From Ohtaekwangia koreensis (GTDB lineage Bacteria > Bacteroidota > Bacteroidia > Cytophagales > Cyclobacteriaceae), in the NCBI RefSeq assembly GCF_900167975.1, contig NZ_FUZU01000001.1:1956580-2020579 (forward strand): 64,000 nucleotides of DNA. Reading direction: 5' to 3'. Shown here in pieces: positions 1 through 64,000 of the stretch. The notes below the pieces were generated by a model that was not told the DNA's origin, ran no database searches, and saw only the letters and a list, made by a program, of their open reading frames with translations. The stretch's first letter is position 1. Each line of letters opens with the position of its first letter. Position numbers and translations under genes: made by a program.

Positions 1-171
1 GAGGCTTTCAGCAAAATCTTTTAGCGACTTCGTTGTTGATATACCTTTTCGATGAATGTCTTGCAAAACATCTTCGTTGTGATCGTATACAACAACCTTG
101 TATCCTTTCGAGTGTAGTGACAGCGCAAGATTAAATCCCGTTTCTTCTAGACCGATCAATCCGATTTGCAT
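1..171 (-). CDS. 6-phosphogluconate dehydrogenase (NAD-binding N-terminus, partial)
   Basis: Only the first 57 residues are present; the gene runs off the left edge of the window. The start MQIGLIGL, the Asn-Leu-Ala after the nucleotide loop and the acidic VVVYDHNE at the end of the second strand match the Rossmann domain of the short (YqeC/GntZ-like) 6-phosphogluconate dehydrogenases, which decarboxylate 6-phosphogluconate to ribulose 5-phosphate in the cytoplasm. It starts 53 bp downstream of the gluconate kinase gene on the same strand, so the two probably form a gluconate operon: kinase makes 6-phosphogluconate, dehydrogenase consumes it. Odd point: the usual GLGxMG loop reads GLEETG, so the second glycine of the GxGxxG fingerprint is a glutamate. 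The family call rests on a short stretch and on the neighbour. Confidence 0.75.
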   Translation of the reverse strand, partial: MQIGLIGLEETGFNLALSLHSKGYKVVVYDHNEDVLQDIHRKGISTTKSLKDFAESL

Positions 172-224
172 ACTTGTTATAGATGACGTTGAAAGTTAAG
201 ATGTATAGTTCATCTCCTGAAATT

Positions 225-1733
225 CTATTGAAGCACCGATGTTCTCATGTCCGATACTATACTCATATTGAGAAGCAAAGTATTCGTAAGATTCCGGAAC
301 AACGGAAATATGCGCTCTTTATATACCTGGTGATTTGCTAAGTCCGGTGTAAAGACACGCACCTGATCCTGCTTAAACGAGTTATAGTCGGGTAACGATT
401 CCAGTTTCTTAATAGCCATATAGGCCGCACCAATGGCAGAAGCGTCATCCGTGTTGGTAAGGCCTATAGGTTTACCAAAAATATCGGCTAGCAATTGCAC
501 CCAGCGCTCCGAACGAACAAACCCTCCACTTACATTTACCTGTTGTATAATCAATCCTGATTCTTCCAGGCATTGACTGATATGATATAGCGATAGTGTA
601 ATGCCTTCGAGTACAGCACGTGTGAAATATGCCTGCGTATGATGCGCGGTAATACCAAAAAATACCCCGGAGGTTTCACTGTTCCACAATGGGGCACGTT
701 CACCTAATATATAGGGCAGAAAGATTAATCCATCGGAGCCGGCTTTGACAAGATCTATATCTTTGAGAACATCATCGTAATCAGAAGGAGACGCAAGTTC
801 TTTCTTCAGGAAATTCAACATATACCATTTGAGTGCTACACCACCGTTGTTAATCGGTCCACCGGAGATAAACGTATTTTCATCCAGTCGGTAATTGAAG
901 GTCATGGCGCCATAATTAAAAGTAGGTCTCGTGCTGGCAACACGTATCGCTCCACTCGTGCCGATGGTCAACGCCGCGATGCCCGGGTCAACGGCCTGGC
1001 TACCCACATTGGCACAGCAACCATCACTGGCACCTATGATAAAGGGTATATCAATTGGTAAGCCCGTAATTTTAGAAGTCTCTTCCGTCAATGTACTACG
1101 TTGAAACGTTGTGCTGACAGGTGTTGAAAGTTTTGATTCGGATATTTCACATACTTGTAGCGCCTGTTCACTCCAGGTAAGTTTTTCAATATCGAATAGG
1201 CCGGTTGCCGATGCAATAGAGTGATCGACCTCGTACGTCCCAAAAAGCTTGAACCAGATATACTCTTTTATAGATATATACTTTGAAGCAGCTGTGTAGA
1301 TTTCAGGAGCATGTTCTCGCAACCATATAATTTTACACAGCGGAGACATGGCGTGAACGGGAGTTCCGGATTGCTTGTACAGTGTTTCACCAAGCGCAGA
1401 ATTTTTAATTCGGTCTGCTATCGAAGCGCTCCGGTTATCTGCCCAGGTAATCATGTTCATAAGTGGATTCCCCTGCGTATCAACTGGGATGAAACTATGC
1501 ATGGCACTGCTAAGAGCAACTCCCTGCGGACTTTGCTGCAGAGCTGTCGTGCATCGAAGTATACATTTCAGAAAAGCCTGCCAGATGATCTCCGGTGCCT
1601 GTTCGCTATAACCGGGTTGAGTTGACAACGTAGGATAAGCAACCTGTTCGGTATATATCGCTTTCCCATTGTAGTCAACCGCTACCGCCTTTGTACTTCC
1701 TGTTCCGATGTCTATACCGAGCATGTACTTCAT
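225..1733 (-). CDS. gntK: Gluconate kinase, FGGY family
   Basis: A 502-residue FGGY carbohydrate kinase, close to the usual 500 residues. The start MKYMLGIDIGTGSTKAV gives the N-terminal phosphate-binding DIGTGSTK motif at once, so I chose this ATG over one 17 codons upstream that would add a non-conserved extension. Other family marks are the substrate-side WADNRS segment, GASDGCCANVGS, the ADP-binding IGTSGAIR segment, and VSGGFVRS followed by DDASAIGAAYMA near the C-terminus. The likely reaction is ATP-dependent phosphorylation of gluconate to 6-phosphogluconate in the cytoplasm. The adjoining downstream 6-phosphogluconate dehydrogenase supports gluconate over xylulose or glycerol as substrate. 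No gluconate transporter is visible in the window. Confidence 0.85.
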   Translation of the reverse strand: MKYMLGIDIGTGSTKAVAVDYNGKAIYTEQVAYPTLSTQPGYSEQAPEIIWQAFLKCILRCTTALQQSPQGVALSSAMHSFIPVDTQGNPLMNMITWADNRSASIADRIKNSALGETLYKQSGTPVHAMSPLCKIIWLREHAPEIYTAASKYISIKEYIWFKLFGTYEVDHSIASATGLFDIEKLTWSEQALQVCEISESKLSTPVSTTFQRSTLTEETSKITGLPIDIPFIIGASDGCCANVGSQAVDPGIAALTIGTSGAIRVASTRPTFNYGAMTFNYRLDENTFISGGPINNGGVALKWYMLNFLKKELASPSDYDDVLKDIDLVKAGSDGLIFLPYILGERAPLWNSETSGVFFGITAHHTQAYFTRAVLEGITLSLYHISQCLEESGLIIQQVNVSGGFVRSERWVQLLADIFGKPIGLTNTDDASAIGAAYMAIKKLESLPDYNSFKQDQVRVFTPDLANHQVYKERIFPLFRNLTNTLLLNMSIVSDMRTSVLQ

Positions 1734-1810
1734 AGCAAAATCAAAAGCCCAAATTACAAATTCCAGCGTGAAGTACGGATGCAAACAAGATAATCGAATC
1801 AGAATGTGTG

Positions 1811-1845
1811 AAAATAAAAAGGCATCCGAGGTAATCGGATGCCTT
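1811..1845 (-). terminator. Intrinsic terminator downstream of the DoxX gene
   Basis: A perfect 10-bp inverted repeat (AAGGCATCCG, 7-nt loop, CGGATGCCTT) at 1819-1845 is followed on the minus strand by a T-rich run (the complement of 1811-1820). It lies 23 bp past the DoxX stop codon, in the right orientation to end that transcript before gntK. Confidence 0.8.
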
Positions 1846-1867
1846 CGGTTTAGGTTAGGAGAATGCT

Positions 1868-2323
1868 TTACGAATGCTCTGCAATGTGCATTTCTTTTCT
1901 TCGCTTCGCATCGATAGAATAGCGTCCTGCACCAAACACCATGAATGTGACCAAACCAACTAAGACGACAATGGAAAGCCAGAGTTCCATATGCTGGCCT
2001 ATAGAAAGAAAACCTTTTGGAGCGTTAACCATAAATACGGCTCCAATCAATATTGGGATCTGTATGAGGCACGCTATACGCGTGAATAATCCGAATGCGA
2101 TCATCGGCCCTGCACAGATATGTGCAAACACTATATAGTGCTCTAATGTCATTCCGGCAAAGTAAAGATTTATACCATCCGTTGTCATTTCCAGTTCATG
2201 CATGTGCGTGATGAAATACAATCCTTTGTAGGTGATAAATACTCCAAGTGCAATGCGAAATATATCCAGAAAACCAGGGCGGTGATTGTTACCCCACTTT
2301 TCTACATCGGTGATAACGCTCAT
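1868..2323 (-). CDS. DoxX family membrane protein
   Basis: A 151-residue protein with four hydrophobic segments (roughly residues 20-38, 62-82, 86-104 and 112-132) and the DoxX-type pattern: RIALGVFITYKG in the first helix, a small polar loop, then AGPMIAFGLFTR and a final helix ending in FGAGRYSIDAKRR. DoxX proteins are small inner-membrane proteins, some linked to quinone or thiosulfate oxidation or to redox stress; here no specific role can be read. I chose the ATG of MSVITDVEKW because an in-frame ATG 8 codons upstream adds only a short non-conserved tail. It stands alone with its own terminator downstream. Confidence 0.75.
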   Translation of the reverse strand: MSVITDVEKWGNNHRPGFLDIFRIALGVFITYKGLYFITHMHELEMTTDGINLYFAGMTLEHYIVFAHICAGPMIAFGLFTRIACLIQIPILIGAVFMVNAPKGFLSIGQHMELWLSIVVLVGLVTFMVFGAGRYSIDAKRRKEMHIAEHS

Positions 2324-2391
2324 AATGTTTATTGTTGATCTATACAAAGTTTACGAAAATGCTTTCGTAAAACCTAGAAGAATATAACAAT

Positions 2392-2775
2392 TTACAGACC
2401 CTGCGTGAGTGGTCTCTGATTTTCATTCCAAAGACGAATGAACCAGTAAATGATAAAAGGTATTGTCCCAAAGAAAATAAAGAGGAGTATCCAGAGTATC
2501 TTTTCAGTCTGATCAAGTTGTTTGTTCAGCGCAGCATGTACAATGTAAAATACATGGAGGAAAAGTGATATGAATGTGAGTACAATAATCGGGACGATAA
2601 ACGATAGGACACCCGCTATGATTGCAGACTCTGAAGGTTCGTAATCCTGACCCTGGCTTGCTTCAACAGTAGAGAGTATAAAGTGAAGTATCTGGTAGAA
2701 TATATAGCCGGATAAAATGAAGGGCACGATGGTAAATATACCAAGCAGGATTTTTTGTGTTTTATTCAGGTTCAT
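2392..2775 (-). CDS. Small membrane protein of unknown function
   Basis: A 127-residue protein with three clear hydrophobic spans (about residues 9-33, 52-80 and 92-114). The last span, ILWILLFIFFGTIPFIIYWFIRLW, resembles the PLDc_N-type hairpin in small Bacteroidota membrane proteins (two short helices split by a Gly-Thr-Ile-Pro turn and closed by Tyr-Trp), but it lacks any phospholipase domain. It has no signal for export beyond the helices. It lies 44 bp upstream of the DoxX start (stop at 2392, DoxX start at 2323), so the two may be cotranscribed. Function is not assignable from sequence. Confidence 0.65.
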   Translation of the reverse strand: MNLNKTQKILLGIFTIVPFILSGYIFYQILHFILSTVEASQGQDYEPSESAIIAGVLSFIVPIIVLTFISLFLHVFYIVHAALNKQLDQTEKILWILLFIFFGTIPFIIYWFIRLWNENQRPLTQGL

Positions 2776-2802
2776 GACTTTAGAATTATATAGTATGAAA
2801 CG

Positions 2803-2841
2803 AATATAAAAAAAACTGCCCGGTATATACCGGGCAGTTTT
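2803..2841 (-). terminator. Strong intrinsic terminator of the RRM gene
   Basis: 2812-2841 is a perfect 30-base palindrome (13-bp stem CTGCCCGG-rich, TATA loop) with eight A on the left, which is a U-run on the minus strand just after the RRM stop. The right side also ends in TTTT, so it could act weakly on the plus strand too. Confidence 0.85.
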
Positions 2842-2866
2842 CCGAGTCTTTGGTTATTCCTCCGAA

Positions 2867-3193
2867 TTAATAATCGTTGTTATTATTTCTGCGGTTGAAA
2901 CCACCGCCACCACCACTTCTGTATCCACCACCGCCACTGCGAGGTGCATCAGACTTAGGTCTTGCTTCGTTCACTACGAGGGTTTTGCCCAGGAAGTTGA
3001 ATCCGTTAAGGCTAGTGATAGCTTGACGGCCAGCAGCGTCATCCGCCATTTCGATAAAACCGAAACCGCGACTGCGTTGCGTTACTTTGTCCATGATAAT
3101 CTTGGCAGAAGAAACTTCGCCATACTCTTCGAATAATCCCTTCAATTCCTGTTCGGATGCCTTAAAAGGGATGTTGGCAACGTAAATGTTCAT
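2867..3193 (-). CDS. RNA-binding protein, single RRM with glycine-rich tail
   Basis: A 108-residue protein. Residues 1-78 form one RNA recognition motif: RNP2 is IYVANI (residues 3-8) and RNP1 is RGFGFIEM (about 42-49), both with the aromatic RNA-stacking positions. Residues 80-108 are a Gly/Arg/Asn tail (GGGGYRSGGGGGF). This is the layout of the cyanobacterial and Bacteroidota Rbp proteins, which are abundant and often cold-induced, and bind RNA in the cytoplasm. The gene has a long upstream region with a hairpin at 3264-3287 and a direct repeat at 3351-3380, which suggests leader-based or repressor control. It ends in a strong terminator, so it is probably monocistronic. Confidence 0.88.
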   Translation of the reverse strand: MNIYVANIPFKASEQELKGLFEEYGEVSSAKIIMDKVTQRSRGFGFIEMADDAAGRQAITSLNGFNFLGKTLVVNEARPKSDAPRSGGGGYRSGGGGGFNRRNNNNDY

Positions 3194-3739
3194 TGTTTAA
3201 AAGATAAATGAGAAAATTAATTTTTGAAAACTGACAGACTCGACTGGAACTACTCGCGAATGACTTCTGAGGGTGGCCTCAGTGAAGCTTGACAATTAAC
3301 AACTGCAAAATAAAAAGATTTTTTTGATTTTTAACAATTTTTGTTTTGTGGCGTTTTTGAGCTGAAAAAAGCGTTTTTGATAGACTTAAATTTCATTCAC
3401 ACCAAAAGCAAACAAAATGGCGAGCTTCAAAAATGATAAATTCTATGATGTGGACACAGTTGAATGTTACGACATGCAGCTATAAAATGCTATAGTGAAG
3501 TGATCGTAAGTCAGTGCCTATGTATGTATTTGATATATGAAAATAAAAAGATGACCAAATATACCCGTATAGTTTTTATGGTGTGCTCATGTGCATTTAT
3601 ACTTTTAAAAGTGTGTGTGGTGTGTACTTAAATTATTTTCATTTCATCGGCTGAGTATTTTTCAATTCATTTATATTACCGGTAAATATAGATTTAATCG
3701 TATAGTATACATTTATAACTAAATATTGATTACCCGCCA
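3194..3739. other. Divergent intergenic region, 546 bp, AT-rich
   Basis: This lies between the RRM gene (minus) and the GH20 gene (plus). It holds a hairpin at 3264-3287 (CTGAGG, loop GTGG, CCTCAG, extended by CTT/AAG past a 2-nt bulge) that would sit in the RRM leader, and a 10-bp direct repeat at 3351-3380. From about 3500 to 3739 it is very AT-rich and shows no clear gene; a 22-codon frame at 3417-3485 is too weak to call. Confidence 0.6.
3351..3380. repeat. Direct repeat GCGTTTTTGA, two copies 20 bp apart
   Basis: Identical 10-mers at 3351-3360 and 3371-3380, spaced exactly 20 bp start to start (about two helical turns), upstream of the RRM gene. The spacing fits a pair of sites for a DNA-binding protein on one face of the helix. 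No known regulator is recognised. Confidence 0.5.
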
Positions 3740-6304
3740 ATGAGAGTTTCCCTTTTTGCTGTAATGGTGCTGATTTCGCTTTCAGTACAATCACAATCCA
3801 ACCTATTTGATGCAAAGAATATAAATATACAATGGGAAGTTATAGAGAACAGTCATCAGAATAAATCCCAGTTTCAATCTGCTTTTACATTTACAAATAC
3901 TGGCAAAACTGATTTGCCTAAGCAGGGCTGGACATTGTATTTTAATTTTGTGCGTACGGTCGATCCGGCTTCTACAACGGGAGGCGTTACGATCGAGCGA
4001 GTGAATGGTGATTTGTTCCGATTATTTCCAAAGGCAGATTTCCAGGGAATCAAAGCTGGTAATTCACTGCGCGTGGAATTTGTTTCAAGTGACTGGGTAG
4101 TAAACTTCACCGATGGTCCCGCAGGTATATATATAATCTGGAACGAGGCTCCATCAAAAGGTATACCGGTAACAAACTATACGATCAAGCCATCCACCGA
4201 ACCTAAACAATACTTACGATTTCCAGGAGACAAAATCGGTTTGATAACACCTGCGATCACGTACGATCAGAATAAAGCTATACTTCCGGTCGCGCCTGAT
4301 AAATTGACGAAAGTTTTCCCAACTCCGGTTACGTACCGGGAGAACCCCGGAGCTTTTGTTTTAACAAAGGATGTTGCTATTGTGACAGACCCTGCGTTTG
4401 CAAATGAAGCAGAACTTTTGGCGACTGATCTGTCGGGTATATTCAAGACAAATCCTGCTATATCTACTGCTGGTAATAAAGGCGCAAAGTACATTCAGCT
4501 GCAAAAGAATAGTGATGCTCCGGAGGCATACCAGCTTACCATTACAAATGAAAACATCACGATTGCTGCATCATCTGGAGCCGGAATTTTTTACGGCATT
4601 CAGTCACTTAAAACATTGTTGCCACCACAGTCTTTTGCAAAGACTCAAACGGCTATTGAAGTTCCAAACGTTCATGTAACCGATGCACCAAGATTTCCAC
4701 ACCGCGCGTTCTTTCTGGATGTATCGAGAAATTTTCAGCGCAAGCAGCAAATCTTGAAATTGCTTGACTTGATGGCCTTGTATAAACTAAATGTACTTCA
4801 CTTTCATTTAAACGATGATGAAGGATGGAGACTTGAAATCCCTTCGCTGCCAGAGCTTACGCAAGTTGGGTCGAAACGTGGTCACACCGGTGACAACAAT
4901 GCAAATTTACCTCCATCGTATGGTTCAGGGCCGGATATAAACAACGCTTACGGTACAGGTTATTATTCACAAGCCGACTATATAGATATACTGAAGTATG
5001 CTATGGCCCGACACATTCGTGTGATACCGGAGATTGAAACCCCGGGCCATGCGAGAGCCGCTGTAAAATCAATGGACGCGCGGTATGAAAGACTCATGAA
5101 AGAAGGCAAAAAGGAAGCAGCCGAAAAATATTTACTGCACGATCCCGAAGATCAGTCGGTATATAGATCCGTGCAAGGTTGGAATGACAATGTGATGAAT
5201 GTAGCAATGTCTTCCACGTATATGTTCCTGGAAAAGGTAGTAGATGAGGTCATAGACCAATATAAGCGTGCAGGCGTACCGTTGACAACGATTCATTTTG
5301 GAGGTGATGAGGTGCCAGCAGGTGTATGGGAGAAATCACCTGCGTGTCAAAAGCTGATAAATGAAGATGCATCGGTTAACAACGTTGATGACCTCTGGTA
5401 TTATTTCTTCGGCAAGGTCAATACAATGCTGCAGAGCAAAGGACTTGGACTGTACGGATGGGAAGAGATTTCCATGCGCAAGACGAAGCTCGATGGTAAT
5501 AATCACTATATACCGAATCCCGATTTTGTAAAAGATCATCTGCAGGTAGACGTCTGGAATAACGTTCTTGGCTGGGGCGCAGAAGACCTGGCCTATCAAT
5601 TGGCAAATGCAGGCTATAAAGTAGTACTGTCGTGTGTAAGCAATCTATACTTTGATATGGCGTATCAGAAGTCTTTCGATGAGCCTGGGTACTATTGGGG
5701 TGCCTTTGTAGATATAGATAAGCCCTACTATTTTATTCCGTACGATTATTTCAAGAATGCAAAGGAAGACAAGTTCGGGAATGCCTTGAACAAGTCAATT
5801 TTTACAGGGAAGGCTCGGCTTACGGATTATGGAAAGTCAAATATACTGGGGATCCAGGGATTGCTGTGGTCGGAAACTGTTCAGGGGCCTGAGCGCATGG
5901 AGTATATGATGCTGCCCAAAATGTTTGGACTTGCAGAAAGAGCGTGGGCGAAGGATCCGGCCTGGGCAACAGAGAAAAACGAAACACAAAGCGAGAAACT
6001 ATATCAGCAGGCATGGTCTGAATTTGTAACTGTAGTAGGATCGAGAGAGTTGCCGCGCCTTGACTTTTATAGCGGAGGCTTTAACTATCGGATACCATCG
6101 CCCGGTGCGGTTGTAAAGGATGGAAAAGTAGATGTAAACATACAGTTGTCTGGTTTCGTGGTACGCTATACAACCGACGGAAAAGAGCCAACGGTGAAGA
6201 GTGCTATATATAGCGGACCCATAGTTAAGAAGGGAACAATCAAGTTGAAGGCATTTAATCAGAAGGGAAGAGGAGGGAAGACCATCACCATTACCAATCC
6301 ATAA
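3740..6304 (+). CDS. GH20 beta-N-acetylhexosaminidase, chitobiase type
   Basis: An 854-residue exported enzyme with signal peptide MRVSLFAVMVLISLSVQSQS. Domains in order: CHB_HEX carbohydrate-binding-like domain (about 25-140), GH20b alpha/beta domain (about 190-310), GH20 TIM barrel (about 320-755, with the entry motif PHRAFFLDVSRNF), and a C-terminal chitobiase-like beta domain with YTTDGKEPT. The catalytic pair is Asp523-Glu524 in HFGGDEVPAG; Asp activates the substrate N-acetyl group and Glu is the acid/base. It removes terminal GlcNAc from chitobiose or glycan ends in the periplasm or outside. The DUF5009 gene starts 7 bp after the stop, so the two are an operon for GlcNAc release and uptake or modification. 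Confidence 0.92.
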   Translation: MRVSLFAVMVLISLSVQSQSNLFDAKNINIQWEVIENSHQNKSQFQSAFTFTNTGKTDLPKQGWTLYFNFVRTVDPASTTGGVTIERVNGDLFRLFPKADFQGIKAGNSLRVEFVSSDWVVNFTDGPAGIYIIWNEAPSKGIPVTNYTIKPSTEPKQYLRFPGDKIGLITPAITYDQNKAILPVAPDKLTKVFPTPVTYRENPGAFVLTKDVAIVTDPAFANEAELLATDLSGIFKTNPAISTAGNKGAKYIQLQKNSDAPEAYQLTITNENITIAASSGAGIFYGIQSLKTLLPPQSFAKTQTAIEVPNVHVTDAPRFPHRAFFLDVSRNFQRKQQILKLLDLMALYKLNVLHFHLNDDEGWRLEIPSLPELTQVGSKRGHTGDNNANLPPSYGSGPDINNAYGTGYYSQADYIDILKYAMARHIRVIPEIETPGHARAAVKSMDARYERLMKEGKKEAAEKYLLHDPEDQSVYRSVQGWNDNVMNVAMSSTYMFLEKVVDEVIDQYKRAGVPLTTIHFGGDEVPAGVWEKSPACQKLINEDASVNNVDDLWYYFFGKVNTMLQSKGLGLYGWEEISMRKTKLDGNNHYIPNPDFVKDHLQVDVWNNVLGWGAEDLAYQLANAGYKVVLSCVSNLYFDMAYQKSFDEPGYYWGAFVDIDKPYYFIPYDYFKNAKEDKFGNALNKSIFTGKARLTDYGKSNILGIQGLLWSETVQGPERMEYMMLPKMFGLAERAWAKDPAWATEKNETQSEKLYQQAWSEFVTVVGSRELPRLDFYSGGFNYRIPSPGAVVKDGKVDVNIQLSGFVVRYTTDGKEPTVKSAIYSGPIVKKGTIKLKAFNQKGRGGKTITITNP

Positions 6305-6311
6305 TCCCATC

Positions 6312-7505
6312 ATGTACAACGCACTCACTACACAGCGCATTCTCTCCATCGATGCATTTCGTGGAATCACGATCCTGGTCATGATTTTTGTAAATGAACT
6401 GGCTGGTGTGCAAGGTATACCACTCTGGATGAAACACATGCCAGCGGACGCCGATGCTATGACCTTTGTCGATATGGTGTTTCCTGCTTTCCTTTTCATT
6501 GTAGGAATGTCAATACCTTTCGCAATTAATAATCGCCTCTCCAAAGGAGATAATATTGGACAGTTACAACTTCATATTCTCTTTCGAACCATCGGATTGA
6601 TTGTGCTGGGCGTTTTTATGGTAAATGCCGAAGGCGGTTATAATGAAGAAGCGATGGGCATGTCGATTGCACTATGGTCGTTATTATTTTATGCAGGTGT
6701 TATACTCATTTGGAATGTATATACTTTTAAATCCAAAGCTGTTATTTATGCATTGCGGGTTATTGGTATAGCATTGTTACTGGTGCTTGCATTTATATAC
6801 AAAGGTGGTGAAGATGGCACGCAATCTTTAACGCCACAATGGTGGGGCATCCTGGGATTAATCGGCTGGGCATATTTGATTGCCTGTATACTATGTCAGC
6901 TACTCAATGGGAAACTAATCGCCATTATCGTAGCCATTGGTGTATGCATTTTATTCTACGCAGCAGGAAGATCATCAATGGCCGACAGTTCATCTGTGAT
7001 GCGTTGGATGAGCGGTCAAACAGGTCACGCGACACATACGGCTATTGTGCTTTGTGGTATTGCAGTGTCGCTTATGTTTTTCGATACAAAGCAAAAGAGA
7101 AGTGACTCACAGCGATTCATGTTCGTATTCACATTCGCAGCCGTTATATTTATAGCAGGGTTTGTGCTTCGGCCGCACTATACTATATCCAAGATTTATG
7201 CAACGCCAACGTGGAGCTTGTATAGCGCAGGATTTTGTAGCCTGATCTTTGCGTTTTTGTATTGGTTGATCGATTTGAAAAAGATTAGTAGCTGGACTGC
7301 CTTCTTTAAGCCGGCAGCCTCGAATCCTTTGTTAACCTACATTATTCCCTTTATTTTGTATGCGCTGTTTAAACTTCTGCACATCGAATGGCCAGATCTG
7401 TTTTATCAGGGAACTGTAGGTGTTATTTGGTCGGCTATATATGCCATTGCGATTATGGCATTTGTAATCGGCTTGAATAAATTGAAGATCAAACTCCAGC
7501 TATAG
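6312..7505 (+). CDS. DUF5009 (NagX-like) inner-membrane protein
   Basis: A 397-residue protein with about ten membrane helices. The N-terminus RILSIDAFRGITILVMIFVNE and the FVDMVFPAFLFIVGMSIPFA segment are the hallmark of DUF5009, the bacterial relatives of lysosomal heparan-alpha-glucosaminide N-acetyltransferase. In other bacteria the family member NagX lies in N-acetylglucosamine gene clusters and is thought to help bring GlcNAc or chito-oligosaccharides in. The gene follows the GH20 gene by 7 bp, which supports that context. Whether it transports or acyl-transfers cannot be told here. It converges on the next gene with an 8-bp gap. Confidence 0.85.
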   Translation: MYNALTTQRILSIDAFRGITILVMIFVNELAGVQGIPLWMKHMPADADAMTFVDMVFPAFLFIVGMSIPFAINNRLSKGDNIGQLQLHILFRTIGLIVLGVFMVNAEGGYNEEAMGMSIALWSLLFYAGVILIWNVYTFKSKAVIYALRVIGIALLLVLAFIYKGGEDGTQSLTPQWWGILGLIGWAYLIACILCQLLNGKLIAIIVAIGVCILFYAAGRSSMADSSSVMRWMSGQTGHATHTAIVLCGIAVSLMFFDTKQKRSDSQRFMFVFTFAAVIFIAGFVLRPHYTISKIYATPTWSLYSAGFCSLIFAFLYWLIDLKKISSWTAFFKPAASNPLLTYIIPFILYALFKLLHIEWPDLFYQGTVGVIWSAIYAIAIMAFVIGLNKLKIKLQL

Positions 7506-7513
7506 CGATATCA

Positions 7514-8344
7514 CTAAGCCATAACCGCAAGCATTGTAAATATAGGTTTACCGAATTCGACATGTCCATTTACCTGGATTACACTTTCTGCCTCTGCGGT
7601 GGAGAGTCCTTTGGTGAATAATTTCCAGGCATCGTCACCCGGTATAATAATTTCGCAATCCGCTGCTTCGGTTGGTTCAGTAAATTTCCAGGCATCACCT
7701 TTATGAATGACAGACCACTGTCCACCAGCTTCACCTGTGATATGTACTCTTACAACGGTACCTTCAGGCGCAGGAGTGGAGCGATAATGATGTGGAAGCG
7801 CCTGCATAAATGTATCCAGAACAGGGAAGTATAGTATACGCATGGTAATCCCAGGTTTATCAACCGCTTCACGAATCTGCTGCTGATGATGCCACTTCTC
7901 GGTATACTCTCGCGCGATGTGAAACCAATTAAACGATTTATCTTCACCAGCCCAGGCCACAGAAAAGATGGCTTCATCCATGGGGTCAAGTGAGGCAAGG
8001 TGCGTATAGTATGCGTGTCCCGTTGTCTCCAATAGATCAATCAAAACAACGGGGCTCAACCGTTTCATTGCTTTTGCCCAATCAGCGTTCAGTCGATTGA
8101 GAAAGTTTATCAGGTCCTGGTATGATTGAATATTTTCCGGTGCTTCCCCAAAATGACGGTCACGCGATATGGATAATGTTCTGAGATTACCATCCAGTAA
8201 ATGACCTGCTATATCTTTTACCGTCCACTGTTTAGCGCGCGTTTTTTTATTCCAATCTTCAGGCGTTAAAGACTTTAGAAGTTCAATTAATTTTTGATCG
8301 AGTATAGGAAAGAGGTGCAGTGTTGAAATGGGGACCCTCATCAC
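7514..8344 (-). CDS. Maleylpyruvate isomerase/DinB-like family protein
   Basis: A 276-residue cytoplasmic protein. The first 160 residues fit the MDMPI/DinB four-helix fold: TPEDWNKKTRAKQWTVKDIAGHLLDGNL, with the metal-ligand-type His in GHLLD, and a later ReytEKWHHQQQI stretch that supplies another His pair. The C-terminal third (IHKGDAWKFTEPTEAADCEIIIPGDDAWKLFT) resembles the SCP2-like domain of the same family. Named members isomerise maleylpyruvate with mycothiol, which Bacteroidota do not make, so the real substrate is unknown; thiol S-transfer is a family-level guess. Its start overlaps the stop of the small upstream gene by four bases (ATGA), so the two are translationally coupled. Confidence 0.75.
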   Translation of the reverse strand: MMRVPISTLHLFPILDQKLIELLKSLTPEDWNKKTRAKQWTVKDIAGHLLDGNLRTLSISRDRHFGEAPENIQSYQDLINFLNRLNADWAKAMKRLSPVVLIDLLETTGHAYYTHLASLDPMDEAIFSVAWAGEDKSFNWFHIAREYTEKWHHQQQIREAVDKPGITMRILYFPVLDTFMQALPHHYRSTPAPEGTVVRVHITGEAGGQWSVIHKGDAWKFTEPTEAADCEIIIPGDDAWKLFTKGLSTAEAESVIQVNGHVEFGKPIFTMLAVMA

Positions 8345-8565
8345 TTTTTACCGGATAACTCATCGAGACGTCTCCGTTCACCTGGAGTCAGGCTATCGAT
8401 GCCACGAGTATTGATTTTATCTAACAACCGATCCAACTCGTCCAATCGTTGTTTACGCATCGCGTTATAGCGATCATCTTTGGTTTCGAGATTTTTTCCG
8501 AAGATGCTGTTGCGGAAAAAATATATAAGAATCGCTACAACAATAAGAGTTCCATAAAGACCCAT
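8341..8565 (-). CDS. Small single-pass membrane protein, unknown
   Basis: A 74-residue protein: one N-terminal membrane span (LYGTLIVVAILIYFF, about residues 3-18) followed by a charged cytoplasmic helix ending LTPGERRRLDELSGKK. The tail (DRYNAMRKQRLDELDRLLDKINTRGID) is a short helical hairpin with the 'LTPxExxxLxxLS' ending common in small Bacteroidota membrane proteins (often seen after a rhomboid or on its own). A GTG two codons upstream could also start it; I took the ATG. It overlaps the next gene by four bases. No function can be assigned. Confidence 0.6.
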   Translation of the reverse strand: MGLYGTLIVVAILIYFFRNSIFGKNLETKDDRYNAMRKQRLDELDRLLDKINTRGIDSLTPGERRRLDELSGKK

Positions 8566-8635
8566 ATGCACGAAATGTATTCTGTTAAGATAGGAAATGG
8601 ATCACAATTCCTGACCTTAACAGAATATATTTTTT

Positions 8636-9361
8636 TTAATAAGCGCGGTCGACCGTACCCGATCCGTAGATTTTTTTAACGGCTGTTTTGGTATTGCCCT
8701 TATGTTTTACAGAGCCGCTTCCCAGAATAGTAGCATCAATGTTGTTGGCTACGTTAAGTTCACATGTTCCGCTTCCGCTAACTTTAGCTTTGGCAGTTTC
8801 AAGTGGACAGCTAAAACCTTTCAAAGCACCCGTTCCACTTACCAGGGCATCGATCGATGTGGCATAACCTTTTAAAGTCAGCGTTCCGCTTCCGCTCACT
8901 TCTGCTTTTACTGTATTGCCTTTGATGTCTACATCCATACTTCCATTTCCATTTACAGCCAGCGTTATATAGTCGGCAGCAATGGAGTTTTCCGAGATAA
9001 CTTTTCCACCACCATTTACCTGCAAGTCGTTCAGATTTTTTACGCTCACATATACTTTCATTGTAGGGTTAAGTTTGATGTCATCAATTTTTGCCCAAAG
9101 ACTTTTGTTCGGGTTTTCCGGTTTACGTTCCATGTTGATTTGAAGAACACCGTTCTCAACTTTAATCTCCGTCAGTGAGTAAACTTCTGTGAGCGCCTCA
9201 ACAGTAACTTCCTGTTTATTGGTTTGCTTCAGATACACCGTGTAGTTAGAGTTGACATAGATTCCTTTAAAATCAGGAAGTTCGAGCGTCTTTTTGGTAG
9301 TCTGCGCAAAAGCAGCAGAGGCAAAGAGAGCAAGCGCACAAATGACGAATGCTTTTTTCAT
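8636..9361 (-). CDS. DUF2807 (GIN-domain) exported protein
   Basis: A 241-residue protein with a clean signal peptide (MKKAFVICALALFASAAFAQ). The mature part matches the putative auto-transporter adhesin, head GIN domain (DUF2807): LPDFKGIYVNSNYTVYLKQ opens it, then short right-handed beta-helix turns rich in G-S-G (NGNGSMDVDIKG, VSGSGTLTLKG, VSGTGALKGF, VSGSGTCELNV, LGSGSVKHKG). Bacteroidota have many copies; they are exported and their role is mostly unknown, with adhesion or envelope maintenance suggested. It stands alone between the small membrane gene and a 424-bp intergenic region. Confidence 0.85.
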   Translation of the reverse strand: MKKAFVICALALFASAAFAQTTKKTLELPDFKGIYVNSNYTVYLKQTNKQEVTVEALTEVYSLTEIKVENGVLQINMERKPENPNKSLWAKIDDIKLNPTMKVYVSVKNLNDLQVNGGGKVISENSIAADYITLAVNGNGSMDVDIKGNTVKAEVSGSGTLTLKGYATSIDALVSGTGALKGFSCPLETAKAKVSGSGTCELNVANNIDATILGSGSVKHKGNTKTAVKKIYGSGTVDRAY

Positions 9362-9785
9362 GTTGATTGAATTGAATTATAGGGATCAAGTAAGTATCAC
9401 TCAGGTAAATTATAAAATCATCCTGACGATTAAAAGGGACATTGAACGGTTGAAATGGTATATTTCCTTGCGAATCAGGACTAAACCTTACTTCCCCTTT
9501 CGGAAAATAGCTTTCATAATCAGTATAAATGCTATTCCACCGATACACATCAGCAGTAAAACGGTAGGGGTTATCTGGTTGACGGCATGCATATTTCCTT
9601 GTGTTTACAAGGTAAAATTACGGATTCAAAACAGAAGTTTCAGTAAGTTTAAGGTAAAGCTCGAATATTTATCACGGCCATAGTACCGTCAAAAGAACTG
9701 TTCATTACTGAAAATTTGTTGTGCCAAATATTTGGATTGAATGCGACTTTGCGTTGTTATTTATACTCAGAATCAAGTATAGCGT
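9362..9785. other. Intergenic region, 424 bp, between divergent genes
   Basis: This separates the DUF2807 gene (minus) from the SAM-family gene (plus). Its only supportable content is a possible 34-codon membrane-peptide gene at 9488-9592 on the minus strand. The stretch 9600-9785 is AT-rich and presumably holds the promoter of the plus-strand gene; I see no repeat or strong hairpin. Confidence 0.6.
9488..9592 (-). CDS. Possible 34-residue single-pass membrane peptide
   Basis: ATG at 9592 to TAA at 9488 encodes 34 residues: a short polar start (MHAVNQITPT), one hydrophobic span VLLLMCIGGIAFILIMKAIF and a basic end RKGK, the standard inside-positive layout of a small inner-membrane protein. 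It is too short to compare with a family by eye. It could be an accessory subunit of a larger membrane complex, or chance. Evidence is only the compact hydrophobic/basic pattern and the absence of other content here. Confidence 0.4.
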   Translation of the reverse strand: MHAVNQITPTVLLLMCIGGIAFILIMKAIFRKGK

Positions 9786-10691
9786 ATGGTACAGTATAGA
9801 TTGTTTTTTGTATTACTCTTTGTAGGATTTTCTTACCCCGGAATAAGTCAACCGAGAGCATTGGTGTTTCAATCAGACTTTGGATTGAAGGATGGTGCTG
9901 TAGCTGAAATGAAAGGTGTTGCCTTTTCTGTCTCATCAGATCTTAAAATTTTTGATGTCACACATGAGATCCCTGTCTATAATATTTGGGAGGCATCGTA
10001 TCGATTATACCAGGCTGTTCCATATTGGCCTGCCGGTACAGTGTTTGTGTCCATTGTTGATCCGGGCGTTGGCTCCGATCGTAAATCGGTAGTTCTGAAA
10101 ACCAAAACCGGGCATTATATAGTTACTCCTGATAATGGTACACTCACATTGGTGGCTGAACATCTGGGCATTGAAGAAATACGCGAAATAGATGAAACTA
10201 AAAACCGGTTGGGCAACTCCGGTAAGTCGTATACATTTCATGGCCGTGATGTATATGCCTTTACAGGCGCACGCCTCGCAGCCGGCACTATAACATTCCA
10301 GGAAGTAGGACCTAAGCTTAGTGCACAGGTTGTCCGTATGGACTATCAAAAACCGGTTTTGGTGAATGGTGTAATCAAAGGAAATATTCCAGCGTTGGAT
10401 ATACAATACGGCAATGTCTGGACAAACATCGATATGGAGATCTTTGGAAAACTTGGCGTAAAGCTTCATGATAAAGTCCATATAATAATTTATGATAACG
10501 GCCAGCCAATGTTTGAAGAGGACATCCCGTATGTCAATACTTTTGCAGGTGTACCGGTAGGGAAGAACCTGGTATATATGAACAGCCTTCTTAATTTTTC
10601 TCTGGGAATCAACCAGGGAAATTTCTCTGATAAGTATAAAGTCTCCAGTGGACCAGGTTGGAGTATTTCGATTTGGAAGACAAAGCAATGA
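9786..10691 (+). CDS. SAM hydroxide adenosyltransferase family protein with signal peptide
   Basis: A 301-residue member of the fluorinase/chlorinase/DUF62 family. Family motifs in order: FQSDFGLKDGAVAEMKG, DVTHEIP, the WPAGTVFVSIVDPGVGSDRK core, TPDNGTLT, FHGRDVYAFTGARLA and GNVWTNI. The residues proposed as the catalytic triad of SAM hydroxide adenosyltransferases are all there: Asp92, Arg99 and His152. Such enzymes hydrolyse S-adenosylmethionine to adenosine and methionine. Unlike the cytoplasmic archaeal enzymes it begins with MVQYRLFFVLLFVGFSYPGISQPR, a good Sec signal peptide, so it should act in the periplasm, where SAM is not expected. The real substrate is therefore open. It converges on the SMP-30 gene and shares a terminator with it. 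Confidence 0.85.
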   Translation: MVQYRLFFVLLFVGFSYPGISQPRALVFQSDFGLKDGAVAEMKGVAFSVSSDLKIFDVTHEIPVYNIWEASYRLYQAVPYWPAGTVFVSIVDPGVGSDRKSVVLKTKTGHYIVTPDNGTLTLVAEHLGIEEIREIDETKNRLGNSGKSYTFHGRDVYAFTGARLAAGTITFQEVGPKLSAQVVRMDYQKPVLVNGVIKGNIPALDIQYGNVWTNIDMEIFGKLGVKLHDKVHIIIYDNGQPMFEEDIPYVNTFAGVPVGKNLVYMNSLLNFSLGINQGNFSDKYKVSSGPGWSISIWKTKQ

Positions 10692-10707
10692 TGTAGGAAA
10701 AGAGATG

Positions 10708-10737
10708 TAGGCTGTGCTATATTTATACCACAGCCTA
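10708..10737. terminator. Terminator between convergent genes
   Basis: A perfect 9-bp inverted repeat (TAGGCTGTG at 10708-10716, CACAGCCTA at 10729-10737) with a 12-nt AT loop sits between two convergent stop codons and is flanked by A/T runs, so it could stop transcription from both sides. Confidence 0.7.
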
Positions 10738-10746
10738 TATTTAAAT

Positions 10747-11742
10747 TTATTCGCGAAGTCTTACACGAATAACGTACATATCTGCGGTAAGGTATAGTGT
10801 TTTCTCATCAGCACTCAAAGCGCAGTTAGAAGTTGCTTCAGGTATTTTGATTTTGCCAAGTACTTTGCCCTCAGCGTTGAAAATCCACAAGCCGCCTGGA
10901 CCGGAAGCATATATATTCCCTTTCTTATCAACCTTAAAACCATCCGGAAGTCCTTTCTCTTTTTTTGCTTCAGCCGTTGCATCGTAGAAGATACGCGCGT
11001 TGGTGACAGAATCATTTTCATTCAGATCAAATGCGTACCAGATCGCTTTGTCTGAATCCGAGTTTGCCACGATAAAGGTTTTTTCTCCGGGAAGAAACGC
11101 TATGCCGTTCGGTCTTGTCAGCGAATCCACCAGCAAAATAGTCTTTCCTCCTGAAGCCTTATATACCCCGTTGTAAGGTGTTTCTTTTGTTGGGTCTTCT
11201 GCTTGCTTTGGCAAACCATAGGGAGGATCGGTAAAGAATACATCGCCATTGCTGCGAACAACAGCATCGTTCGGACTGCTTAATTTTTTGCCATCAATGT
11301 TGTCAGATATAGTTGTGAAGTCAGGTTTAGGGTCATTAACCGGTGCATTCATAACAGCCACTCTGCGATCACCATGCTGACAAAGCACAAGCTTTCCATC
11401 CGGTGTAAGCGTTAAGCCATTCGAGCCCATCTCGCCACCACGCGGCACCGAGCTGGTATATCCTGAAGGAGTAAGATATACCGACAAGCCTTTTTGTTCT
11501 GACCACTGATGAATTATATTCTTGGGAACATCTGAAAAGATCAATGTCTTTATTTCCTCTAACCACAATGGGCCTTCACTCCATTCAAAGCCTTCCGCTA
11601 TAATTTCAGGTTGTGCGTTAGCCGAAATAATAGCATCCAACGCAGGGTCCACGCGTTCAATCGATCCGATGGTTTTCATTTCATTGGTTTTACAAGCCGA
11701 TAAAAAAATAAACAATGCAAGTATGGACAGGAGGGGCTTCAT
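10747..11742 (-). CDS. SMP-30/gluconolactonase-like lipoprotein
   Basis: A 331-residue protein. The start at 11742 gives a lipoprotein signal (MKPLLSILALFIFLSAC, lipobox LSAC), so I prefer it to an in-frame ATG 13 codons upstream. The mature part is a six-bladed beta-propeller of the SMP-30/Gnl/LRE-like family: AEGFEWSEGPLWL (metal-binding Glu), SNGLTLTPDGKLVLCQHGDRR, SSPNDAVVRSNGDVFFTDPPYGL (Asn-Asp), TRPNGIAFLPGE and LPDGFKVDKKGNIYA. Such enzymes open aldonolactones using a divalent metal. As a lipoprotein it should face the periplasm and could supply gluconate for the gntK operon, but it is 9 kb away and on a separate transcript. Confidence 0.82.
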   Translation of the reverse strand: MKPLLSILALFIFLSACKTNEMKTIGSIERVDPALDAIISANAQPEIIAEGFEWSEGPLWLEEIKTLIFSDVPKNIIHQWSEQKGLSVYLTPSGYTSSVPRGGEMGSNGLTLTPDGKLVLCQHGDRRVAVMNAPVNDPKPDFTTISDNIDGKKLSSPNDAVVRSNGDVFFTDPPYGLPKQAEDPTKETPYNGVYKASGGKTILLVDSLTRPNGIAFLPGEKTFIVANSDSDKAIWYAFDLNENDSVTNARIFYDATAEAKKEKGLPDGFKVDKKGNIYASGPGGLWIFNAEGKVLGKIKIPEATSNCALSADEKTLYLTADMYVIRVRLRE

Positions 11743-11795
11743 GAGGTTGTGTTTGTTTTTTAATGTTTGAAATTTACACAATCCCCTGAAACTTG

Positions 11796-12944
11796 CTAAC
11801 GGCTCAATACTTCTTTTACAAGGCGGTTAAAGATCTCTTCGTTGCGTTCAGCATTCAGTTCTTTTGCAGCTATACCAGCGTTAGACTTAAAGGATGCTAC
11901 CTGCTCTGTTGTAAGCGCGTTTAATTTAGCAGCCAGACTTTTAGCCGTAAACTCCTCTGATACAACCCCTATAGAATAATGATTTACAATGGAAGCCATT
12001 TCGGGTGTCGGCCCTATAGCAATTCCCAATCGTGCCTGGATAAAGTCAAACAGTTTGTTGGGAAGTGTATTCTCGTAGTTAAAGTTGACAGGCGGTAAAA
12101 GAAACACTCCGATGTCATACGGTTGAATAGTAGTAACAACAGCATGACTTTTTACAGGAGGTAAAATTTTAATCTTGGGGTTTTTAGAAGCACTCGTTTT
12201 TAAATTTTCGATGAATGCCTTTGTCTGACCAGAAGCGAAGTCGGAGGTCATCAGCATCAAATCCAACGTGAACCGTTCATCCAGATAATCCATCATCTCC
12301 ACCATCAATTCAAGCCTCCGTGATGGATTGGCAATACCATGATGGATGAGGCGTATCGTATCAGGTTTTATAGGTGCTGGCGCTATATCATGATAACGTG
12401 TAGCATTGGTAATGATCACAGGTTTCACTCCGAAATGTTTTTCGTATTCGTTGGCCAATCCCTTACCAACCGTCAGCATACCGTCAACCCTAGGTATATA
12501 CTTTTCACAAAGATGAATATAGAAGGGCTGAAAAAATGTTTTCCAGATCTTGTTGTTCTCAAAATGTCGTGGAGCATACTCATGCGCATCGAATATAATT
12601 TTCGCGTTGCCCTTAAATTTAAAAGCCAACGGAAGCGTATCGATATCGTTAGCCACAATGAGATCGAATCGTTTTGAACTCAACTGCTCCGTAAGGTGAC
12701 CATACGAATGAAACAACTGATAGGCAGCATTGTATTGACGGATGAGCAGGCTTATAGCCATCAGCGCTTTTCGGAAGAGCGTAAGTTTGGTTTGCGTAAC
12801 CCTTATAAATGTAACACCCGGAGTATCTTCAGCATCAAAGCATACCACCGTAACGCGATGTTCTTTTCTCAGAAAATTAATCTGCCGCGTTACCCGCGCA
12901 TCGTGTTTAAGGTTACTGAAGACAAGTACTAGGATATCTTTCAT
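11796..12944 (-). CDS. Glycosyltransferase, GT4-like
   Basis: A 382-residue GT-B glycosyltransferase. The N-terminal half opens ILVLVFSNLKHDARVTRQINFL, typical of the 'DxRVxR' acceptor-binding domain, and has FDLIVANDIDTLPLAF and KIIFDAHEYAPRHFEN. The C-terminal donor half has IRLIHHGIANPSRRLELMVE, then YDIGVFLLPPVNFNYENTLPNKLFDFIQARLGIAIGPTPEM, where the conserved Glu/Pro-Asn-Lys-Leu-Phe-Asp loop binds the nucleotide sugar. It probably adds a sugar to a surface polysaccharide precursor on the cytoplasmic face of the inner membrane. It is divergent from the flippase gene across a 401-bp structured intergenic region, so both may belong to one surface-glycan locus. Confidence 0.85.
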   Translation of the reverse strand: MKDILVLVFSNLKHDARVTRQINFLRKEHRVTVVCFDAEDTPGVTFIRVTQTKLTLFRKALMAISLLIRQYNAAYQLFHSYGHLTEQLSSKRFDLIVANDIDTLPLAFKFKGNAKIIFDAHEYAPRHFENNKIWKTFFQPFYIHLCEKYIPRVDGMLTVGKGLANEYEKHFGVKPVIITNATRYHDIAPAPIKPDTIRLIHHGIANPSRRLELMVEMMDYLDERFTLDLMLMTSDFASGQTKAFIENLKTSASKNPKIKILPPVKSHAVVTTIQPYDIGVFLLPPVNFNYENTLPNKLFDFIQARLGIAIGPTPEMASIVNHYSIGVVSEEFTAKSLAAKLNALTTEQVASFKSNAGIAAKELNAERNEEIFNRLVKEVLSR

Positions 12945-13345
12945 GCGTTGCTGGTTCCCGGTTTTTCAGTGCGACTATACATCAACATCGGAAAGTGCTC
13001 ATCGACTGCAGCCTGGTATAGTAGTTTGCAAAAATAGAATATATTTTGACTTGTAATATTGCAGGCTATAATCTCTATGAGAATCGATGCAAACACATAA
13101 TTTGATACGCGGCTACCTGGGTTGATTCTTTATCTCTCATAAAGAAGATAATGTCCTTCCAGAATGCCAGGGTTATTCAACTGGAAGGTTCGTGCTTTGA
13201 GAAAAACAAGGGAACATTGCACGTTGTACGTTAGATACGCCAGGTGATGTTTGGAAAGTAGCCTAAATTTTGGGAGGATGTACTACAAAGTTATCTGTCT
13301 CCTTTTTTCTAATATCCCAAACCGTGCTAACTTGCCCGCTTCGCT
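12945..13345. other. Divergent intergenic region, 401 bp, with two perfect inverted repeats
   Basis: This lies between the GT4-like gene and the flippase gene. It has TTCTTTAT/ATAAAGAA at 13126-13146 (8 bp, 5-nt spacer) and CCTTCCAG/CTGGAAGG at 13155-13188 (8 bp, 18-nt spacer), only 8 bp apart. A TTGACT/TATAAT pair at 13046-13072 is visible but its 15-bp spacing is poor. The arrangement suggests an operator pair or a structured leader before the flippase gene. I see no coding content. Confidence 0.55.
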
Positions 13346-14794
13346 ATGCGCATTAGTAAAGGTTTTATTAAAAGTTCGCTTATTTATACCCTGGCGGGGA
13401 TGCTGCCCATGGCGAGTGCCATCATTCTCTTGCCGTTCTACATCACCAATCTGAGCACTGCGGATTATGGCGCTCTCTCTATTTACCTGGCTTTCTCCCT
13501 CTTCATTCAAATCCTGACAACGTATAGCTTTGATACTTCACTGTATATACACTTCCACGAATTCAAAGGCGAACCTGCCAAGCTTTCCTCCTTTATTAGT
13601 TCTGCATTTGTGTTGATGCTCATGATCGGAGGAGGAGTTGGGATCGTTTCACTGGTGCTGGGAGATTTAACATTCAGCCATTTCTTTACCGATAAAAATA
13701 TCTCATTTTTTCCGTACGGCATTCTTGCCGCGGGAACTGGAATTTTTCAGGCACTCTTTAAAGTGCATAGTAATCTTTTGCAAAGCCGTGAAAAACCAGA
13801 AATATTTTTCTGGTCGAATCTCCTATCATTCATGCTAATCGCGGGCTTTACGATTATAGGCCTCCAGCTATATCCCCATTCTTTAATCGGACCTATTGGC
13901 GGAAGAATGATCGCTGCCCTGATAGCCGCTATATGGGTATTGATCAGGATATTTTCTGAATTTGGTGTTCATTTTAATTATCCTTTGCTTCGTTCGTCAT
14001 TCCAGTTTAATCTCTATGCCTTTATATATCAATTGCAGCAATGGGTTATTAATTATTTTGATCGGTTTATCATGCTGTTCTTTATGCCACTCAGTGATGT
14101 AGGTATATATGACTTTGGAATAAAGTGTATGTCGGTTATTGAATTTATACTGAATGGACTTCACAGTTCTTTTTACCCAAAAGTGGTAAGTGCAGTTACC
14201 AGCCAGAAGGAAAAAGGATCTTCTGTCGAGATAAACCGGTATTATCATGGCTTTACTTCTGTTATCATGATTCTCATTTGTATGAGTATACTGGTCTTTC
14301 CTTGGGTGATTGAAACCTTCGTGAGTAAACCAGACTATAGACGAGCCGTTGAATACCTCCCATACATTGCGCTGATCTTTATTATCAAACCTATGCGTTT
14401 GTTCTTTGCTATACCCTATGGTATACTAAAATATACAAAGCCGCTGCCGGTGATATATTTCATTATCTCCGCTGTTAAAATACTGTGTATGGTGTTGTTG
14501 CTAAGTGAGTTTAAGATATATGGAGTAATCTTTGCGTCAATATTAAGTGCTGGTGTTGAAGTGTTGTTGTTACGCTACCAGGCGAGAGAGAAATTTCAGT
14601 TTCGCTTTAATCTGTTCAAGATTATACTCGCACCCTTCGTGTTATTTGTATTGATCGCTGTACTGGAACCTTTAATGGGGACCTATCAACCCGCGATAAC
14701 GCATTTGATCTACCTCGTGTCTTGTCTCGGACTGCTATATTGGGTATATCGTCAGGAGGTAAAATTGATTGATCCTCGTAATTTTATAAAATAA
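13346..14794 (+). CDS. Polysaccharide flippase (Wzx/MATE-like)
   Basis: A 482-residue integral membrane protein with 12-14 helices. It opens SKGFIKSSLIYTLAGMLPMASAIILLPFYI, the standard start of Wzx-type O-unit or exopolysaccharide flippases, followed by LSTADYGALSIYLAFSLFIQI. These proteins move lipid-linked sugar repeat units across the inner membrane. The FkbM gene starts 20 bp downstream and a glycosyltransferase follows 11 bp after that, so the three form one operon for a surface glycan. No polymerase (Wzy) or chain-length protein is seen in the window. Confidence 0.85.
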   Translation: MRISKGFIKSSLIYTLAGMLPMASAIILLPFYITNLSTADYGALSIYLAFSLFIQILTTYSFDTSLYIHFHEFKGEPAKLSSFISSAFVLMLMIGGGVGIVSLVLGDLTFSHFFTDKNISFFPYGILAAGTGIFQALFKVHSNLLQSREKPEIFFWSNLLSFMLIAGFTIIGLQLYPHSLIGPIGGRMIAALIAAIWVLIRIFSEFGVHFNYPLLRSSFQFNLYAFIYQLQQWVINYFDRFIMLFFMPLSDVGIYDFGIKCMSVIEFILNGLHSSFYPKVVSAVTSQKEKGSSVEINRYYHGFTSVIMILICMSILVFPWVIETFVSKPDYRRAVEYLPYIALIFIIKPMRLFFAIPYGILKYTKPLPVIYFIISAVKILCMVLLLSEFKIYGVIFASILSAGVEVLLLRYQAREKFQFRFNLFKIILAPFVLFVLIAVLEPLMGTYQPAITHLIYLVSCLGLLYWVYRQEVKLIDPRNFIK

Positions 14795-14814
14795 GAATTT
14801 TAGAAACGGCTAAT

Positions 14815-15708
14815 ATGGTACGATCAGGTATAACAAATTTATTTCGCTCCTTAAATGCAAACCTACTATACCGCTTGCCGTGGCCGGTGGAGAAGACCTT
14901 GAAAATGGTTTTGTTCATCTCCGAAAAATTCTATCGCTCGTGGATGAAACGTTCTCATCCATCCGAGCAGATTGTCATTACAAACATTGATAAAAACATA
15001 GCCATGAAAGTTGATCCGTCTAAAGCGATGGGAGCAGCTTTTTACTGGATGGGGTTTCACGAACTGAACGAATGGCGATTCTTAAACCGTTACCTGAAAA
15101 GCGATATGACATTCGTAGATATAGGTGCCAACCAGGGAGAGTTTAGTCTGTTTGCAGCGAAGCGCTTAACCAAAGGACGTGTACTGGCATTTGAGCCTGT
15201 AGATTTTTTTTATGACTTGCTATGTGAAAATATAGAGCGAAATAGCTATCGGAATATAGAGACATTTCACTATGGATTGTCCAACGAATCAAAGCAACTT
15301 CCGATCTATATGGGAAAGACCGGTGCAGGTGAACACGAAGGACTCGCTACTATTTTTCAGAGTGATTTGCGTGAACGGTTTATCCAGAATATAGAACTAC
15401 GGGTGTTAGACGATCAGTTGTCTCAACTGAATTTGAATCGTATTGATTTCATGAAGATCGATGTGGAAGGAGCTGAGATGCTGGTATTAAAAGGTGCTCA
15501 AAAAACGATCGAGCGCTTCCGTCCGTTGATCATGATAGAGATCAACAATGCAACCTATCAGGCTGCCGGATATACTGTGCCAGATGTAATCCAGTTCTTT
15601 AAACAGATGCGCTATACATTGAACATCATGACGAAGGATGGAACGCTCAAGGCGGTTACTACTACTCCCGCCTTTTGCAACGCAGTATTTGTGCCTGATC
15701 CCTCTTAA
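14815..15708 (+). CDS. FkbM family SAM-dependent methyltransferase
   Basis: A 297-residue protein with the FkbM-type Rossmann core from about residue 95: MTFVDIGANQGEFSLFAAKRL (SAM-binding loop I), VLAFEPVDFFYDLL, then IDFMKIDVEGAEMLVLKGAQ, the conserved D-V-E-G-A/E motif of the family. The family O-methylates sugars or secondary metabolites; between a flippase and a glycosyltransferase it probably caps or decorates the surface polysaccharide in the cytoplasm. The first 90 residues are a helical extension without a recognised domain. It is the middle gene of the three-gene plus-strand operon. Confidence 0.88.
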   Translation: MVRSGITNLFRSLNANLLYRLPWPVEKTLKMVLFISEKFYRSWMKRSHPSEQIVITNIDKNIAMKVDPSKAMGAAFYWMGFHELNEWRFLNRYLKSDMTFVDIGANQGEFSLFAAKRLTKGRVLAFEPVDFFYDLLCENIERNSYRNIETFHYGLSNESKQLPIYMGKTGAGEHEGLATIFQSDLRERFIQNIELRVLDDQLSQLNLNRIDFMKIDVEGAEMLVLKGAQKTIERFRPLIMIEINNATYQAAGYTVPDVIQFFKQMRYTLNIMTKDGTLKAVTTTPAFCNAVFVPDPS

Positions 15709-15719
15709 TTTTTTGATCG

Positions 15720-16832
15720 ATGAAGATCCTCATGATCACTCCCTGGTATCCGGATAAACTAAGTCCGAACTCTGGCATCTTCATCAGAAGCCAGGCCGAG
15801 GCATTGAGTAGCGAACATGAAGTCGTGGTGATCTCCGTGAAAGTAAATTATAGTAAATTCGGTCTATACTCTTTTCAGATAGAAACTTCATGGCATGGAA
15901 AAGTAGAAGAGCATCGGATTGTGATTCATCGCTCGTTGCCACTCTATAATCAATTAAACTATTGGTTTATCATGATGCGATATTCGCGCAAGGTACTCCA
16001 AAAATTTAAGCCCGATGTTATTCACGCCTCGATAGGCTACCCCGGAGCGTTTTGGGGATGGTTGTTAAAAAAAGTTACTGGCAGGCCCTATATTCTTCAG
16101 GAACATACACGCGTGAAGAATAACTTCCGGAGTTTATTCCACAAGAAGTTAACACTGTATGGCTTGCGTCATGCAGATGCTATAGTGGCTGTAGGGAAAC
16201 GTCTCGCCAACGAGTTGGAGACTCTTCTGGATAAAAATGTTCGTGTTATACCTAATGTAGTCGAGATAGAAAAGTTTAAAGAAATTTCTCCAGCACAAGA
16301 CTCCATTATACAAATTGGTTTCTTGGGAGGGATGAACACTCCTGTGAAAGGACTCGATATTTTATTAACATCGCTTGCAGGTATATCAGAAGACTTTATC
16401 CTACATATAGGAGGGACGGGTACACTGGAAGACGAATATAAAAAGCAGGCACGCCAGATGGGAATAGAGGCGAAGTGCCGGTTTTATGGTTTTATCCCCT
16501 ATGAAGAAATCCCACTCTTCATGTCGCGACTTCATTTTTTTGTCTGCTCAAGCCGGTATGAAACATTTTGTGTGGCGCTTGTAGAAGCGATGGCCGCAGG
16601 GCTTCCTGTTGTTTCAACACGATGTGGCGGACCGGAAGATTTTGTGAATGATATAAATGGCCTGCTGGTAACAAATGAAAATGCAGACGCATTGCGCGAA
16701 GGCATCCAAAAATTAATGCAGACATGTCAAATGTATAATTCGCAGGCTATAAAGAACTATGCTCAGGAAAATTTCTCAAAGCAAAGCTTCCTTGCACGAA
16801 TTGATAAGGTATATCAGAGCGTGATGCGCTAA
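15720..16832 (+). CDS. Glycosyltransferase family 4
   Basis: A 370-residue retaining GT-B glycosyltransferase. The N-terminus MKILMITPWYPDKLSPNSGIFIR is typical for family 4 enzymes of exopolysaccharide loci. The donor-binding half has IGFLGGMNTPVKGLDILL, then FFVCSSRYETFCVALVEAMAAGLPVVSTRCGGPEDFV, with the E-x7-E motif (ETFCVALVE) that binds the nucleotide sugar. It starts 11 bp after the FkbM gene and likely builds the same surface glycan as the flippase and the divergent GT4-like gene. It converges on the GH105 gene with only 8 bp between stops and no clear terminator. Confidence 0.9.
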   Translation: MKILMITPWYPDKLSPNSGIFIRSQAEALSSEHEVVVISVKVNYSKFGLYSFQIETSWHGKVEEHRIVIHRSLPLYNQLNYWFIMMRYSRKVLQKFKPDVIHASIGYPGAFWGWLLKKVTGRPYILQEHTRVKNNFRSLFHKKLTLYGLRHADAIVAVGKRLANELETLLDKNVRVIPNVVEIEKFKEISPAQDSIIQIGFLGGMNTPVKGLDILLTSLAGISEDFILHIGGTGTLEDEYKKQARQMGIEAKCRFYGFIPYEEIPLFMSRLHFFVCSSRYETFCVALVEAMAAGLPVVSTRCGGPEDFVNDINGLLVTNENADALREGIQKLMQTCQMYNSQAIKNYAQENFSKQSFLARIDKVYQSVMR

Positions 16833-16840
16833 AGCGATCG

Positions 16841-17998
16841 TTAATTTTTCTTTGCGTTGATCAGCTTATACACTTCACTCCCCGCCAACAGAAAGCATCC
16901 CAATCCATAATCTTCAAAGTTAGGAACAGAGGTATAGGTTACAGGTTGTCCGTCTTTGGGTTCTTTGCCCGTACCTTGCATATACCCCAGGAAACCGTTC
17001 TCATGTACTGCTTCTTTAACCATTCCATTCCATCCTTTGGTTATGATCGGCTGATACTTTTTCGCATCGAGGTAGCCGTTGTTTATTCCCCACGCCATAC
17101 CATATACAAATAAAGACGTACCCGATGTCTCTTTGCCTCCATAATTAGTAGGGTCATGAAGACTGGCGTTCCAGAATCCGTCTTTGCGTTGAATAGGAGC
17201 GAGAGCAGCGGCCATCACTTTAAAATCGTCTTCATATTGCTTCCGATGAGGAGCATCTTTCGGTATTGTGGCAAGCACACGAACAAGCGCTGCGAACACC
17301 CATCCGTTACCACGTGACCAGTAACAATCTTCTCCATTAGGTTCTTTATAGGGAGGATCGAAATCTTTATCTCTCCACCACAAATTATCTTTAGGATTGA
17401 ACAATCCATTGTCGCCATGCTTGTTGCGGGTATACATATACATTTCATACATGCGCTCACTATAGGCAGGATCATTATAGATCACACTAAGCTTTGCAAA
17501 TACAGGCATCGCCATTTGTATAGCATCTACCCAATTCCAATCATCAATTTTATCTGTGCGCATCATGCTATCAATGGAAGCCTTGATTTTTTCAATCTTG
17601 AAGGGCTTCGGGTCCATCTGGTATAGATCTATATACGTCTGACCTGCACATTGATTATCAGCATTGCGCGTATACGTTTCACCATCGCGTAAATCCCATT
17701 TATGAAAATCAGCCCAGCGAACAGCATAGTCGAGATCTTCAGGTTTAGGATCAAGGGCATAGAGCGCCATCAGCCCTTCATAGTATACCGCACGTGTCCA
17801 GATATTGCTGGCACGCGATCTTTCATGTACCATGCGCTTCCCTACATCCGGCCATTTATTTTTGAAATAGCCATTCGTGAGATGCATTACTTCCAGAACC
17901 TTATCAGGGGCAGGTAATTTCTTTTGTGCCTGAAGTGAACTGCAGGTAATAAACAGCAGGAGCGCTAATAAAGGCAGACGCTTGATGGCAATGATCAT
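16841..17998 (-). CDS. GH105-like unsaturated rhamnogalacturonyl hydrolase
   Basis: A 385-residue exported enzyme with signal peptide ending SSLQAQ (about residue 25). The rest is an (alpha/alpha)6 barrel of the GH88/GH105 type (YteR/YesR). The proposed catalytic Asp is Asp158 in WVDAIQMAMPVF; RGNGWVFAALVRVL and TSGTSLFVYGMAWGIN are other family blocks. The enzyme hydrates the 4,5-unsaturated galacturonic acid at the end of lyase-made pectin fragments, commonly next to rhamnose. It is divergent from the six-hairpin gene across 152 bp with an imperfect inverted repeat, and the rhamnose operon nearby fits rhamnogalacturonan as the source. Confidence 0.88.
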   Translation of the reverse strand: MIIAIKRLPLLALLLFITCSSLQAQKKLPAPDKVLEVMHLTNGYFKNKWPDVGKRMVHERSRASNIWTRAVYYEGLMALYALDPKPEDLDYAVRWADFHKWDLRDGETYTRNADNQCAGQTYIDLYQMDPKPFKIEKIKASIDSMMRTDKIDDWNWVDAIQMAMPVFAKLSVIYNDPAYSERMYEMYMYTRNKHGDNGLFNPKDNLWWRDKDFDPPYKEPNGEDCYWSRGNGWVFAALVRVLATIPKDAPHRKQYEDDFKVMAAALAPIQRKDGFWNASLHDPTNYGGKETSGTSLFVYGMAWGINNGYLDAKKYQPIITKGWNGMVKEAVHENGFLGYMQGTGKEPKDGQPVTYTSVPNFEDYGLGCFLLAGSEVYKLINAKKN

Positions 17999-18053
17999 AG
18001 TGATGAACGATGATTTAGATTATAACTCAAGGTAAAAGATGCCTTGTCAATAA

Positions 18054-18080
18054 CTTTCGGGTACTGTCCTGTATCGAAAG
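18054..18080. promoter_or_regulatory. Imperfect inverted repeat between divergent glycosidase genes
   Basis: CTTTCG at 18054-18059 pairs with CGAAAG at 18075-18080; the arms extend inward with TAC/GTA after one or two mismatched bases. It lies midway between the divergent starts at 17998 and 18151 and could be a shared operator or a leader hairpin. No known factor is recognised. Confidence 0.35.
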
Positions 18081-18150
18081 CGTCAGTGGTATAATATTCC
18101 TTTTCTTTTTGTTTTGAATTGATGACTTTTATTTAAGATCATTTGTCATT

Positions 18151-20283
18151 ATGAGAGTTGCTATAATAGTATTATGCTGGTTGGTAAATATAGTTTGCTT
18201 GGCGCAGAATGCACCAGTAAAAAGTATTGATCGTTTTTCGTTAGTCAGTCGCCACAACGTGGTATTGAATAAAGTTGATACGTTGGGAGCGCTCTCGGTA
18301 GGGAATGGAGAGTTTGCGTTTACGGCAGATGTTACAGGCCTGCAAACATTTTATAAAGAATATGAAAATGGTATAGCACTCGGAACACAATCACAATGGG
18401 GATGGCACAGCATTCCTCAGGAAAAGAAATATATTTTAAATAATGTAGCAAAGCTGTACGAATCATGCGATGGAACAAAGGCACCGTATGCTGTTCAGCA
18501 ACGGGAAGGAATTGCAGGTGAAGCAACAGAAGCACTTCGCGCGAATCCACATCGGCTACACCTTGGATTGATTGGATTAGTGATGACAAAGGAAAATGGT
18601 GAAGCCGTACAACTTCGGGATATCAAAAACATTCAGCAGCAATTGAATTTGTGGACGGGTACAATCGAAAGTAAATTTGAAGTAGAAGGAAGTGCTGTTA
18701 AAGTAACTACAATTGCGCATCAGGCACAAGATCGCATTGCTGTTCATATAGAGTCACCTTTGATCGCGAAAGGGAAGTTGAAAGTAAATTTCAAATTCCC
18801 CTATGGAAAAGATTGTCATGTTTGCCCCGGATATGATTGGGAGAAGAATGATCGACATCAATCCGTGATAATCAGTCAGCAGAAAGATCTCACGGTTCTC
18901 GCGCGAACGCTGGATACTACAAAGTATTATGTGCAAGTCGTGCATGAAACTTCTGCCTTTACGGAAGAAAAGCCACACTCATTTTTACTGTCTCCAGAAA
19001 AAAATAAATCATTTGATTTTACAGTATTGTTTACAAAAGACAAGCCTGTTAAGGTGTTGGATTTTAAAACTGTAAAAGTTAACAGTATATATACCTGGGA
19101 GAAATTCTGGACGGAAGGTGCAGCTGTTGATTTCTCGGCATGCACCGACCCTCGTGCGAGAGAACTTGAGAGAAGAGTTATACTATCACAATACCTTACG
19201 AAGATTCAATGTGCAGGCTCTTTGCCGCCACAAGAGACGGGCCTTACGATGAATAGCTGGTATGGTAAATTTCATTTGGAGATGCATTGGTGGCATGCAG
19301 CACATTTTACGTTATGGAATCGAAGTGCATTATTAGAGCGAAGTATGCCGTGGTATACGGATGCTATACCGCAAGCAAAGGCAACAGCACAATGGCAAGG
19401 CTATACAGGGGCACGGTGGCAGAAGATGACTGATCCGCAAGGAAATGAAAGTCCTTCCAGTGTAGGTGCATTTATTATCTGGCAGCAACCGCACCCTATA
19501 TATTTTGCTGAACTCTTATACAGGTCTGCGCCCGGTAAAGATAAACTGGAGAAGTATAAAGATATAGTCTTTCAGACAGCGGAGTTTATGGCTTCGTTTG
19601 TGAAGTTGCGTAATGGTAAATATCATCTTTGCCATCCGTTGATACCTGCACAGGAAATTTTTAAGGCGACTGAAACGGATGACCCTGCTTATGAACTGCA
19701 GTACTGGTATTATGGTCTGTCGGTTGCTCAGCAATGGAGAAAAAGATTAGGACTGGAAGAAGATAAAAAGTGGAATGCTATACTCAAGGATCTGGCTCCG
19801 CTTGCAACAGATGCTACAGGGAAATTATATCTTCCCAACAGTACAACACCAACAGCCTATACCGATGATTTTTTCCGAAGAGATCATCCCGCTGTAGTAG
19901 GTGCATTCGGGTTTCTTCCGTTCAACGATCGGATCGATATAGCGCTGATGAAAAACACGTTTGATGAAATTATAGAACATTGGCAATGGGAAACGACCTG
20001 GGGATGGGATTATCCGCTCATGGCAATGACAGCGGCAAGACTTAATAAACCTGAGCAGGCAATTGAAATGCTGTTGTTAAATACACAAAAGAATACCTAC
20101 CTGGTAAATGGACACAATTATCAGGATGCACGCTTGCGGCTATATTTGCCAGGTAACGGTGGACTGCTCTCCGCTATAGCGATGATGACTGCAGGATGGG
20201 ATGGAAGCACAGAGACAAATCCCGGCTTTCCGAAAGATGGTAAATGGAATGTACGATGGGAGGGATTGAAGAAGATGCCATAG
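18151..20283 (+). CDS. Exported six-hairpin glycosidase-like protein, unknown specificity
   Basis: A 710-residue protein with signal peptide MRVAIIVLCWLVNIVCLAQ. The N-terminal part (about 25-325) is beta-rich and opens SLVSRHNVVLNKVDTLGALSVGNGEFAFTADVTGLQTF, the style of the N-terminal beta-sandwich of GH65/GH95-like enzymes. The second half is alpha-helical with NSWYGKFHLEMHWWHAAHFTLWNR, SSVGAFIIWQQPHPIYFAELLYR and WQWETTWGWDYPLMAMTAARL, which look like the acidic and aromatic active-site blocks of an (alpha/alpha)6 glycosidase. I cannot name the family. Its place beside GH105 and the rhamnose operon suggests it acts on a rhamnose-containing glycan. Catalytic residues are not assigned. Confidence 0.6.
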   Translation: MRVAIIVLCWLVNIVCLAQNAPVKSIDRFSLVSRHNVVLNKVDTLGALSVGNGEFAFTADVTGLQTFYKEYENGIALGTQSQWGWHSIPQEKKYILNNVAKLYESCDGTKAPYAVQQREGIAGEATEALRANPHRLHLGLIGLVMTKENGEAVQLRDIKNIQQQLNLWTGTIESKFEVEGSAVKVTTIAHQAQDRIAVHIESPLIAKGKLKVNFKFPYGKDCHVCPGYDWEKNDRHQSVIISQQKDLTVLARTLDTTKYYVQVVHETSAFTEEKPHSFLLSPEKNKSFDFTVLFTKDKPVKVLDFKTVKVNSIYTWEKFWTEGAAVDFSACTDPRARELERRVILSQYLTKIQCAGSLPPQETGLTMNSWYGKFHLEMHWWHAAHFTLWNRSALLERSMPWYTDAIPQAKATAQWQGYTGARWQKMTDPQGNESPSSVGAFIIWQQPHPIYFAELLYRSAPGKDKLEKYKDIVFQTAEFMASFVKLRNGKYHLCHPLIPAQEIFKATETDDPAYELQYWYYGLSVAQQWRKRLGLEEDKKWNAILKDLAPLATDATGKLYLPNSTTPTAYTDDFFRRDHPAVVGAFGFLPFNDRIDIALMKNTFDEIIEHWQWETTWGWDYPLMAMTAARLNKPEQAIEMLLLNTQKNTYLVNGHNYQDARLRLYLPGNGGLLSAIAMMTAGWDGSTETNPGFPKDGKWNVRWEGLKKMP

Positions 20284-20312
20284 TATAACTTGTAGATATA
20301 GCGTTCATATAG

Positions 20313-21695
20313 CTATAATATACTTGCTGCAAATTTATTCAGTCCTGATATTGTACTCTGCTTTTTGCCGGATTGCATAATCATGGCAGCACCATGTGCG
20401 GAACCAAGTGGCATATGCGAAACTTCAATGGTATACTCCGGCAGATAAAACTGAATCAGCTTTATGAAAATTTCATTGTCGATAAAGCCACCATCGATGT
20501 ATATTTTGGTAACGCTTGATTTCCCCAGCGCAAGCTTTGTGGAGGCAACTTGCAGTTGTGTTAGTCCCCAGATTACATGATGGTAAGCTTCTTCATAGGT
20601 AGTAAACTTCTCAGGCTGCCAATTGTTTTCGGGAAATATATCCTTTACTAATAGCGGATTGTTTAACGTGGACGGATAAAACGTGGACTTCATTTTACCT
20701 TCCTGAATTTTCTCCATGAAGGAAGGGTCCAGTTTAATCTGCTTATAGTAACGTGCTTCCTTCTGAAATATAGTGTTGAGTATCTGGAGATGATGATCAA
20801 GTTCATGACCGAGAAACAACCGCGATGCCTTCACTGGTTTACCCTGAATGGTTAAGTAATTAAGACAGTCCCGGTTTAATTCATCCGCTGTTAGAGGATC
20901 CGTTGTGAAAGGATTTAGGGTAATGCTCCAGGTACCGGTGGAGATAAGCGCGAACGGTTCGTGCGTACGCATCATGTAAGCTGCCAACGCAGAAGAACTA
21001 TCATGAACGCCTACACCAACTTCGGTAGCGTGTCCACCGATGATTGTTTGAAACGTAGTGGTAGCAGGAACAATTTCCGGAAGCAAGTGCTCAACGTGTT
21101 CATCACGCACCCAAGCATGATATTGATTTAGCGAGAAATCCCATAGCTTAGTATGACATCCAATGGAGGTTGGTTCGCTTACTAATTTTCCTGTAAAGAG
21201 ATAGGAGAGATACTGCGGAAAATGTAGAGTATATTTTACTTGTTTAAAGAGCTCGGGCTTTGTGTACCTTAGCCAGTATAGCTGTAACCCCGAGTTTAAC
21301 ATACCCAAAGAGGGAGACGCTGTAAAAAGGTTATGGTCACTCTCCGGATATTTCGAATAAAATTTTTTAATAAGCTCTTCCGGAAAGGGCTTCAGGTAAT
21401 TATACAACGGTGTAACGGGTTTGCCATCTTCACCAAGGTGAACCAGCGTAGCCCCATAGGTTGAAAAATTCAAACGCTTCAATTGATATTCACCGGACGA
21501 AGTTATTTTTCGCACGGTACTTTGTATCCAGTTGCTGAGTACATATATATCATCGCACTCAAAACCATCATCATCGGTTGCCAGCGGAAGTTTGAAGTAT
21601 TCATGATGAAGCTCCTGAAGATCTTCATCGAAAAGAAAAAACTTCTTGTTGGTCTTTCCGATATCGAAAATAGCCGTAACGGATTTTGTCATCAT
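20313..21695 (-). CDS. rhaB: FGGY carbohydrate kinase, probable rhamnulokinase
   Basis: A 460-residue FGGY kinase. The N-terminal phosphate loop reads IFDIGKTNKKFFLFD and the ATP-side loop ISTGTWSITLNPF, followed by YIDGGFIDNEIF near the end. It is shorter and more divergent than enteric RhaB, but this DIGKTN subgroup is regularly found with Bacteroidota rhamnose genes. The ATG overlaps the stop of the isomerase gene by one base (TGATG), so translation is coupled. The context gives the role: phosphorylating L-rhamnulose to L-rhamnulose 1-phosphate in the cytoplasm, between the isomerase and the aldolase. Substrate is inferred from neighbours. Confidence 0.8.
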   Translation of the reverse strand: MMTKSVTAIFDIGKTNKKFFLFDEDLQELHHEYFKLPLATDDDGFECDDIYVLSNWIQSTVRKITSSGEYQLKRLNFSTYGATLVHLGEDGKPVTPLYNYLKPFPEELIKKFYSKYPESDHNLFTASPSLGMLNSGLQLYWLRYTKPELFKQVKYTLHFPQYLSYLFTGKLVSEPTSIGCHTKLWDFSLNQYHAWVRDEHVEHLLPEIVPATTTFQTIIGGHATEVGVGVHDSSSALAAYMMRTHEPFALISTGTWSITLNPFTTDPLTADELNRDCLNYLTIQGKPVKASRLFLGHELDHHLQILNTIFQKEARYYKQIKLDPSFMEKIQEGKMKSTFYPSTLNNPLLVKDIFPENNWQPEKFTTYEEAYHHVIWGLTQLQVASTKLALGKSSVTKIYIDGGFIDNEIFIKLIQFYLPEYTIEVSHMPLGSAHGAAMIMQSGKKQSTISGLNKFAASIL

Positions 21696-22978
21696 CAGAG
21701 TCCTGTCGATACAGTTTTAAGTCCGCGTTCCTGGATGAGCTGCTTCCGTACATTCAGGTTTCTGAACAGTGTGATCGGATGCAACGCAGCCCCTGCACGC
21801 CTGCGTGCTTCAGCAATCAACGGCCGCACATCTGTTCTATAGGCGTGTTGCAGAATTTCCTGCGCCTGTGTTGCGTCATTATTTTCGCGCGCTGCTTCCA
21901 GTTCCTCTTTGTTTACCAGCAGTGCTTGTGTATAGGCAAGCTTGATGGCCTCTACCGATTGAAGTAAATCTTCGAGCGGGTCTTTAACATTATGACTTGC
22001 ATCGATCATCCACGCAGGCGGTGGATTGATAGAAGCAGGATCTTCCATACCATATACCAGCTCATTAAAAATCAGAAAGAGCTGATAGGGTTTTATACTT
22101 CCAACGGTAAGGTCATCATCGCCATACTTGGAATCATTAAAATGGAAACCACCGAGCTTGCCTTCCATCATCAGCGTAGCTACAATCTGCTCTATATTTG
22201 TATTCGGCAGGTGATGACCCAGGTCAACAAGGCAATATGCTTTCTTGCCAAGTTTACTGGCCAGCAGATGAGAGGTTCCCCAATCCTGTATAACCGTAGA
22301 ATAGAAGTATGGTTCGTAAGGCTTATACTCGATGAACATCTGCCAGTCATCGGGGAGCGCGGTATATATTTCCTTTAGGGATTCAAGTGTGCGCTGAAAA
22401 GCCTTTCTGAAATTCTGCTGACCCGGAAAACACGTTCCGTCCGCCAGCCATACCGTTAGCGCTTTCGAGCCCAGTAATTCACCATGCTTGATCACGTCAA
22501 CATTGTGTTCTATAGCCAGCTTCCTCACGGCCTTGTCACTGTGTGAAAGCGAACCATATTTATAGGATAACTCCTGATCGGCCTGGTCCTGAAATGTATT
22601 TGAATTGACGGCATCAAACACAAGGTCATATTCCTTGGCGAGTGATTTTATAGCTTTCGCATCTTTGGGTATATCCCAAGGTATATGCAACGATATAGCA
22701 CCGCTGGAGCGATTGATCGCATGCAGCAAGCCTACATCTGCAATTTTTTCTTCAAGACTTCCCGGTTCACCACCACCTGAGAAACGCGAGAAGCGAGTAC
22801 CACCCGTCCCAAGAGCCCAACTGGGTATAGCAATTTGCAAAGCAGCTATCTTGGCAAGAATACGTTCTACATCGTGCCCTTCTGTCGTAAGCCTGTCAGC
22901 TATAAATGAAAAACCGGATTGATGTTTATCGTGAAGTTTTTTATTGTGATCCTGAATAAGTTGCTTGTCGAGTTTCAT
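21695..22978 (-). CDS. rhaI: L-rhamnose isomerase, Pseudomonas stutzeri type
   Basis: A 427-residue TIM-barrel sugar isomerase, matching the roughly 430 residues of the P. stutzeri-type enzyme. Signature blocks: IPSWALGTGGTRFSRFSGGGEPGSLEEK near the N-terminus, WLADGTCFPGQQNF, MFIEYKPYEPYFYSTVIQDWG (metal-ligand Glu), LVDLGHHLPNTNIEQIVATL (Asp, His) and GGFHFNDSKYGDDDLTVGS (His, Asp). It interconverts L-rhamnose and L-rhamnulose using a divalent metal. I chose the ATG of MKLDKQLIQ; an upstream ATG adds eight residues. It is the middle gene of the aldolase-isomerase-kinase operon, 83 bp after the aldolase stop. Confidence 0.9.
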   Translation of the reverse strand: MKLDKQLIQDHNKKLHDKHQSGFSFIADRLTTEGHDVERILAKIAALQIAIPSWALGTGGTRFSRFSGGGEPGSLEEKIADVGLLHAINRSSGAISLHIPWDIPKDAKAIKSLAKEYDLVFDAVNSNTFQDQADQELSYKYGSLSHSDKAVRKLAIEHNVDVIKHGELLGSKALTVWLADGTCFPGQQNFRKAFQRTLESLKEIYTALPDDWQMFIEYKPYEPYFYSTVIQDWGTSHLLASKLGKKAYCLVDLGHHLPNTNIEQIVATLMMEGKLGGFHFNDSKYGDDDLTVGSIKPYQLFLIFNELVYGMEDPASINPPPAWMIDASHNVKDPLEDLLQSVEAIKLAYTQALLVNKEELEAARENNDATQAQEILQHAYRTDVRPLIAEARRRAGAALHPITLFRNLNVRKQLIQERGLKTVSTGL

Positions 22979-23061
22979 ACTTAAAAATTTATAGGTCATC
23001 AAAATCCATCACTTAAAACATGAAGGATGCAATCCGTTTTTATTTAAGAATAACTATATAC

Positions 23062-25170
23062 TTATCGTACAAAGGCAGCTGCTACACCACCGTCCACGTT
23101 TATAATGTTACCGGTACTTTTGCTAAGGTGCCCGCCCACCAATACAAATACACCGTTGGCTATATCTTCTGTGGTGATAATCTCATTCATGATGGTACGC
23201 TTGGCATAGAAGGAAGGAAGCTCTTCAACGGTCACCCCGTACGCCTTCGCGCGGCCCGCAGCCCATTCGCCTTCCCAAATTTTACTGCCTTCAATAACAG
23301 CGTCCGGGTTTACTACGTTGACGCGGATTTTTTCTTTTCCGAGTTCAGCAGCAAGCAACCGACTCATGTGTGTTTGAGCAGCCTTCGCGGTTCCATAGCC
23401 TACATTGTTCGGGCCGGCAACCAACGCGTTCTTACTCGCTATATTTACAATGTCGCCTCCGAGATTCTGCGCACGAAGAACTTCAACACCTTCTTTGGAA
23501 ATCATGAACTGTCCTTTTACAATGACATCGTTCAACAAATCCCAGTCTTTCTCGGTTGTCTGTTCAATAGGTTTTGAAATGGCAAGTCCCGCACAATTCA
23601 CAATAATGTCCACACCACCGAAATCAAGTGACGCTTTTTCATAGGCGAGTTGAATGGATTCTGTACTCGTAACATCTACTACTGATCCGGACGCTATATC
23701 CCGTCCAAATTGCTTTGTCGCGTGTTGCAGTGAGGTCTCATTGATATCCGTTAGAAAAACGCAGGCACCTTCACTAGATAATTTCTTCGCGATAGCAAGG
23801 CCTATACCACCCGCACCACCGGTGATCAACGCGATCTTTCTGGAAAGCGGTTTCTCCTTCGGCATGCGTTGTAATTTAGCTTCTTCCAGTAACCAGTACT
23901 CAATGTCAAATGCCTCTTGCAACGGTAGGGCTACATACTCAGAGATCGCCTCTGCACCTTTCATTACATTGATCGCATTGATATAAAATTCACTGGCTAC
24001 ACGTGTAGTCTGTTTATCTTTTGAAAATGAAAACATACCGACACCGGGCCATAGTATAATTACCGGGTTCGGATCGCGCACCGCAGGACTATTGCTATGT
24101 TTATGATCATCGTAATATTTCTGATAGTACTTTCTGTATTCTTCAAAATCTTTATCGAGACCTGCTTTGATTTTTTGTTTGTCGCTGAGGTCAGCGTCCG
24201 ATGGTATATTTAGTACCAACGGCTTTATTTTGGTACGCAGAAAATGATCCGGACAACTTGTACCCAAGGGTGCAAGCTTATCGAGATCTTTACTGTTGAT
24301 GAATTCAAGCACACGTTCATCGTCAGTAAAGTGTCCAATCATTCTGGCATGACTCGATGCAAGCCCCCGCAATACAGGAGCGAGCGCGGCTGCTTGTTTT
24401 ACTCTTTTTTCTTTTGGAAGGGATGTGATTTTATTTCCTCCGAACACGGGTCTCTTTTTGCCATAGTTCTCGAGTAAATATTCGGAAGCTTTATCGATTA
24501 TCTCAAGACTGTTGATATAGCATTCATACGCTGTATCGCCCCAGGTAAATAATCCATGACCACCGAGCATGATACCCCGTATACCCGGATTGTCGTTCAG
24601 CGCTTTTTCTAATTTTAAAGCGAGGTCAAAACCAGGACGCTGCCAGGGAACCCACGCAATTTGTCCACTGAATAATTCGCGCGTGATCTGCTCTCCGTTT
24701 TTGGAAGCCGCAATGGCTATAGCGGCATCCGGATGGAGGTGATCGATATGTTTGAAAGGAAGAAACGCATGAAGTGGTGTATCGATCGAAGGCGCTTTTG
24801 AATTGAGATCATATATACAATGGTTGAATAGTTCCACCATTTCATCTTCATACTGCAACCCACGGTATATATTTTTTAACGAGTGGAGTCGTTCCATATA
24901 TAGCGCAGCCAATCCGCTTTTCGTCAACGTCCCAATGTCACCACCGGACCCCTTCACCCACATGATCTCGGTTTCTTTTTTTGTAAGAGGATCTTTCTCG
25001 ATAGTCTTGCAACTGGTATTGCCCCCGCCATAGTTTGTGATACGAAGGTCCGAACCCAGCAGATTCGAACGGTAGATCAGCAAGCCTACTTCATCATTTT
25101 TCAGCGCAGCTTCCTTGGCCTTGTCCCAGCGATAGTTAACGTGTTGAAATGTTTTTTCAAGGATTTCCAT
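23062..25170 (-). CDS. Bifunctional rhamnulose-1-phosphate aldolase/short-chain dehydrogenase
   Basis: A 702-residue fusion, the usual length of the RhaD_aldol-ADH family. Residues 1 to about 400 are a class II aldolase/adducin domain: NYGGGNTSCK, WVKGSGGDIGTLT, DTPLHAFLPFKHIDHLHPDA (zinc ligand histidines) and MLGGHGLFTWGDT. Residues about 430-702 are a short-chain dehydrogenase: ALITGGAGGIGLAIA (NAD loop), VNCAGLAI, and the catalytic Ser and Tyr region IASKNALVAGPNNVGYGTAKAA. It splits L-rhamnulose 1-phosphate to dihydroxyacetone phosphate and lactaldehyde, then oxidises the lactaldehyde. The start at 25170 (MEILEKTFQHVNYRWDKAK) is chosen over a longer frame without conserved content. First gene of the rhamnose operon. 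Confidence 0.92.
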   Translation of the reverse strand: MEILEKTFQHVNYRWDKAKEAALKNDEVGLLIYRSNLLGSDLRITNYGGGNTSCKTIEKDPLTKKETEIMWVKGSGGDIGTLTKSGLAALYMERLHSLKNIYRGLQYEDEMVELFNHCIYDLNSKAPSIDTPLHAFLPFKHIDHLHPDAAIAIAASKNGEQITRELFSGQIAWVPWQRPGFDLALKLEKALNDNPGIRGIMLGGHGLFTWGDTAYECYINSLEIIDKASEYLLENYGKKRPVFGGNKITSLPKEKRVKQAAALAPVLRGLASSHARMIGHFTDDERVLEFINSKDLDKLAPLGTSCPDHFLRTKIKPLVLNIPSDADLSDKQKIKAGLDKDFEEYRKYYQKYYDDHKHSNSPAVRDPNPVIILWPGVGMFSFSKDKQTTRVASEFYINAINVMKGAEAISEYVALPLQEAFDIEYWLLEEAKLQRMPKEKPLSRKIALITGGAGGIGLAIAKKLSSEGACVFLTDINETSLQHATKQFGRDIASGSVVDVTSTESIQLAYEKASLDFGGVDIIVNCAGLAISKPIEQTTEKDWDLLNDVIVKGQFMISKEGVEVLRAQNLGGDIVNIASKNALVAGPNNVGYGTAKAAQTHMSRLLAAELGKEKIRVNVVNPDAVIEGSKIWEGEWAAGRAKAYGVTVEELPSFYAKRTIMNEIITTEDIANGVFVLVGGHLSKSTGNIINVDGGVAAAFVR

Positions 25171-25206
25171 AATATACTCATTGATTTGAACAGAGTCTGA
25201 GTATCT

Positions 25207-25258
25207 CAAAACTATTATTGATGAATGGCATGCCTGTCCTGCTGTGTGCTGCAAGACA
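25207..25258 (-). promoter_or_regulatory. Candidate promoter and operator of the rhamnose operon
   Basis: On the minus strand TAGTTTTG (complement of 25207-25214) matches the Bacteroidota -7 box TAnnTTTG about 36 bp before the aldolase ATG; no good -33 TTTG accompanies it. Just upstream lies an imperfect inverted repeat, TGTCCTGC at 25235-25242 and GCAAGACA at 25251-25258, seven of eight positions pairing, at the place where a repressor or activator would bind. Confidence 0.35.
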
Positions 25259-25334
25259 AGCCACGAGTAATCTCTATTCAAACGGAACGGTTATCGAAGA
25301 GAAATCCACCTTGGGACTTTCCACGAAAACCCAT

Positions 25335-25364
25335 AAAAAACACCGTGCTACGGGTAGGCACACG
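25335..25364 (-). terminator. Terminator of the GntR-type regulator gene
   Basis: CGTGCTAC at 25344-25351 pairs with GTAG...CACG at 25354-25364 with a small bulge, and six A at 25335-25340 give a U-run on the minus strand. It lies 28 bp past the regulator stop and separates that transcript from the aldolase operon. Confidence 0.6.
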
Positions 25365-25391
25365 ACAAATTAAAATTTCACAACGGCTTTG

Positions 25392-26453
25392 CTAGATCGA
25401 GTTCCTGTTTATAAAGCGGAACGCGTTCTTTACCAACTCTTTTTTCTTCTTTACGATCATATAGGCCGCTGTTTCTCCCATCACCTGGAAATCGGTGGAG
25501 ATTACCGTGATGCCCAGCAAATCTTTTAAGGGAGTGTCGTTATACGAAATGACGCCTATTTCTTTTCCAAGAACAAACTTTCTGTCACGCACTTGTTTGA
25601 TCAGGTTAACAAGGTCATTCTCTTCAATAATGACATACGCATCCTTAGGCTGAAGCTCCATGTCGTTATATACTTCTTCAAGCACCTCAAAATCAAAATC
25701 GAAATCAGAACAGAATTTCTGGAATCCTTGCTGAATCTCGATCGGAAAAGGATATACTGTTTTACGCGGATATACCAGGATCAGTTTGCTATAGTGTCTC
25801 AACAGCTCAACACCTTCCCTCAAGGAATCATATATATCCATTTTGAAGTCCTGGTATACCGAAGCGATGTCTCGTTTTAATTCAGGTAGATAATTGTCTA
25901 ACAGAATCAATTTGTCTTCCGGAATTTTACGCAGGGCATCAATCACGTCACTCGTTATGCTTTGATGCGTGAGGTTTTCGTCTTTGAAATGCGGCATCAC
26001 GACATAGTAATCGTATCTACCAATATTTTCATTCAAGGTGCTGAGGAAAATTTTCGGATCACAATGGTATACATTCAGGTCAACGTGTGCCTGAGTTCCG
26101 AGGCTGTTCACGAATGAATTATATATACCAAGTTTATAGGAGCTGAGTTTATTCATCAGGAACAGAACACTCATCTTGGAAGGCAGCACAGAACGCGCTA
26201 CATAATATCCTTTACCTTTTGCAGATACAATGATCTGTTTTTCTTTCAGCAGGTTATAGGCTTTTTCAACCGTATCGCGCGAGAGATAATATTCTTCACT
26301 GATCTCGTTGATGGAAGGAATGCGCTGGCCTACTGTAAGCAGTCCTTTCTCGATATCTTCTATGATCGAATTTACAATCTGATGATACTTCGGAATACGC
26401 GATTCACTGTCAATCCGGATCGCGTGTACATGTTCCAATTCCTGTGTTCTCAT
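25392..26453 (-). CDS. GntR-family regulator with periplasmic-binding-like sensor domain (rhamnose)
   Basis: A 353-residue transcription factor. Residues 15-85 are a GntR winged helix: KYHQIVNSIIEDIEKG, VGQRIPSINEISEEYYLSRDTVEKAYNLLKEKQII. The rest (about 90-350) is a LacI/PBP1-like ligand-binding domain (VLFLMNKLSSYKLGIYNSFVN, then ILVYPRKTVYPFPIEIQQGFQ and GVISYNDTPLKDLLGITVISTDFQVMGETAAYMI). This is the layout of the Bacteroidota RhaR/AraR-type regulators that replace AraC proteins. It lies upstream of the rhamnose operon on the same strand behind its own terminator and is divergent from the Tat-exported propeller gene, so it probably controls both in response to rhamnose. Ligand is inferred from context. 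Confidence 0.85.
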   Translation of the reverse strand: MRTQELEHVHAIRIDSESRIPKYHQIVNSIIEDIEKGLLTVGQRIPSINEISEEYYLSRDTVEKAYNLLKEKQIIVSAKGKGYYVARSVLPSKMSVLFLMNKLSSYKLGIYNSFVNSLGTQAHVDLNVYHCDPKIFLSTLNENIGRYDYYVVMPHFKDENLTHQSITSDVIDALRKIPEDKLILLDNYLPELKRDIASVYQDFKMDIYDSLREGVELLRHYSKLILVYPRKTVYPFPIEIQQGFQKFCSDFDFDFEVLEEVYNDMELQPKDAYVIIEENDLVNLIKQVRDRKFVLGKEIGVISYNDTPLKDLLGITVISTDFQVMGETAAYMIVKKKKELVKNAFRFINRNSI

Positions 26454-26463
26454 GCTGATTTAG

Positions 26464-26480
26464 TTTGGTTGGTTACCAAA
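26464..26480. promoter_or_regulatory. Inverted repeat TTTGGT-N5-ACCAAA, candidate operator
   Basis: A perfect 6-bp inverted repeat with a 5-bp spacer lies 11 bp upstream of the regulator ATG, in the region shared with the divergent glycosidase gene. Size and place fit a dimeric winged-helix regulator acting on its own promoter. I did not find the same sequence before the aldolase gene. Confidence 0.45.
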
Positions 26481-26608
26481 GTTTAAAAATAACAATCGTT
26501 TTTCCCAACAATTCAAACGGTATAGTACAGGACAGTGCTCATTTTTCTGACCGATAGTTTTAAGGCAATGTGCAATCGATTGCTCATTTCTTGTTAAATT
26601 AACCTGCC

Positions 26609-27685
26609 ATGCGCGATTTGGGTATCTCAAGACGGCATTTGTTAAAAGGATTTTTGCTGACACCATGGTTGGCGAGCATCCGAAAATTTTCATGGCAAGA
26701 CGATAAAATATCTCCCTTTTCAAAAAAACTGCAACCCATCGGTCGCAGACTGGAGATGGAAGGATGGTATATATGGTGCACAAGCCCTGTATATGCTCCG
26801 GATGGAAAGGTGCATGTCTTCGTTTCGCGGTGGCCTGCCGAGCGGGGTATGGGTGGGTGGATCAACAGCAGCGAAATAGCACACGCTGTCGCGGATCATG
26901 CTGAAGCTCCCTTTCAATATGTTGATACCATTTTGTCACCGCGCGGAACAGGTTTCTGGGATGGTACAACGTGTCACAACCCACACATTCAATATATAGA
27001 TGGAAAGTATTGCCTCTTCTATATGGGCAATGCAAATGGCAAGACCGATACAAAAAGAATAGGTCTTGCTACAGCCACTACGTTGTATGGACCGTGGAGC
27101 AGACCTGATAAACCTTTGTTGGAGCCTGGACCGGAAGGAGCGTGGGATGATCACTGTACTACGAATCCTGCGTTTGTAAAACATACCAATGGTGAATATT
27201 GGCTATACTATAAATCGTGGAATACAAAGGAATATATAGAAGCGAAAGGCCAGCCCATTCGGGGAAACCGAAAATACGGATTAGCAGTAGCTCCCGCGTT
27301 GGAAGGTCCCTATATAAAGTCATCAGTAAACCCTGTAGTTGATTTTTCTGCGCTGGGTAATAATCGCCAGTTTGAAGATGCTTTTGTGTGGCAGGAGAAT
27401 GGTGTGTTCAACATGATCGCCCGCGACATGGGTTTTTATAATCACGAAGTTGGCCTGCACCTGCAATCAAAAGATGGTATGCAATGGTCGGAGCCTTTGA
27501 TCGCCTATAATGAGTTGAACGCGTATGCGAAAGAGCCGCCAGCACCGGCTCATTTAAAGAGATACGGACGATTAGAACGACCACAGCTTTTAATGCGTGA
27601 TGGGAAACCAGTATATCTTTTTACAGCAGCGCAAGGAGGAAAGTATATGACTTCTTCTGCTTTTGTTTTCAAACTCGAATCCTGA
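26609..27685 (+). CDS. Tat-exported five-bladed beta-propeller glycosidase, GH43-like
   Basis: A 358-residue protein with a twin-arginine start (ISRRHLLKGFLL at about residues 6-17). The mature part is a five-bladed propeller of the GH43/GH117-like class: WCTSPVYAPDGKVHVFVSRW, WDGTTCHNPHIQYIDGKYCLFYMGN, WDDHCTTNPAFVKHTNGEYWLYYKSW, FEDAFVWQENGVFNMIARDMG and ERPQLLMRDGKPVYLFTA. Acidic residues sit at blade starts as in GH43, but I cannot name the substrate. It is divergent from the rhamnose regulator and followed 30 bp later by a Tat-exported oxidoreductase and then a GH105, so it is likely part of the same oligosaccharide degradation route. Confidence 0.75.
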   Translation: MRDLGISRRHLLKGFLLTPWLASIRKFSWQDDKISPFSKKLQPIGRRLEMEGWYIWCTSPVYAPDGKVHVFVSRWPAERGMGGWINSSEIAHAVADHAEAPFQYVDTILSPRGTGFWDGTTCHNPHIQYIDGKYCLFYMGNANGKTDTKRIGLATATTLYGPWSRPDKPLLEPGPEGAWDDHCTTNPAFVKHTNGEYWLYYKSWNTKEYIEAKGQPIRGNRKYGLAVAPALEGPYIKSSVNPVVDFSALGNNRQFEDAFVWQENGVFNMIARDMGFYNHEVGLHLQSKDGMQWSEPLIAYNELNAYAKEPPAPAHLKRYGRLERPQLLMRDGKPVYLFTAAQGGKYMTSSAFVFKLES

Positions 27686-27715
27686 ATCAATAAACAATTC
27701 TAAAAATACTGAAGT

Positions 27716-29083
27716 ATGAGCGACAACATTTTAACCCGCAGAAAATTTATGACAGCCGCAGGAACCGCAGTAGCCGGAGCTATAGCGGTGAGTCCGTTTA
27801 CTGCCGTTGCAACGGAGTGGGCACCCGCCAAAAAGAAAAAGATTGCCATCGTTGGTACGGGGAGCCGCGCCCTGGGTATGTGGTCTAAAGATGTAGCGTT
27901 GACGTACCCTGAAAATGTTGAATATGTAGGCTTATGCGATATAAACCCAGGTCGTGTGGAGACCTTTAAAACAGCAGCCGGTTTTACGTGTCCGACCTTT
28001 ACCGATTTTGAAAAGATGATGAAGACGGTGAAGCCCGATCTGCTCATTGTTACAACGGTGGATGCAACGCATCATGAATTTATTATACGCGGTATGGAAC
28101 TAGGTGCAGACATCATCACCGAAAAACCTATGACAACCGATGAACAGAAATGCGAAGCTATACTTCAGACAGAGAAGCGCACGGGTAAAAAAGTTACTGT
28201 TACCTTTAATTACCGTTACTCTCCGCATCGCGCCAAGCTATATGAATTGCTGCGCAGCGGTACCATTGGCGATCTTACTTCCGTTGATTTCCATTGGTAC
28301 CTCGATACCAGTCACGGTTCTGATTATTTCAGACGCTGGCATCGCCTGAAAGAGAAAGGTGGCACATTGTGGGTTCATAAGGCAACGCATCATTTCGATT
28401 TACTCAACTGGTGGATCGAATCTGATCCTGCAGAAGTATATGCAACGGGATCACTTGAGTTCTATGGAAAAAATAATTCTTTCCGTCATACAAACTGCAG
28501 GCCGTGTCCTCATAAGGATAAGTGTAATTTTTATTATGACGTTACCAAGAATAAGATGTATACCGATCTATATGTCAACAACGAAAAGCATGACGGTTAC
28601 CTGCGCGATGGTTGTGTGTGGAAAGAAGATATAAATATATATGATAAAATGGCGGCCACGATTAAATACGCCAACGGTGTGCAGGTTGCATACTCGCTTA
28701 CAACGTACTCCCCATATGAAGGATACCGGATTGCTTTCAATGGAACGAAGGGACGGATTGATGTATGGATTGAAGAAAGCAACCCTATATTGGAGAAACC
28801 ATACGATGAGATCATGGTCACGCATAATTTCGGTACGCGTGAATTTATACAAGTGCCACACGGTACCAGCGGACATGGTGGTGGCGATCGTTTATTGAAA
28901 GATAAAATTTTCGGAGGCGTTACAGAAGATCCGTTGCACCAATCAGCCAGCGTACGCGATGGTGCATTGTCTATACTCGTAGGCATTGCTGCCCGTAAAA
29001 GCTGTGAGACAGGTGCTCCGGTAAAAATTGCCGATCTTACCAGTGTGAAGCCAGGTACGAAGAGGCAGTTTGTCAATAGTTAA
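27716..29083 (+). CDS. Tat-exported Gfo/Idh/MocA-family protein
   Basis: A 455-residue protein. The Tat signal is NILTRRKFMTAAGTAVAGAIA. The Rossmann half starts KIAIVGTGSRALGMW (a GxGxxx nucleotide loop) and has TEKPMTTDE, the Glu-Lys-Pro motif whose Lys is catalytic in the family. Family members are NAD(P)-linked sugar dehydrogenases, but some exported ones are glycosidases that use bound NAD (GH109). A Cys cluster, C261-x2-C264-x5-C270 (CRPCPHKDKC), lies in the C-terminal half and could hold a metal. Tat export fits a protein that folds with its cofactor before export. It sits between a GH43-like and a GH105 gene, so an NAD-assisted glycosidase is as likely as a dehydrogenase. Confidence 0.82.
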   Translation: MSDNILTRRKFMTAAGTAVAGAIAVSPFTAVATEWAPAKKKKIAIVGTGSRALGMWSKDVALTYPENVEYVGLCDINPGRVETFKTAAGFTCPTFTDFEKMMKTVKPDLLIVTTVDATHHEFIIRGMELGADIITEKPMTTDEQKCEAILQTEKRTGKKVTVTFNYRYSPHRAKLYELLRSGTIGDLTSVDFHWYLDTSHGSDYFRRWHRLKEKGGTLWVHKATHHFDLLNWWIESDPAEVYATGSLEFYGKNNSFRHTNCRPCPHKDKCNFYYDVTKNKMYTDLYVNNEKHDGYLRDGCVWKEDINIYDKMAATIKYANGVQVAYSLTTYSPYEGYRIAFNGTKGRIDVWIEESNPILEKPYDEIMVTHNFGTREFIQVPHGTSGHGGGDRLLKDKIFGGVTEDPLHQSASVRDGALSILVGIAARKSCETGAPVKIADLTSVKPGTKRQFVNS

Positions 29084-29095
29084 AATAAAATTACC

Positions 29096-30460
29096 ATGAC
29101 GCATTATTCCATCAAGTATATTTCTTCCGGTCTTTTCCTTTCTATAGTTTGCATGAGTACTATACTTCATGCACAGCAAGCTGCGAAGGGAACTGATACC
29201 AACACTCCGTTGCATGCCCTGCAACCGGATTACAAAATCCCCTATGTCAAAACTACACCTGAAGATGTAAAGCAGGTTACTGACCGTATACTTCTATACC
29301 TTGACGAAGCTACACCTGCGCAACTTGTAAATAGTAAAACGGGTGCTGCTATTACTGATTTGAAAAAGCCTGTTAGGGATGCCGTTGTAAAGCAGGGGGA
29401 TTTTCGCCTGACGAGCTACGAGTGGGGTGTGACGTATGGCGCCATGCTTTTAGCTGCCGATGTTACCGGGGATAAACGCTATGCAGACTATACGGTAAAT
29501 CGTTTTAAATTCATGGGACAGGTAGCACCGTATTTCCGCTCCTTCGGAAAAGCATTTCCCGAAGAGAAAAATCCTCTGCGGCAAACTTTGGAACCGCATG
29601 CGCTTGATGATGCCGGAGCGATGTGTACCGCCATGATCAAAGCACTCCGTGCAGGTGTTGATGCAGATCTTCGTCCGCTGGTTGATAATTTTATAGACTA
29701 TATTATGACGAAGGAGTATCGTCTTAAGGATGGTACACTGGCACGTAATCGTCCATTACCCAATACGTTGTGGCTTGATGATCTTTATATGGGTGTTCCC
29801 GCGATTGCACAGATGGGTAAACTTACCGGTGAGAAAAAATATTATGATGAAGCGGTAAAACAAATTCAGCAATTCTCACAACGCATGTTCAATAAAGAGA
29901 AGAAGGTATATATGCACGGGTGGGTTGAAGGTATGGATGTACATCCGCAGTTTCATTGGGCACGCGCAAATGGCTGGGCACTGATGACGAAAGTTGAAGT
30001 ACTTGATGTCCTTCCTGAAGATCACCCGGGCAGACCGATGATCCTTGCTTTATTGAAAGATCATATACAGGGATTGGCACAGCAACAATCCGGTGACGGC
30101 TTCTGGCACCAATTGCTGGATCGTCACGATTCGTACCTCGAAACATCGGCTACGGCAATCTATGCGCATTGTATAGCGCATGCTATAAATAAAGGCTGGA
30201 TCAACCGGGAGGCGTATGCTCCGATGGCGTTACTCGCGTGGAATGCCGTGAGTACAAAAGTAAATGCCAAAGGGCAGGTGGAAGGAACGTGTGTTGGTAC
30301 CGGCATGGCTTTCGACCCTGCGTTTTATTACTATCGTCCCATCAATGTATATGCTGCACACGGTTATGGGCCGGTGCTGTTGGCAGGGGCTTCCATATAT
30401 AAGCTTCTAAAGGAACACCCAGCCGACATAAACGATAGTGCGTTGATGTTTCCAAAATAA
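29096..30460 (+). CDS. GH105/GH88-type unsaturated glucuronyl/galacturonyl hydrolase
   Basis: A 454-residue exported (alpha/alpha)6-barrel enzyme, the second such gene in the island. The signal peptide is about residues 1-26 (FLSIVCMSTILHAQ). Family blocks are LDDAGAM near residue 170, NTLWLDDLYMGVPAIAQM (candidate catalytic Asp228 or Asp229), FHWARANGWALMTKVEVLD and DSYLETSATAIYAHCIAHAIN. It starts 12 bp after the Gfo/Idh/MocA gene and 1.4 kb from the GH43-like gene, so these three form an operon. It differs from the 16.8-kb copy in sequence, which suggests a different linkage or end sugar rather than a recent duplication. Confidence 0.87.
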   Translation: MTHYSIKYISSGLFLSIVCMSTILHAQQAAKGTDTNTPLHALQPDYKIPYVKTTPEDVKQVTDRILLYLDEATPAQLVNSKTGAAITDLKKPVRDAVVKQGDFRLTSYEWGVTYGAMLLAADVTGDKRYADYTVNRFKFMGQVAPYFRSFGKAFPEEKNPLRQTLEPHALDDAGAMCTAMIKALRAGVDADLRPLVDNFIDYIMTKEYRLKDGTLARNRPLPNTLWLDDLYMGVPAIAQMGKLTGEKKYYDEAVKQIQQFSQRMFNKEKKVYMHGWVEGMDVHPQFHWARANGWALMTKVEVLDVLPEDHPGRPMILALLKDHIQGLAQQQSGDGFWHQLLDRHDSYLETSATAIYAHCIAHAINKGWINREAYAPMALLAWNAVSTKVNAKGQVEGTCVGTGMAFDPAFYYYRPINVYAAHGYGPVLLAGASIYKLLKEHPADINDSALMFPK

Positions 30461-30603
30461 TTTTTAAAACTGGAAGATATAGCATTGTTATCCCTGGCCA
30501 GGTATGTCATTATGCGGCTTGGTTATTTGAACGACAATGATACCAAGGTGCTATATATTTACTACCTTGATGCCGGAACCGTATCATAGGAACGGACTAT
30601 ATC

Positions 30604-31626
30604 ATGAGGATCACTTTCGTTGCCTTCTGTTTTTTCATGTTGATGAGTATACTACTGCCTTCTGTTTCATTTGCACAGCAGGATGCTATAGCTGCTCGTC
30701 CGCTTTTCCGTGACCCGGTATATGATGGAGCTGCAGACCCTGTGGTTATCTGGAACGAGAAGGAAAAGAAGTGGTTTATGTTTTATACCAACCGCAGGGC
30801 TAATGTCAACGGACTGGATGGTGTACGCTGGGTACATGGTACACGCATTGGCATTGCTGAATCGGTTGATAATGGAGCAACGTGGGTATACCGCGACACT
30901 GCAGATATACAATACAGGCCCGTATCCGATTATACACATTGGGCTCCGGAGATCATCGAGTACAATGGACTTTATCATATGTACCTTACTTATGTACCGG
31001 GCGTATTCAGTGACTGGGGGCATCCGCGTAATATCATTCACCTTACGAGTAACGATCTGCTTCATTGGAAATATGAGTCTACATTGAAGCTTGCCTCTGA
31101 TCGCGTGATCGATGCCTGTGTATTCCGAATGCCGGATCAGTCGTGGCGTATGTACTATAATAATGAACGTGATGGTAAATCTATATATTATGCCACCAGT
31201 AAAGATCTATACCATTGGACGGATGGTGCGAAAGTTATAGGTGATCGCGCGGGTGAAGGTCCTAAAGTTTTCCGCTGGAAAAATACCAGCTGGATGGTGG
31301 TCGATAACTGGAAAGGGCTTGGTATATATCGTTCAGATAACCTGATCGATTGGAAACGACAAGAGAAAAATATCCTGCAAGTTCCCGGCACAGGGGAGGA
31401 TGATAAAGTTATCGGTGGACATCCGGATGTCGTGGTAAGTGGTGATCGTGCCTATATCTTTTACTTTACGCATCCCGGAAGATTAACAGGTGTTACCGGA
31501 GATGGCTACGAGCAACGCAGAAGCACGCTGCATGTAACGGAACTGCTATACAAGGATGGTGTTATTACGTGCGATCGCGATCAGCCAACGCGTATACATC
31601 TTGTGCCTACCACGTTGAAGAAATAA
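30604..31626 (+). CDS. Exported GH43-like beta-propeller protein
   Basis: A 340-residue protein with signal peptide MRITFVAFCFFMLMSILLPSVSFAQ. The mature part is a five-bladed propeller: RDPVYDGAADPVVIWNEKEKKWFMFY (first-blade Asp as in GH43), HWAPEIIEYNGLYHMYLTYV (Glu at the usual acid position), VIDACVFRMPDQSWRMYYNN and GEGPKVFRWKNTSWMVVDNW. This layout of Asp, Asp and Glu matches the three acidic residues of GH43-type glycosidases, though the exact family may differ. It lies 143 bp after the GH105 stop in the same direction and closes the island. A promoter of its own is possible in the gap, which contains the palindrome CCTGGCCAGG at 30493-30502. Confidence 0.75.
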   Translation: MRITFVAFCFFMLMSILLPSVSFAQQDAIAARPLFRDPVYDGAADPVVIWNEKEKKWFMFYTNRRANVNGLDGVRWVHGTRIGIAESVDNGATWVYRDTADIQYRPVSDYTHWAPEIIEYNGLYHMYLTYVPGVFSDWGHPRNIIHLTSNDLLHWKYESTLKLASDRVIDACVFRMPDQSWRMYYNNERDGKSIYYATSKDLYHWTDGAKVIGDRAGEGPKVFRWKNTSWMVVDNWKGLGIYRSDNLIDWKRQEKNILQVPGTGEDDKVIGGHPDVVVSGDRAYIFYFTHPGRLTGVTGDGYEQRRSTLHVTELLYKDGVITCDRDQPTRIHLVPTTLKK

Positions 31627-31678
31627 GACTGGTTATTCTAGGTATACAATTCGTTGTGAACAAACTATAGCTATAAAG

Positions 31679-32428
31679 TTACTTGTCGCGAAGGCTGTTC
31701 ATTACCTTATTGGCAAAAACAAAATCATCAAGCTCCTGAATGCCTGAATGTGTAATGTCATTTTTATTGCCTTCCCACAGATTTCTTCCTTTGTAGATGA
31801 ACATGATCTTCTCACCAATCCCCATTACAGAATTCATGTCGTGTGTAACGACAACGGTAGTCATATCGTAATCCTGCGTAATGTCCTGGATCAGATCATC
31901 GATCAACACGGATGTCTGCGGGTCAAGACCTGAGTTTGGTTCATCGCAGAATAAATAGTTCGGGTTGTTTACAATGGCACGTGCAATGCCCACACGCTTC
32001 TTCATACCACCGCTTATTTCGGATGGCATTTTCTTATTTACATTTTCAAGTCCTACTCGCTTCAGACAAAAATTAACGCGTTCAATTTTTTCTTCTGCTT
32101 TCATTCTGGTCAGTACATCGAGTGGAAACATTACGTTTTGCTCCACGGTCTTCGAGTCAAACAATGCACCACCCTGAAAGAGCATACCGATCTCTCTGCG
32201 TACTTCTATTTTAAGATCACGATCACCTGCAAAGAAATCACGGCCATCATAAAATACCTGGCCATGGTCCGGCTTTACCAGTCCAACTATACATTTCAGC
32301 AATACACTTTTACCTGTTCCGCTGGCGCCTATAATAAGATTCGGTTTTCCCTTTTCGAACGTACCCGTTACATCATTGAGCACAAGCTTGTCGCCAAACG
32401 ATTTGGTTATACTCTGTATCTTGATCAT
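31679..32428 (-). CDS. mlaF: ABC transporter ATP-binding protein, MlaF type
   Basis: A 249-residue ATPase. Walker A is IIGASGTGKSVLLK, the signature is EISGGMKKRVGIARAI, Walker B ends YLFCDEP and the switch His is in VVVTHDMNSV. The long form with KVMNSLRDK at the end fits the MCE-linked (Mla/Ttg2A) branch, which moves phospholipids between the inner and outer membranes. The start overlaps the stop of the permease gene by four bases. The MlaD-like substrate-binding protein that normally completes the system is not next to it: the next gene downstream is convergent. It must lie elsewhere, if present. Confidence 0.9.
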   Translation of the reverse strand: MIKIQSITKSFGDKLVLNDVTGTFEKGKPNLIIGASGTGKSVLLKCIVGLVKPDHGQVFYDGRDFFAGDRDLKIEVRREIGMLFQGGALFDSKTVEQNVMFPLDVLTRMKAEEKIERVNFCLKRVGLENVNKKMPSEISGGMKKRVGIARAIVNNPNYLFCDEPNSGLDPQTSVLIDDLIQDITQDYDMTTVVVTHDMNSVMGIGEKIMFIYKGRNLWEGNKNDITHSGIQELDDFVFANKVMNSLRDK

Positions 32429-33162
32429 TTTCCAAGTAAAAGTTGAGCCAGTAAATAATCCGCGATCAGTACAGCAATCACACTGCTGGTAACAGCTTTG
32501 GTACTCGATACACCTACTTCAAGTGCACCACCTTGTGTATTATATCCGTTATAGGATGATATGGAAGAAACAAGAAATGCGAACACCACCGACTTGATGA
32601 GTGCAAAGGTGATCGTAAATTCATTATACCCTGAACGTAATCCTAAAATATAATCGGCAGGTGTAATCAAACCTGTGAGTGTACCGGCAAGATATCCTCC
32701 GAGCATGCCGCAGAAACCAGCCAGGATTACCAGCAAAGGATACATCAACAAGGAAGCTATAATTTTAGGAAGCACCAGGTACGAAATCGAATTGATACCC
32801 ATCACTTCGAGCGCATCGATCTGTTCAGTGATGCGCATGGTGCCGAGCCCGCTCGCCATACTCGAGCCAACTTTGCCGGCATAGATAACAGCAATAATGG
32901 TAGGGGCCAGTTCAAGTACAATCATCTCGCGTGCTACCTGTGAAATAACATAGTCCGGTATAAAATCACTCACCATGTTAAATGCAGTTTGCACGGTAGT
33001 CACGGCACCCATAAAGGTAGATACCAATGCTACGAGAAAGAGCGAGCCAACGCCAATCGCTACGCACTCTTCCAGTATTAAATTATAGTAGGTTCTGAAC
33101 GACTCACGGTTCGTAAACAGGTGGCCCAGAAATATAAAGTACTTACCAATCTCCGTTATCAT
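32425..33162 (-). CDS. mlaE: ABC transporter permease, MlaE type
   Basis: A 245-residue permease with about five membrane helices. It has the MlaE family blocks VALVSTFMGAVTTVQTAFNM, ELAPTIIAVIYAGKVGSSMASGLGTMRITEQIDALEVMGINSISYLVLPKI and FALIKSVVFAFLVSSISSYNGYNTQGGALEVGVSST. This is the membrane part of the retrograde/anterograde phospholipid transporter, in the inner membrane, paired with the MlaF ATPase whose gene overlaps its stop. It is the first gene of the pair; 191 bp separate it from the divergent SDR gene. Confidence 0.92.
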   Translation of the reverse strand: MITEIGKYFIFLGHLFTNRESFRTYYNLILEECVAIGVGSLFLVALVSTFMGAVTTVQTAFNMVSDFIPDYVISQVAREMIVLELAPTIIAVIYAGKVGSSMASGLGTMRITEQIDALEVMGINSISYLVLPKIIASLLMYPLLVILAGFCGMLGGYLAGTLTGLITPADYILGLRSGYNEFTITFALIKSVVFAFLVSSISSYNGYNTQGGALEVGVSSTKAVTSSVIAVLIADYLLAQLLLGK

Positions 33163-33353
33163 ACATTAAAACAGACGCCTCATTATCTTGCTAAGATAAT
33201 TGAAATTAAAACATCTGCAGTATAAGGAATTTTAACATTCATGTCCCAGCTTTGCAGCCATTAACTTCAAAGATTTGAAATTCAGTCGTGATCCATGGTA
33301 AATGTTCTTTATAATCCATGTCTCATCCACAATTAACAGATTAAAATTCACCT

Positions 33354-34058
33354 ATGAATAACCTCATTATTGTTACCGGGGGAACGAAAGGCATCGGAAG
33401 AGCCATCATTGAGAAGTTCGCGGCAAATGGTTTTGATATTGTTACGTGTTCAAGAAATGAAAATGATCTTCTAGAATTGAAGAAAACGATCGAGGCGAAA
33501 CATGCTGTAAAAGTATTTGTACGACCAACGGATATGTCCATGAAGGATGATGTTGTCAACTTTACCCGGTTTGTACAAGGCCTGCAGCGACCTGTTGATG
33601 TGCTTGTAAACAATGCCGGGTATTTTGTTCCGGGAGATATTTCAACAGAAGATGATGGTGTACTGGAGAGCATGATCAACGCGAATCTTTACAGTGCTTA
33701 TCATACAACGCGGGGGCTGGTGCAAGGCATGCGTGAACGGAGAAGCGGGTATATCTTTAACCTTTGCTCCATTGCCAGTATAAAGGCTTATCCCAACGGA
33801 GGCTCTTATGCTATCAGTAAATTCGCGCTATTGGGATTCAGCAAGTGTCTGCGTGAAGAACTGAAATTTTTTAATATACGGGTTACAGCCGTTATGCCGG
33901 GTGCCACACTTACGGCAAGCTGGGCTGGTGTTGATCTTCCGGAAGAGCGTTTCATAAAACCTGAAGATGTAGCGGACACCCTGTATAGTGCCTATAGTTT
34001 GTCGGAGAGAAGTGTTGTTGAAGAAATTATTATTCGCCCACAACTCGGTGATCTATAA
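33354..34058 (+). CDS. Short-chain dehydrogenase/reductase
   Basis: A 234-residue classical SDR. The NAD(P) loop is TGGTKGIGRAI (residues 8-18), with NNAG at about 89-92, catalytic Ser in LCSIAS and Tyr-x3-Lys in SYAISKFALLGFSK. A Ser-Arg after the second strand (CSRNE) suggests NADP preference. The C-terminus (RSVVEEIIIRPQLGDL) is typical of 3-oxoacyl-ACP reductase-like SDRs of unknown substrate. It is a single gene with its own terminator and no informative neighbour. Confidence 0.8.
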   Translation: MNNLIIVTGGTKGIGRAIIEKFAANGFDIVTCSRNENDLLELKKTIEAKHAVKVFVRPTDMSMKDDVVNFTRFVQGLQRPVDVLVNNAGYFVPGDISTEDDGVLESMINANLYSAYHTTRGLVQGMRERRSGYIFNLCSIASIKAYPNGGSYAISKFALLGFSKCLREELKFFNIRVTAVMPGATLTASWAGVDLPEERFIKPEDVADTLYSAYSLSERSVVEEIIIRPQLGDL

Positions 34059-34098
34059 AAAAAGCTGTTGCAGTATATATTTCTGCAACAGCTTTTTT
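34058..34098. terminator. Bidirectional terminator between convergent genes
   Basis: A perfect 16-bp stem: AAAAAAGCTGTTGCAG at 34058-34073 and its complement at 34083-34098, with a 9-nt AT loop. A-run left and T-run right make it effective on both strands. It starts on the last base of the SDR stop codon and ends 15 bp from the stop of the T9SS protein. Confidence 0.92.
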
Positions 34099-34112
34099 AT
34101 GTATAAAGAAAT

Positions 34113-36788
34113 CTACTGTTTTATAAGCTTATAGTATCGAGAGCCTTTTGGCGTGCGAACATGAACCACAAACATTCCTGATTTGAAATTGGAGGCATCA
34201 CATTTTGTTGTCAGGTCAGGCTCCAGCGTATGTAATTTCTGATATACAGGTCTTCCATTCATATCCACTATATCCAGTTGAACCTCGTGGTTATCAGGCA
34301 GTATAAATTCATCGTCTTGTGAAAGATCGAGGGTGAATTGTTGCTGTACCGGATTCGGATATACTACATACTCACGCGCTATCGTTGTACCTTCCGGAAA
34401 TGCCATGCGAGCGGATGAAGATAGGTTGGAAGTATAGGAACCACATGTGATGGCATCCACATCAAAGCCATTGGATGTTTCGTTGAATGCAAGACTTGTT
34501 GTTGGCAGACATGTAATCGGAGTTAGTATTTTTGCATGACGATCTGTTTTATCTACAATCTTAATATAGCGGCACCAGGTAATTTTTCCGGCAAGATCGA
34601 ACGCCTTGTCCAACGGATCGTTGCATTGCTGCGAAGATCCGGTCAACCCAAGCGAGGTCCATTGTGTACCATTCTGCGAAACAAAAACTTCTGCACGTTC
34701 CGGGTGACTCGAAAATGAAGGATCACCATATGAAGTTTCATGTACGACCAGATCATTGCCAGGCTGATCATACAGGTTGCTGCTCAGTTCCAATACGAGG
34801 AACCCGTTGTATCCAAGCGAGAAGAATTTAGATGGATCAGTAGTCATATCGTTGGCGTCGGGTTCACCAAGCGCCTGTCGTGCATCACTGAACTGTGGCG
34901 GAACCGGTTGTCCATTCTTCTGTAAACCCTGGTGATAAGACACTACACTTGCTGCGATCACACATGCCGGTGGATTGCATAGTTCAGAAGATGCACCGCG
35001 TATCAGCGTCTTCGTTCCGGTAATACCATCCTGCCAACTGATCTTGATCGTATTCGGATTCATAACATTGGGAGTCGAAAATGTAGTATAGCCCGGAGGC
35101 ATTAATTCCTTTCCATGATACTCAGGTGCATAGAGCAATTCCCAATCTATAAATATACTGGTGACATCGTGCGGATTATAGACAACCCAGTTTCGTACTT
35201 CTATACTATCGGCACAGAGCGGCGTTATGACCAGCGGAAAAGGAGCGAGGCCACCTAACAAACGTATAGAATATACCTGATCGATTGCTGTACAATTTCC
35301 TACAGAAGCACGAATGGTAAAGGTGAAATCTCCTTGTGTACGTGGTATACCTTTCAGTACAGCTTCTGTTTGTGCTGTGTCTCGTATGGTAAGGCCGTAC
35401 GGCAATGCGCCATCCACTATGGAGTAACGAACTTCCGTCACCGGAACATCGAATGCTGCAACCAGGCGTTGTTCGTAATATATATATTCTATGGGATATG
35501 GTAATTCACTTGCCGTGGGTGTAATCGCTGTGCCCACCGGACATGGAAGCACTTCTACTGTATACGTTTGTTGTGCTCCTTCGCAGTTGCCTAAATACGC
35601 CCGGAGTGTAAAGGTATATATACCGAGCGTAGTAGGTGTACCGGTTAAATAAGCATCGTACAATCCATCTGAACTTGCCACTAATGAAAGCCCCGGAGGA
35701 AGTGCTCCGGCCGATACCTCAAAATTCATAGACACTCCGGCATAGGAGAGCAGAGGCCCTTGAAATCCTTCGTGTATATAGGCACCTACATTTAATGTAG
35801 GAGGAAGTGCAGTAGGATCGAAGCCGCTGTTAAGGCATGTCCAGTTTGAGGTAATGGTAAGTGTATCACTGCATCCCTGGGCTGTGGTTCCAAGAATGAC
35901 AAAACTGAAAGAGCCCGGCTCAGTCATGGTGCCATGCAAGTCTGCACAGCCAGATCCGTCCGCATTCAAAGCATAACCGGCTGGTAAACTTAGTGGGGTA
36001 AATTGAACCGGGTCTGCGTTGGTTACATTACAGATCTCATAATATTCAGGTATACCTACTATACCATAAGTGTTCTCTGCATGTACAACTTCAAGGGTTA
36101 AAGTACTACACCGGTCTGTGCCCTCTATTGTAACTGTATACTGCTGCTCGCCTCCGGGGCAATTGATTCCACGATATGCCCGCACGGTAAATGTATATAT
36201 ACCCGGAGTGGTAGGCTGGCCGGTTAAGTAAGCATCATACATTCCATCTGAACTTGGTACGATTGAAAGTCCGGGAGGAAGTGTTCCTGCTGTTACTTCA
36301 AAATCCAGGGCTACTCCGAAAGAGGAGAGTAAAGGTCCAAGGAATCCTTCATGAACATCATCGCCTATGTTAAACGGAGGAAATTCAGCAGTATCGAAGC
36401 CACTGTTAATACATGTCCATGTAGAGGTAAAGATAAGTGTGTCAGTGCAACCTTGAGCCGTGCTGGCAGCTATAACAAAGCTGAAAGTGCCAGATTCCAT
36501 CATGGTTCCATATATATCTGCACAGCCTGACGAACTTGTATTCAATGTATAGCCGGGAGGCAAACTGATCGCGGTGAAGTCTACATCATCTCCGTTCGCG
36601 ATGTTACAGATATTATAATATTCCGGTATACCAACAGTACCATAGGTGTTTTCCGAATACACAACGTCAATGGCAAAATCACTGCAATTGGGATCATCCG
36701 GATCTTCAGGATCAGGCGGTTGCGCGAATGCAGCTATGCATAGCAAATAGCAAAGCCCGAAGGTTAACAACGTGAATATATTTTTCAT
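34113..36788 (-). CDS. T9SS-sorted surface protein with tandem Ig/cadherin-like domains
   Basis: An 891-residue exported protein. Signal peptide MKNIFTLLTFGLCYLLCIAAFAQ. Residues 35-226 and 227-416 are a tandem duplication of a two-part module: a Cys-containing half (ENTYG.VGIPEYY.ICN) and a putative Ig-like half ending LTG.PTT.GIYTFT.RAY. A third Ig-like half follows to about 510. Then comes a beta domain (about 630-800, PERAEVFVSQNGTQWTSLG, WCRYIKIVDKTDRHAK) shared with the next gene, and a C-terminal type IX sorting domain (VYPNPVQQQFTLDLS ... GMFVVHVRTPKGSRYYKLIKQ). It is probably secreted and anchored on the cell surface, with a binding role. No enzyme motif is seen. Confidence 0.8.
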   Translation of the reverse strand: MKNIFTLLTFGLCYLLCIAAFAQPPDPEDPDDPNCSDFAIDVVYSENTYGTVGIPEYYNICNIANGDDVDFTAISLPPGYTLNTSSSGCADIYGTMMESGTFSFVIAASTAQGCTDTLIFTSTWTCINSGFDTAEFPPFNIGDDVHEGFLGPLLSSFGVALDFEVTAGTLPPGLSIVPSSDGMYDAYLTGQPTTPGIYTFTVRAYRGINCPGGEQQYTVTIEGTDRCSTLTLEVVHAENTYGIVGIPEYYEICNVTNADPVQFTPLSLPAGYALNADGSGCADLHGTMTEPGSFSFVILGTTAQGCSDTLTITSNWTCLNSGFDPTALPPTLNVGAYIHEGFQGPLLSYAGVSMNFEVSAGALPPGLSLVASSDGLYDAYLTGTPTTLGIYTFTLRAYLGNCEGAQQTYTVEVLPCPVGTAITPTASELPYPIEYIYYEQRLVAAFDVPVTEVRYSIVDGALPYGLTIRDTAQTEAVLKGIPRTQGDFTFTIRASVGNCTAIDQVYSIRLLGGLAPFPLVITPLCADSIEVRNWVVYNPHDVTSIFIDWELLYAPEYHGKELMPPGYTTFSTPNVMNPNTIKISWQDGITGTKTLIRGASSELCNPPACVIAASVVSYHQGLQKNGQPVPPQFSDARQALGEPDANDMTTDPSKFFSLGYNGFLVLELSSNLYDQPGNDLVVHETSYGDPSFSSHPERAEVFVSQNGTQWTSLGLTGSSQQCNDPLDKAFDLAGKITWCRYIKIVDKTDRHAKILTPITCLPTTSLAFNETSNGFDVDAITCGSYTSNLSSSARMAFPEGTTIAREYVVYPNPVQQQFTLDLSQDDEFILPDNHEVQLDIVDMNGRPVYQKLHTLEPDLTTKCDASNFKSGMFVVHVRTPKGSRYYKLIKQ
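35541..36686 (-). repeat. Tandem intragenic duplication, two units of about 570 bp
   Basis: Residues 35-226 (36111-36686) and 227-416 (35541-36110) of the T9SS protein align nearly end to end with the same Cys, Trp and Pro positions and only small indels. The units are diverged at the protein level, so the duplication is not recent. Confidence 0.8.
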
Positions 36789-36897
36789 TTTACAGTTTGG
36801 TTAAAAGTTTAATCATTTGTGCAGGAGTTTAAAGAGTTTTAGGCTTATCAAGTAATACGAGCTTTAATAGTTGAGGTATATATTATTTAGGATATTG

Positions 36898-36929
36898 AAG
36901 CATTGTCAGGCCTCACCCTGACAATGCTT
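36898..36929 (-). terminator. Hairpin terminator of the 693-residue T9SS protein gene
   Basis: A perfect 13-bp stem (AAGCATTGTCAGG at 36898-36910, CCTGACAATGCTT at 36917-36929) with a 6-nt loop lies 17 bp past the stop codon. The trailing U-run on the minus strand is weak, so read-through into the next T9SS gene is possible. Confidence 0.7.
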
Positions 36930-36946
36930 TGATACATCAATGCTTA

Positions 36947-39028
36947 TTACCGTTTAATGAATTTAAAGAATCCTGAAGTATTATTTTCAGAGCGTAGATT
37001 TAGTATATACATGCCAGGATGCAATCCCGAAAGTTCACACTGTGTCGCGCGGTTGGTATCCAGAGTGTGGACCTTTTTATATACCGGGTTACCACTTATG
37101 TCGCGGATGTTTATTTCAACACGACCATCGGCAGGTATAGCGATTGTTTCTTTCGAGAGATCGATGGTTAATACATCCTGTGCCGGATTCGGAGACAGAA
37201 TATAGGCTTCGTTATTTATAGAGGCCTCTTCTTCAAACGCTCCGCGTCTTGCAAAGGTTGCTCCTTGTGCACAGGTTACAGCGTCAAGGTCGAAACCATC
37301 GGAGTTTCCATCAAAAGCCAATGCAGATGTAGGAGCACACGTTACGGCATCACGAACTTTAGCATGCCGGTCGGTTTTATCGACAACCTTAATATACCGG
37401 CACCAGTTGATTTTTCCGGCAAGGTCAAAAGAATGATCCAGAGTGCCCTGACACGTAGCAGGACTTGTCAATCCCAGAGATACCCAACTTGAACCATCTT
37501 TTGATACAAAGACTTCAGCTCGTTCCGGATATACTGCAAAAGTTGGATTGCCTTCTGAATATTCATATACCGTGAGATCATTCCCCGGTTCGTCAGTTAC
37601 TATACTACTTAATTGCAGTACAACAAATCCGTTATAGCCTAGTGTTAAATATTTCCCTAATGCATCAGGAGCATCGTTGGCATCCGGTTCTCCTAATGTA
37701 GTGGTTGGTTCATTTTCGAAGAAGTATATACTACCGCCATCTTTCTGCAGACCAAAAGTATGCTGAATAACATTCGAAGCGTAAACACACGCAGGCGGGT
37801 TGCACAGTTCTGTAGAAGCCGCCCGAACAATACTCTTGACAGAGCTTACACCATCATACCAGGATATTCTAATTGTATTGGGATTTGAAATACTGGGAGT
37901 CTCAAAATACGTGTTCCCTGGAGCAGCAGTAATGGCATCAACGCCTGTTATCCATGCACTGTAGTTGAAATATACCAGGTTCCATTTTACTGCAACGGGG
38001 AAGCTGTTGGGATTATAGATTCGCCAGTTACGGACTTCGTTACTCTCATTGCAGACCGGATAAATGATGGGAGATTTTACAGGTTCGTCATTGGCAACCA
38101 TTAACGTATATACTTGATTGCCTGTAATGCAACTGTCGCCCAATATAGCATACATTCTGAATTTATAGGTACCGGGTGCGCTTGGTATACCCGATAAGGT
38201 AGCGGAAGTACTATCTGCGTTACGCTGCAATGAAAGCCCAGGAATAGAACTATCAATTTCATACCGTACAGAGGCTACGGTATATAATAATGATATGCCA
38301 AAGCTTTGGCTATAGGCTTGCCCTTTGATAGCATAACGAAGCATAGTGTTCGAGGGGTAGATGGAATCTGGCGCTAAACAGCGAAAGTCTTGCACGTAAT
38401 CAACGGTATCGTGACAGCCATCCGCTGTAGTGGCAGCAATAACAAAATGAAGAAGACCATCCTCTTGTGCTGCTCCAGTAACTTTCAGGCATTCATCTCC
38501 AGACTGGTAGTCATTGACAGAATAGCCTTTCGGTAAGCTGATAACAGAATAGTAAATGGAATCCCAGGGATATTGATTAGAAGAACATGCGCTGGCTTCT
38601 CCAACTTCTCCAACAAATCCAAATCCCAGTTCGCCACCAAAAGTTATCTCGAATTTATCGCAAGGTAAATTCCACACAACTTCTGTGGTATATTCTTGTT
38701 CAAATACAGGGCAACCAGGCGCTGAAGATACCGCCAGTGTGAAAGTATAGCTGCCAGCTATATTCGGTGTTCCGGAAAGAACTTTTCCGTTAAATGACAT
38801 ACCCGGAGGAATACTTCCATCGGTGACTTCAAATATAGCATTCGGATGCGGCAAGCCACCGGCCCTGGCTTCAAACGAAACATACCCGTATTGGCCAACG
38901 ACCAGGTCAGCGGTAATAACAGCCGGAGAAATTTCATCCAGTGTAACACAGGAGTTCTGTGCATACAAGGAAACGCATAACAGATAGCATAGGCCAAAGG
39001 CCAAACTTGTAAATAAATGTTTTTTCAT
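36947..39028 (-). CDS. T9SS-sorted surface protein, paralogue of the preceding gene
   Basis: A 693-residue exported protein with signal peptide MKKHLFTSLAFGLCYLLCVSLYAQ, near-identical in style to the neighbour's. Putative Ig-like domains with ...G.P..AGSYTFTLAV and SGIPSAPGTYKFRMYA cover about residues 30-310. The region about 430-600 is clearly homologous to the neighbour: LGEPDAND, LGYNGFVVLQLSS, PERAEVFVSKDGSSWVSLGLT, WCRYIKVVDKTDRHAK and DGFDLDAVTC. It ends in a type IX sorting domain (LSPNPAQDVLTIDLS ... GMYILNLRSENNTSGFFKFIKR). It lacks the duplicated Cys module of its paralogue. The pair looks like a local gene duplication, with a possible third remnant upstream. Confidence 0.8.
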   Translation of the reverse strand: MKKHLFTSLAFGLCYLLCVSLYAQNSCVTLDEISPAVITADLVVGQYGYVSFEARAGGLPHPNAIFEVTDGSIPPGMSFNGKVLSGTPNIAGSYTFTLAVSSAPGCPVFEQEYTTEVVWNLPCDKFEITFGGELGFGFVGEVGEASACSSNQYPWDSIYYSVISLPKGYSVNDYQSGDECLKVTGAAQEDGLLHFVIAATTADGCHDTVDYVQDFRCLAPDSIYPSNTMLRYAIKGQAYSQSFGISLLYTVASVRYEIDSSIPGLSLQRNADSTSATLSGIPSAPGTYKFRMYAILGDSCITGNQVYTLMVANDEPVKSPIIYPVCNESNEVRNWRIYNPNSFPVAVKWNLVYFNYSAWITGVDAITAAPGNTYFETPSISNPNTIRISWYDGVSSVKSIVRAASTELCNPPACVYASNVIQHTFGLQKDGGSIYFFENEPTTTLGEPDANDAPDALGKYLTLGYNGFVVLQLSSIVTDEPGNDLTVYEYSEGNPTFAVYPERAEVFVSKDGSSWVSLGLTSPATCQGTLDHSFDLAGKINWCRYIKVVDKTDRHAKVRDAVTCAPTSALAFDGNSDGFDLDAVTCAQGATFARRGAFEEEASINNEAYILSPNPAQDVLTIDLSKETIAIPADGRVEINIRDISGNPVYKKVHTLDTNRATQCELSGLHPGMYILNLRSENNTSGFFKFIKR

Positions 39029-39588
39029 ACGAGGGGGGGTGATTGTATATAATTATTGAAACGATATGCTGCTAGAGTCCTCGCAGCAGTTACTTACAGG
39101 ACATACGTATAGCCTGAAGCCCAAAGACCTTTAACGGTTTTTTTTCATAATAAGAGGTTTGAATTGTAATGCTAACAACCAGAATTGCTGGCGAGGGAGC
39201 CAGTGGAAAATGGATATCAATCAACGTAAGCTATATATCATATTGCTAACAGGTTGATTAAAGCCGGGAGCAACTAAGACCATAGGATCGGGAGTACTTA
39301 TTGAAGTCCCGATCGATTAGATGATTTTACTTTAATAAGGATCATCCCCGAATTTCGCGGTGGGGAAACCGTTAACCAGTCAGGCAGCCTGAAGGCCAAT
39401 AACGTACGTAAAATGTTTTTCATAGAGGGGGAATTTTTAAGTAATCGAACATACCTAAAAACGGAGCCATTGACAATTGGGTACGCTATTTTTTCAAACC
39501 TTTTAAACAATTTTCCTTTTTGCGTGTTAAGCTGTGTTCAAGTCGGGTGTAAACCGTTAATTTTGCAAGCAAATTAATCTCAATTTTT
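39029..39588. other. Intergenic region, 560 bp, with a likely gene remnant
   Basis: This lies between the 693-residue T9SS gene (minus) and ispG (plus). The part 39298-39430 repeats the translation start of the T9SS paralogues in decayed form. The rest (39029-39297 and 39431-39588) shows no open gene; ispG's promoter should be in the last 150 bp. Confidence 0.6.
39298..39423 (-). pseudogene. Remnant of a third T9SS paralogue (start region only)
   Basis: An ATG at 39423 opens MKNILRTLLAFRLPDWL, which lines up with the leaders of the two downstream paralogues (MKKHLFTSLAFGLCYLL and MKNIFTLLTFGLCYLL) but has lost the Gly-Leu-Cys-Tyr core and stops after 41 codons. The bases before the ATG (a run of C/G then CTC and AT) also resemble those before the 693-residue gene at 39028. 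I read this as a truncated duplicate of the leader; chance similarity of signal peptides is the alternative. Confidence 0.45.
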
Positions 39589-41553
39589 GTGGATCAGCCA
39601 ATAGCTTCATTAAAGCAATACTGTAACAGCATAGTACAGTACAGTCGGAGGAAAACAGTAGAGGTAAAGATCGGTGATGTACCTATGGGAGGTAACAATC
39701 CTATCCGCATTCAGTCTATGACTACGATTGATACAATGGATACAAAGGGTTCTGTTGAGCAAACGATTCGTATGGTGGATGCAGGTTGTGAGTATGTGCG
39801 CATTACAGCGCCCAGTATGAAGGAAGCGCAGAACCTGGAAGCGATTAAAAAAGAACTTCGTGCACGTGGCTATACAGTTCCCCTGATAGCAGATATACAT
39901 TTCACTCCCAACGCAGCTGAACTGGCGGCACGGATTGTTGAAAAGGTTCGGATCAATCCTGGTAATTATGCCGACAAAAAACGGTTCGAAACTATTGAGT
40001 ATACCGAAGCTACCTACCAGGCCGAACTTCATCGCATCCGTGATAAATTTTTACCACTGATCAAGATTTGCAAAGAATACGGTACGGCTATGCGCATTGG
40101 TACCAACCACGGTTCGCTGAGTGATCGTATCATGAGCCGCTATGGCGATAGCCCGGTAGGGATGGTAGAATCGGCACTTGAATTCCTTCGCATTTGTGAA
40201 GATGAAAATTTCTTCAACATCACCTTGTCTATGAAATCCAGTAACCCGCAGGTGATGGTGCAGGCATATAGGTTGCTGTCGCAAAAACTGGATGAAGAAG
40301 GTTTGAAATCATACCCGCTGCACTTGGGTGTAACCGAAGCTGGCGAAGGCGAAGATGGTCGTGTTAAATCATCGGTAGGTATAGGTACTTTGCTGGAAGA
40401 TGGATTAGGCGATACGATTCGTGTATCGCTCACAGAAGAACCGGAAGCAGAAGTTCCAGTAGCCTATACGTTGGCGAAGCGCTATGATGATCGCGCAGGG
40501 CATGATCCTATTCCGTTCGTGAGTCATTACCCGATAACGCCATTCGAGTATAATCGCAGAGTAACGCGTCAGGTTATAAATATAGGAGGTGGCGAACATT
40601 TGGTGCCGCGGGTAGTCGCAGATTTTTCCGCAAAGGAAAAGATAACAGCCGCATCGTTATTTGCCTTGGGATATCAGTACTCGGTACCCCTGGACAAATG
40701 GAATATTACGGACATGGCGTGTGACTATATATTTCTGGGAGATCGCACGATTGACTTTGAGATACCCGGTACGTTGGGGTTAATTTTTAATTACAAAACA
40801 TGGCTCACGCAAAAAGATAGGGACAGAGCCTATCCGTTCGTGCGTGCTGCACACTATATGGAAGGTATAGTGCTGTCGGATAAGGTAAATTTTATTTATG
40901 CCTTGTTGAAGGATGTTAGCGATGAGTTGATTGCCAAATTGAAGGAAGATAAGACCGCAGTGTTGTTTATAGACAGCTATAACAAACATGGTATGGCCGA
41001 GCAACGGAGGTTGTTTGTTGAATTGATCAACCAGCAGTGTGATGTACCGGTGATTATTGGCAGAGCATATGCTGACCTGAGTAGCGAACAACTCCAGCTT
41101 TATGCGTCAACGGATCTGGGTGGCTTGCTGGTAGATGGTCTGGGAGATGGTGTATTTATAGCGGCTGAGAATTGTGGCTCCGATAAAATGGTAAACGAAA
41201 CCGCTTTTAATATTCTTCAGGCGACTCGTACCCGTATTTCAAAAACAGAGTATATATCATGCCCTTCCTGTGGACGTACATTGTTTGATCTTCAAGAGAC
41301 AACGGCGAAGATACGTGTAAGAACAAGTCACCTGAAAGGAATAAAGATCGGGATCATGGGGTGCATTGTAAACGGCCCGGGTGAAATGGCTGATGCCGAC
41401 TATGGCTATGTAGGTTCCGGCCCCGGGAGAATAACATTATATAAGGGAAAGGAAGTAGTGCGTAAAAATGTACCGACTGCACAAGCGGTGGATGAGTTGA
41501 TAAATCTGATCCGTGAGCATGGCGACTGGATTGAACTTGAAGTGATAAGCTGA
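39589..41553 (+). CDS. ispG: 4-hydroxy-3-methylbut-2-enyl diphosphate synthase, long form
   Basis: A 654-residue IspG (GcpE). The N-terminal TIM barrel begins RKTVEVKIGDVPMGGNNPIRIQSMTTIDT and contains VPLIADIHFTPNAA and RINPGNYAD. The C-terminal 4Fe-4S domain has ISCPSCGRTLFDLQ (two Cys), the third Cys in IGIMGCIVNGPGEMADADYGYVG and a conserved Glu in GPGEMADAD. An inserted domain of about 250 residues between them makes the long form found in Bacteroidota, Chlamydiae and plants. It makes HMBPP in the non-mevalonate isoprenoid pathway, in the cytoplasm. The frame starts at GTG (39589). Two small genes follow closely (25 bp, then 0 bp) and may be cotranscribed. Confidence 0.95.
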   Translation: MDQPIASLKQYCNSIVQYSRRKTVEVKIGDVPMGGNNPIRIQSMTTIDTMDTKGSVEQTIRMVDAGCEYVRITAPSMKEAQNLEAIKKELRARGYTVPLIADIHFTPNAAELAARIVEKVRINPGNYADKKRFETIEYTEATYQAELHRIRDKFLPLIKICKEYGTAMRIGTNHGSLSDRIMSRYGDSPVGMVESALEFLRICEDENFFNITLSMKSSNPQVMVQAYRLLSQKLDEEGLKSYPLHLGVTEAGEGEDGRVKSSVGIGTLLEDGLGDTIRVSLTEEPEAEVPVAYTLAKRYDDRAGHDPIPFVSHYPITPFEYNRRVTRQVINIGGGEHLVPRVVADFSAKEKITAASLFALGYQYSVPLDKWNITDMACDYIFLGDRTIDFEIPGTLGLIFNYKTWLTQKDRDRAYPFVRAAHYMEGIVLSDKVNFIYALLKDVSDELIAKLKEDKTAVLFIDSYNKHGMAEQRRLFVELINQQCDVPVIIGRAYADLSSEQLQLYASTDLGGLLVDGLGDGVFIAAENCGSDKMVNETAFNILQATRTRISKTEYISCPSCGRTLFDLQETTAKIRVRTSHLKGIKIGIMGCIVNGPGEMADADYGYVGSGPGRITLYKGKEVVRKNVPTAQAVDELINLIREHGDWIELEVIS

Positions 41554-41578
41554 TGTTAACGAATAAAGTATAATCGAA

Positions 41579-41818
41579 ATGGAAGATATAAAAAACAGTG
41601 CAACTCCTGCTAACCAGGAGAACCCGAAAAAGGGTGGATGGAAAGAATTCTTTAGCCTGGGAGAAGTAGGAAATTATTTTTTTCGTAAGAAAGATCCTGC
41701 CCGTCCAAGCAATATAAACATCCGGATGATGCATGGCGTGAATAAAATCTCCATTGCTATATTTCTGGTAGGAGTGCTATACCTTATTTTCAAACTGGTA
41801 ATTAAACCGCGTTTATAG
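41579..41818 (+). CDS. Small membrane protein, DUF6728-like
   Basis: A 79-residue protein with a polar N-terminus, a conserved-looking GGWKEFFSLGEVGNYFFRKKDP stretch (residues about 19-40) and one C-terminal membrane helix (ISIAIFLVGVLYLIFKLVI). The WKEFFS..EVGNYFFRKKD..RPSNINIRMMHGVNKISI pattern is typical of a short Bacteroidota family that sits next to ispG or similar housekeeping genes. It lies 25 bp after ispG. Function is unknown. Confidence 0.7.
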   Translation: MEDIKNSATPANQENPKKGGWKEFFSLGEVGNYFFRKKDPARPSNINIRMMHGVNKISIAIFLVGVLYLIFKLVIKPRL

Positions 41819-42172
41819 GTGAACATAGAAAGTTACCGGGCTTACTGTATTGCCAAGAAAGGTGTTACCGAGGAATTTCCTTTTGGTGAACAAATATTGG
41901 TATATAAAGTGATGGGCAAAGTATTTGCCCTTACCAATGTTGAAGAGTTTGGAAGTATAAATCTGAAAGTAGATCCGGAGAAAGGAGTGGAGTTGCGTGA
42001 ACAATATGCTTCCGTTCAGCCTGGGTATCACATGAATAAAAAACATTGGATTACCGTTCTCATCGATGGTTCCATCCCCGATAAATTACTGAAACAATGG
42101 ATTGATGATTCGTATCAATTGGTTGTTTCCGGTCTGCCGAAAAAACAACAAGCAGCGCTTCAAACATTATAA
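41819..42172 (+). CDS. MmcQ/YjbR family protein
   Basis: A 117-residue protein of the MmcQ/YjbR-like family: NIESYRAYCIAKKGVTEEFPFGEQILVYKVMGKVFAL at the start and a C-terminal GYHMNKKHWITVLIDGSIPDKLLKQWIDDSYQLVVSGL. The fold resembles the CyaY-like/DNA-binding YjbR proteins; the cellular role is not settled. The GTG start directly follows the stop of the previous gene with no gap, a sign of translational coupling, and the ATG-free N-terminus leaves no better start. Confidence 0.85.
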   Translation: MNIESYRAYCIAKKGVTEEFPFGEQILVYKVMGKVFALTNVEEFGSINLKVDPEKGVELREQYASVQPGYHMNKKHWITVLIDGSIPDKLLKQWIDDSYQLVVSGLPKKQQAALQTL

Positions 42173-42260
42173 TGCATAACACCACTTACTATATAGTTGA
42201 TTCGTATCCTGTGAGCCTATATATAGTACTGTGATTATAAATTTAATCCATACAACTTCT

Positions 42261-44360
42261 ATGCTATCCCGATTCCTCTCAACCCTCATCGGTATTTTCA
42301 TCATAACATCAGCGTTTACCCAGCCAGAACTCGTGCGGGAAAACTTTAATGACAATGCCAACATGTGGGCGTTGGAGAACAGCGATGCAAAGGAAATTGG
42401 AATCGCTAACGGCAATCTTTTAATAAAAAATAAGAGCGGTGAAAGTGTATTCGTCAGTCATGATTACCCGGTTGATCCTGAAAAGGATTTTTACATTGAG
42501 ACGAGTATAAAGAAAACGACTGGTGAGAATGTTACGTATGGATTATATTTTGCAGATACACGGAAGACGAAGAATAACCGGTGGTACTATTACCTTGTCT
42601 CTCCCGATGGCCGATTGATCTTCTGTGAGAATAGTACAGAGAAGACGGACTATCTATATTATGAGGATACATCTCCGGTAGCTACACCGTCCTCAGCAGG
42701 TAATACGCTGGCAGTCGAGAAAAAAGGCGCTGTCACCAACTTCTATTTTAACAATCAGAAAATGTTTACGCTTCCCAATGTACGATTCTGGGGAAGCTTC
42801 ATTGGGTATGCCTTGTATGATAAAGGAAGTATTACCGTTGACTATTTACAAGTGAAACAGAATTTTAAATTGAACCTTGTGGCCAACAGCGGTGCGAGTT
42901 ATACCAAGGAGAATCTTGGGCCTGCTGTGAATACAAAGGATAACGATATTATGCCTATCATCAGCGCTGATGGCAAGACGTTATATTACGCGGTCGAGAA
43001 TGATCCTGCTAATATAGGAGTGATATCCAATTCGGATGTTTGGTATACTACGCGTAAAGCCGATGGCACGTGGACAGCCCGAAAGAATATAGGCATTCCT
43101 TTGAATACAAAAGAAGCGGACTTCGTTGTAAATGCTATGCCGGATAATAACTCCCTGTTAATTAACGGTGACTATATACATGAAAGCGGAAAGCTGAATA
43201 AATACGAAGGTCTTTCCATGACGCATCGAACCCGAACCGGATGGAGTGTTCCTGAGAAATTGAAGATTGATAATGACTATAATTACTCTGCGGAAGTTTC
43301 ATTCGCACTTTCTCCGGATAAAAGAGTTTTGATTTCTTCTATAGAACGCGATGTTACCTATGGAAGTACAGATTTATATGTTTCGTTTCTACAGCCGGAT
43401 GGTAGCTGGTCGGCTCCGGAGAATATGGGCTCTGTCTTGAATACATACGGTAAAGATATAACGCCCATGATCGCATCCGATGGAAGGACGCTATATTATT
43501 CAACGAACGGTAAGCCAGGCTATGGCAGTAACGATATATATGTTACCAGACGACTGGATGATTCATGGAAGAACTGGTCAGAGCCTCTGAATATGGGGCC
43601 ATCGATTAATACCATTAACTGGGATGCATATTATAGCGTACCTGCCTCAGGCGATATAGCGTATATTGTTTCGAATGATAAAAGCCTCGGCGGAGCGGAT
43701 ATATATAGCATGCGCATCGTAAAAGAAGCGCAGCCGGATCCGGTTGTGATTGTGCAGGGAAAGGTTTTTAATAAAGCTACGAATCAGCCTATAGGAGCAA
43801 CGATTGTTTACCATGATCTCAGTAACGGCAAAGACATGGGAAAGGCTCAGTCGAATCCACAGGATGGAAGCTATAAAATTGTATTGCCTTATAGTAAAGC
43901 GTATGGTTTTCTGGCGGAGAAAGAACAATTTCTTTCCGAGAGTAACAACCTTGACCTCAGCGAAGTAAAGGCATACCAGGAAGTTCAACAGGATCTATAC
44001 CTTACACCACTTGAAATAGGAAAGACCATTACTCTCAACAACGTTTTCTTCGTTCGCAGTAAACCAGACCTGCTACCCGAAAGTTATCCCGAGATTGAAC
44101 GTCTTATAAAAGTATTGAACGATAATCCAACCATTCGTATAGAACTATCGGGGCATACTGATAATGTCGGCAGTGCGGCATTGAATAAAGAATTGTCTGA
44201 GAAACGAGTAGCCTCTATAAAAAACTACCTGGTACACAATGGTATAGCAGAAAGCCGGATTTCTGGAAAAGGCTATGGCGGATCGAAACCGATCGCCAGT
44301 AACAACACAGAAGAAACGAAGAAATTAAACAGACGTGTGGAGTTTACGATTGTAAAATAA
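42261..44360 (+). CDS. OmpA-family protein with WD40-like (PD40) repeats
   Basis: A 699-residue envelope protein. I chose the ATG at 42261 (MLSRFLSTLIGIFIITSAFTQ, signal peptide) over an upstream GTG. Residues about 30-200 form a concanavalin-like beta domain; residues about 220-500 hold PD40-type propeller repeats (DIMPIISADGKTLYYAVEND, DITPMIASDGRTLYYSTNGKPGYGSNDIYV, GGADIYSMRI); a short carboxypeptidase-regulatory-like beta domain follows; the last 120 residues are an OmpA peptidoglycan-binding domain (IELSGHTDNVGSAALNKELSEKRV, NRRVEFTIVK). Such proteins tie the outer membrane to peptidoglycan, and in Bacteroidota relatives of PorE/SprF-type loci occur near T9SS genes. No direct T9SS partner is adjacent. 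Confidence 0.87.
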   Translation: MLSRFLSTLIGIFIITSAFTQPELVRENFNDNANMWALENSDAKEIGIANGNLLIKNKSGESVFVSHDYPVDPEKDFYIETSIKKTTGENVTYGLYFADTRKTKNNRWYYYLVSPDGRLIFCENSTEKTDYLYYEDTSPVATPSSAGNTLAVEKKGAVTNFYFNNQKMFTLPNVRFWGSFIGYALYDKGSITVDYLQVKQNFKLNLVANSGASYTKENLGPAVNTKDNDIMPIISADGKTLYYAVENDPANIGVISNSDVWYTTRKADGTWTARKNIGIPLNTKEADFVVNAMPDNNSLLINGDYIHESGKLNKYEGLSMTHRTRTGWSVPEKLKIDNDYNYSAEVSFALSPDKRVLISSIERDVTYGSTDLYVSFLQPDGSWSAPENMGSVLNTYGKDITPMIASDGRTLYYSTNGKPGYGSNDIYVTRRLDDSWKNWSEPLNMGPSINTINWDAYYSVPASGDIAYIVSNDKSLGGADIYSMRIVKEAQPDPVVIVQGKVFNKATNQPIGATIVYHDLSNGKDMGKAQSNPQDGSYKIVLPYSKAYGFLAEKEQFLSESNNLDLSEVKAYQEVQQDLYLTPLEIGKTITLNNVFFVRSKPDLLPESYPEIERLIKVLNDNPTIRIELSGHTDNVGSAALNKELSEKRVASIKNYLVHNGIAESRISGKGYGGSKPIASNNTEETKKLNRRVEFTIVK

Positions 44361-44393
44361 GAGTCAGTAAGACAACCCATACGATATATACTG

Positions 44394-44990
44394 GTGATAA
44401 AGCATGTTTCTATATTTGTATTTATAGCTATTGCTATAGCGTTGTTAGTCAGCTTTATCAGTTATTGGGTCAATACACAACCCGTTGGTATTATTAGTCG
44501 AAAAATTGATATAAGTAAGTATCACGAAGAACTTCCTTCGAGGAATAGACAAGTTATAGAGTTTGTGGAGGCGAACGGAGTTAATCTTGCACCGGATTAT
44601 CAGCAGGTGAAGTGCACTGATTTTGTTGTACGGGTTATTGAAAGATTTGTGCCATTGAGCAAAGGGGAACGTAACCAGATCAACATCGTAACGAATGACG
44701 ATCTCAATACTTTAATAGAGAATGAATCTGCCATTATAAAAGGTGTTCAAACTTCGTTGATACAAGGACGTAAAGGAATTGAAATTATAGGCCTCGAAGA
44801 TGTTCGTCCTGGTGACTTTGTTCAGTTCTGGAATGAATACCTTGGTACTCCTTATGGGCATTGCGGGGTAATTTTTGATGTTGAACCATACCACAGCATA
44901 TCTTTATACTCATCACATCCTTTGACCCATGGATATGGGAAACAAAAGTATATGTGGCCCGATAAAGTTTATTTTGTGAGGCTGAAGTAA
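44394..44990 (+). CDS. NlpC/CHAP-like cysteine hydrolase, membrane-anchored
   Basis: A 198-residue protein with an N-terminal hydrophobic segment (HVSIFVFIAIAIALLVSFISYWV) that could be a signal anchor. The rest resembles papain-like peptidoglycan hydrolases: VKCTDFVVRVIERF with the putative Cys at about residue 78, and RPGDFVQFWNEYLGTPYGHCGVIFDV with the putative His, followed by an acidic residue. It probably acts in the periplasm on peptide crosslinks or as an amidase. The start is GTG, 34 bp after the OmpA-family gene, so the two may be cotranscribed. The family call is by motif spacing only. Confidence 0.6.
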   Translation: MIKHVSIFVFIAIAIALLVSFISYWVNTQPVGIISRKIDISKYHEELPSRNRQVIEFVEANGVNLAPDYQQVKCTDFVVRVIERFVPLSKGERNQINIVTNDDLNTLIENESAIIKGVQTSLIQGRKGIEIIGLEDVRPGDFVQFWNEYLGTPYGHCGVIFDVEPYHSISLYSSHPLTHGYGKQKYMWPDKVYFVRLK

Positions 44991-45175
44991 TCACGGCCTG
45001 AATTTCAAATCGTAGGTATATAAGTAGTCAAGACTAACATCACGATATATATCCAGCGTCATTTTTTTTATAAACGTCAATGGTGTTATTCGTCATGAAA
45101 ATGATTTAGGCCCCCATTTTTACACAATTAATACCCATTCAGGAACATATCATACCGTATCTGTTAACTTTTGAT

Positions 45176-45239
45176 ACCCGCTTTCGGGTGCTTTTCTAAT
45201 AATTTTATGCAAACGATTTAGTGATAAAATCAAACGATT
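45176..45239 (+). promoter_or_regulatory. Hairpin and direct repeat upstream of the GH74 gene
   Basis: A 5-bp hairpin ACCCG-CTTT-CGGGT at 45176-45189 is followed by two identical copies of CAAACGATT at 45210-45218 and 45231-45239, 21 bp start to start, 40-70 bp before the ATG. The spacing puts both copies on the same helix face, which fits a regulator dimer or a direct-repeat activator site. Confidence 0.5.
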
Positions 45240-45278
45240 GAAGTCGCTAAATAATCTTAAAACTAAACCGTAAAGCGT

Positions 45279-48200
45279 ATGAAAAATAATTCTACAACAG
45301 AACCCAGCCGGCTCAGGATTTTTCCTCAGGGAATGCGATGTTTTAAAGTAATTATGTTTTGCTTGTTGTTATCGGGCGTTTCAACAACAATTCTGAGAGG
45401 TCAGTCAACGTACAATTGGGGCAATGTTGCTATTGGCGGTGGGGGTTTTGTTTCAGCATTGGTTACGAGTAGAAATGAACAGAACCTGATGTATGCAAGA
45501 ACTGATGTTGGTGGAGCTTACCGCTGGGATGCATCCGGCAACAAATGGGTACCGTTACTTGACTGGGTATCTGAAAGTGAAATCGGATATCTTGGAACGG
45601 AATCTCTTGCTATTGATCCGCAGGCTCCTAACAAACTTTATATACTAGCGGGCATCTCTTATTTTAATAATGGCAAAACTGCTATACTTCGCTCTTCTGA
45701 CTATGGTAAAACATTTTCGGTTGTTGACGTCACCGCTCAATTCAAAGCTCATGGAAATGGCATGGGTCGGCAAACCGGTGAAAAACTTATGGTTGATCCT
45801 AATAATGGAAATATACTCTTTTGTGGTACTCGCTGGAACGGGCTTTTCAAAAGTACCAATGCTGGTCTGAACTGGAGTCGCGTAAGTGCGCTGGATGTTA
45901 CCACAACTCCTAGTGAAAACGGAATCAGCTTTGTTGTACTCGATAAAAGCAGCAGCACAACCGGCACAGCAACGAAGACTATATTTGTAGGTGTATCACG
46001 TTCCGGAACAAATTTATATAGGAGTAATGATGGTGGAGCAACATTTACAGCTATTGCGGGAGCCCCAACAACGTATATGCCACATCGTGCTGTACTTGCT
46101 GCCGATGGTAATCTATATATCACGTATGGAAACGGCGCGGGCCCGCATGGTCATTGGTCATTGCCAGAACCAATGGACAACGGGGAGATCTGGAAGTATA
46201 ATACTAAAACAGGCACATGGACGAATATTACTCCCTCTGGTATAAGTAAGGCTTTCGGTGGTATATCTGTTGATCCGAATAACTCCAACAGGATAGTGGC
46301 TACCACGATCAATGCATATTTTCTTCAAGACAATGCGTATGGTGACAGAATATTCCTGAGCACCAATGGCGGAACAAGCTGGACCGATGTGGTTGCAAGA
46401 GGCATGGACGTTGATCCCAATGGAATTAACTGGGTGAATGGTCATGCTATACATTGGGCAGGATCAATAGAATTTGATCCGTTTAATACAAAAAAAGTAT
46501 GGGTTACATCCGGAAACGGAGTATTTTCAACGGATGATATTGATGCAACGTTGAACGTATGGAAGTTTCGCGTTCAAGGATTAGAAGAAACCGTGCCGCT
46601 GGACTTGGTAAGTATACCAAACAACGGACCTTTAGTGTCAGTCATTGGTGATTATGACGGATTCAGACATACCAATATAACACAATACACATCTAAACAT
46701 GCACCAAGCACTGGTACAACAACCGGTCTGGCGTATGCCGCACAAAGTACGAATGTATTGCTTCGTGTAGGGAATAATATGTATTACTCTACCGACACAG
46801 GAGTTTCATGGACTGAGTGTACTAAAAACGGAAATAAAGGATACGTAGCAATCTCTGCTAATGGGAATACATTTTTGCATTGTCCTGAAACTTCCAGCAC
46901 AACCTATAGATCTGTAAACCGCGGAAGTTCCTGGTCTGCAGTATCAGGCTTGAGTGTCAGCGAAGCAAGACCGATAGCTGACCCTTTAAACTCCAATAAG
47001 TTCTATGTATATAATTCAGGCAGTGGATCCGTTATGATCAGTACCGATGGCGGTATATCTTTTACAACAACAGGTTCACCGGGAAGTGGAGGATCCAAGG
47101 TGATGCGTGCAACTCCTGGCAAAGAAGGGCATTTGTGGGTAGCGCTGTATGGCGGTGGATTATCGCGCTCCACCAACTCTGGTCAAACCTTTTCAAAAAT
47201 ATCGGCTGTTACACACTGCAGTTCGATTGGGTTTGGAAAAGAGGCGGCCGGTAAAACGTACCCTACACTATATATATGGGGTACGGTTGGTGGTGTACTC
47301 GGTATACATCGTTCCATTGATGAAGGTGCTACGTGGACACGTGTCAATGATGATGCACATGAATATGGTGGTCCTGGAAATGGTAATTTTGTAATCGGCG
47401 ATATGAATGTTTATGGACGGGTATACATGAGCACTGCAGGTCGTGGTATAGTATATGGAGACCCTGCAAGTTGTACATCAACCACTATCGTTTCCTATAT
47501 ACAATTGAATGGAGGAAGCTGGCAACAAACTGATGCTGCAACAATCGCAGCAGGAGGTACGGTAAAACTGGGCCCTCAACCGACTACTGGTGGTTCATGG
47601 AGTTGGACAGGTCCGAACGGTTTTACCGCAACAACACGTGAAATAACATTGTCGAATATACAGACTTCCCAAGGCGGTACGTATACAGCAAAGTATACCA
47701 ACAGCAGCGGATGCATAAGTACAAAAGTGATAACTATTACTGTGAGTGGAAACACGGCCATCGTGGTGCGTGCAAGAGGTGTAGTGGGAACCGAAACAAT
47801 TGACCTTCGTGTCAATAATACAACAGTAGCCACGTGGACACTGACGACTGCTTATCAGAATTATACCGCTTCCGGAAATGGAACTGTTACAGTACATTTT
47901 ACGAATGACAGCGGCTCTCGCGATGTTCAGGTTGATTATGCAACCATTGGTGGAGTAATCTACCAGGCAGAAAATCAAGCAACCAATACTGGTGTGTGGG
48001 CTAATAGTACCTGTGGAGGGGCAAGCAGCGAGTGGCTCAACTGCAATGGTTATATTAGTTTCAGTACAAGCAGCAGTGCGCGTATAGCAGCATCTGAGGT
48101 TTCTTCTGTGGAGCAGAGTTTTACAGCATCTCCTAATCCGGTGCAGGAGAATGTGACAATCAGGTTCCAGGCGGAGATGAAAGGCAGCAATATATCTTTC

Positions 48201-48347
48201 ACAGATGTAGCCGGAAAAATACACCTGAACGATCAGGTGCGTGAGACAGAGCAAACATTTGATCTGACCGGATTTCCTTCCGGATTGTATATTGTTCAGG
48301 TTGCAGGGCCATCGAAGCGATCAACTATTAAAATATTAAAAAAATAG
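45279..48347 (+). CDS. GH74 xyloglucanase with Ig-like, CBM and T9SS sorting domains
   Basis: A 1022-residue secreted enzyme. The start codon may be the ATG at 45279 or an internal ATG 18 codons later that gives a shorter signal peptide (MRCFKVIMFCLLL...ILRGQ). GH74 domain, about 42-730: a double seven-bladed propeller opening TYNWGNVAIGGGGFVSALV, with YARTDVGGAYRWD supplying the candidate catalytic Asp, and GYLGTESLAIDP. Then an Ig-like domain (WSWTGPNGFTATTREI, GGTYTAKYTNSSGC), a CBM36/60-like domain (IVVRARGVVGTETIDLRVN ... YATIGGVIYQAENQA) and a type IX sorting tail (SPNPVQENVTIRFQ ... GLYIVQVAGPSKRSTIKILKK). It cuts xyloglucan outside the cell. The gene stands alone with a promoter-proximal direct repeat and a terminator. 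Confidence 0.92.
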   Translation: MKNNSTTEPSRLRIFPQGMRCFKVIMFCLLLSGVSTTILRGQSTYNWGNVAIGGGGFVSALVTSRNEQNLMYARTDVGGAYRWDASGNKWVPLLDWVSESEIGYLGTESLAIDPQAPNKLYILAGISYFNNGKTAILRSSDYGKTFSVVDVTAQFKAHGNGMGRQTGEKLMVDPNNGNILFCGTRWNGLFKSTNAGLNWSRVSALDVTTTPSENGISFVVLDKSSSTTGTATKTIFVGVSRSGTNLYRSNDGGATFTAIAGAPTTYMPHRAVLAADGNLYITYGNGAGPHGHWSLPEPMDNGEIWKYNTKTGTWTNITPSGISKAFGGISVDPNNSNRIVATTINAYFLQDNAYGDRIFLSTNGGTSWTDVVARGMDVDPNGINWVNGHAIHWAGSIEFDPFNTKKVWVTSGNGVFSTDDIDATLNVWKFRVQGLEETVPLDLVSIPNNGPLVSVIGDYDGFRHTNITQYTSKHAPSTGTTTGLAYAAQSTNVLLRVGNNMYYSTDTGVSWTECTKNGNKGYVAISANGNTFLHCPETSSTTYRSVNRGSSWSAVSGLSVSEARPIADPLNSNKFYVYNSGSGSVMISTDGGISFTTTGSPGSGGSKVMRATPGKEGHLWVALYGGGLSRSTNSGQTFSKISAVTHCSSIGFGKEAAGKTYPTLYIWGTVGGVLGIHRSIDEGATWTRVNDDAHEYGGPGNGNFVIGDMNVYGRVYMSTAGRGIVYGDPASCTSTTIVSYIQLNGGSWQQTDAATIAAGGTVKLGPQPTTGGSWSWTGPNGFTATTREITLSNIQTSQGGTYTAKYTNSSGCISTKVITITVSGNTAIVVRARGVVGTETIDLRVNNTTVATWTLTTAYQNYTASGNGTVTVHFTNDSGSRDVQVDYATIGGVIYQAENQATNTGVWANSTCGGASSEWLNCNGYISFSTSSSARIAASEVSSVEQSFTASPNPVQENVTIRFQAEMKGSNISFTDVAGKIHLNDQVRETEQTFDLTGFPSGLYIVQVAGPSKRSTIKILKK

Positions 48348-48374
48348 CCAAACACTTTTTGTTGTTTGCGTGAG

Positions 48375-48412
48375 GCCTCCCTGGAGCCAGTTTTGGCAGG
48401 GGGGCTTCTTTA
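48375..48412 (+). terminator. Terminator downstream of the GH74 gene
   Basis: GCCTCCCTG at 48375-48383 pairs with CAGGGGGGC at 48397-48405 (one G-U), extended by CCA/TGG in the loop, followed by TTCTTTATTTA. It lies 28 bp past the stop codon. Confidence 0.75.
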
Positions 48413-48591
48413 TTTATAGTCCCTTGCCTTATTTTAAATTTGCCTACGTTTTTGTCCCTCATATTTCAGTACTAAATCACCGGACAGCCGTACTTTAACT
48501 TCACAAATGAAGATCGAATGAAATGAATACCTTCATATTTCTTCGAAAACATTTATGAAGAAGGCAACCATTTTTTTAAACCCCACGTCTG

Positions 48592-49179
48592 GTGGAAGAT
48601 TCTAAAAATACCTTGGAGGACCCAAAGCAGATAAAAGCGTTGCTTCATGATTGTCAGAAAGGCAATCGCGAAGCACAGAAGAAGCTTTATGAGCTCTTCT
48701 ATGGCTATGCTATGAGTGTTTGTCTGCGGTATACAAAAACAAAAGAGGAAGCCAAAGAGATAATGAACGATGGTTTTATGAAGTTTTTTACGCACATGCA
48801 TCAGCACGATGAGCGGGCTTCAGTCAAATCGTGGCTGCGAAGAATCATGATAAACACAGCTATCGATCATTATCGTAAGCACAACAAACACTATAATCAT
48901 AAAGATATTGATGATACGGTTGTTCAAAATATTCCGGATAGTACACAAGGCACCGAGCCTATATCGTATGACGATCTGATTCAGATGGTACAAAAATTAC
49001 CAGATTCTTATCGTACCGTTTTTAGTCTATATGTTATTGATGGATACTCCCATGAAGAAATAGCAAAGCAACTTGGAATTGTAGTCGGTACCTCCAAGTC
49101 AAACTTGTTCAAAGCGCGCGAGCATTTGAAAAATCAATTGAAAAAAATAAACGTTAACAGCTATGCGCAATATTTCTGA
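48592..49179 (+). CDS. ECF RNA polymerase sigma factor
   Basis: A 195-residue sigma factor. Region 2: SVCLRYTKTKEEAKEIMNDGFMKFFTHM and SWLRRIMINTAIDHYRK; region 4: LPDSYRTVFSLYVIDGYSHEEIAKQLGIVVGTSKSNLFKAREHLK, a helix-turn-helix that reads the -35 box. The start is GTG: a stop codon lies five codons upstream and no in-frame ATG follows in between. The stop overlaps the next gene by 17 bp, so the sigma factor and its likely membrane-bound antagonist are translated together. It should direct transcription of its own operon and perhaps others; targets are unknown. Confidence 0.92.
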   Translation: MEDSKNTLEDPKQIKALLHDCQKGNREAQKKLYELFYGYAMSVCLRYTKTKEEAKEIMNDGFMKFFTHMHQHDERASVKSWLRRIMINTAIDHYRKHNKHYNHKDIDDTVVQNIPDSTQGTEPISYDDLIQMVQKLPDSYRTVFSLYVIDGYSHEEIAKQLGIVVGTSKSNLFKAREHLKNQLKKINVNSYAQYF

Positions 49180-51865
49180 TAACGAACTGGATAAATTATT
49201 CCAGAGTGCTGCGCAGGGTGTACAACCTGAATTTGATCCTGAGGATTGGGAGAAGCTATCGAAACGTTTAGCATGGAACGACCGGGTAAGCCTCTATAAA
49301 AAAATTGCTATATATACTTCTGTTGTTTTATTAATTAGTGTTTTATCCTGGTGGGGTATTCAACAGTATAGAATGCCGGATAGTACTAACAATTCTATGC
49401 GAAATAAAGCATTAGGAACAGAGGAGGCGTCTCATCAGGATACAGATGTGGATTCACAAACTGATTCGCAAGGAGAAGAGACGATGGCGAAAGATTCGTC
49501 TTCTCAGGATGACCTCTTGGCCCAGCGCAGTTCTTCTACTGATAATAAAGTAGATAACTCGGATCGTAAATATACTGATAGCACTTCTAAGGATATTGCT
49601 ATGCCGTCGGCACGCGAAGAAATTGCATCATCGAAAGGTACCCATGATGAGAATGTCAATAAGACAGGTAATGTTGATCTTAAGAATAAGGAAGCACGAT
49701 CCATCAATACTATATCTTCGTCAGAGCCATCTGGAACACCTGCTGATACGCATGTCGCAAAATCAATAAAAAGAAAGAAGACTACAAACCAAATAAGGGA
49801 GCAGAGCACAACTAAAGATGCAACTGCATCTATCAATGGTAGTTCACAAACATTAGAAGCTAACGTTAATTCAATTGATGCTACGAATTCTTCAGTAGTG
49901 TCCAAAGGGTTGTCAGGGACTGTGAAAAATCAAAAGGACGCTAAAGAGATGAAATCGCTACATGACGAAAATGGAATGACCAAGACATCTGGTCTTAATG
50001 AATTAGAAAATAAGAGTCAGGAACATATAGCTAATTCTACTTCCGACAATTCCAATTCAGATTCCTATACTGCTCCTAACTCAAATGCCGTTAGTAATTC
50101 TAATAGTAGTTCTAATTCCGATTCTAGTTTAGAATCAAACGCTTCGAGATCGAGAAGCGAACATGTGTCTAAGGAAGGGGCAGCACATGATTCAAATATT
50201 GCCACTGATATACATGGCGTTAATCGTACAACAAAAAACGATTCAACGAATAATGCTCCTATAGGTGATACGAAGATTGATTTGTTAAAAAGTAACATTT
50301 CGATTTCTGAGGATAAAAAACTGAATGCTAAATCTGGGTCATACAACAATAGCAATGTTTCTCATGATGCTTCCAGTGTAGCAAGTGTAACAGAAAACGA
50401 TACAACAGATAACGCTTCTATAGGTGATAGGGAAAATGATTTGTCAATAAATAACAGTCAGATTTCTGGGGATAAAAAATTGAATGATAAATCTGTGTCG
50501 TCTGACAATAGCAATGTTTCTCAAGAAGCTTCCAGCGTAGCAAGTGTGACAGAAAACGATACAACAGATAACGCTCCTATAGGTGATAAGGAAAATGATT
50601 TGTCAATAAATAACAGTCAGATTTCTGGGGATAAAAAATTGAATGCTAAATCTGTGGCATCCGATAGTGATGTTTCTAAAAAAACTTCCGGTATAGCAAG
50701 CGTAACAGAAAATGATGCAAGAAGTAGTTCTTTGCAACGTGACTCCTTGTCTGGTAAAGTATATATACCAGTTGACGCGAAAAACAAAAACTTGCAGAAG
50801 AGTAGTAAATCGAATTCGTATGGCTTGGATGAACGCACGAATCATCTTTCTAAAACAGACAGTGTAAATATTGCAAAGGATTACTCTTCTGATAAATCGT
50901 CTCAGGCCGGAAAGGTAAGACAGCTTCCGACTGACCAGATTGCGAATGAAGATTTTCAAGGTGATACCTTGCACGCTAGAAATGGAACAAGGAAATCAGG
51001 CGCTATAACGGGTAGTAATAATTCTTCGCCTGATAAGAATGCATCTGCTATAAATAAGAGCATCGCAGATGAGCAGCTCTCGTCTGCTTCCATTGTTAAT
51101 TCTCGTGACTCAGTAGAAAAGGAATTCGATAGAACTCCTTCTTCAATATCAAATTCGGGGGATCATAAAACTATAGCTTCTGAAAAAGATAGCTTAGATG
51201 TGAAGGCTGATTCGATTGCACGCAAAATCACTGGTGAATCCTTGGATACAACAGCGCAGAAAAAGAAGCAACACATTGCTTCGAAGTGGTATATCAAGCT
51301 TTTGGTATCACCAGATTTCACCGCTATAGGATATAATAAGCCTGGGAAAGCTGGGGTAAACGCTGGATTGATGGTGGAGTATAGTCCAATGAAACACTGG
51401 GGGATAAGTATAGGAGGCATTTGGTCTAAAAAACTTTACGGTATGAATGATCCCGGTAAATCCTATAATTATGGTGGTGCATCATTTGATGCAGATTATC
51501 TCGATGGTGATTGCCGGGTACTGGATATACCTATCAATATAACATACTATATAATGCCTGAGTCACGTTTAAATTTTTACATCTCAGGTGGTGTTTCCTC
51601 GTACATCATGTTGAAAGAAAATTATGTATATACCGTATGGGAGAATAACACCAATTACTATTATTATGAGAATTATAATAATAAGAATAACAACTGGTTT
51701 AGCATGCTGAACCTTTCATTCGGATTACAATACCGAATGAATAATCGATTCATGTTTCAGGTGGAGCCGTTTTTAAAAGCACCAGTTGCTGGTGTTGGAG
51801 AAGGCAAGGTTGATCTTGTAAGCATAGGGTCCTTCTTTTCCTTAAAGTATAAAATCACTAAATAG
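49163..51865 (+). CDS. Dual-membrane-spanning anti-sigma-like protein with outer-membrane beta-barrel
   Basis: A 900-residue protein. Residues 1-45 (DNELDKLFQSAAQGVQPEFDPEDWEKLSKRL) look like the short cytoplasmic sigma-binding region of Bacteroidota anti-sigma proteins. Residues 47-66 (IAIYTSVVLLISVLSWWGI) are one inner-membrane helix. Residues 70 to about 704 are an extremely long Ser/Asn/Asp/Lys-rich, presumably disordered linker with three 53-residue tandem repeats (363-519). Residues 705-900 are a beta-barrel (WYIKLLVSPDFTAIGY, LDIPINITYYIMPESRLNFYISGGV, ending FFSLKYKITK). This is the architecture of the Dma family known from Bacteroides, in which one chain links sigma factor control to the outer membrane. 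No signal peptide is seen, as expected. Role here is inferred. Confidence 0.75.
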   Translation: MRNISDNELDKLFQSAAQGVQPEFDPEDWEKLSKRLAWNDRVSLYKKIAIYTSVVLLISVLSWWGIQQYRMPDSTNNSMRNKALGTEEASHQDTDVDSQTDSQGEETMAKDSSSQDDLLAQRSSSTDNKVDNSDRKYTDSTSKDIAMPSAREEIASSKGTHDENVNKTGNVDLKNKEARSINTISSSEPSGTPADTHVAKSIKRKKTTNQIREQSTTKDATASINGSSQTLEANVNSIDATNSSVVSKGLSGTVKNQKDAKEMKSLHDENGMTKTSGLNELENKSQEHIANSTSDNSNSDSYTAPNSNAVSNSNSSSNSDSSLESNASRSRSEHVSKEGAAHDSNIATDIHGVNRTTKNDSTNNAPIGDTKIDLLKSNISISEDKKLNAKSGSYNNSNVSHDASSVASVTENDTTDNASIGDRENDLSINNSQISGDKKLNDKSVSSDNSNVSQEASSVASVTENDTTDNAPIGDKENDLSINNSQISGDKKLNAKSVASDSDVSKKTSGIASVTENDARSSSLQRDSLSGKVYIPVDAKNKNLQKSSKSNSYGLDERTNHLSKTDSVNIAKDYSSDKSSQAGKVRQLPTDQIANEDFQGDTLHARNGTRKSGAITGSNNSSPDKNASAINKSIADEQLSSASIVNSRDSVEKEFDRTPSSISNSGDHKTIASEKDSLDVKADSIARKITGESLDTTAQKKKQHIASKWYIKLLVSPDFTAIGYNKPGKAGVNAGLMVEYSPMKHWGISIGGIWSKKLYGMNDPGKSYNYGGASFDADYLDGDCRVLDIPINITYYIMPESRLNFYISGGVSSYIMLKENYVYTVWENNTNYYYYENYNNKNNNWFSMLNLSFGLQYRMNNRFMFQVEPFLKAPVAGVGEGKVDLVSIGSFFSLKYKITK
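50249..50720 (+). repeat. Three tandem 159-bp repeats in the linker of the anti-sigma-like gene
   Basis: The word ATAGGTGAT recurs at 50261, 50420 and 50579, exactly 159 bp apart, and the flanking codons (GDxEND.SINNSQISGDKKLN.KS, then SVASVTENDTTDNA) match. Copies 2 and 3 are nearly identical at the DNA level; copy 1 and the far end are diverged. The unit is 53 residues. Confidence 0.9.
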
Positions 51866-51869
51866 TTAT

Positions 51870-52685
51870 ATGAGGCGTAGTGCAAAATTTGTCATCATTG
51901 GTTTTCTTTTTGTCTTTTTTTTGGGATGTACCAATCACGTTGAAAAAGAAGCAGTGGATTGTGAAGTAAATAAACCTGAAGTATCGGTAGAGGCCAAAAC
52001 AGATCCTTCCAATTGTGATAGTAATGATGGATCGATTACAGTTGCAGGCACAGGTGGAGAACCTCCTTATCAGTTCAGTATAAATGGCGGTACCTATCAG
52101 TCATCCGGAATTTTTGCAAGTCTGAGTGGTGGTACTTTTTTAATAACTATACGCGATGCTAACGGATGCGAGAATCTGGTTGAGAGCACATTGGTGATTA
52201 AGTCCTCGGATTTGGCAGCTACCTATGAATCAACTGAAGACACCGAGTGCCTTACTGATAACGGAACGATTACAATCATACCAACAGGAACAAACTCTCC
52301 CTTTGAATTTAGTATAGGATCGGGAAGCTTTGGGACAAGTGCAGAATTCTCTGATCTGAAGAATGGTACATATATCGTGAGAATCAGAGACTCGGAAGGA
52401 TGTGCTATATCTCTGAATGCAACAGTAGCCAGAGGTGAGACCGGAACTAGTTGGAGCTCGGAAATTAAATCGATCATCGATACGAATTGTGCTATATCTG
52501 GTTGTCACGTCAGTGGTCAGAGTATTCCAAATTGGGCAGACTTGTCCACTGTACAGAAAAACGCGAGTGATATAAAAAGACGCACGGGAAATAGATCCAT
52601 GCCTCCCGCAGGACAGCCGGCCCTTTCACAGAGTGATATCGACAAGATTGCTTGTTGGGTAGATGACGGTGCAAAGAATAATTAA
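51870..52685 (+). CDS. Lipoprotein with SprB-type repeats and a cytochrome-c-like domain
   Basis: A 271-residue lipoprotein; signal peptide FVIIGFLFVFFLGC with lipobox LGC. Two SprB-like repeats follow: DPSNCDSNDGSITVAGTGG...YQFSINGG and ECLTDNGTITIIPTGTNSPFEFSIGSG, each ending in an ITIRDANGC/VRIRDSEGC stretch. The C-terminal third resembles the planctomycete-type cytochrome c: SIIDTNCAISGCHVSG, with Cys207, Cys212 and His213 spaced C-x4-C-H instead of the usual C-x2-C-H, and a distal RSMPPAGQ that could supply a Met ligand, then IDKIACWVDDGAKNN. It should hang on the periplasmic or outer face of a membrane. It starts 4 bp after the anti-sigma-like gene. Confidence 0.7.
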   Translation: MRRSAKFVIIGFLFVFFLGCTNHVEKEAVDCEVNKPEVSVEAKTDPSNCDSNDGSITVAGTGGEPPYQFSINGGTYQSSGIFASLSGGTFLITIRDANGCENLVESTLVIKSSDLAATYESTEDTECLTDNGTITIIPTGTNSPFEFSIGSGSFGTSAEFSDLKNGTYIVRIRDSEGCAISLNATVARGETGTSWSSEIKSIIDTNCAISGCHVSGQSIPNWADLSTVQKNASDIKRRTGNRSMPPAGQPALSQSDIDKIACWVDDGAKNN

Positions 52686-52714
52686 TAGACTTCAAAACTT
52701 AAACATTATCGATT

Positions 52715-53242
52715 ATGAAAATTCATTTAGCTGTGTTGTTAATATGCTCGGCACTTGGCACAAACGCACAAAAATACAGTGTAGCGAAAAGTCAGATCAC
52801 CTTTTTTTCGCACGCTACCTTAGAGGATATTAAAGCGGATAATACAAAGGCCTCAAGCGTATTTGATGCTTCTACTGGTAACATAGCTTTTATTATACCT
52901 GTAAATGAATTCCAGTTTAAGAAGTCATTGATGCAAGAGCACTTCAATGAGAAGTATATGGAAACTGAAAAGTACCCTAAATCTACTTTTCAAGGAAAAA
53001 TTTCGGGATATGATCCAAGTGCTGCAACACAGAACGTAAAGGCTCAAGGTAAGCTTACCATTCACGGGGTAACGCGTGATGTTGAAATTCCTGGAACAAT
53101 CGAAAAACAAGGTGACAACCTTGTAATGAAATCAGTTTTTATAGTTCGTCTCGAAGATTATAAAGTACAGATTCCAAAATTGATGTGGCAGAACATCGCG
53201 GAGCAGGTCGAGGTAACAATCAATTTTACATACAAACACTAG
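52715..53242 (+). CDS. YceI family periplasmic protein
   Basis: A 175-residue protein with signal peptide MKIHLAVLLICSALGTNAQ. The rest is a YceI lipocalin-like barrel: KSQITFFSHATLEDIKADNTKASSVFDASTGNIAFIIPVNEFQFKKSLMQEHFNEKYMETEKYPKS, then KLTIHGVTRDVEIPGTI. YceI proteins bind isoprenoid chains in the periplasm and are often made under stress or with cytochromes. It is the fourth gene of the sigma operon, 29 bp after the cytochrome-like lipoprotein. That pairing with a cytochrome-like protein and a DUF5777 barrel recurs in Bacteroidota, which suggests a shared function in isoprenoid or redox handling. Confidence 0.88.
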   Translation: MKIHLAVLLICSALGTNAQKYSVAKSQITFFSHATLEDIKADNTKASSVFDASTGNIAFIIPVNEFQFKKSLMQEHFNEKYMETEKYPKSTFQGKISGYDPSAATQNVKAQGKLTIHGVTRDVEIPGTIEKQGDNLVMKSVFIVRLEDYKVQIPKLMWQNIAEQVEVTINFTYKH

Positions 53243-53252
53243 AAGTATACAT

Positions 53253-54152
53253 ATGAAGTTATTTATAAAAAGCGTTTCGCGACTAAATATAGCTTTCATT
53301 TTTTTATTCGGATCTCCCGTTTTTGCTCAGGATGATCTTTTAAAAGAGTTAGAAAAAGAATCAGATCAGAAGTCATCCGCCTATACTTCACAAGCGTTTA
53401 AAGGAACTCGATTAATTAATGGACATTCGGTGGAGACCATTGGCGCGGGCACTTTGGAGTTTATTTTCTCTCACAGGTTCGGACGGTTAAATGGTGGCCT
53501 TTACGAAGTGTATGGTTTGGATGATGCTTATGTCAGATTGGGATTGGAGTATGGCGTTACCGATAATTTCGGGATTGGTATTGGAAGAAATTCGGTTGAT
53601 AAAACCGTAGATGGATATCTGAAATACAAGTTTTTGAAACAATCGAGGGATGGAGCTCCGGTTACAATTACAGCATTTGGTAGTACGGCTTATAAGACAT
53701 CACCCCGCGATGCAGATGTACCCGCTGGTTTTCAACGCTCAGATCGGTTAGCTTATACCGCACAGCTTCTGTTTGCACGGAAATTTACTCCTGCATTATC
53801 GCTTCAATTCATGCCAACATTAGTGCATAAGAACTGGGTTGCGGTAAATGAGGGGGATAACAATCAGGTCGCTCTTGGTGTTGGAGGGCGAATAAAGGTA
53901 ACTCCAAGTGTATCCGTGAATGCAGAGTATTATTATCGTGTCAATCCTAGCGATGCTAATTCATATAAGGACGCAATCGGTATCGCCGTAGATATTGAGA
54001 CCGGTGGACACGTTTTTCAGATCATATTAACGAACACACGGGGTATGATTGAACGCACATTTGTTACCGAAACTGATGGAGATTTTTTCGATGGAGATAT
54101 TCATCTTGGATTTAACGTCACCAGGGCATTTCAATTGAAAAGAAAACAGTAG
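53253..54152 (+). CDS. DUF5777 outer-membrane beta-barrel protein
   Basis: A 299-residue exported protein (signal peptide RLNIAFIFLFGSPVFAQ). After a short helical lead (DDLLKELEKESDQKSSAYTSQAFKGTRLINGHSVETI) it is all beta: GTLEFIFSHRFGRLNGGLYEVYGLDDAYVRLGLEYGVTDNFGIGIGRNSVDKTVDGYLKYKFL and more strands to a C-terminal FNVTRAFQLKRKQ. This matches DUF5777, an outer-membrane barrel often next to YceI and cytochrome-like genes. It probably sits in the outer membrane. Last gene of the sigma-factor operon, 10 bp after YceI, before a terminator. Confidence 0.87.
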   Translation: MKLFIKSVSRLNIAFIFLFGSPVFAQDDLLKELEKESDQKSSAYTSQAFKGTRLINGHSVETIGAGTLEFIFSHRFGRLNGGLYEVYGLDDAYVRLGLEYGVTDNFGIGIGRNSVDKTVDGYLKYKFLKQSRDGAPVTITAFGSTAYKTSPRDADVPAGFQRSDRLAYTAQLLFARKFTPALSLQFMPTLVHKNWVAVNEGDNNQVALGVGGRIKVTPSVSVNAEYYYRVNPSDANSYKDAIGIAVDIETGGHVFQIILTNTRGMIERTFVTETDGDFFDGDIHLGFNVTRAFQLKRKQ

Positions 54153-54623
54153 TTTGTTCCTGATGTTTAGTTGAAAATTAAAGGTATAAAGGCCTCGGTT
54201 GTTGAAACTCGAGGCCCTTTCTTTTTTAGCATAAGAAAGTTCGATTTTGAATGAATTTGCCATGAATGGCAAATTGGTGGACATCCCTTAATCCAAGTGG
54301 GAGACTTATCTTATTTAGATTGGATAATAATAGAGTCTTACTTATCAAAAGGATACATCTCTTTGAACAATTTAATCACATGATTATATAAAGTACACCT
54401 TTTTGTCATCAGGTGATTTACGTGATATTATTTGAACCTGCTCATCTTTGTCGAAAGATTAGGTATCTAATCGAAGTAACTATAACCCATGTTTTCTCTT
54501 TAGTAAAGATTGATAGTGACGCTTACTTACAATCGGTTGGATCAGGAGAATTCAAAACGGCGAGCTTGCCTGAACAAGGTTATATAACGATCACAGATAA
54601 CGAACTTAAAATTATTCAATAAT
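54153..54623. other. Intergenic region, 471 bp, with terminator
   Basis: This separates the sigma operon from the response-regulator gene. It holds the terminator at 54191-54227. A 69-codon frame from a GTG at 54413 ends one base before the response-regulator ATG; its start has no supporting features and I do not call it a gene. The promoter of the two-component genes should lie here. Confidence 0.55.
54191..54227 (+). terminator. Terminator of the sigma-factor operon
   Basis: GGCCTCG at 54191-54197 pairs with CGAGGCC at 54210-54216 around a 12-nt loop, followed by CTTTCTTTTTT. It lies 39 bp past the last gene of the operon. Confidence 0.85.
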
Positions 54624-55253
54624 ATGGTAAAACTAATTGTAATTGATGATCACGCATTGTTTAGAATTGGCCTTGTATCAATATTAAAAAAGGACCCAAG
54701 ATTTAATGTGGTAGGAGAGTTTAGCAGTTTTAGTGCGGTGCGGTCGCATGTTCCGGATTTAAATGCGCACCTCGTTTTGATTGATATTTCCCTGGACAAG
54801 GAAAGTGGTTTGGATGTTGCAAAATATTTCAAGGATAAAAAGCCAGGAGTAAAAGTCGTCATCCTGAGTTCTCATAAAGAAGAGTTTTATATCGTGAATG
54901 CAATGGAAGCAGGCATTGACGGCTACATTCATAAAGATGTGGAATCTGAAGAATTGATATTAGGACTGCATAAAGTTCTGCAAGGTGAAAAGTTCTACTC
55001 TCTAGAAATATCCAATCTTCTTGTAAGCAGTCTTTATAAGAAATCTTATCGTGGGCTTCCCTTCTTAACGAGCAAGGAAAAAGAAGTGGTGAAATATCTG
55101 ATAGAGGGTTGTTCAAGCAAGGAGATCGCTGCGCGTATGGAAGTTAGTCCTAGAACAATTGAAACACATCGCGCTAATGTTCTTGGAAAATTTGATTTGA
55201 AAAACACAACCGAACTGGTCGCTAAGATCGCTGAACAGAAAATTAGGTTTTAA
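54624..55253 (+). CDS. LuxR/NarL-family response regulator
   Basis: A 209-residue regulator. Receiver domain 1-120: acidic pair Asp8-Asp9, phosphoacceptor Asp54 in VLIDISLDKE, a Ser/Thr-type switch (VVILSSHKEE) and a Lys (YIHKDVES). The C-terminal HTH is LuxR/NarL-type: LTSKEKEVVKYLIEGCSSKEIAARMEVSPRTIETHRANVLGKFDLKN. It binds DNA as a dimer when phosphorylated. The hybrid histidine kinase starts 100 bp downstream in the same direction, so this is its probable output, or one of two if the kinase's own receiver has another target. Confidence 0.92.
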   Translation: MVKLIVIDDHALFRIGLVSILKKDPRFNVVGEFSSFSAVRSHVPDLNAHLVLIDISLDKESGLDVAKYFKDKKPGVKVVILSSHKEEFYIVNAMEAGIDGYIHKDVESEELILGLHKVLQGEKFYSLEISNLLVSSLYKKSYRGLPFLTSKEKEVVKYLIEGCSSKEIAARMEVSPRTIETHRANVLGKFDLKNTTELVAKIAEQKIRF

Positions 55254-55353
55254 GTATATATAAGCAAACTGTATTTATAATTGAGTCGTGGTTAAAGGAT
55301 TCAAACAAAATATGTTTGAATGAAGAGAAGGACATCATTTGAATAAGCATGTC

Positions 55354-58300
55354 ATGAAAAGGAATATTATTTCCTGGTTATTTCTCTGGGTTCTCCTGGG
55401 TAATAGTAACATTGCGTTTGCACAAAATAAAAAGATCGATAGTCTTAATGTAGTCCTGAAAGTTCTTCATCAGGATTCTAACCGTGTCAATACATTAATT
55501 CTTTTGTGTGACGCGCAATCGCGTATCGACAACGAAAAAGTCCTGCCCGTTGCCAATGAAATTCTCGCGTTATCTGAAGAGATTAATTTCCCGGAGGGAA
55601 AGGCCCAAGCCTATATATTTCTAGGTGTATACAATAACAGAGCAGGGAAAATTTCGCAGGGAATTGATTTTTTCCTAAAGGCGCTGCGAGTATATGAAAC
55701 ACTTCAGGATACGAATCATATAGCGGTCTGCTATAACAATATAGGTGTCATTTATCTGGCGCAAGAAAATAATAGAGTTGCTTATGAATATTTCAGCAAA
55801 GCACTTACTGCCTGGGATAAGTCAAAATGTAACAGAGGTTCGGCCCGGGTACTGAATAACATTGCAATCGTTTATGAAAAGGAAAAAAAGGATTCGTTGG
55901 CCTTAGTGTATTATTATCGTGCTTTAAAATTAAATGAGGGACTTGAAGATAAAGTCGCCTCCAGTTGGATACTCAACGCTATCGGTAAAATCAGTTTTCG
56001 AAGAAATCAATTCGCAGAGGCACTTATGTATCAGCAAAAAGCCCTGCAACTCGCAAGTCAAGTAAAGTCCAATAAACAACTCCCCGCTATATATGGGGCG
56101 TTCAGTGAAATATACAGAGCGCTTAATAAGCAAAAGCTTGCATTGTCTACAGCAGAAATAGCGTTGGACTATGCGTTACAAGTAAACTCTAAAGAAGAAA
56201 TAGCGGCAAGTTATAATCTGATTGCAAAAGCGTATGAAGCACAACGGAAATATAATTTAGCCTATACATATCAGTCTCTATATCTAACACTGAACGATAG
56301 TTTGCAAAAAACCAAGAATAACTCTGCTATAGAGAAGTTTAGGAATAATTATGAAATGGAGAAAAAAGAAAAAGAAATCTCCTTTTTATCGCATCAGCAT
56401 CAGGAGGAAATTCATAAGAGAAATACAATTCTAATTGCTCTTGCCGGTATTGTCTGTGTCTTTTTGCTTATCATAAGTCGTCAGCGTCTTAATGTAAAGA
56501 AAAGGCTTGAAGTAGAACGTAAGAATTTTGAATTACTCCAGGAGCAGGCACTTCGCCACGAAAGCGAGGCAAAGTATAAAACACTTATTGAAAGTACATT
56601 ACTTGGGGTATCTATAGAGAAGCGTGGGAAAGTTATATACGCTAATAAAAAGCTACTAAATATTTTCGGTTATGCGAATATGGATGAGTATAGTCTAATA
56701 GATCCCATTCACATCACCGATCGTTGTACACCTGAAACTAAGCTGTTTATTGAAGATTTGCAGCGTTCACAAAAAGAAGGTAGAGATACCGTTCAATCAT
56801 TCATTGGACATTTTTACGATAAGGATAATAAGGTTCGCTCTTTTGAAGTTCAAATAGGTGAGATCATGGTTGAAGGTGACTTATGCAGAATGTATGTTCT
56901 GATTGATGTTACTGATAGGCTGGCTGCTGAGAACGCATCAAGGGAGATGGAAAAACTGTTCAGACTGTCGCAGCACTTTTCAAACATCGGAAGCTGGCGT
57001 TGGAGTTTTCATACGAAAGATTTATTGTGGTCTGATATAACCTATAAAATATATGGTGTAGATCATACAGAGAAAATTACAGAGCAAAAATTCTTTGAAT
57101 GTGTTTACCCGGACGATCATGCTATAGTTATAAACAATGCGATTGAAAGTATAGGGAATGGTGAACCCTATCAGGTGGAACATAGAATACTTTTACCCAA
57201 CGGCCAGATACGCTGGATCAGGTTAAAGGGCGATGTCTTCAGGGATTCAGAAGGACAGCCTATTGAAATTTTTGGTGTTGCGCGCGATGTAACCGAATCG
57301 AAACAAATAGCTGAGGAACTTCGATTAAGCAAAGAGAAGTATAGGATATTAGCAGAGGCTGGCCATGAGATCATGGGGCTTTACGATCTCAAGGGTATAG
57401 TGCAGTATGTTTCACCTGCGATTACACATTTACTTGGCTATTTACCCGAGGATAAGGTTGGCAGAAAGATAGTAAGCGATATCATTCATCCGATGGATAG
57501 AAGACAGTTGATGATGGCTTTCAGAAAGGCGAGTGTGCATTCGGAAGAATCAGTCATGGTCAAGGTAAGGATGCGGAGAAAAGATACGCAGCAATATGTG
57601 TGGTGTCAGAAAAGTCTTCGTGCTATAAAAGATAAAGAAGGAGTAATTACGGCTATCCGTTCATTGACGAGAGATATAGGATATGAGATTGCGTATGAAA
57701 CAAAATTAAACCAGTCGAATGCACGTCTGACAAACTCAGTGAGGGAATATAAATCCCTGAATAAGAAGTTGAATAATTTACTAAAGGAACTTGGAAAAAG
57801 ATCGAAGCAGCTTGAGAGCGCCAACTATAAATTAACTGTGTCACAAACAACCTTAAAGCAAACCTACGAACAGTTAAAACTGAAGACGGATGCGCTGAAT
57901 GAAATAGCTATAATTGTTTCATGTGATGGTCAAGGTAAAATTTCGCATGTGAATTCGTTGTTCGAAAAAATAATGGGATATGAACAAACGGAAATTATAG
58001 GTAATACATATCATGACTTAAAGTCTACGCTATACGATTCTCCGGTACATGATGCACGTTTCTTTGCTGGGATATGGCGTGAATTAACGGAAGGAAAAAA
58101 TTGGTCTGGAGAGGTTTGTTATAAAGGTAAAGATGGTAGCTATATTTGGTGTCTCAAGCACATGATACCATTGTTCAATAATGGTACATTCGATGGATAC
58201 TTTTCATTTAGCTATGATATAACATTTGACAAAAAACGAGAGGCCGAACTTATAGAAGCGAAGTTGATAGCAGAAGCCGCTTCAGCAATAAAAGAAGATT

Positions 58301-59757
58301 TCTTATCGGTCATGAGTCATGAGATACGGACACCACTGAATTCGGTTATAGGACTATCAAACTTGTTGCTAAAGAAAAAGCCAAGAGAAGATCAACAGGA
58401 AATCATCAAGACGCTAAAGGGCTCCAGTGATAACCTGATGCATCTTGTAAATGATATACTAGACTATAATAAAATACAAGCTGGTAAAATTGAGCTCGAA
58501 GAGATTGCGTTTAATACTCTTGAATTCCTTCAGCAGTTCAGATCGGCTTACCTTCCAATTGCTTCAGAGAAAGGACTTGATTTCAAAGTGACTGCAGATG
58601 CCATGATTCCATCGATGCTGAGTGGAGACTCTATGCGACTTAACCAAATACTCAATAATTTGGTGAATAATGCAATGAAGTTTACGCAGAGCGGTTCCGT
58701 TAAAGTAACGGCTTCATTGGTTTCAAAGAATGAGAAGCAGTGCCGGTTGTTGTTCGAAGTAATTGATTCAGGAATTGGTATAGCAGATGATAAGCTTCCG
58801 TTGATCTTTATGCCATTTCACCAATCTGAAAAGTATATATCTCGAAAATTTGGTGGTACAGGTTTAGGACTTTCCATAGTGAAAAGCCTCGTGGAAATGT
58901 TAGGCGGAGAGATTTCTGTAAGAAGTAAAGAAGGCGAAGGATCGACTTTTTCGGTTTCAATTCCATTTGCAATATGTTCGGTTGCCGTTCCTCATGTAAG
59001 TATAAAAGAGATAAATGAAGCAACGTTGGTGTCGTCTTTTAAAGGTTATCGCGTTTTATATGTGGAAGACGTTGAGTCTAATCGCATGGTCGTTGGAAGC
59101 TACTTAAAGGATTGTGAAGTTGAGTGTACTATGGCTTCCGGTGGTGAGCTTGCACTGATTCATACTGCAAATAAAACCTTTGATGTTATTCTCATGGATT
59201 TGCAAATGCCAGGGCTGAATGGATATGAAGTCACAGAAGCAATTCGAACGCAGGAACGTGGGAGAAATAGGCACACACCTGTGATAGCTTTTACAGCCGA
59301 GTCATTGTCAGAAAGCCTGAAGGCAAAGACCGCGATGTATAGTATTCAGGATATTGTTACAAAGCCTTTCCAATTTGAAACACTTATTCAGAAAATAATA
59401 AAAGTTACTCCGCGTAAAAGAGAAGAAGAGGATTTTCTGTCCTTCCAGTTTTACGAGGATGCCTTTGATTATGATCGTGAAGAAATGGAAAAAATTAAAA
59501 AAATTGTGATCAACGACTTCAAGCTTCTGGAAGACAACATGACGAAGTATGTTGCTGAAAAGAATATGGAAGGTATACGGGCCGAAATTCATAAGCTCTC
59601 TCCAATTGTGAAGAATTTGAAATGTAAGGCTCTGATCAAATCATTTGACGAATTCAGAAAGTACGATCAATACTCGCCTTCAATACAGGATTTACACTGC
59701 CAGCTGCGAAAGTATAACAGCATTCTTTACTCTTCAGTGGAAGAACTTCAGTATTAA
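55354..59757 (+). CDS. Hybrid histidine kinase with TPR sensor, four PAS domains, receiver and Hpt
   Basis: A 1467-residue sensor. I chose ATG 55354 (MKRNIISWLFLWVLLGNSNIAFA, signal peptide) over a TTG five codons upstream. Domains in order: TPR repeats (about 60-330, periplasmic), one membrane helix (NTILIALAGIVCVFLLIISR, about 355-375), a coiled coil, four PAS domains (about 405-520, 535-655, 660-780 and 840-960, with the second and third carrying extra charged linkers), HisKA with His989 in MSHEIRTPLNS, HATPase (LNQILNNLVNNAMKFT, DSGIGIADDKLP, GGTGLGLSIVKSL), receiver with Asp1282 in ILMDLQMPG, and an Hpt-like tail with His1413 in EIHKLSP. This is a complete phosphorelay to the response regulator in front. 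The TPR signal is unknown. Confidence 0.93.
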   Translation: MKRNIISWLFLWVLLGNSNIAFAQNKKIDSLNVVLKVLHQDSNRVNTLILLCDAQSRIDNEKVLPVANEILALSEEINFPEGKAQAYIFLGVYNNRAGKISQGIDFFLKALRVYETLQDTNHIAVCYNNIGVIYLAQENNRVAYEYFSKALTAWDKSKCNRGSARVLNNIAIVYEKEKKDSLALVYYYRALKLNEGLEDKVASSWILNAIGKISFRRNQFAEALMYQQKALQLASQVKSNKQLPAIYGAFSEIYRALNKQKLALSTAEIALDYALQVNSKEEIAASYNLIAKAYEAQRKYNLAYTYQSLYLTLNDSLQKTKNNSAIEKFRNNYEMEKKEKEISFLSHQHQEEIHKRNTILIALAGIVCVFLLIISRQRLNVKKRLEVERKNFELLQEQALRHESEAKYKTLIESTLLGVSIEKRGKVIYANKKLLNIFGYANMDEYSLIDPIHITDRCTPETKLFIEDLQRSQKEGRDTVQSFIGHFYDKDNKVRSFEVQIGEIMVEGDLCRMYVLIDVTDRLAAENASREMEKLFRLSQHFSNIGSWRWSFHTKDLLWSDITYKIYGVDHTEKITEQKFFECVYPDDHAIVINNAIESIGNGEPYQVEHRILLPNGQIRWIRLKGDVFRDSEGQPIEIFGVARDVTESKQIAEELRLSKEKYRILAEAGHEIMGLYDLKGIVQYVSPAITHLLGYLPEDKVGRKIVSDIIHPMDRRQLMMAFRKASVHSEESVMVKVRMRRKDTQQYVWCQKSLRAIKDKEGVITAIRSLTRDIGYEIAYETKLNQSNARLTNSVREYKSLNKKLNNLLKELGKRSKQLESANYKLTVSQTTLKQTYEQLKLKTDALNEIAIIVSCDGQGKISHVNSLFEKIMGYEQTEIIGNTYHDLKSTLYDSPVHDARFFAGIWRELTEGKNWSGEVCYKGKDGSYIWCLKHMIPLFNNGTFDGYFSFSYDITFDKKREAELIEAKLIAEAASAIKEDFLSVMSHEIRTPLNSVIGLSNLLLKKKPREDQQEIIKTLKGSSDNLMHLVNDILDYNKIQAGKIELEEIAFNTLEFLQQFRSAYLPIASEKGLDFKVTADAMIPSMLSGDSMRLNQILNNLVNNAMKFTQSGSVKVTASLVSKNEKQCRLLFEVIDSGIGIADDKLPLIFMPFHQSEKYISRKFGGTGLGLSIVKSLVEMLGGEISVRSKEGEGSTFSVSIPFAICSVAVPHVSIKEINEATLVSSFKGYRVLYVEDVESNRMVVGSYLKDCEVECTMASGGELALIHTANKTFDVILMDLQMPGLNGYEVTEAIRTQERGRNRHTPVIAFTAESLSESLKAKTAMYSIQDIVTKPFQFETLIQKIIKVTPRKREEEDFLSFQFYEDAFDYDREEMEKIKKIVINDFKLLEDNMTKYVAEKNMEGIRAEIHKLSPIVKNLKCKALIKSFDEFRKYDQYSPSIQDLHCQLRKYNSILYSSVEELQY

Positions 59758-59848
59758 GTTGATTTGCGCTGTGGTCAAGAGCGACTACAGATTTTGAGAA
59801 AAGGGAAATTCAAATAAATTTGTAGGAAAACCCCTAACTCCTGCAAAG

Positions 59849-60238
59849 ATGTCCCTCATTAAAATCGGCGATAATAAGTTTTATACAATCTCTGTATCAA
59901 CAGAGAAAAACAGAGCATACCTGAAGATTATTGGTTTTTGGAGAACGCCTGAACAGGTTCCAGATTATATCAATCACTGGGTTAGCGGAGTTTCAAAGTT
60001 AAAAAAGGGATTTACGCTTTTAACAGATGCGTCTGAAATGAAGACTCATCCCAAGGAAGTGGTTAAGTTACATGAACAAGCACAAGCAATTCTTTTGAAA
60101 GCTGGCGTAAGCAAAGTGGCAGAAATCCTCAAAGACGATGTGGCGGAAATGCAGCTGAACGCTGTAGCTAAGACAACGCAATTTCCCAAGAAAAATTTCA
60201 GCACAGCAGCAGAAGCGGAGGCGTGGCTTGATCTTTAG
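59849..60238 (+). CDS. Small STAS/SpoIIAA-like protein
   Basis: A 129-residue cytoplasmic protein starting MSLIKIGDNKFYTISVSTEKNRAYLKIIGFWRTPEQVPDYINHWVSGVSKL, then FTLLTDASEMKTHP and a C-terminal FPKKNFSTAAEAEAWL. The beta-alpha layout with the central LLTDASEMKTHP strand resembles the SpoIIAA/SEC14-like STAS fold that occurs in single-domain bacterial proteins, often beside signalling genes. It lies 92 bp after the hybrid kinase in the same direction and could be part of the same signalling unit or an independent gene. The fold guess is by pattern only. Confidence 0.55.
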   Translation: MSLIKIGDNKFYTISVSTEKNRAYLKIIGFWRTPEQVPDYINHWVSGVSKLKKGFTLLTDASEMKTHPKEVVKLHEQAQAILLKAGVSKVAEILKDDVAEMQLNAVAKTTQFPKKNFSTAAEAEAWLDL

Positions 60239-60301
60239 GGCAGTATCAACGCAGTGCCTCTGCTATATTTATCTCCTATATTTTACGACTAACATTAGTT
60301 T

Positions 60302-62557
60302 ATGGATATTGTAAAAGATCGTGTGTGCTATTCCAAATATATATTGCGGGCTATATATTCTTCGGGTAGTAATTTTGTTTTAGTTCTACTCGTTTCATCT
60401 GTATTTATTTGCTGCCATCAAAAAGAAGATGTAGAGTCAGAGGATGAAAATATAGAACCAGCCTATCAAGTATTAGAAAGATTAATCGGTGAAAGAGCCA
60501 GGGAACTCGTATTGACGCTAGCTGAAAATGCTACGCAAGATCAGGTTACGATCAGTGCTGCCAACCATAAAGTTACCATTGAAGGAAATTCAATTCCAGC
60601 AATTTGCTATGGTGCTTATACATACTTAAGAAAAATTGGAGCCCTTCATGTAAGTTGGGAAGGAAATCGCGTACAACTTCCACAGCAGTGGCCGGAATAT
60701 ACATCTCAAACTTTTAAAACACCTTTTGTCTTTCGGCAATATCTTAACGTCTGTGCTTTCGGATATACTACGGTGTGGTGGAACTGGGAGCGATGGGAAC
60801 AGGAAATTGACTGGATGGCTATACGCAGCATCAATATGCCATCTGCTATGGAAGGACAGGAGGCTGTATATCTAAGGTTGTGGAAGGAGATGGGACTGCA
60901 GGAATCCGAGATACTAAATCATTTCAGTGGTGCTGCGTTTCTGCCATGGCATCGCATGGGGAATATAAATAAATATGGTGGACCACTGCCTTTAAACTTT
61001 ATTCAAAAGAAAGAAACTTTGCAGAAAAAGATACTGCACAGAATGCGAGAGCTCGGTATGAAACCCGTAGTGCCTGCGTTCAGTGGATATGTACCTGAAA
61101 GCCTGAAGAAGAAATTTCCACATGCAAACATTAAGCAACTTCAACCTTGGGAGAAAGGCTTTGAAGGTACCTATTTGCTTGATCCGAAAGATTCTTTGTT
61201 CCTTCAGATCGGAAAGCGTTTTATTGAAATATACCAGGATATATATGGCGATGCTTCGTTTTACCTGGCAGACTCCTTCAATGAAATGAAACCTCCTGTT
61301 ACGGCTGATAATAAACAGCAGACTTTAGCTGAATATGGAGAGGCTATATATAAATCCATTCAACAGGCAGATTCTTCTGCTAGCTGGGTGATGCAGGGTT
61401 GGCTCTTTGGTAACGATCAGGAATTTTGGGACACAACTTCCATTCAATCATTTTTGAGTAAAGTTCCGCCATCAAAAATGATTATTCAGGATTTTGGTAA
61501 TGATCGCTATCCCGGGCTGTGGAAGCAAACAAAAGCCTATGGGGGAAAGCAATGGACCTATGGTTATGTTCATAATTATGGAGGCTCGAATCCGGTATAT
61601 GGAGATTTGGAATTCTATAATAAAGAAGCCACTGATTTAATAAGTAGTTCCGAAAAAAGAAACCTCGTTGGCTATGGTGTACTGCCGGAAGGATTAAATA
61701 ATAACTCGCTGGTATATGAGTATATATATGACCTGCCATGGACTAGTCAAGGTATAGTGTGGAAAGATTGGATTTCGCAATATACCCATGATCGATATGG
61801 ATATACTTCTGATACTATACTATCTGCCTGGAATGAGTTAAAGGAGTCTGTATTTCAGACACGCTATTGGATACCGCGTTGGTGGAATGGGGGTGGGGCT
61901 TACTTGCTATTTAAACGTCCGACAGCAAATATTGTAGATTTTGAAGGATATCCTGGTGATGCAAAAAAGCTAAAGAGGGCATTACATATTTTAATGAAAG
62001 AAGCGAATGCGAATAAGGAGAATACTTTGCTGATTCATGATTTTGTGGAGTTTTCGAGGCATTACATTAGCATGCGTGCTGATAGTTTGTTGATGGCAAG
62101 TATCCGGACATATAAGTCTGGTAATTATGTAAAGGGAGATTCTCTTATGAATACTGCATTTTCACTTGCTGGGCAATTGGATTCATTGATTGGTATTCAA
62201 CCTCTTAATAATTTATCGCTTTGGTTAAACGATGCAAAACAATACGGTGATAATGAAGGAGAGTCCATGCTATATATTAACAATGCACGCACGCAAATTA
62301 CAATTTGGGGTGGAGATAATTTGAAAGATTATGCCTCAAAGTCCTGGCAAGGTATGTATATAGATTTTTATGTTCCGCGATGGCGCATCTTTATGCAGGA
62401 TCTTCGTAAAGCCTTGGTAGAAAAGAAACCTTTTAACGAAGAGGCAACGCGGTTGAAGATTAAAACCTGGGAAGAAAACTGGTGCCAGCAGAAGACTGTT
62501 CCTAGTAGAATTATTGTTGATAATCCAGTTGAGCGGGTTTCTGAATTGCTCCGCTGA
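60302..62557 (+). CDS. GH89 alpha-N-acetylglucosaminidase (NAGLU-like) lipoprotein
   Basis: A 751-residue protein. The N-terminus has a hydrophobic stretch ending FVLVLLVSSVFICCHQ, so a lipoprotein signal is likely. An N-terminal GH89n domain (about 55-140) precedes the catalytic barrel. NAGLU hallmarks follow: RQYLNVCAFGYTTVWWNWERWEQEIDWMA, FLPWHRMGNI, DSFNEMKPP with Glu328 and VLPEGLNNNS with Glu463 (equivalent to the two catalytic glutamates of human NAGLU), then the C-terminal helical domain. It removes terminal alpha-linked GlcNAc. With GH20 and the HGSNAT-like DUF5009 elsewhere in the window, three homologues of the lysosomal heparan-degrading set occur within 57 kb, though they need not work together. 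Confidence 0.92.
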   Translation: MDIVKDRVCYSKYILRAIYSSGSNFVLVLLVSSVFICCHQKEDVESEDENIEPAYQVLERLIGERARELVLTLAENATQDQVTISAANHKVTIEGNSIPAICYGAYTYLRKIGALHVSWEGNRVQLPQQWPEYTSQTFKTPFVFRQYLNVCAFGYTTVWWNWERWEQEIDWMAIRSINMPSAMEGQEAVYLRLWKEMGLQESEILNHFSGAAFLPWHRMGNINKYGGPLPLNFIQKKETLQKKILHRMRELGMKPVVPAFSGYVPESLKKKFPHANIKQLQPWEKGFEGTYLLDPKDSLFLQIGKRFIEIYQDIYGDASFYLADSFNEMKPPVTADNKQQTLAEYGEAIYKSIQQADSSASWVMQGWLFGNDQEFWDTTSIQSFLSKVPPSKMIIQDFGNDRYPGLWKQTKAYGGKQWTYGYVHNYGGSNPVYGDLEFYNKEATDLISSSEKRNLVGYGVLPEGLNNNSLVYEYIYDLPWTSQGIVWKDWISQYTHDRYGYTSDTILSAWNELKESVFQTRYWIPRWWNGGGAYLLFKRPTANIVDFEGYPGDAKKLKRALHILMKEANANKENTLLIHDFVEFSRHYISMRADSLLMASIRTYKSGNYVKGDSLMNTAFSLAGQLDSLIGIQPLNNLSLWLNDAKQYGDNEGESMLYINNARTQITIWGGDNLKDYASKSWQGMYIDFYVPRWRIFMQDLRKALVEKKPFNEEATRLKIKTWEENWCQQKTVPSRIIVDNPVERVSELLR

Positions 62558-62585
62558 AACGATATATAGTATGTGTAGCGAAGTA

Positions 62586-64000
62586 TTATTTTAATACAGT
62601 AATGCTTCCCGTTTTTGGTTGCTTTTCTTGTCCGTCACAGCGAATGACAAAGTAGTAAACTCCGTCAGGAAGGATTTTTCCATTGAATGTGCCATCCCAA
62701 TCATTGAGGTATGGTTTCGCGGTATATACTTTCACTCCTTTTTCGTCAAATATAGTTACACTGCATTCAGGGTAATCCAGAATGTTATCGATCGTCCAAT
62801 ACTGATTAATGGCATCTCCATTGGGAGAAAAGAAATTACTAGGTTTCAATTTGTTTACAACGGTCGCGTCCCTTATGGATACCTGAACGGTCGCATTCCC
62901 TGCACATCCATTATTGTCCGTTCCACTAACCGTATAGAGTGTTGAGATTACAGGATTCGCCACAGGATTGGCTATATCTGGTTGCGAAAGAGAAGCCTTC
63001 GGTTCCCATATATAGTTTAGTAATCCGGATGCTTCAAGCTGTGTTGTTTCGCCTTCTGCTATGATTTCAGGATGAGCTGTTGCAGTTACCACGGGTAATG
63101 GGAATGTAGTAACATCCTGAATGGCCTTTAGCGGACAGCCATTATTCATGACCTCAACGGAGTATTCACCGGCTTCCTGTACCGTTATTGTAGATGCTAT
63201 AGATCCAGTGCTCCAGGCATATGTGTTATAAGAACCCGATACTGAAAGCTCCAATTCTTGATCCGCGCAGAACTCAAAACTACCTGTATTGCTTGTTATA
63301 ACAACCGGTGTAGCCGGAGTGATTAGAATGGATTTGTTTGTAGCCTTTATACACGTGGCATTTTTATACGATATAGTTAACGTAACAGAATACGGTGCAG
63401 CAGCTGTTGTAGTATATATATGTGCCGGGTCTTTGTCCGTGGAAGTGTGTGAATCTCCGAAGTCCCATGTATAGAACACTTCAGCTTGTGGGTCCGTTAC
63501 AGATTGATTTTTAAATTTTACTTCCTGTCCCTGGCAGGCAGTTGCTGGCGCATCGAAGGCAACAGACGGTGCGTTGGCAACCACAAGTTTAGCCGATGAC
63601 GAAGTTGCCACTGGGCAATTTGGATTTGTAGATGTTGCCTGGAAATAAAATTCTCCTGAACTGCCACGCGTTAAGTTTTTATTTGTTTGAGCGGAAATAA
63701 TACCAGAAGTTTTTTCATACCATTGGTATGTAAAGCCGGTAACAGCAGGAAATACAGAGAGCGTGGAGAGATCTCCCGCACAAATAACCTCACCTGTTGA
63801 ACGTTGCACTGAAAAGTTAGGTATATCTACTACTTGCACGGTTGTAGATTCTGTTCGTGCGAGACATCCTGTCGCAGGATCACCAGCATATACATTCACA
63901 GAATATACTCCTGCATGAGATAAATTAACGTTGTTGATTTGGACAGTAGGTCCAGTGCCTATATTGGTTCCATTCACGTCTGTCCACTGATATGTGAAGC
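62586..64000 (-). CDS. CHU_C/T9SS type B gliding-associated surface protein, C-terminal part
   Basis: The C-terminal 471 codons of a larger gene that continues past 64000 (the frame is open to the end of the window). Ig-like and PKD domains come first: GVYSVNVYAGDPATGCLARTES, then FKNQSVTDPQAEVFYTWDFGDSHTSTDKDPAHIY, a typical PKD, and SFEFCADQELELSVSGSYNTYAWSTG. The end is the CHU_C gliding-motility domain: PSNFFSPNGDAINQYWTIDNILDYPECSVTIFDEKGVKVYTAKPYLNDWDGTFNGKILPDGVYYFVIRC and IKTGSITVLK-like tail. It should be secreted by the type IX system and sit on the cell surface, as adhesins or gliding proteins do. It converges on the GH89 gene with 28 bp between stops. Confidence 0.88.
   Translation of the reverse strand, partial: FTYQWTDVNGTNIGTGPTVQINNVNLSHAGVYSVNVYAGDPATGCLARTESTTVQVVDIPNFSVQRSTGEVICAGDLSTLSVFPAVTGFTYQWYEKTSGIISAQTNKNLTRGSSGEFYFQATSTNPNCPVATSSSAKLVVANAPSVAFDAPATACQGQEVKFKNQSVTDPQAEVFYTWDFGDSHTSTDKDPAHIYTTTAAAPYSVTLTISYKNATCIKATNKSILITPATPVVITSNTGSFEFCADQELELSVSGSYNTYAWSTGSIASTITVQEAGEYSVEVMNNGCPLKAIQDVTTFPLPVVTATAHPEIIAEGETTQLEASGLLNYIWEPKASLSQPDIANPVANPVISTLYTVSGTDNNGCAGNATVQVSIRDATVVNKLKPSNFFSPNGDAINQYWTIDNILDYPECSVTIFDEKGVKVYTAKPYLNDWDGTFNGKILPDGVYYFVIRCDGQEKQPKTGSITVLK

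Follow-up and report, generated by a model that had tools for sequence, protein, structure and literature searches.

TonB-dependent signalling of the FecA/FecR/FecI type connects an outer-membrane barrel to an inner-membrane anti-sigma factor and an ECF sigma factor; the barrel and the anti-sigma factor are separate proteins, and the signal is carried by the receptor's own signalling domain. A second plan, that of the dual membrane-spanning anti-sigma (Dma) proteins with a neighbouring ECF21 sigma factor, has been described for Bacteroides (PMC13088901), where, according to the available part of the report, Dma1 and Dma2 affect vesiculation and polysaccharide loci. The window, by which we mean the whole stretch of 64,000 nucleotides of Ohtaekwangia koreensis DNA that was analysed, contains an operon of five genes, all on the + strand, in which a sigma factor gene is followed by a gene for a likely member of the Dma family, set against the Bacteroides proteins by domain plan and not by sequence. 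The features of this operon are as follows:

48563..48592, + strand, putative sigma-dependent, autoregulatory promoter GGCAACC-N16-CGTCTGG (from CAACC-N16-YGT conservation)
48592-49179, + strand, ECF-type sigma factor ORF as listed, from GTG 48592
48613..49179, + strand, ECF-type sigma factor, 188 aa, with the TTG 48613 start inferred from the motif and homologs
49163..51865, + strand, putative Dma-like dual-membrane anti-sigma factor, 900 aa (Pfam, hydropathy, barrel profile)
49163..49303, + strand, N-terminal cytoplasmic part, residues 1-47, putatively sigma-binding, with invariant Trp29 (alignment of 30 homologs)
49304..49360, + strand, single inner-membrane helix, residues 48-66 (mean hydropathy 1.96 over 19 residues)
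49361..51277, + strand, periplasmic linker, residues 67-705, probably disordered, about 19% Ser, 10% Asn and 10% Asp (composition, dN/dS)
50230..50720, + strand, tandem repeat within the linker, 159 bp x 3.1
51278..51862, + strand, C-terminal outer-membrane beta-barrel, residues 706-900 (OMP_b-brl_2 profile)
51512..51514, + strand, solitary conserved cysteine C784, the only Cys of the protein (same column Cys in 68/74 barrels)
51870..52685, + strand, lipoprotein with SprB-type repeats and a probable class I cytochrome c-like domain, CX4CH (CAISGCH) (Pfam, alignment, profile match)
52715..53242, + strand, YceI-family exported protein (PF04264, E 1.8e-18)
53253..54152, + strand, DUF5777 beta-barrel (PF19089, E 5.1e-92)

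The order of the five genes and the 17-bp overlap between the sigma and Dma-like ORFs (49163-49179) are as a sequence-only reading of this DNA had placed them, and Pfam backed each of the gene names, the cytochrome domain falling below its curated cut-off. The sigma protein matched Sigma70 r2 and r4_2 in Pfam and exceeded the TIGR02937 cut-off, its assignment resting on general ECF matches, and the YceI domain scored 67.8 bits against a Pfam cut-off of 23.7. After a gap of 471 bp the operon is followed by a response regulator and a large hybrid histidine kinase (window 54624-59757), a pair that is kept in three close relatives (L065-L067) and was not seen in L068 and L069.

Of 98 related genomes searched with the whole Dma-like protein, 32 gave a match (E up to 0.001), and a profile built from 32 barrels found matches in 118 of 291 genomes from the order (E up to 1e-15). 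We assembled 73 loci, made up of 33 from the whole-protein search and 40 of the 55 best barrel-profile matches; eight of the other 15 were already in the set and seven were passed over. An adjacent sigma gene was found in 65 of the 73 loci by our first distance rule and in four more where the start of the Dma gene had been set too far upstream, which gives 69; in the remaining four, a contig end falls no more than about 160 bp from the Dma gene. The sigma and Dma genes overlap in 67 of these 69 loci. The genome of the window holds two further pairs of a sigma gene and a fused Dma-like gene with other downstream genes (L102:659-3323 and L112:2581-4498, encoding 708 and 459 aa, respectively); the L102 protein matches the barrel profile (20 bits), and the L112 protein was judged Dma-like by its general look only.

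By hydropathy, the strongest hydrophobic stretch near the N-terminus of the Dma-like protein is residues 48-66. The conserved segment ahead of it carries an invariant Trp in all 30 aligned rows, an alignment made without L075, L076 and L090, which are cut by contig ends, and L095, which gave no BLAST match, was also absent from the first alignments. No consistent Pfam family, and no Pfam anti-sigma family, matched the N-terminal part of the Dma-like proteins. At the other end of the chain, OMP_b-brl_2 was recognized in the window protein at 33.1 bits (Pfam cut-off 27), and 26 of the 32 barrels that were aligned matched it with E up to 0.01, the first barrel alignment having been made without L090. 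Compared with solved structures, a profile of the barrels hit segments of other outer-membrane proteins three times, each time weakly (best E 0.0048), and AlphaFold, run on the barrel with a two-sequence alignment of the window and L064 only, returned no usable model (pLDDT 28.8). Between helix and barrel, residues 71-700 are hydrophilic on average and contain 19% Ser, 10% Asn and 10% Asp with no Trp or Cys. Hydropathy, composition and the OMP_b-brl_2 profile thus bear out the earlier claim that helix, linker and C-terminal barrel lie in one chain, and the same features, joined to the adjacent sigma gene in 69 of the 73 loci, uphold the resemblance to the Dma family that had been proposed with it.

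The three parts of the chain have evolved very differently. A comparison of the window with L065, its closest relative, gave dN/dS values of 0.06 for residues 1-70, 0.46 for the linker and 0.06 for the barrel, so that the linker value is about eightfold that of both ends; a second pair, L066 and L067, gave 0.03, 0.36 and 0.03, values that are less reliable with dS near 1.5 to 1.8. Identity between the window and L066 was 64, 23 and 75% for the N-terminal part, linker and barrel, respectively. That the N-terminus is as constrained as the barrel bears on the possibility that the protein is an anchored outer-membrane or envelope-tethering protein that does not regulate the sigma factor: such a protein would fit an N-terminal part lacking a match to any Pfam anti-sigma family, but the constraint, the constant pairing with a sigma gene (overlapping in 67/69) and a plan that is the same as in the Dma proteins studied in Bacteroides, as far as the available text describes them, argue against it, and we regard it as very unlikely.

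The length of the linker, given earlier as a 635-residue repeat linker, was correct at about 640 residues, but the repeat was overstated, since tandem repetition is confined to 50230-50720, about 164 residues or roughly a quarter of it. Roughly measured, the linker has 236 to 649 residues in the genus (seven genomes), compared with 142 to 447 residues in the other complete homologs of the same set. The window has the longest open frame (904, the next being 636) among the matches listed from the barrel-profile search of the order. The extreme length noted in the first reading is less informative than it seemed, as the whole-protein search showed frames above 850 in just four of the genus's seven genomes. 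Because dN/dS is relaxed and length is variable, the linker looks like a slack tether or spacer that grew in this genus, in part through repeats. The fact that each complete homolog measured has a linker of at least 142 residues, the longest being in this genus, could be taken to mean that the linker is itself the sensor, for example as a periplasm-width gauge or a peptidoglycan-binding element. However, relaxed selection and a length that varies from about 236 to 649 residues within one genus disfavour a length gauge, and the contour length of the stretched linker, about 229 nm, goes far beyond what is needed to cross the periplasm, which is far narrower; we therefore consider a sensing linker highly improbable. 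A linker of 229 nm can hardly carry tension across the periplasm, which makes proteolytic release or altered barrel assembly likelier than pulling as the means by which a slack tether of this kind would pass on a signal. The linker also contains 11 sites of the form D(S/T)(A,I,L,M,T,V), which we take to be the O-glycosylation-type motif of Bacteroides, between 49388 and 51262, compared with 5.0 expected from shuffles; over 30 proteins there were 79 against 41 expected, much of the excess coming from this genus.

The region upstream of the sigma gene pointed to self-regulation. Of the first 31 upstream regions, 19 carried the motif CAACC-N16-YGT ahead of the sigma gene (mean 0.135 and maximum 2 in 200 shuffles), and other spacings from 8 to 24 occurred in 0 to 4 of these regions. 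In the wider set it was found in 32 of 65 sigma upstream regions (mean 0.61 and maximum 3 in 100 shuffles) and was absent from the other 33; a spacing of 17 occurred in five regions, and each remaining spacing between 12 and 20 in two at most. This fixed spacing suggests that the motif is a putative autoregulatory promoter. In 10 of the 32 regions that bear the motif, a start first becomes possible 20 to 24 bases past it. In the window, TTG 48613 lies 24 bases past the motif and the listed GTG 48592 begins 3 bases past its CGT; since GTG 48592 would sit at or before any transcription start, translation of the sigma factor is likelier to start at TTG 48613. A genome search for the exact pattern GGCAACC-N16-CGTC, which sites departing from it would escape, revealed no wider regulon, as the five matches equalled the number for the reversed control; they comprised the operon's own site, three sites in coding frames and one intergenic site. 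The intergenic copy (G000:C5:472871-472897; L196 near 1501) has counterparts in two relatives, one of them known only from the match list, and in the other, L209, the motif is kept with a changed spacer. In both L196 and L209 it lies beside an acetyl-CoA-synthetase-like gene, and in L196 it lies ahead of a glycosyltransferase-like gene, names that were given by the look of the sequence only.

Downstream of the Dma gene, on the same strand and within 5 kb, a cytochrome-type domain was detected in 33 of the 73 loci, YceI in 48 and DUF5777 in 38, each time together with YceI. A Rieske-type protein was found in 17 loci, using a model built from five of them, and all three of the Rieske-type proteins tested exceeded the Pfam Rieske cut-off; none of the 17 loci had a cytochrome as well. 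A lipoprotein with PF03640 repeats adjoins two of the Rieske-bearing operons, before the sigma gene in one (L080:1425-2261) and after the Dma gene in the other (L078:4887-5756). The gene order that had been noted in the window is shared by a subfamily: an electron carrier, cytochrome or Rieske, and YceI are both present in 47 of the 73 loci, a proportion that is not a population frequency, the loci having been chosen by likeness and being biased to the subfamily of the window. The carrier type changes at least twice among carrier-bearing loci on a tree of sigma, N-terminus and barrel, which was made by a quick method with no bootstrap and leaves out L090; because the tree is unrooted, its midpoint root serving for drawing only, no direction of change can be read from it.

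As a control, we scanned 52 of the 72 sigma-type matches in the genome, leaving out the window's own and 19 weaker ones. None of these 52 loci had a cytochrome-type, Rieske, YceI or DUF5777 gene, within a reach of about 4 kb past the sigma gene in 48 and 2 to 3 kb in four, which is shorter than that used for the Dma loci and so favours the reading of a redox cassette. At an equal reach of 4 kb past the sigma gene, a carrier or YceI was found in 46 of 69 Dma loci, compared with none of the 52 controls, and both were found in 37 of the 69. The first reading's hint of a redox process gains from these counts and from the 47 loci with carrier and YceI, but cytochrome, Rieske and YceI were all missing in 22 of the 73 loci, two of which have less than 2 kb of sequence. 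With these 22 loci, and with loci picked by likeness, the redox link can hold for no more than a subfamily. The 22 loci would also suit an ordinary Dma-type regulator of envelope state or vesiculation as in Bacteroides, one that senses the state of the outer membrane or glycans and has the redox genes downstream as passengers, and the effects of Dma1 and Dma2 on vesiculation and polysaccharide loci are in line with such a role. Against passengers stands the recurrence of carrier and YceI in 47 loci, which has outlasted the exchange of cytochrome and Rieske; moreover, the neighbours of dma2 are different genes, encoding DUF4943, DUF4858 and an enoyl-reductase-like protein in the available part of the report (PMC13088901), compared with the cytochrome c-like lipoprotein, YceI and DUF5777 here. 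We regard this alternative as rather unlikely, although it is the likeliest of the alternatives considered here.

The lipoprotein of the window contains SprB repeats and a region matching Cytochrome_CBB3 below the Pfam cut-off. Across 20 aligned domains, the two Cys, the His and a Met suited as distal ligand are invariant, the motif being CX4CH in 19 and CX2CH in one; 17 of the 20 matched Pfam CBB3 at E up to 0.1, and a profile of the domain matched a cytochrome c6 in the PDB (E 3.6e-5). Among the 33 cytochrome-type loci, 17 have CX4CH, 15 have CX2CH only and one has neither (no C-X2-4-CH). Another study, in the part available, counts CX4CH among the heme sites (PMC5566968). The domain is probably class I cytochrome c-like, and the lipoprotein a putative electron carrier.

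The barrel of the window protein has a single cysteine, C784. With L090 now included, 68 of 74 proteins (the 73 loci and the window) have Cys in the same column; exactly one Cys is present in 66 of the 74 barrels, and in the whole chain of 55 of the 73 homologs. By comparison, the genome encodes 17 barrels of the same Pfam family, and 13 of them lack Cys in the domain. The way in which long and short loops follow one another would place C784 at a strand's outer end. Cys occupies its column in all 51 proteins that have a carrier nearby, and also in 17 proteins without a carrier; the six proteins that lack it have no detected carrier, and one of these six has YceI and DUF5777. The association is significant when relatedness is ignored (Fisher p 0.0005), but ancestry may explain it, because most of the six Cys-less proteins sit on distant or long branches of the tree.

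We consider it likely that the operon encodes a Dma-type one-chain sensor that controls an envelope electron-transfer cassette through its own promoter, possibly sensing redox through C784. At the inner membrane, the Dma-like N-terminus would retain the ECF sigma factor; a long, slack linker would span the periplasm and the C-terminal barrel would sit in the outer membrane. A trigger at the barrel, which might be a ligand, the redox state of C784 or failed assembly, would lead to release of the sigma factor, most likely with the exposed linker being cut first and the membrane helix next. The freed sigma factor would transcribe its own operon through the GGCAACC-N16-CGTC site, giving more sigma factor and more Dma, together with the cytochrome c-like lipoprotein, YceI and the DUF5777 barrel as a putative envelope electron-transfer cassette. 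A bolder and more doubtful version is that the protein is a thiol-redox sensor at the outer membrane, in which the unpaired C784 would read the redox state at the cell surface or that of a docked electron carrier, and one chain would relay it through both membranes to the sigma factor, which would adjust an envelope electron-transfer chain with either cytochrome c or Rieske as its carrier.

The cytochrome-YceI-DUF5777 cassette also occurs apart from the sigma and Dma genes. Of 295 genomes sampled from the class, 259 carry DUF5777, and YceI adjoins it in 24 of the 30 best of those loci; these cassettes have the same kinds of gene as that of the window, and no sigma or Dma gene was seen in the 30 loci, whose flanks of only 1.5 kb are too short to exclude one. 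A second copy in the genome of the window encodes a CX2CH lipoprotein, and in 8.5 kb of sequence there BLAST matched neither the sigma nor the Dma protein. The cassette is thus widespread in the class and seemingly little studied: the literature that we searched held no mention of DUF5777, and a limited search found nothing on point for these genes or their combination, so that prior publication is possible.

Compared with signalling of the FecA/FecR/FecI type, the barrel, which is small, and the anti-sigma-like part are here one chain. A split arrangement exists in the same genome at L098:151-2513 (G000:C2), where a sigma gene is followed by a gene for a 263-aa protein with a Dma-like N-terminus, a helix, a polar tail and no barrel match, and then by an overlapping gene for an outer-membrane-type protein. 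This paralog shares a similar N-terminus (25.3 bits to the N-terminal profile) and the same 17-bp overlap with its sigma gene, but, unlike in the fused window protein, its barrel-like protein is the product of a separate gene. The closest described system is Dma2/Das2 of Bacteroides thetaiotaomicron (BT_1558/BT_1559), which, in the available part of the report (PMC13088901), has an N-terminal sigma-binding part, as is proposed here, and shares one helix, a long disordered tether, a C-terminal barrel and an adjacent ECF sigma factor. Deletion of dma2 raises das2 and neighbouring genes, its own operon (PMC13088901, same part), which is the same kind of self-control as that proposed here. Neither a barrel cysteine nor the length of the linker came up in that part of the paper, and the words cytochrome, YceI, Rieske and redox are absent from its main text (PMC13088901). 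The subfamily described here, with its small and testable set of genes, conserved cysteine and motif of fixed spacing, offers an entry point to the signals of one-chain sensors and may point to the use of Dma-type sensors outside gut bacteria. In comparison with the known systems, the Dma plan itself is already known, and what is new is the operon of this subfamily, C784, the promoter-like motif and the relaxed linker.
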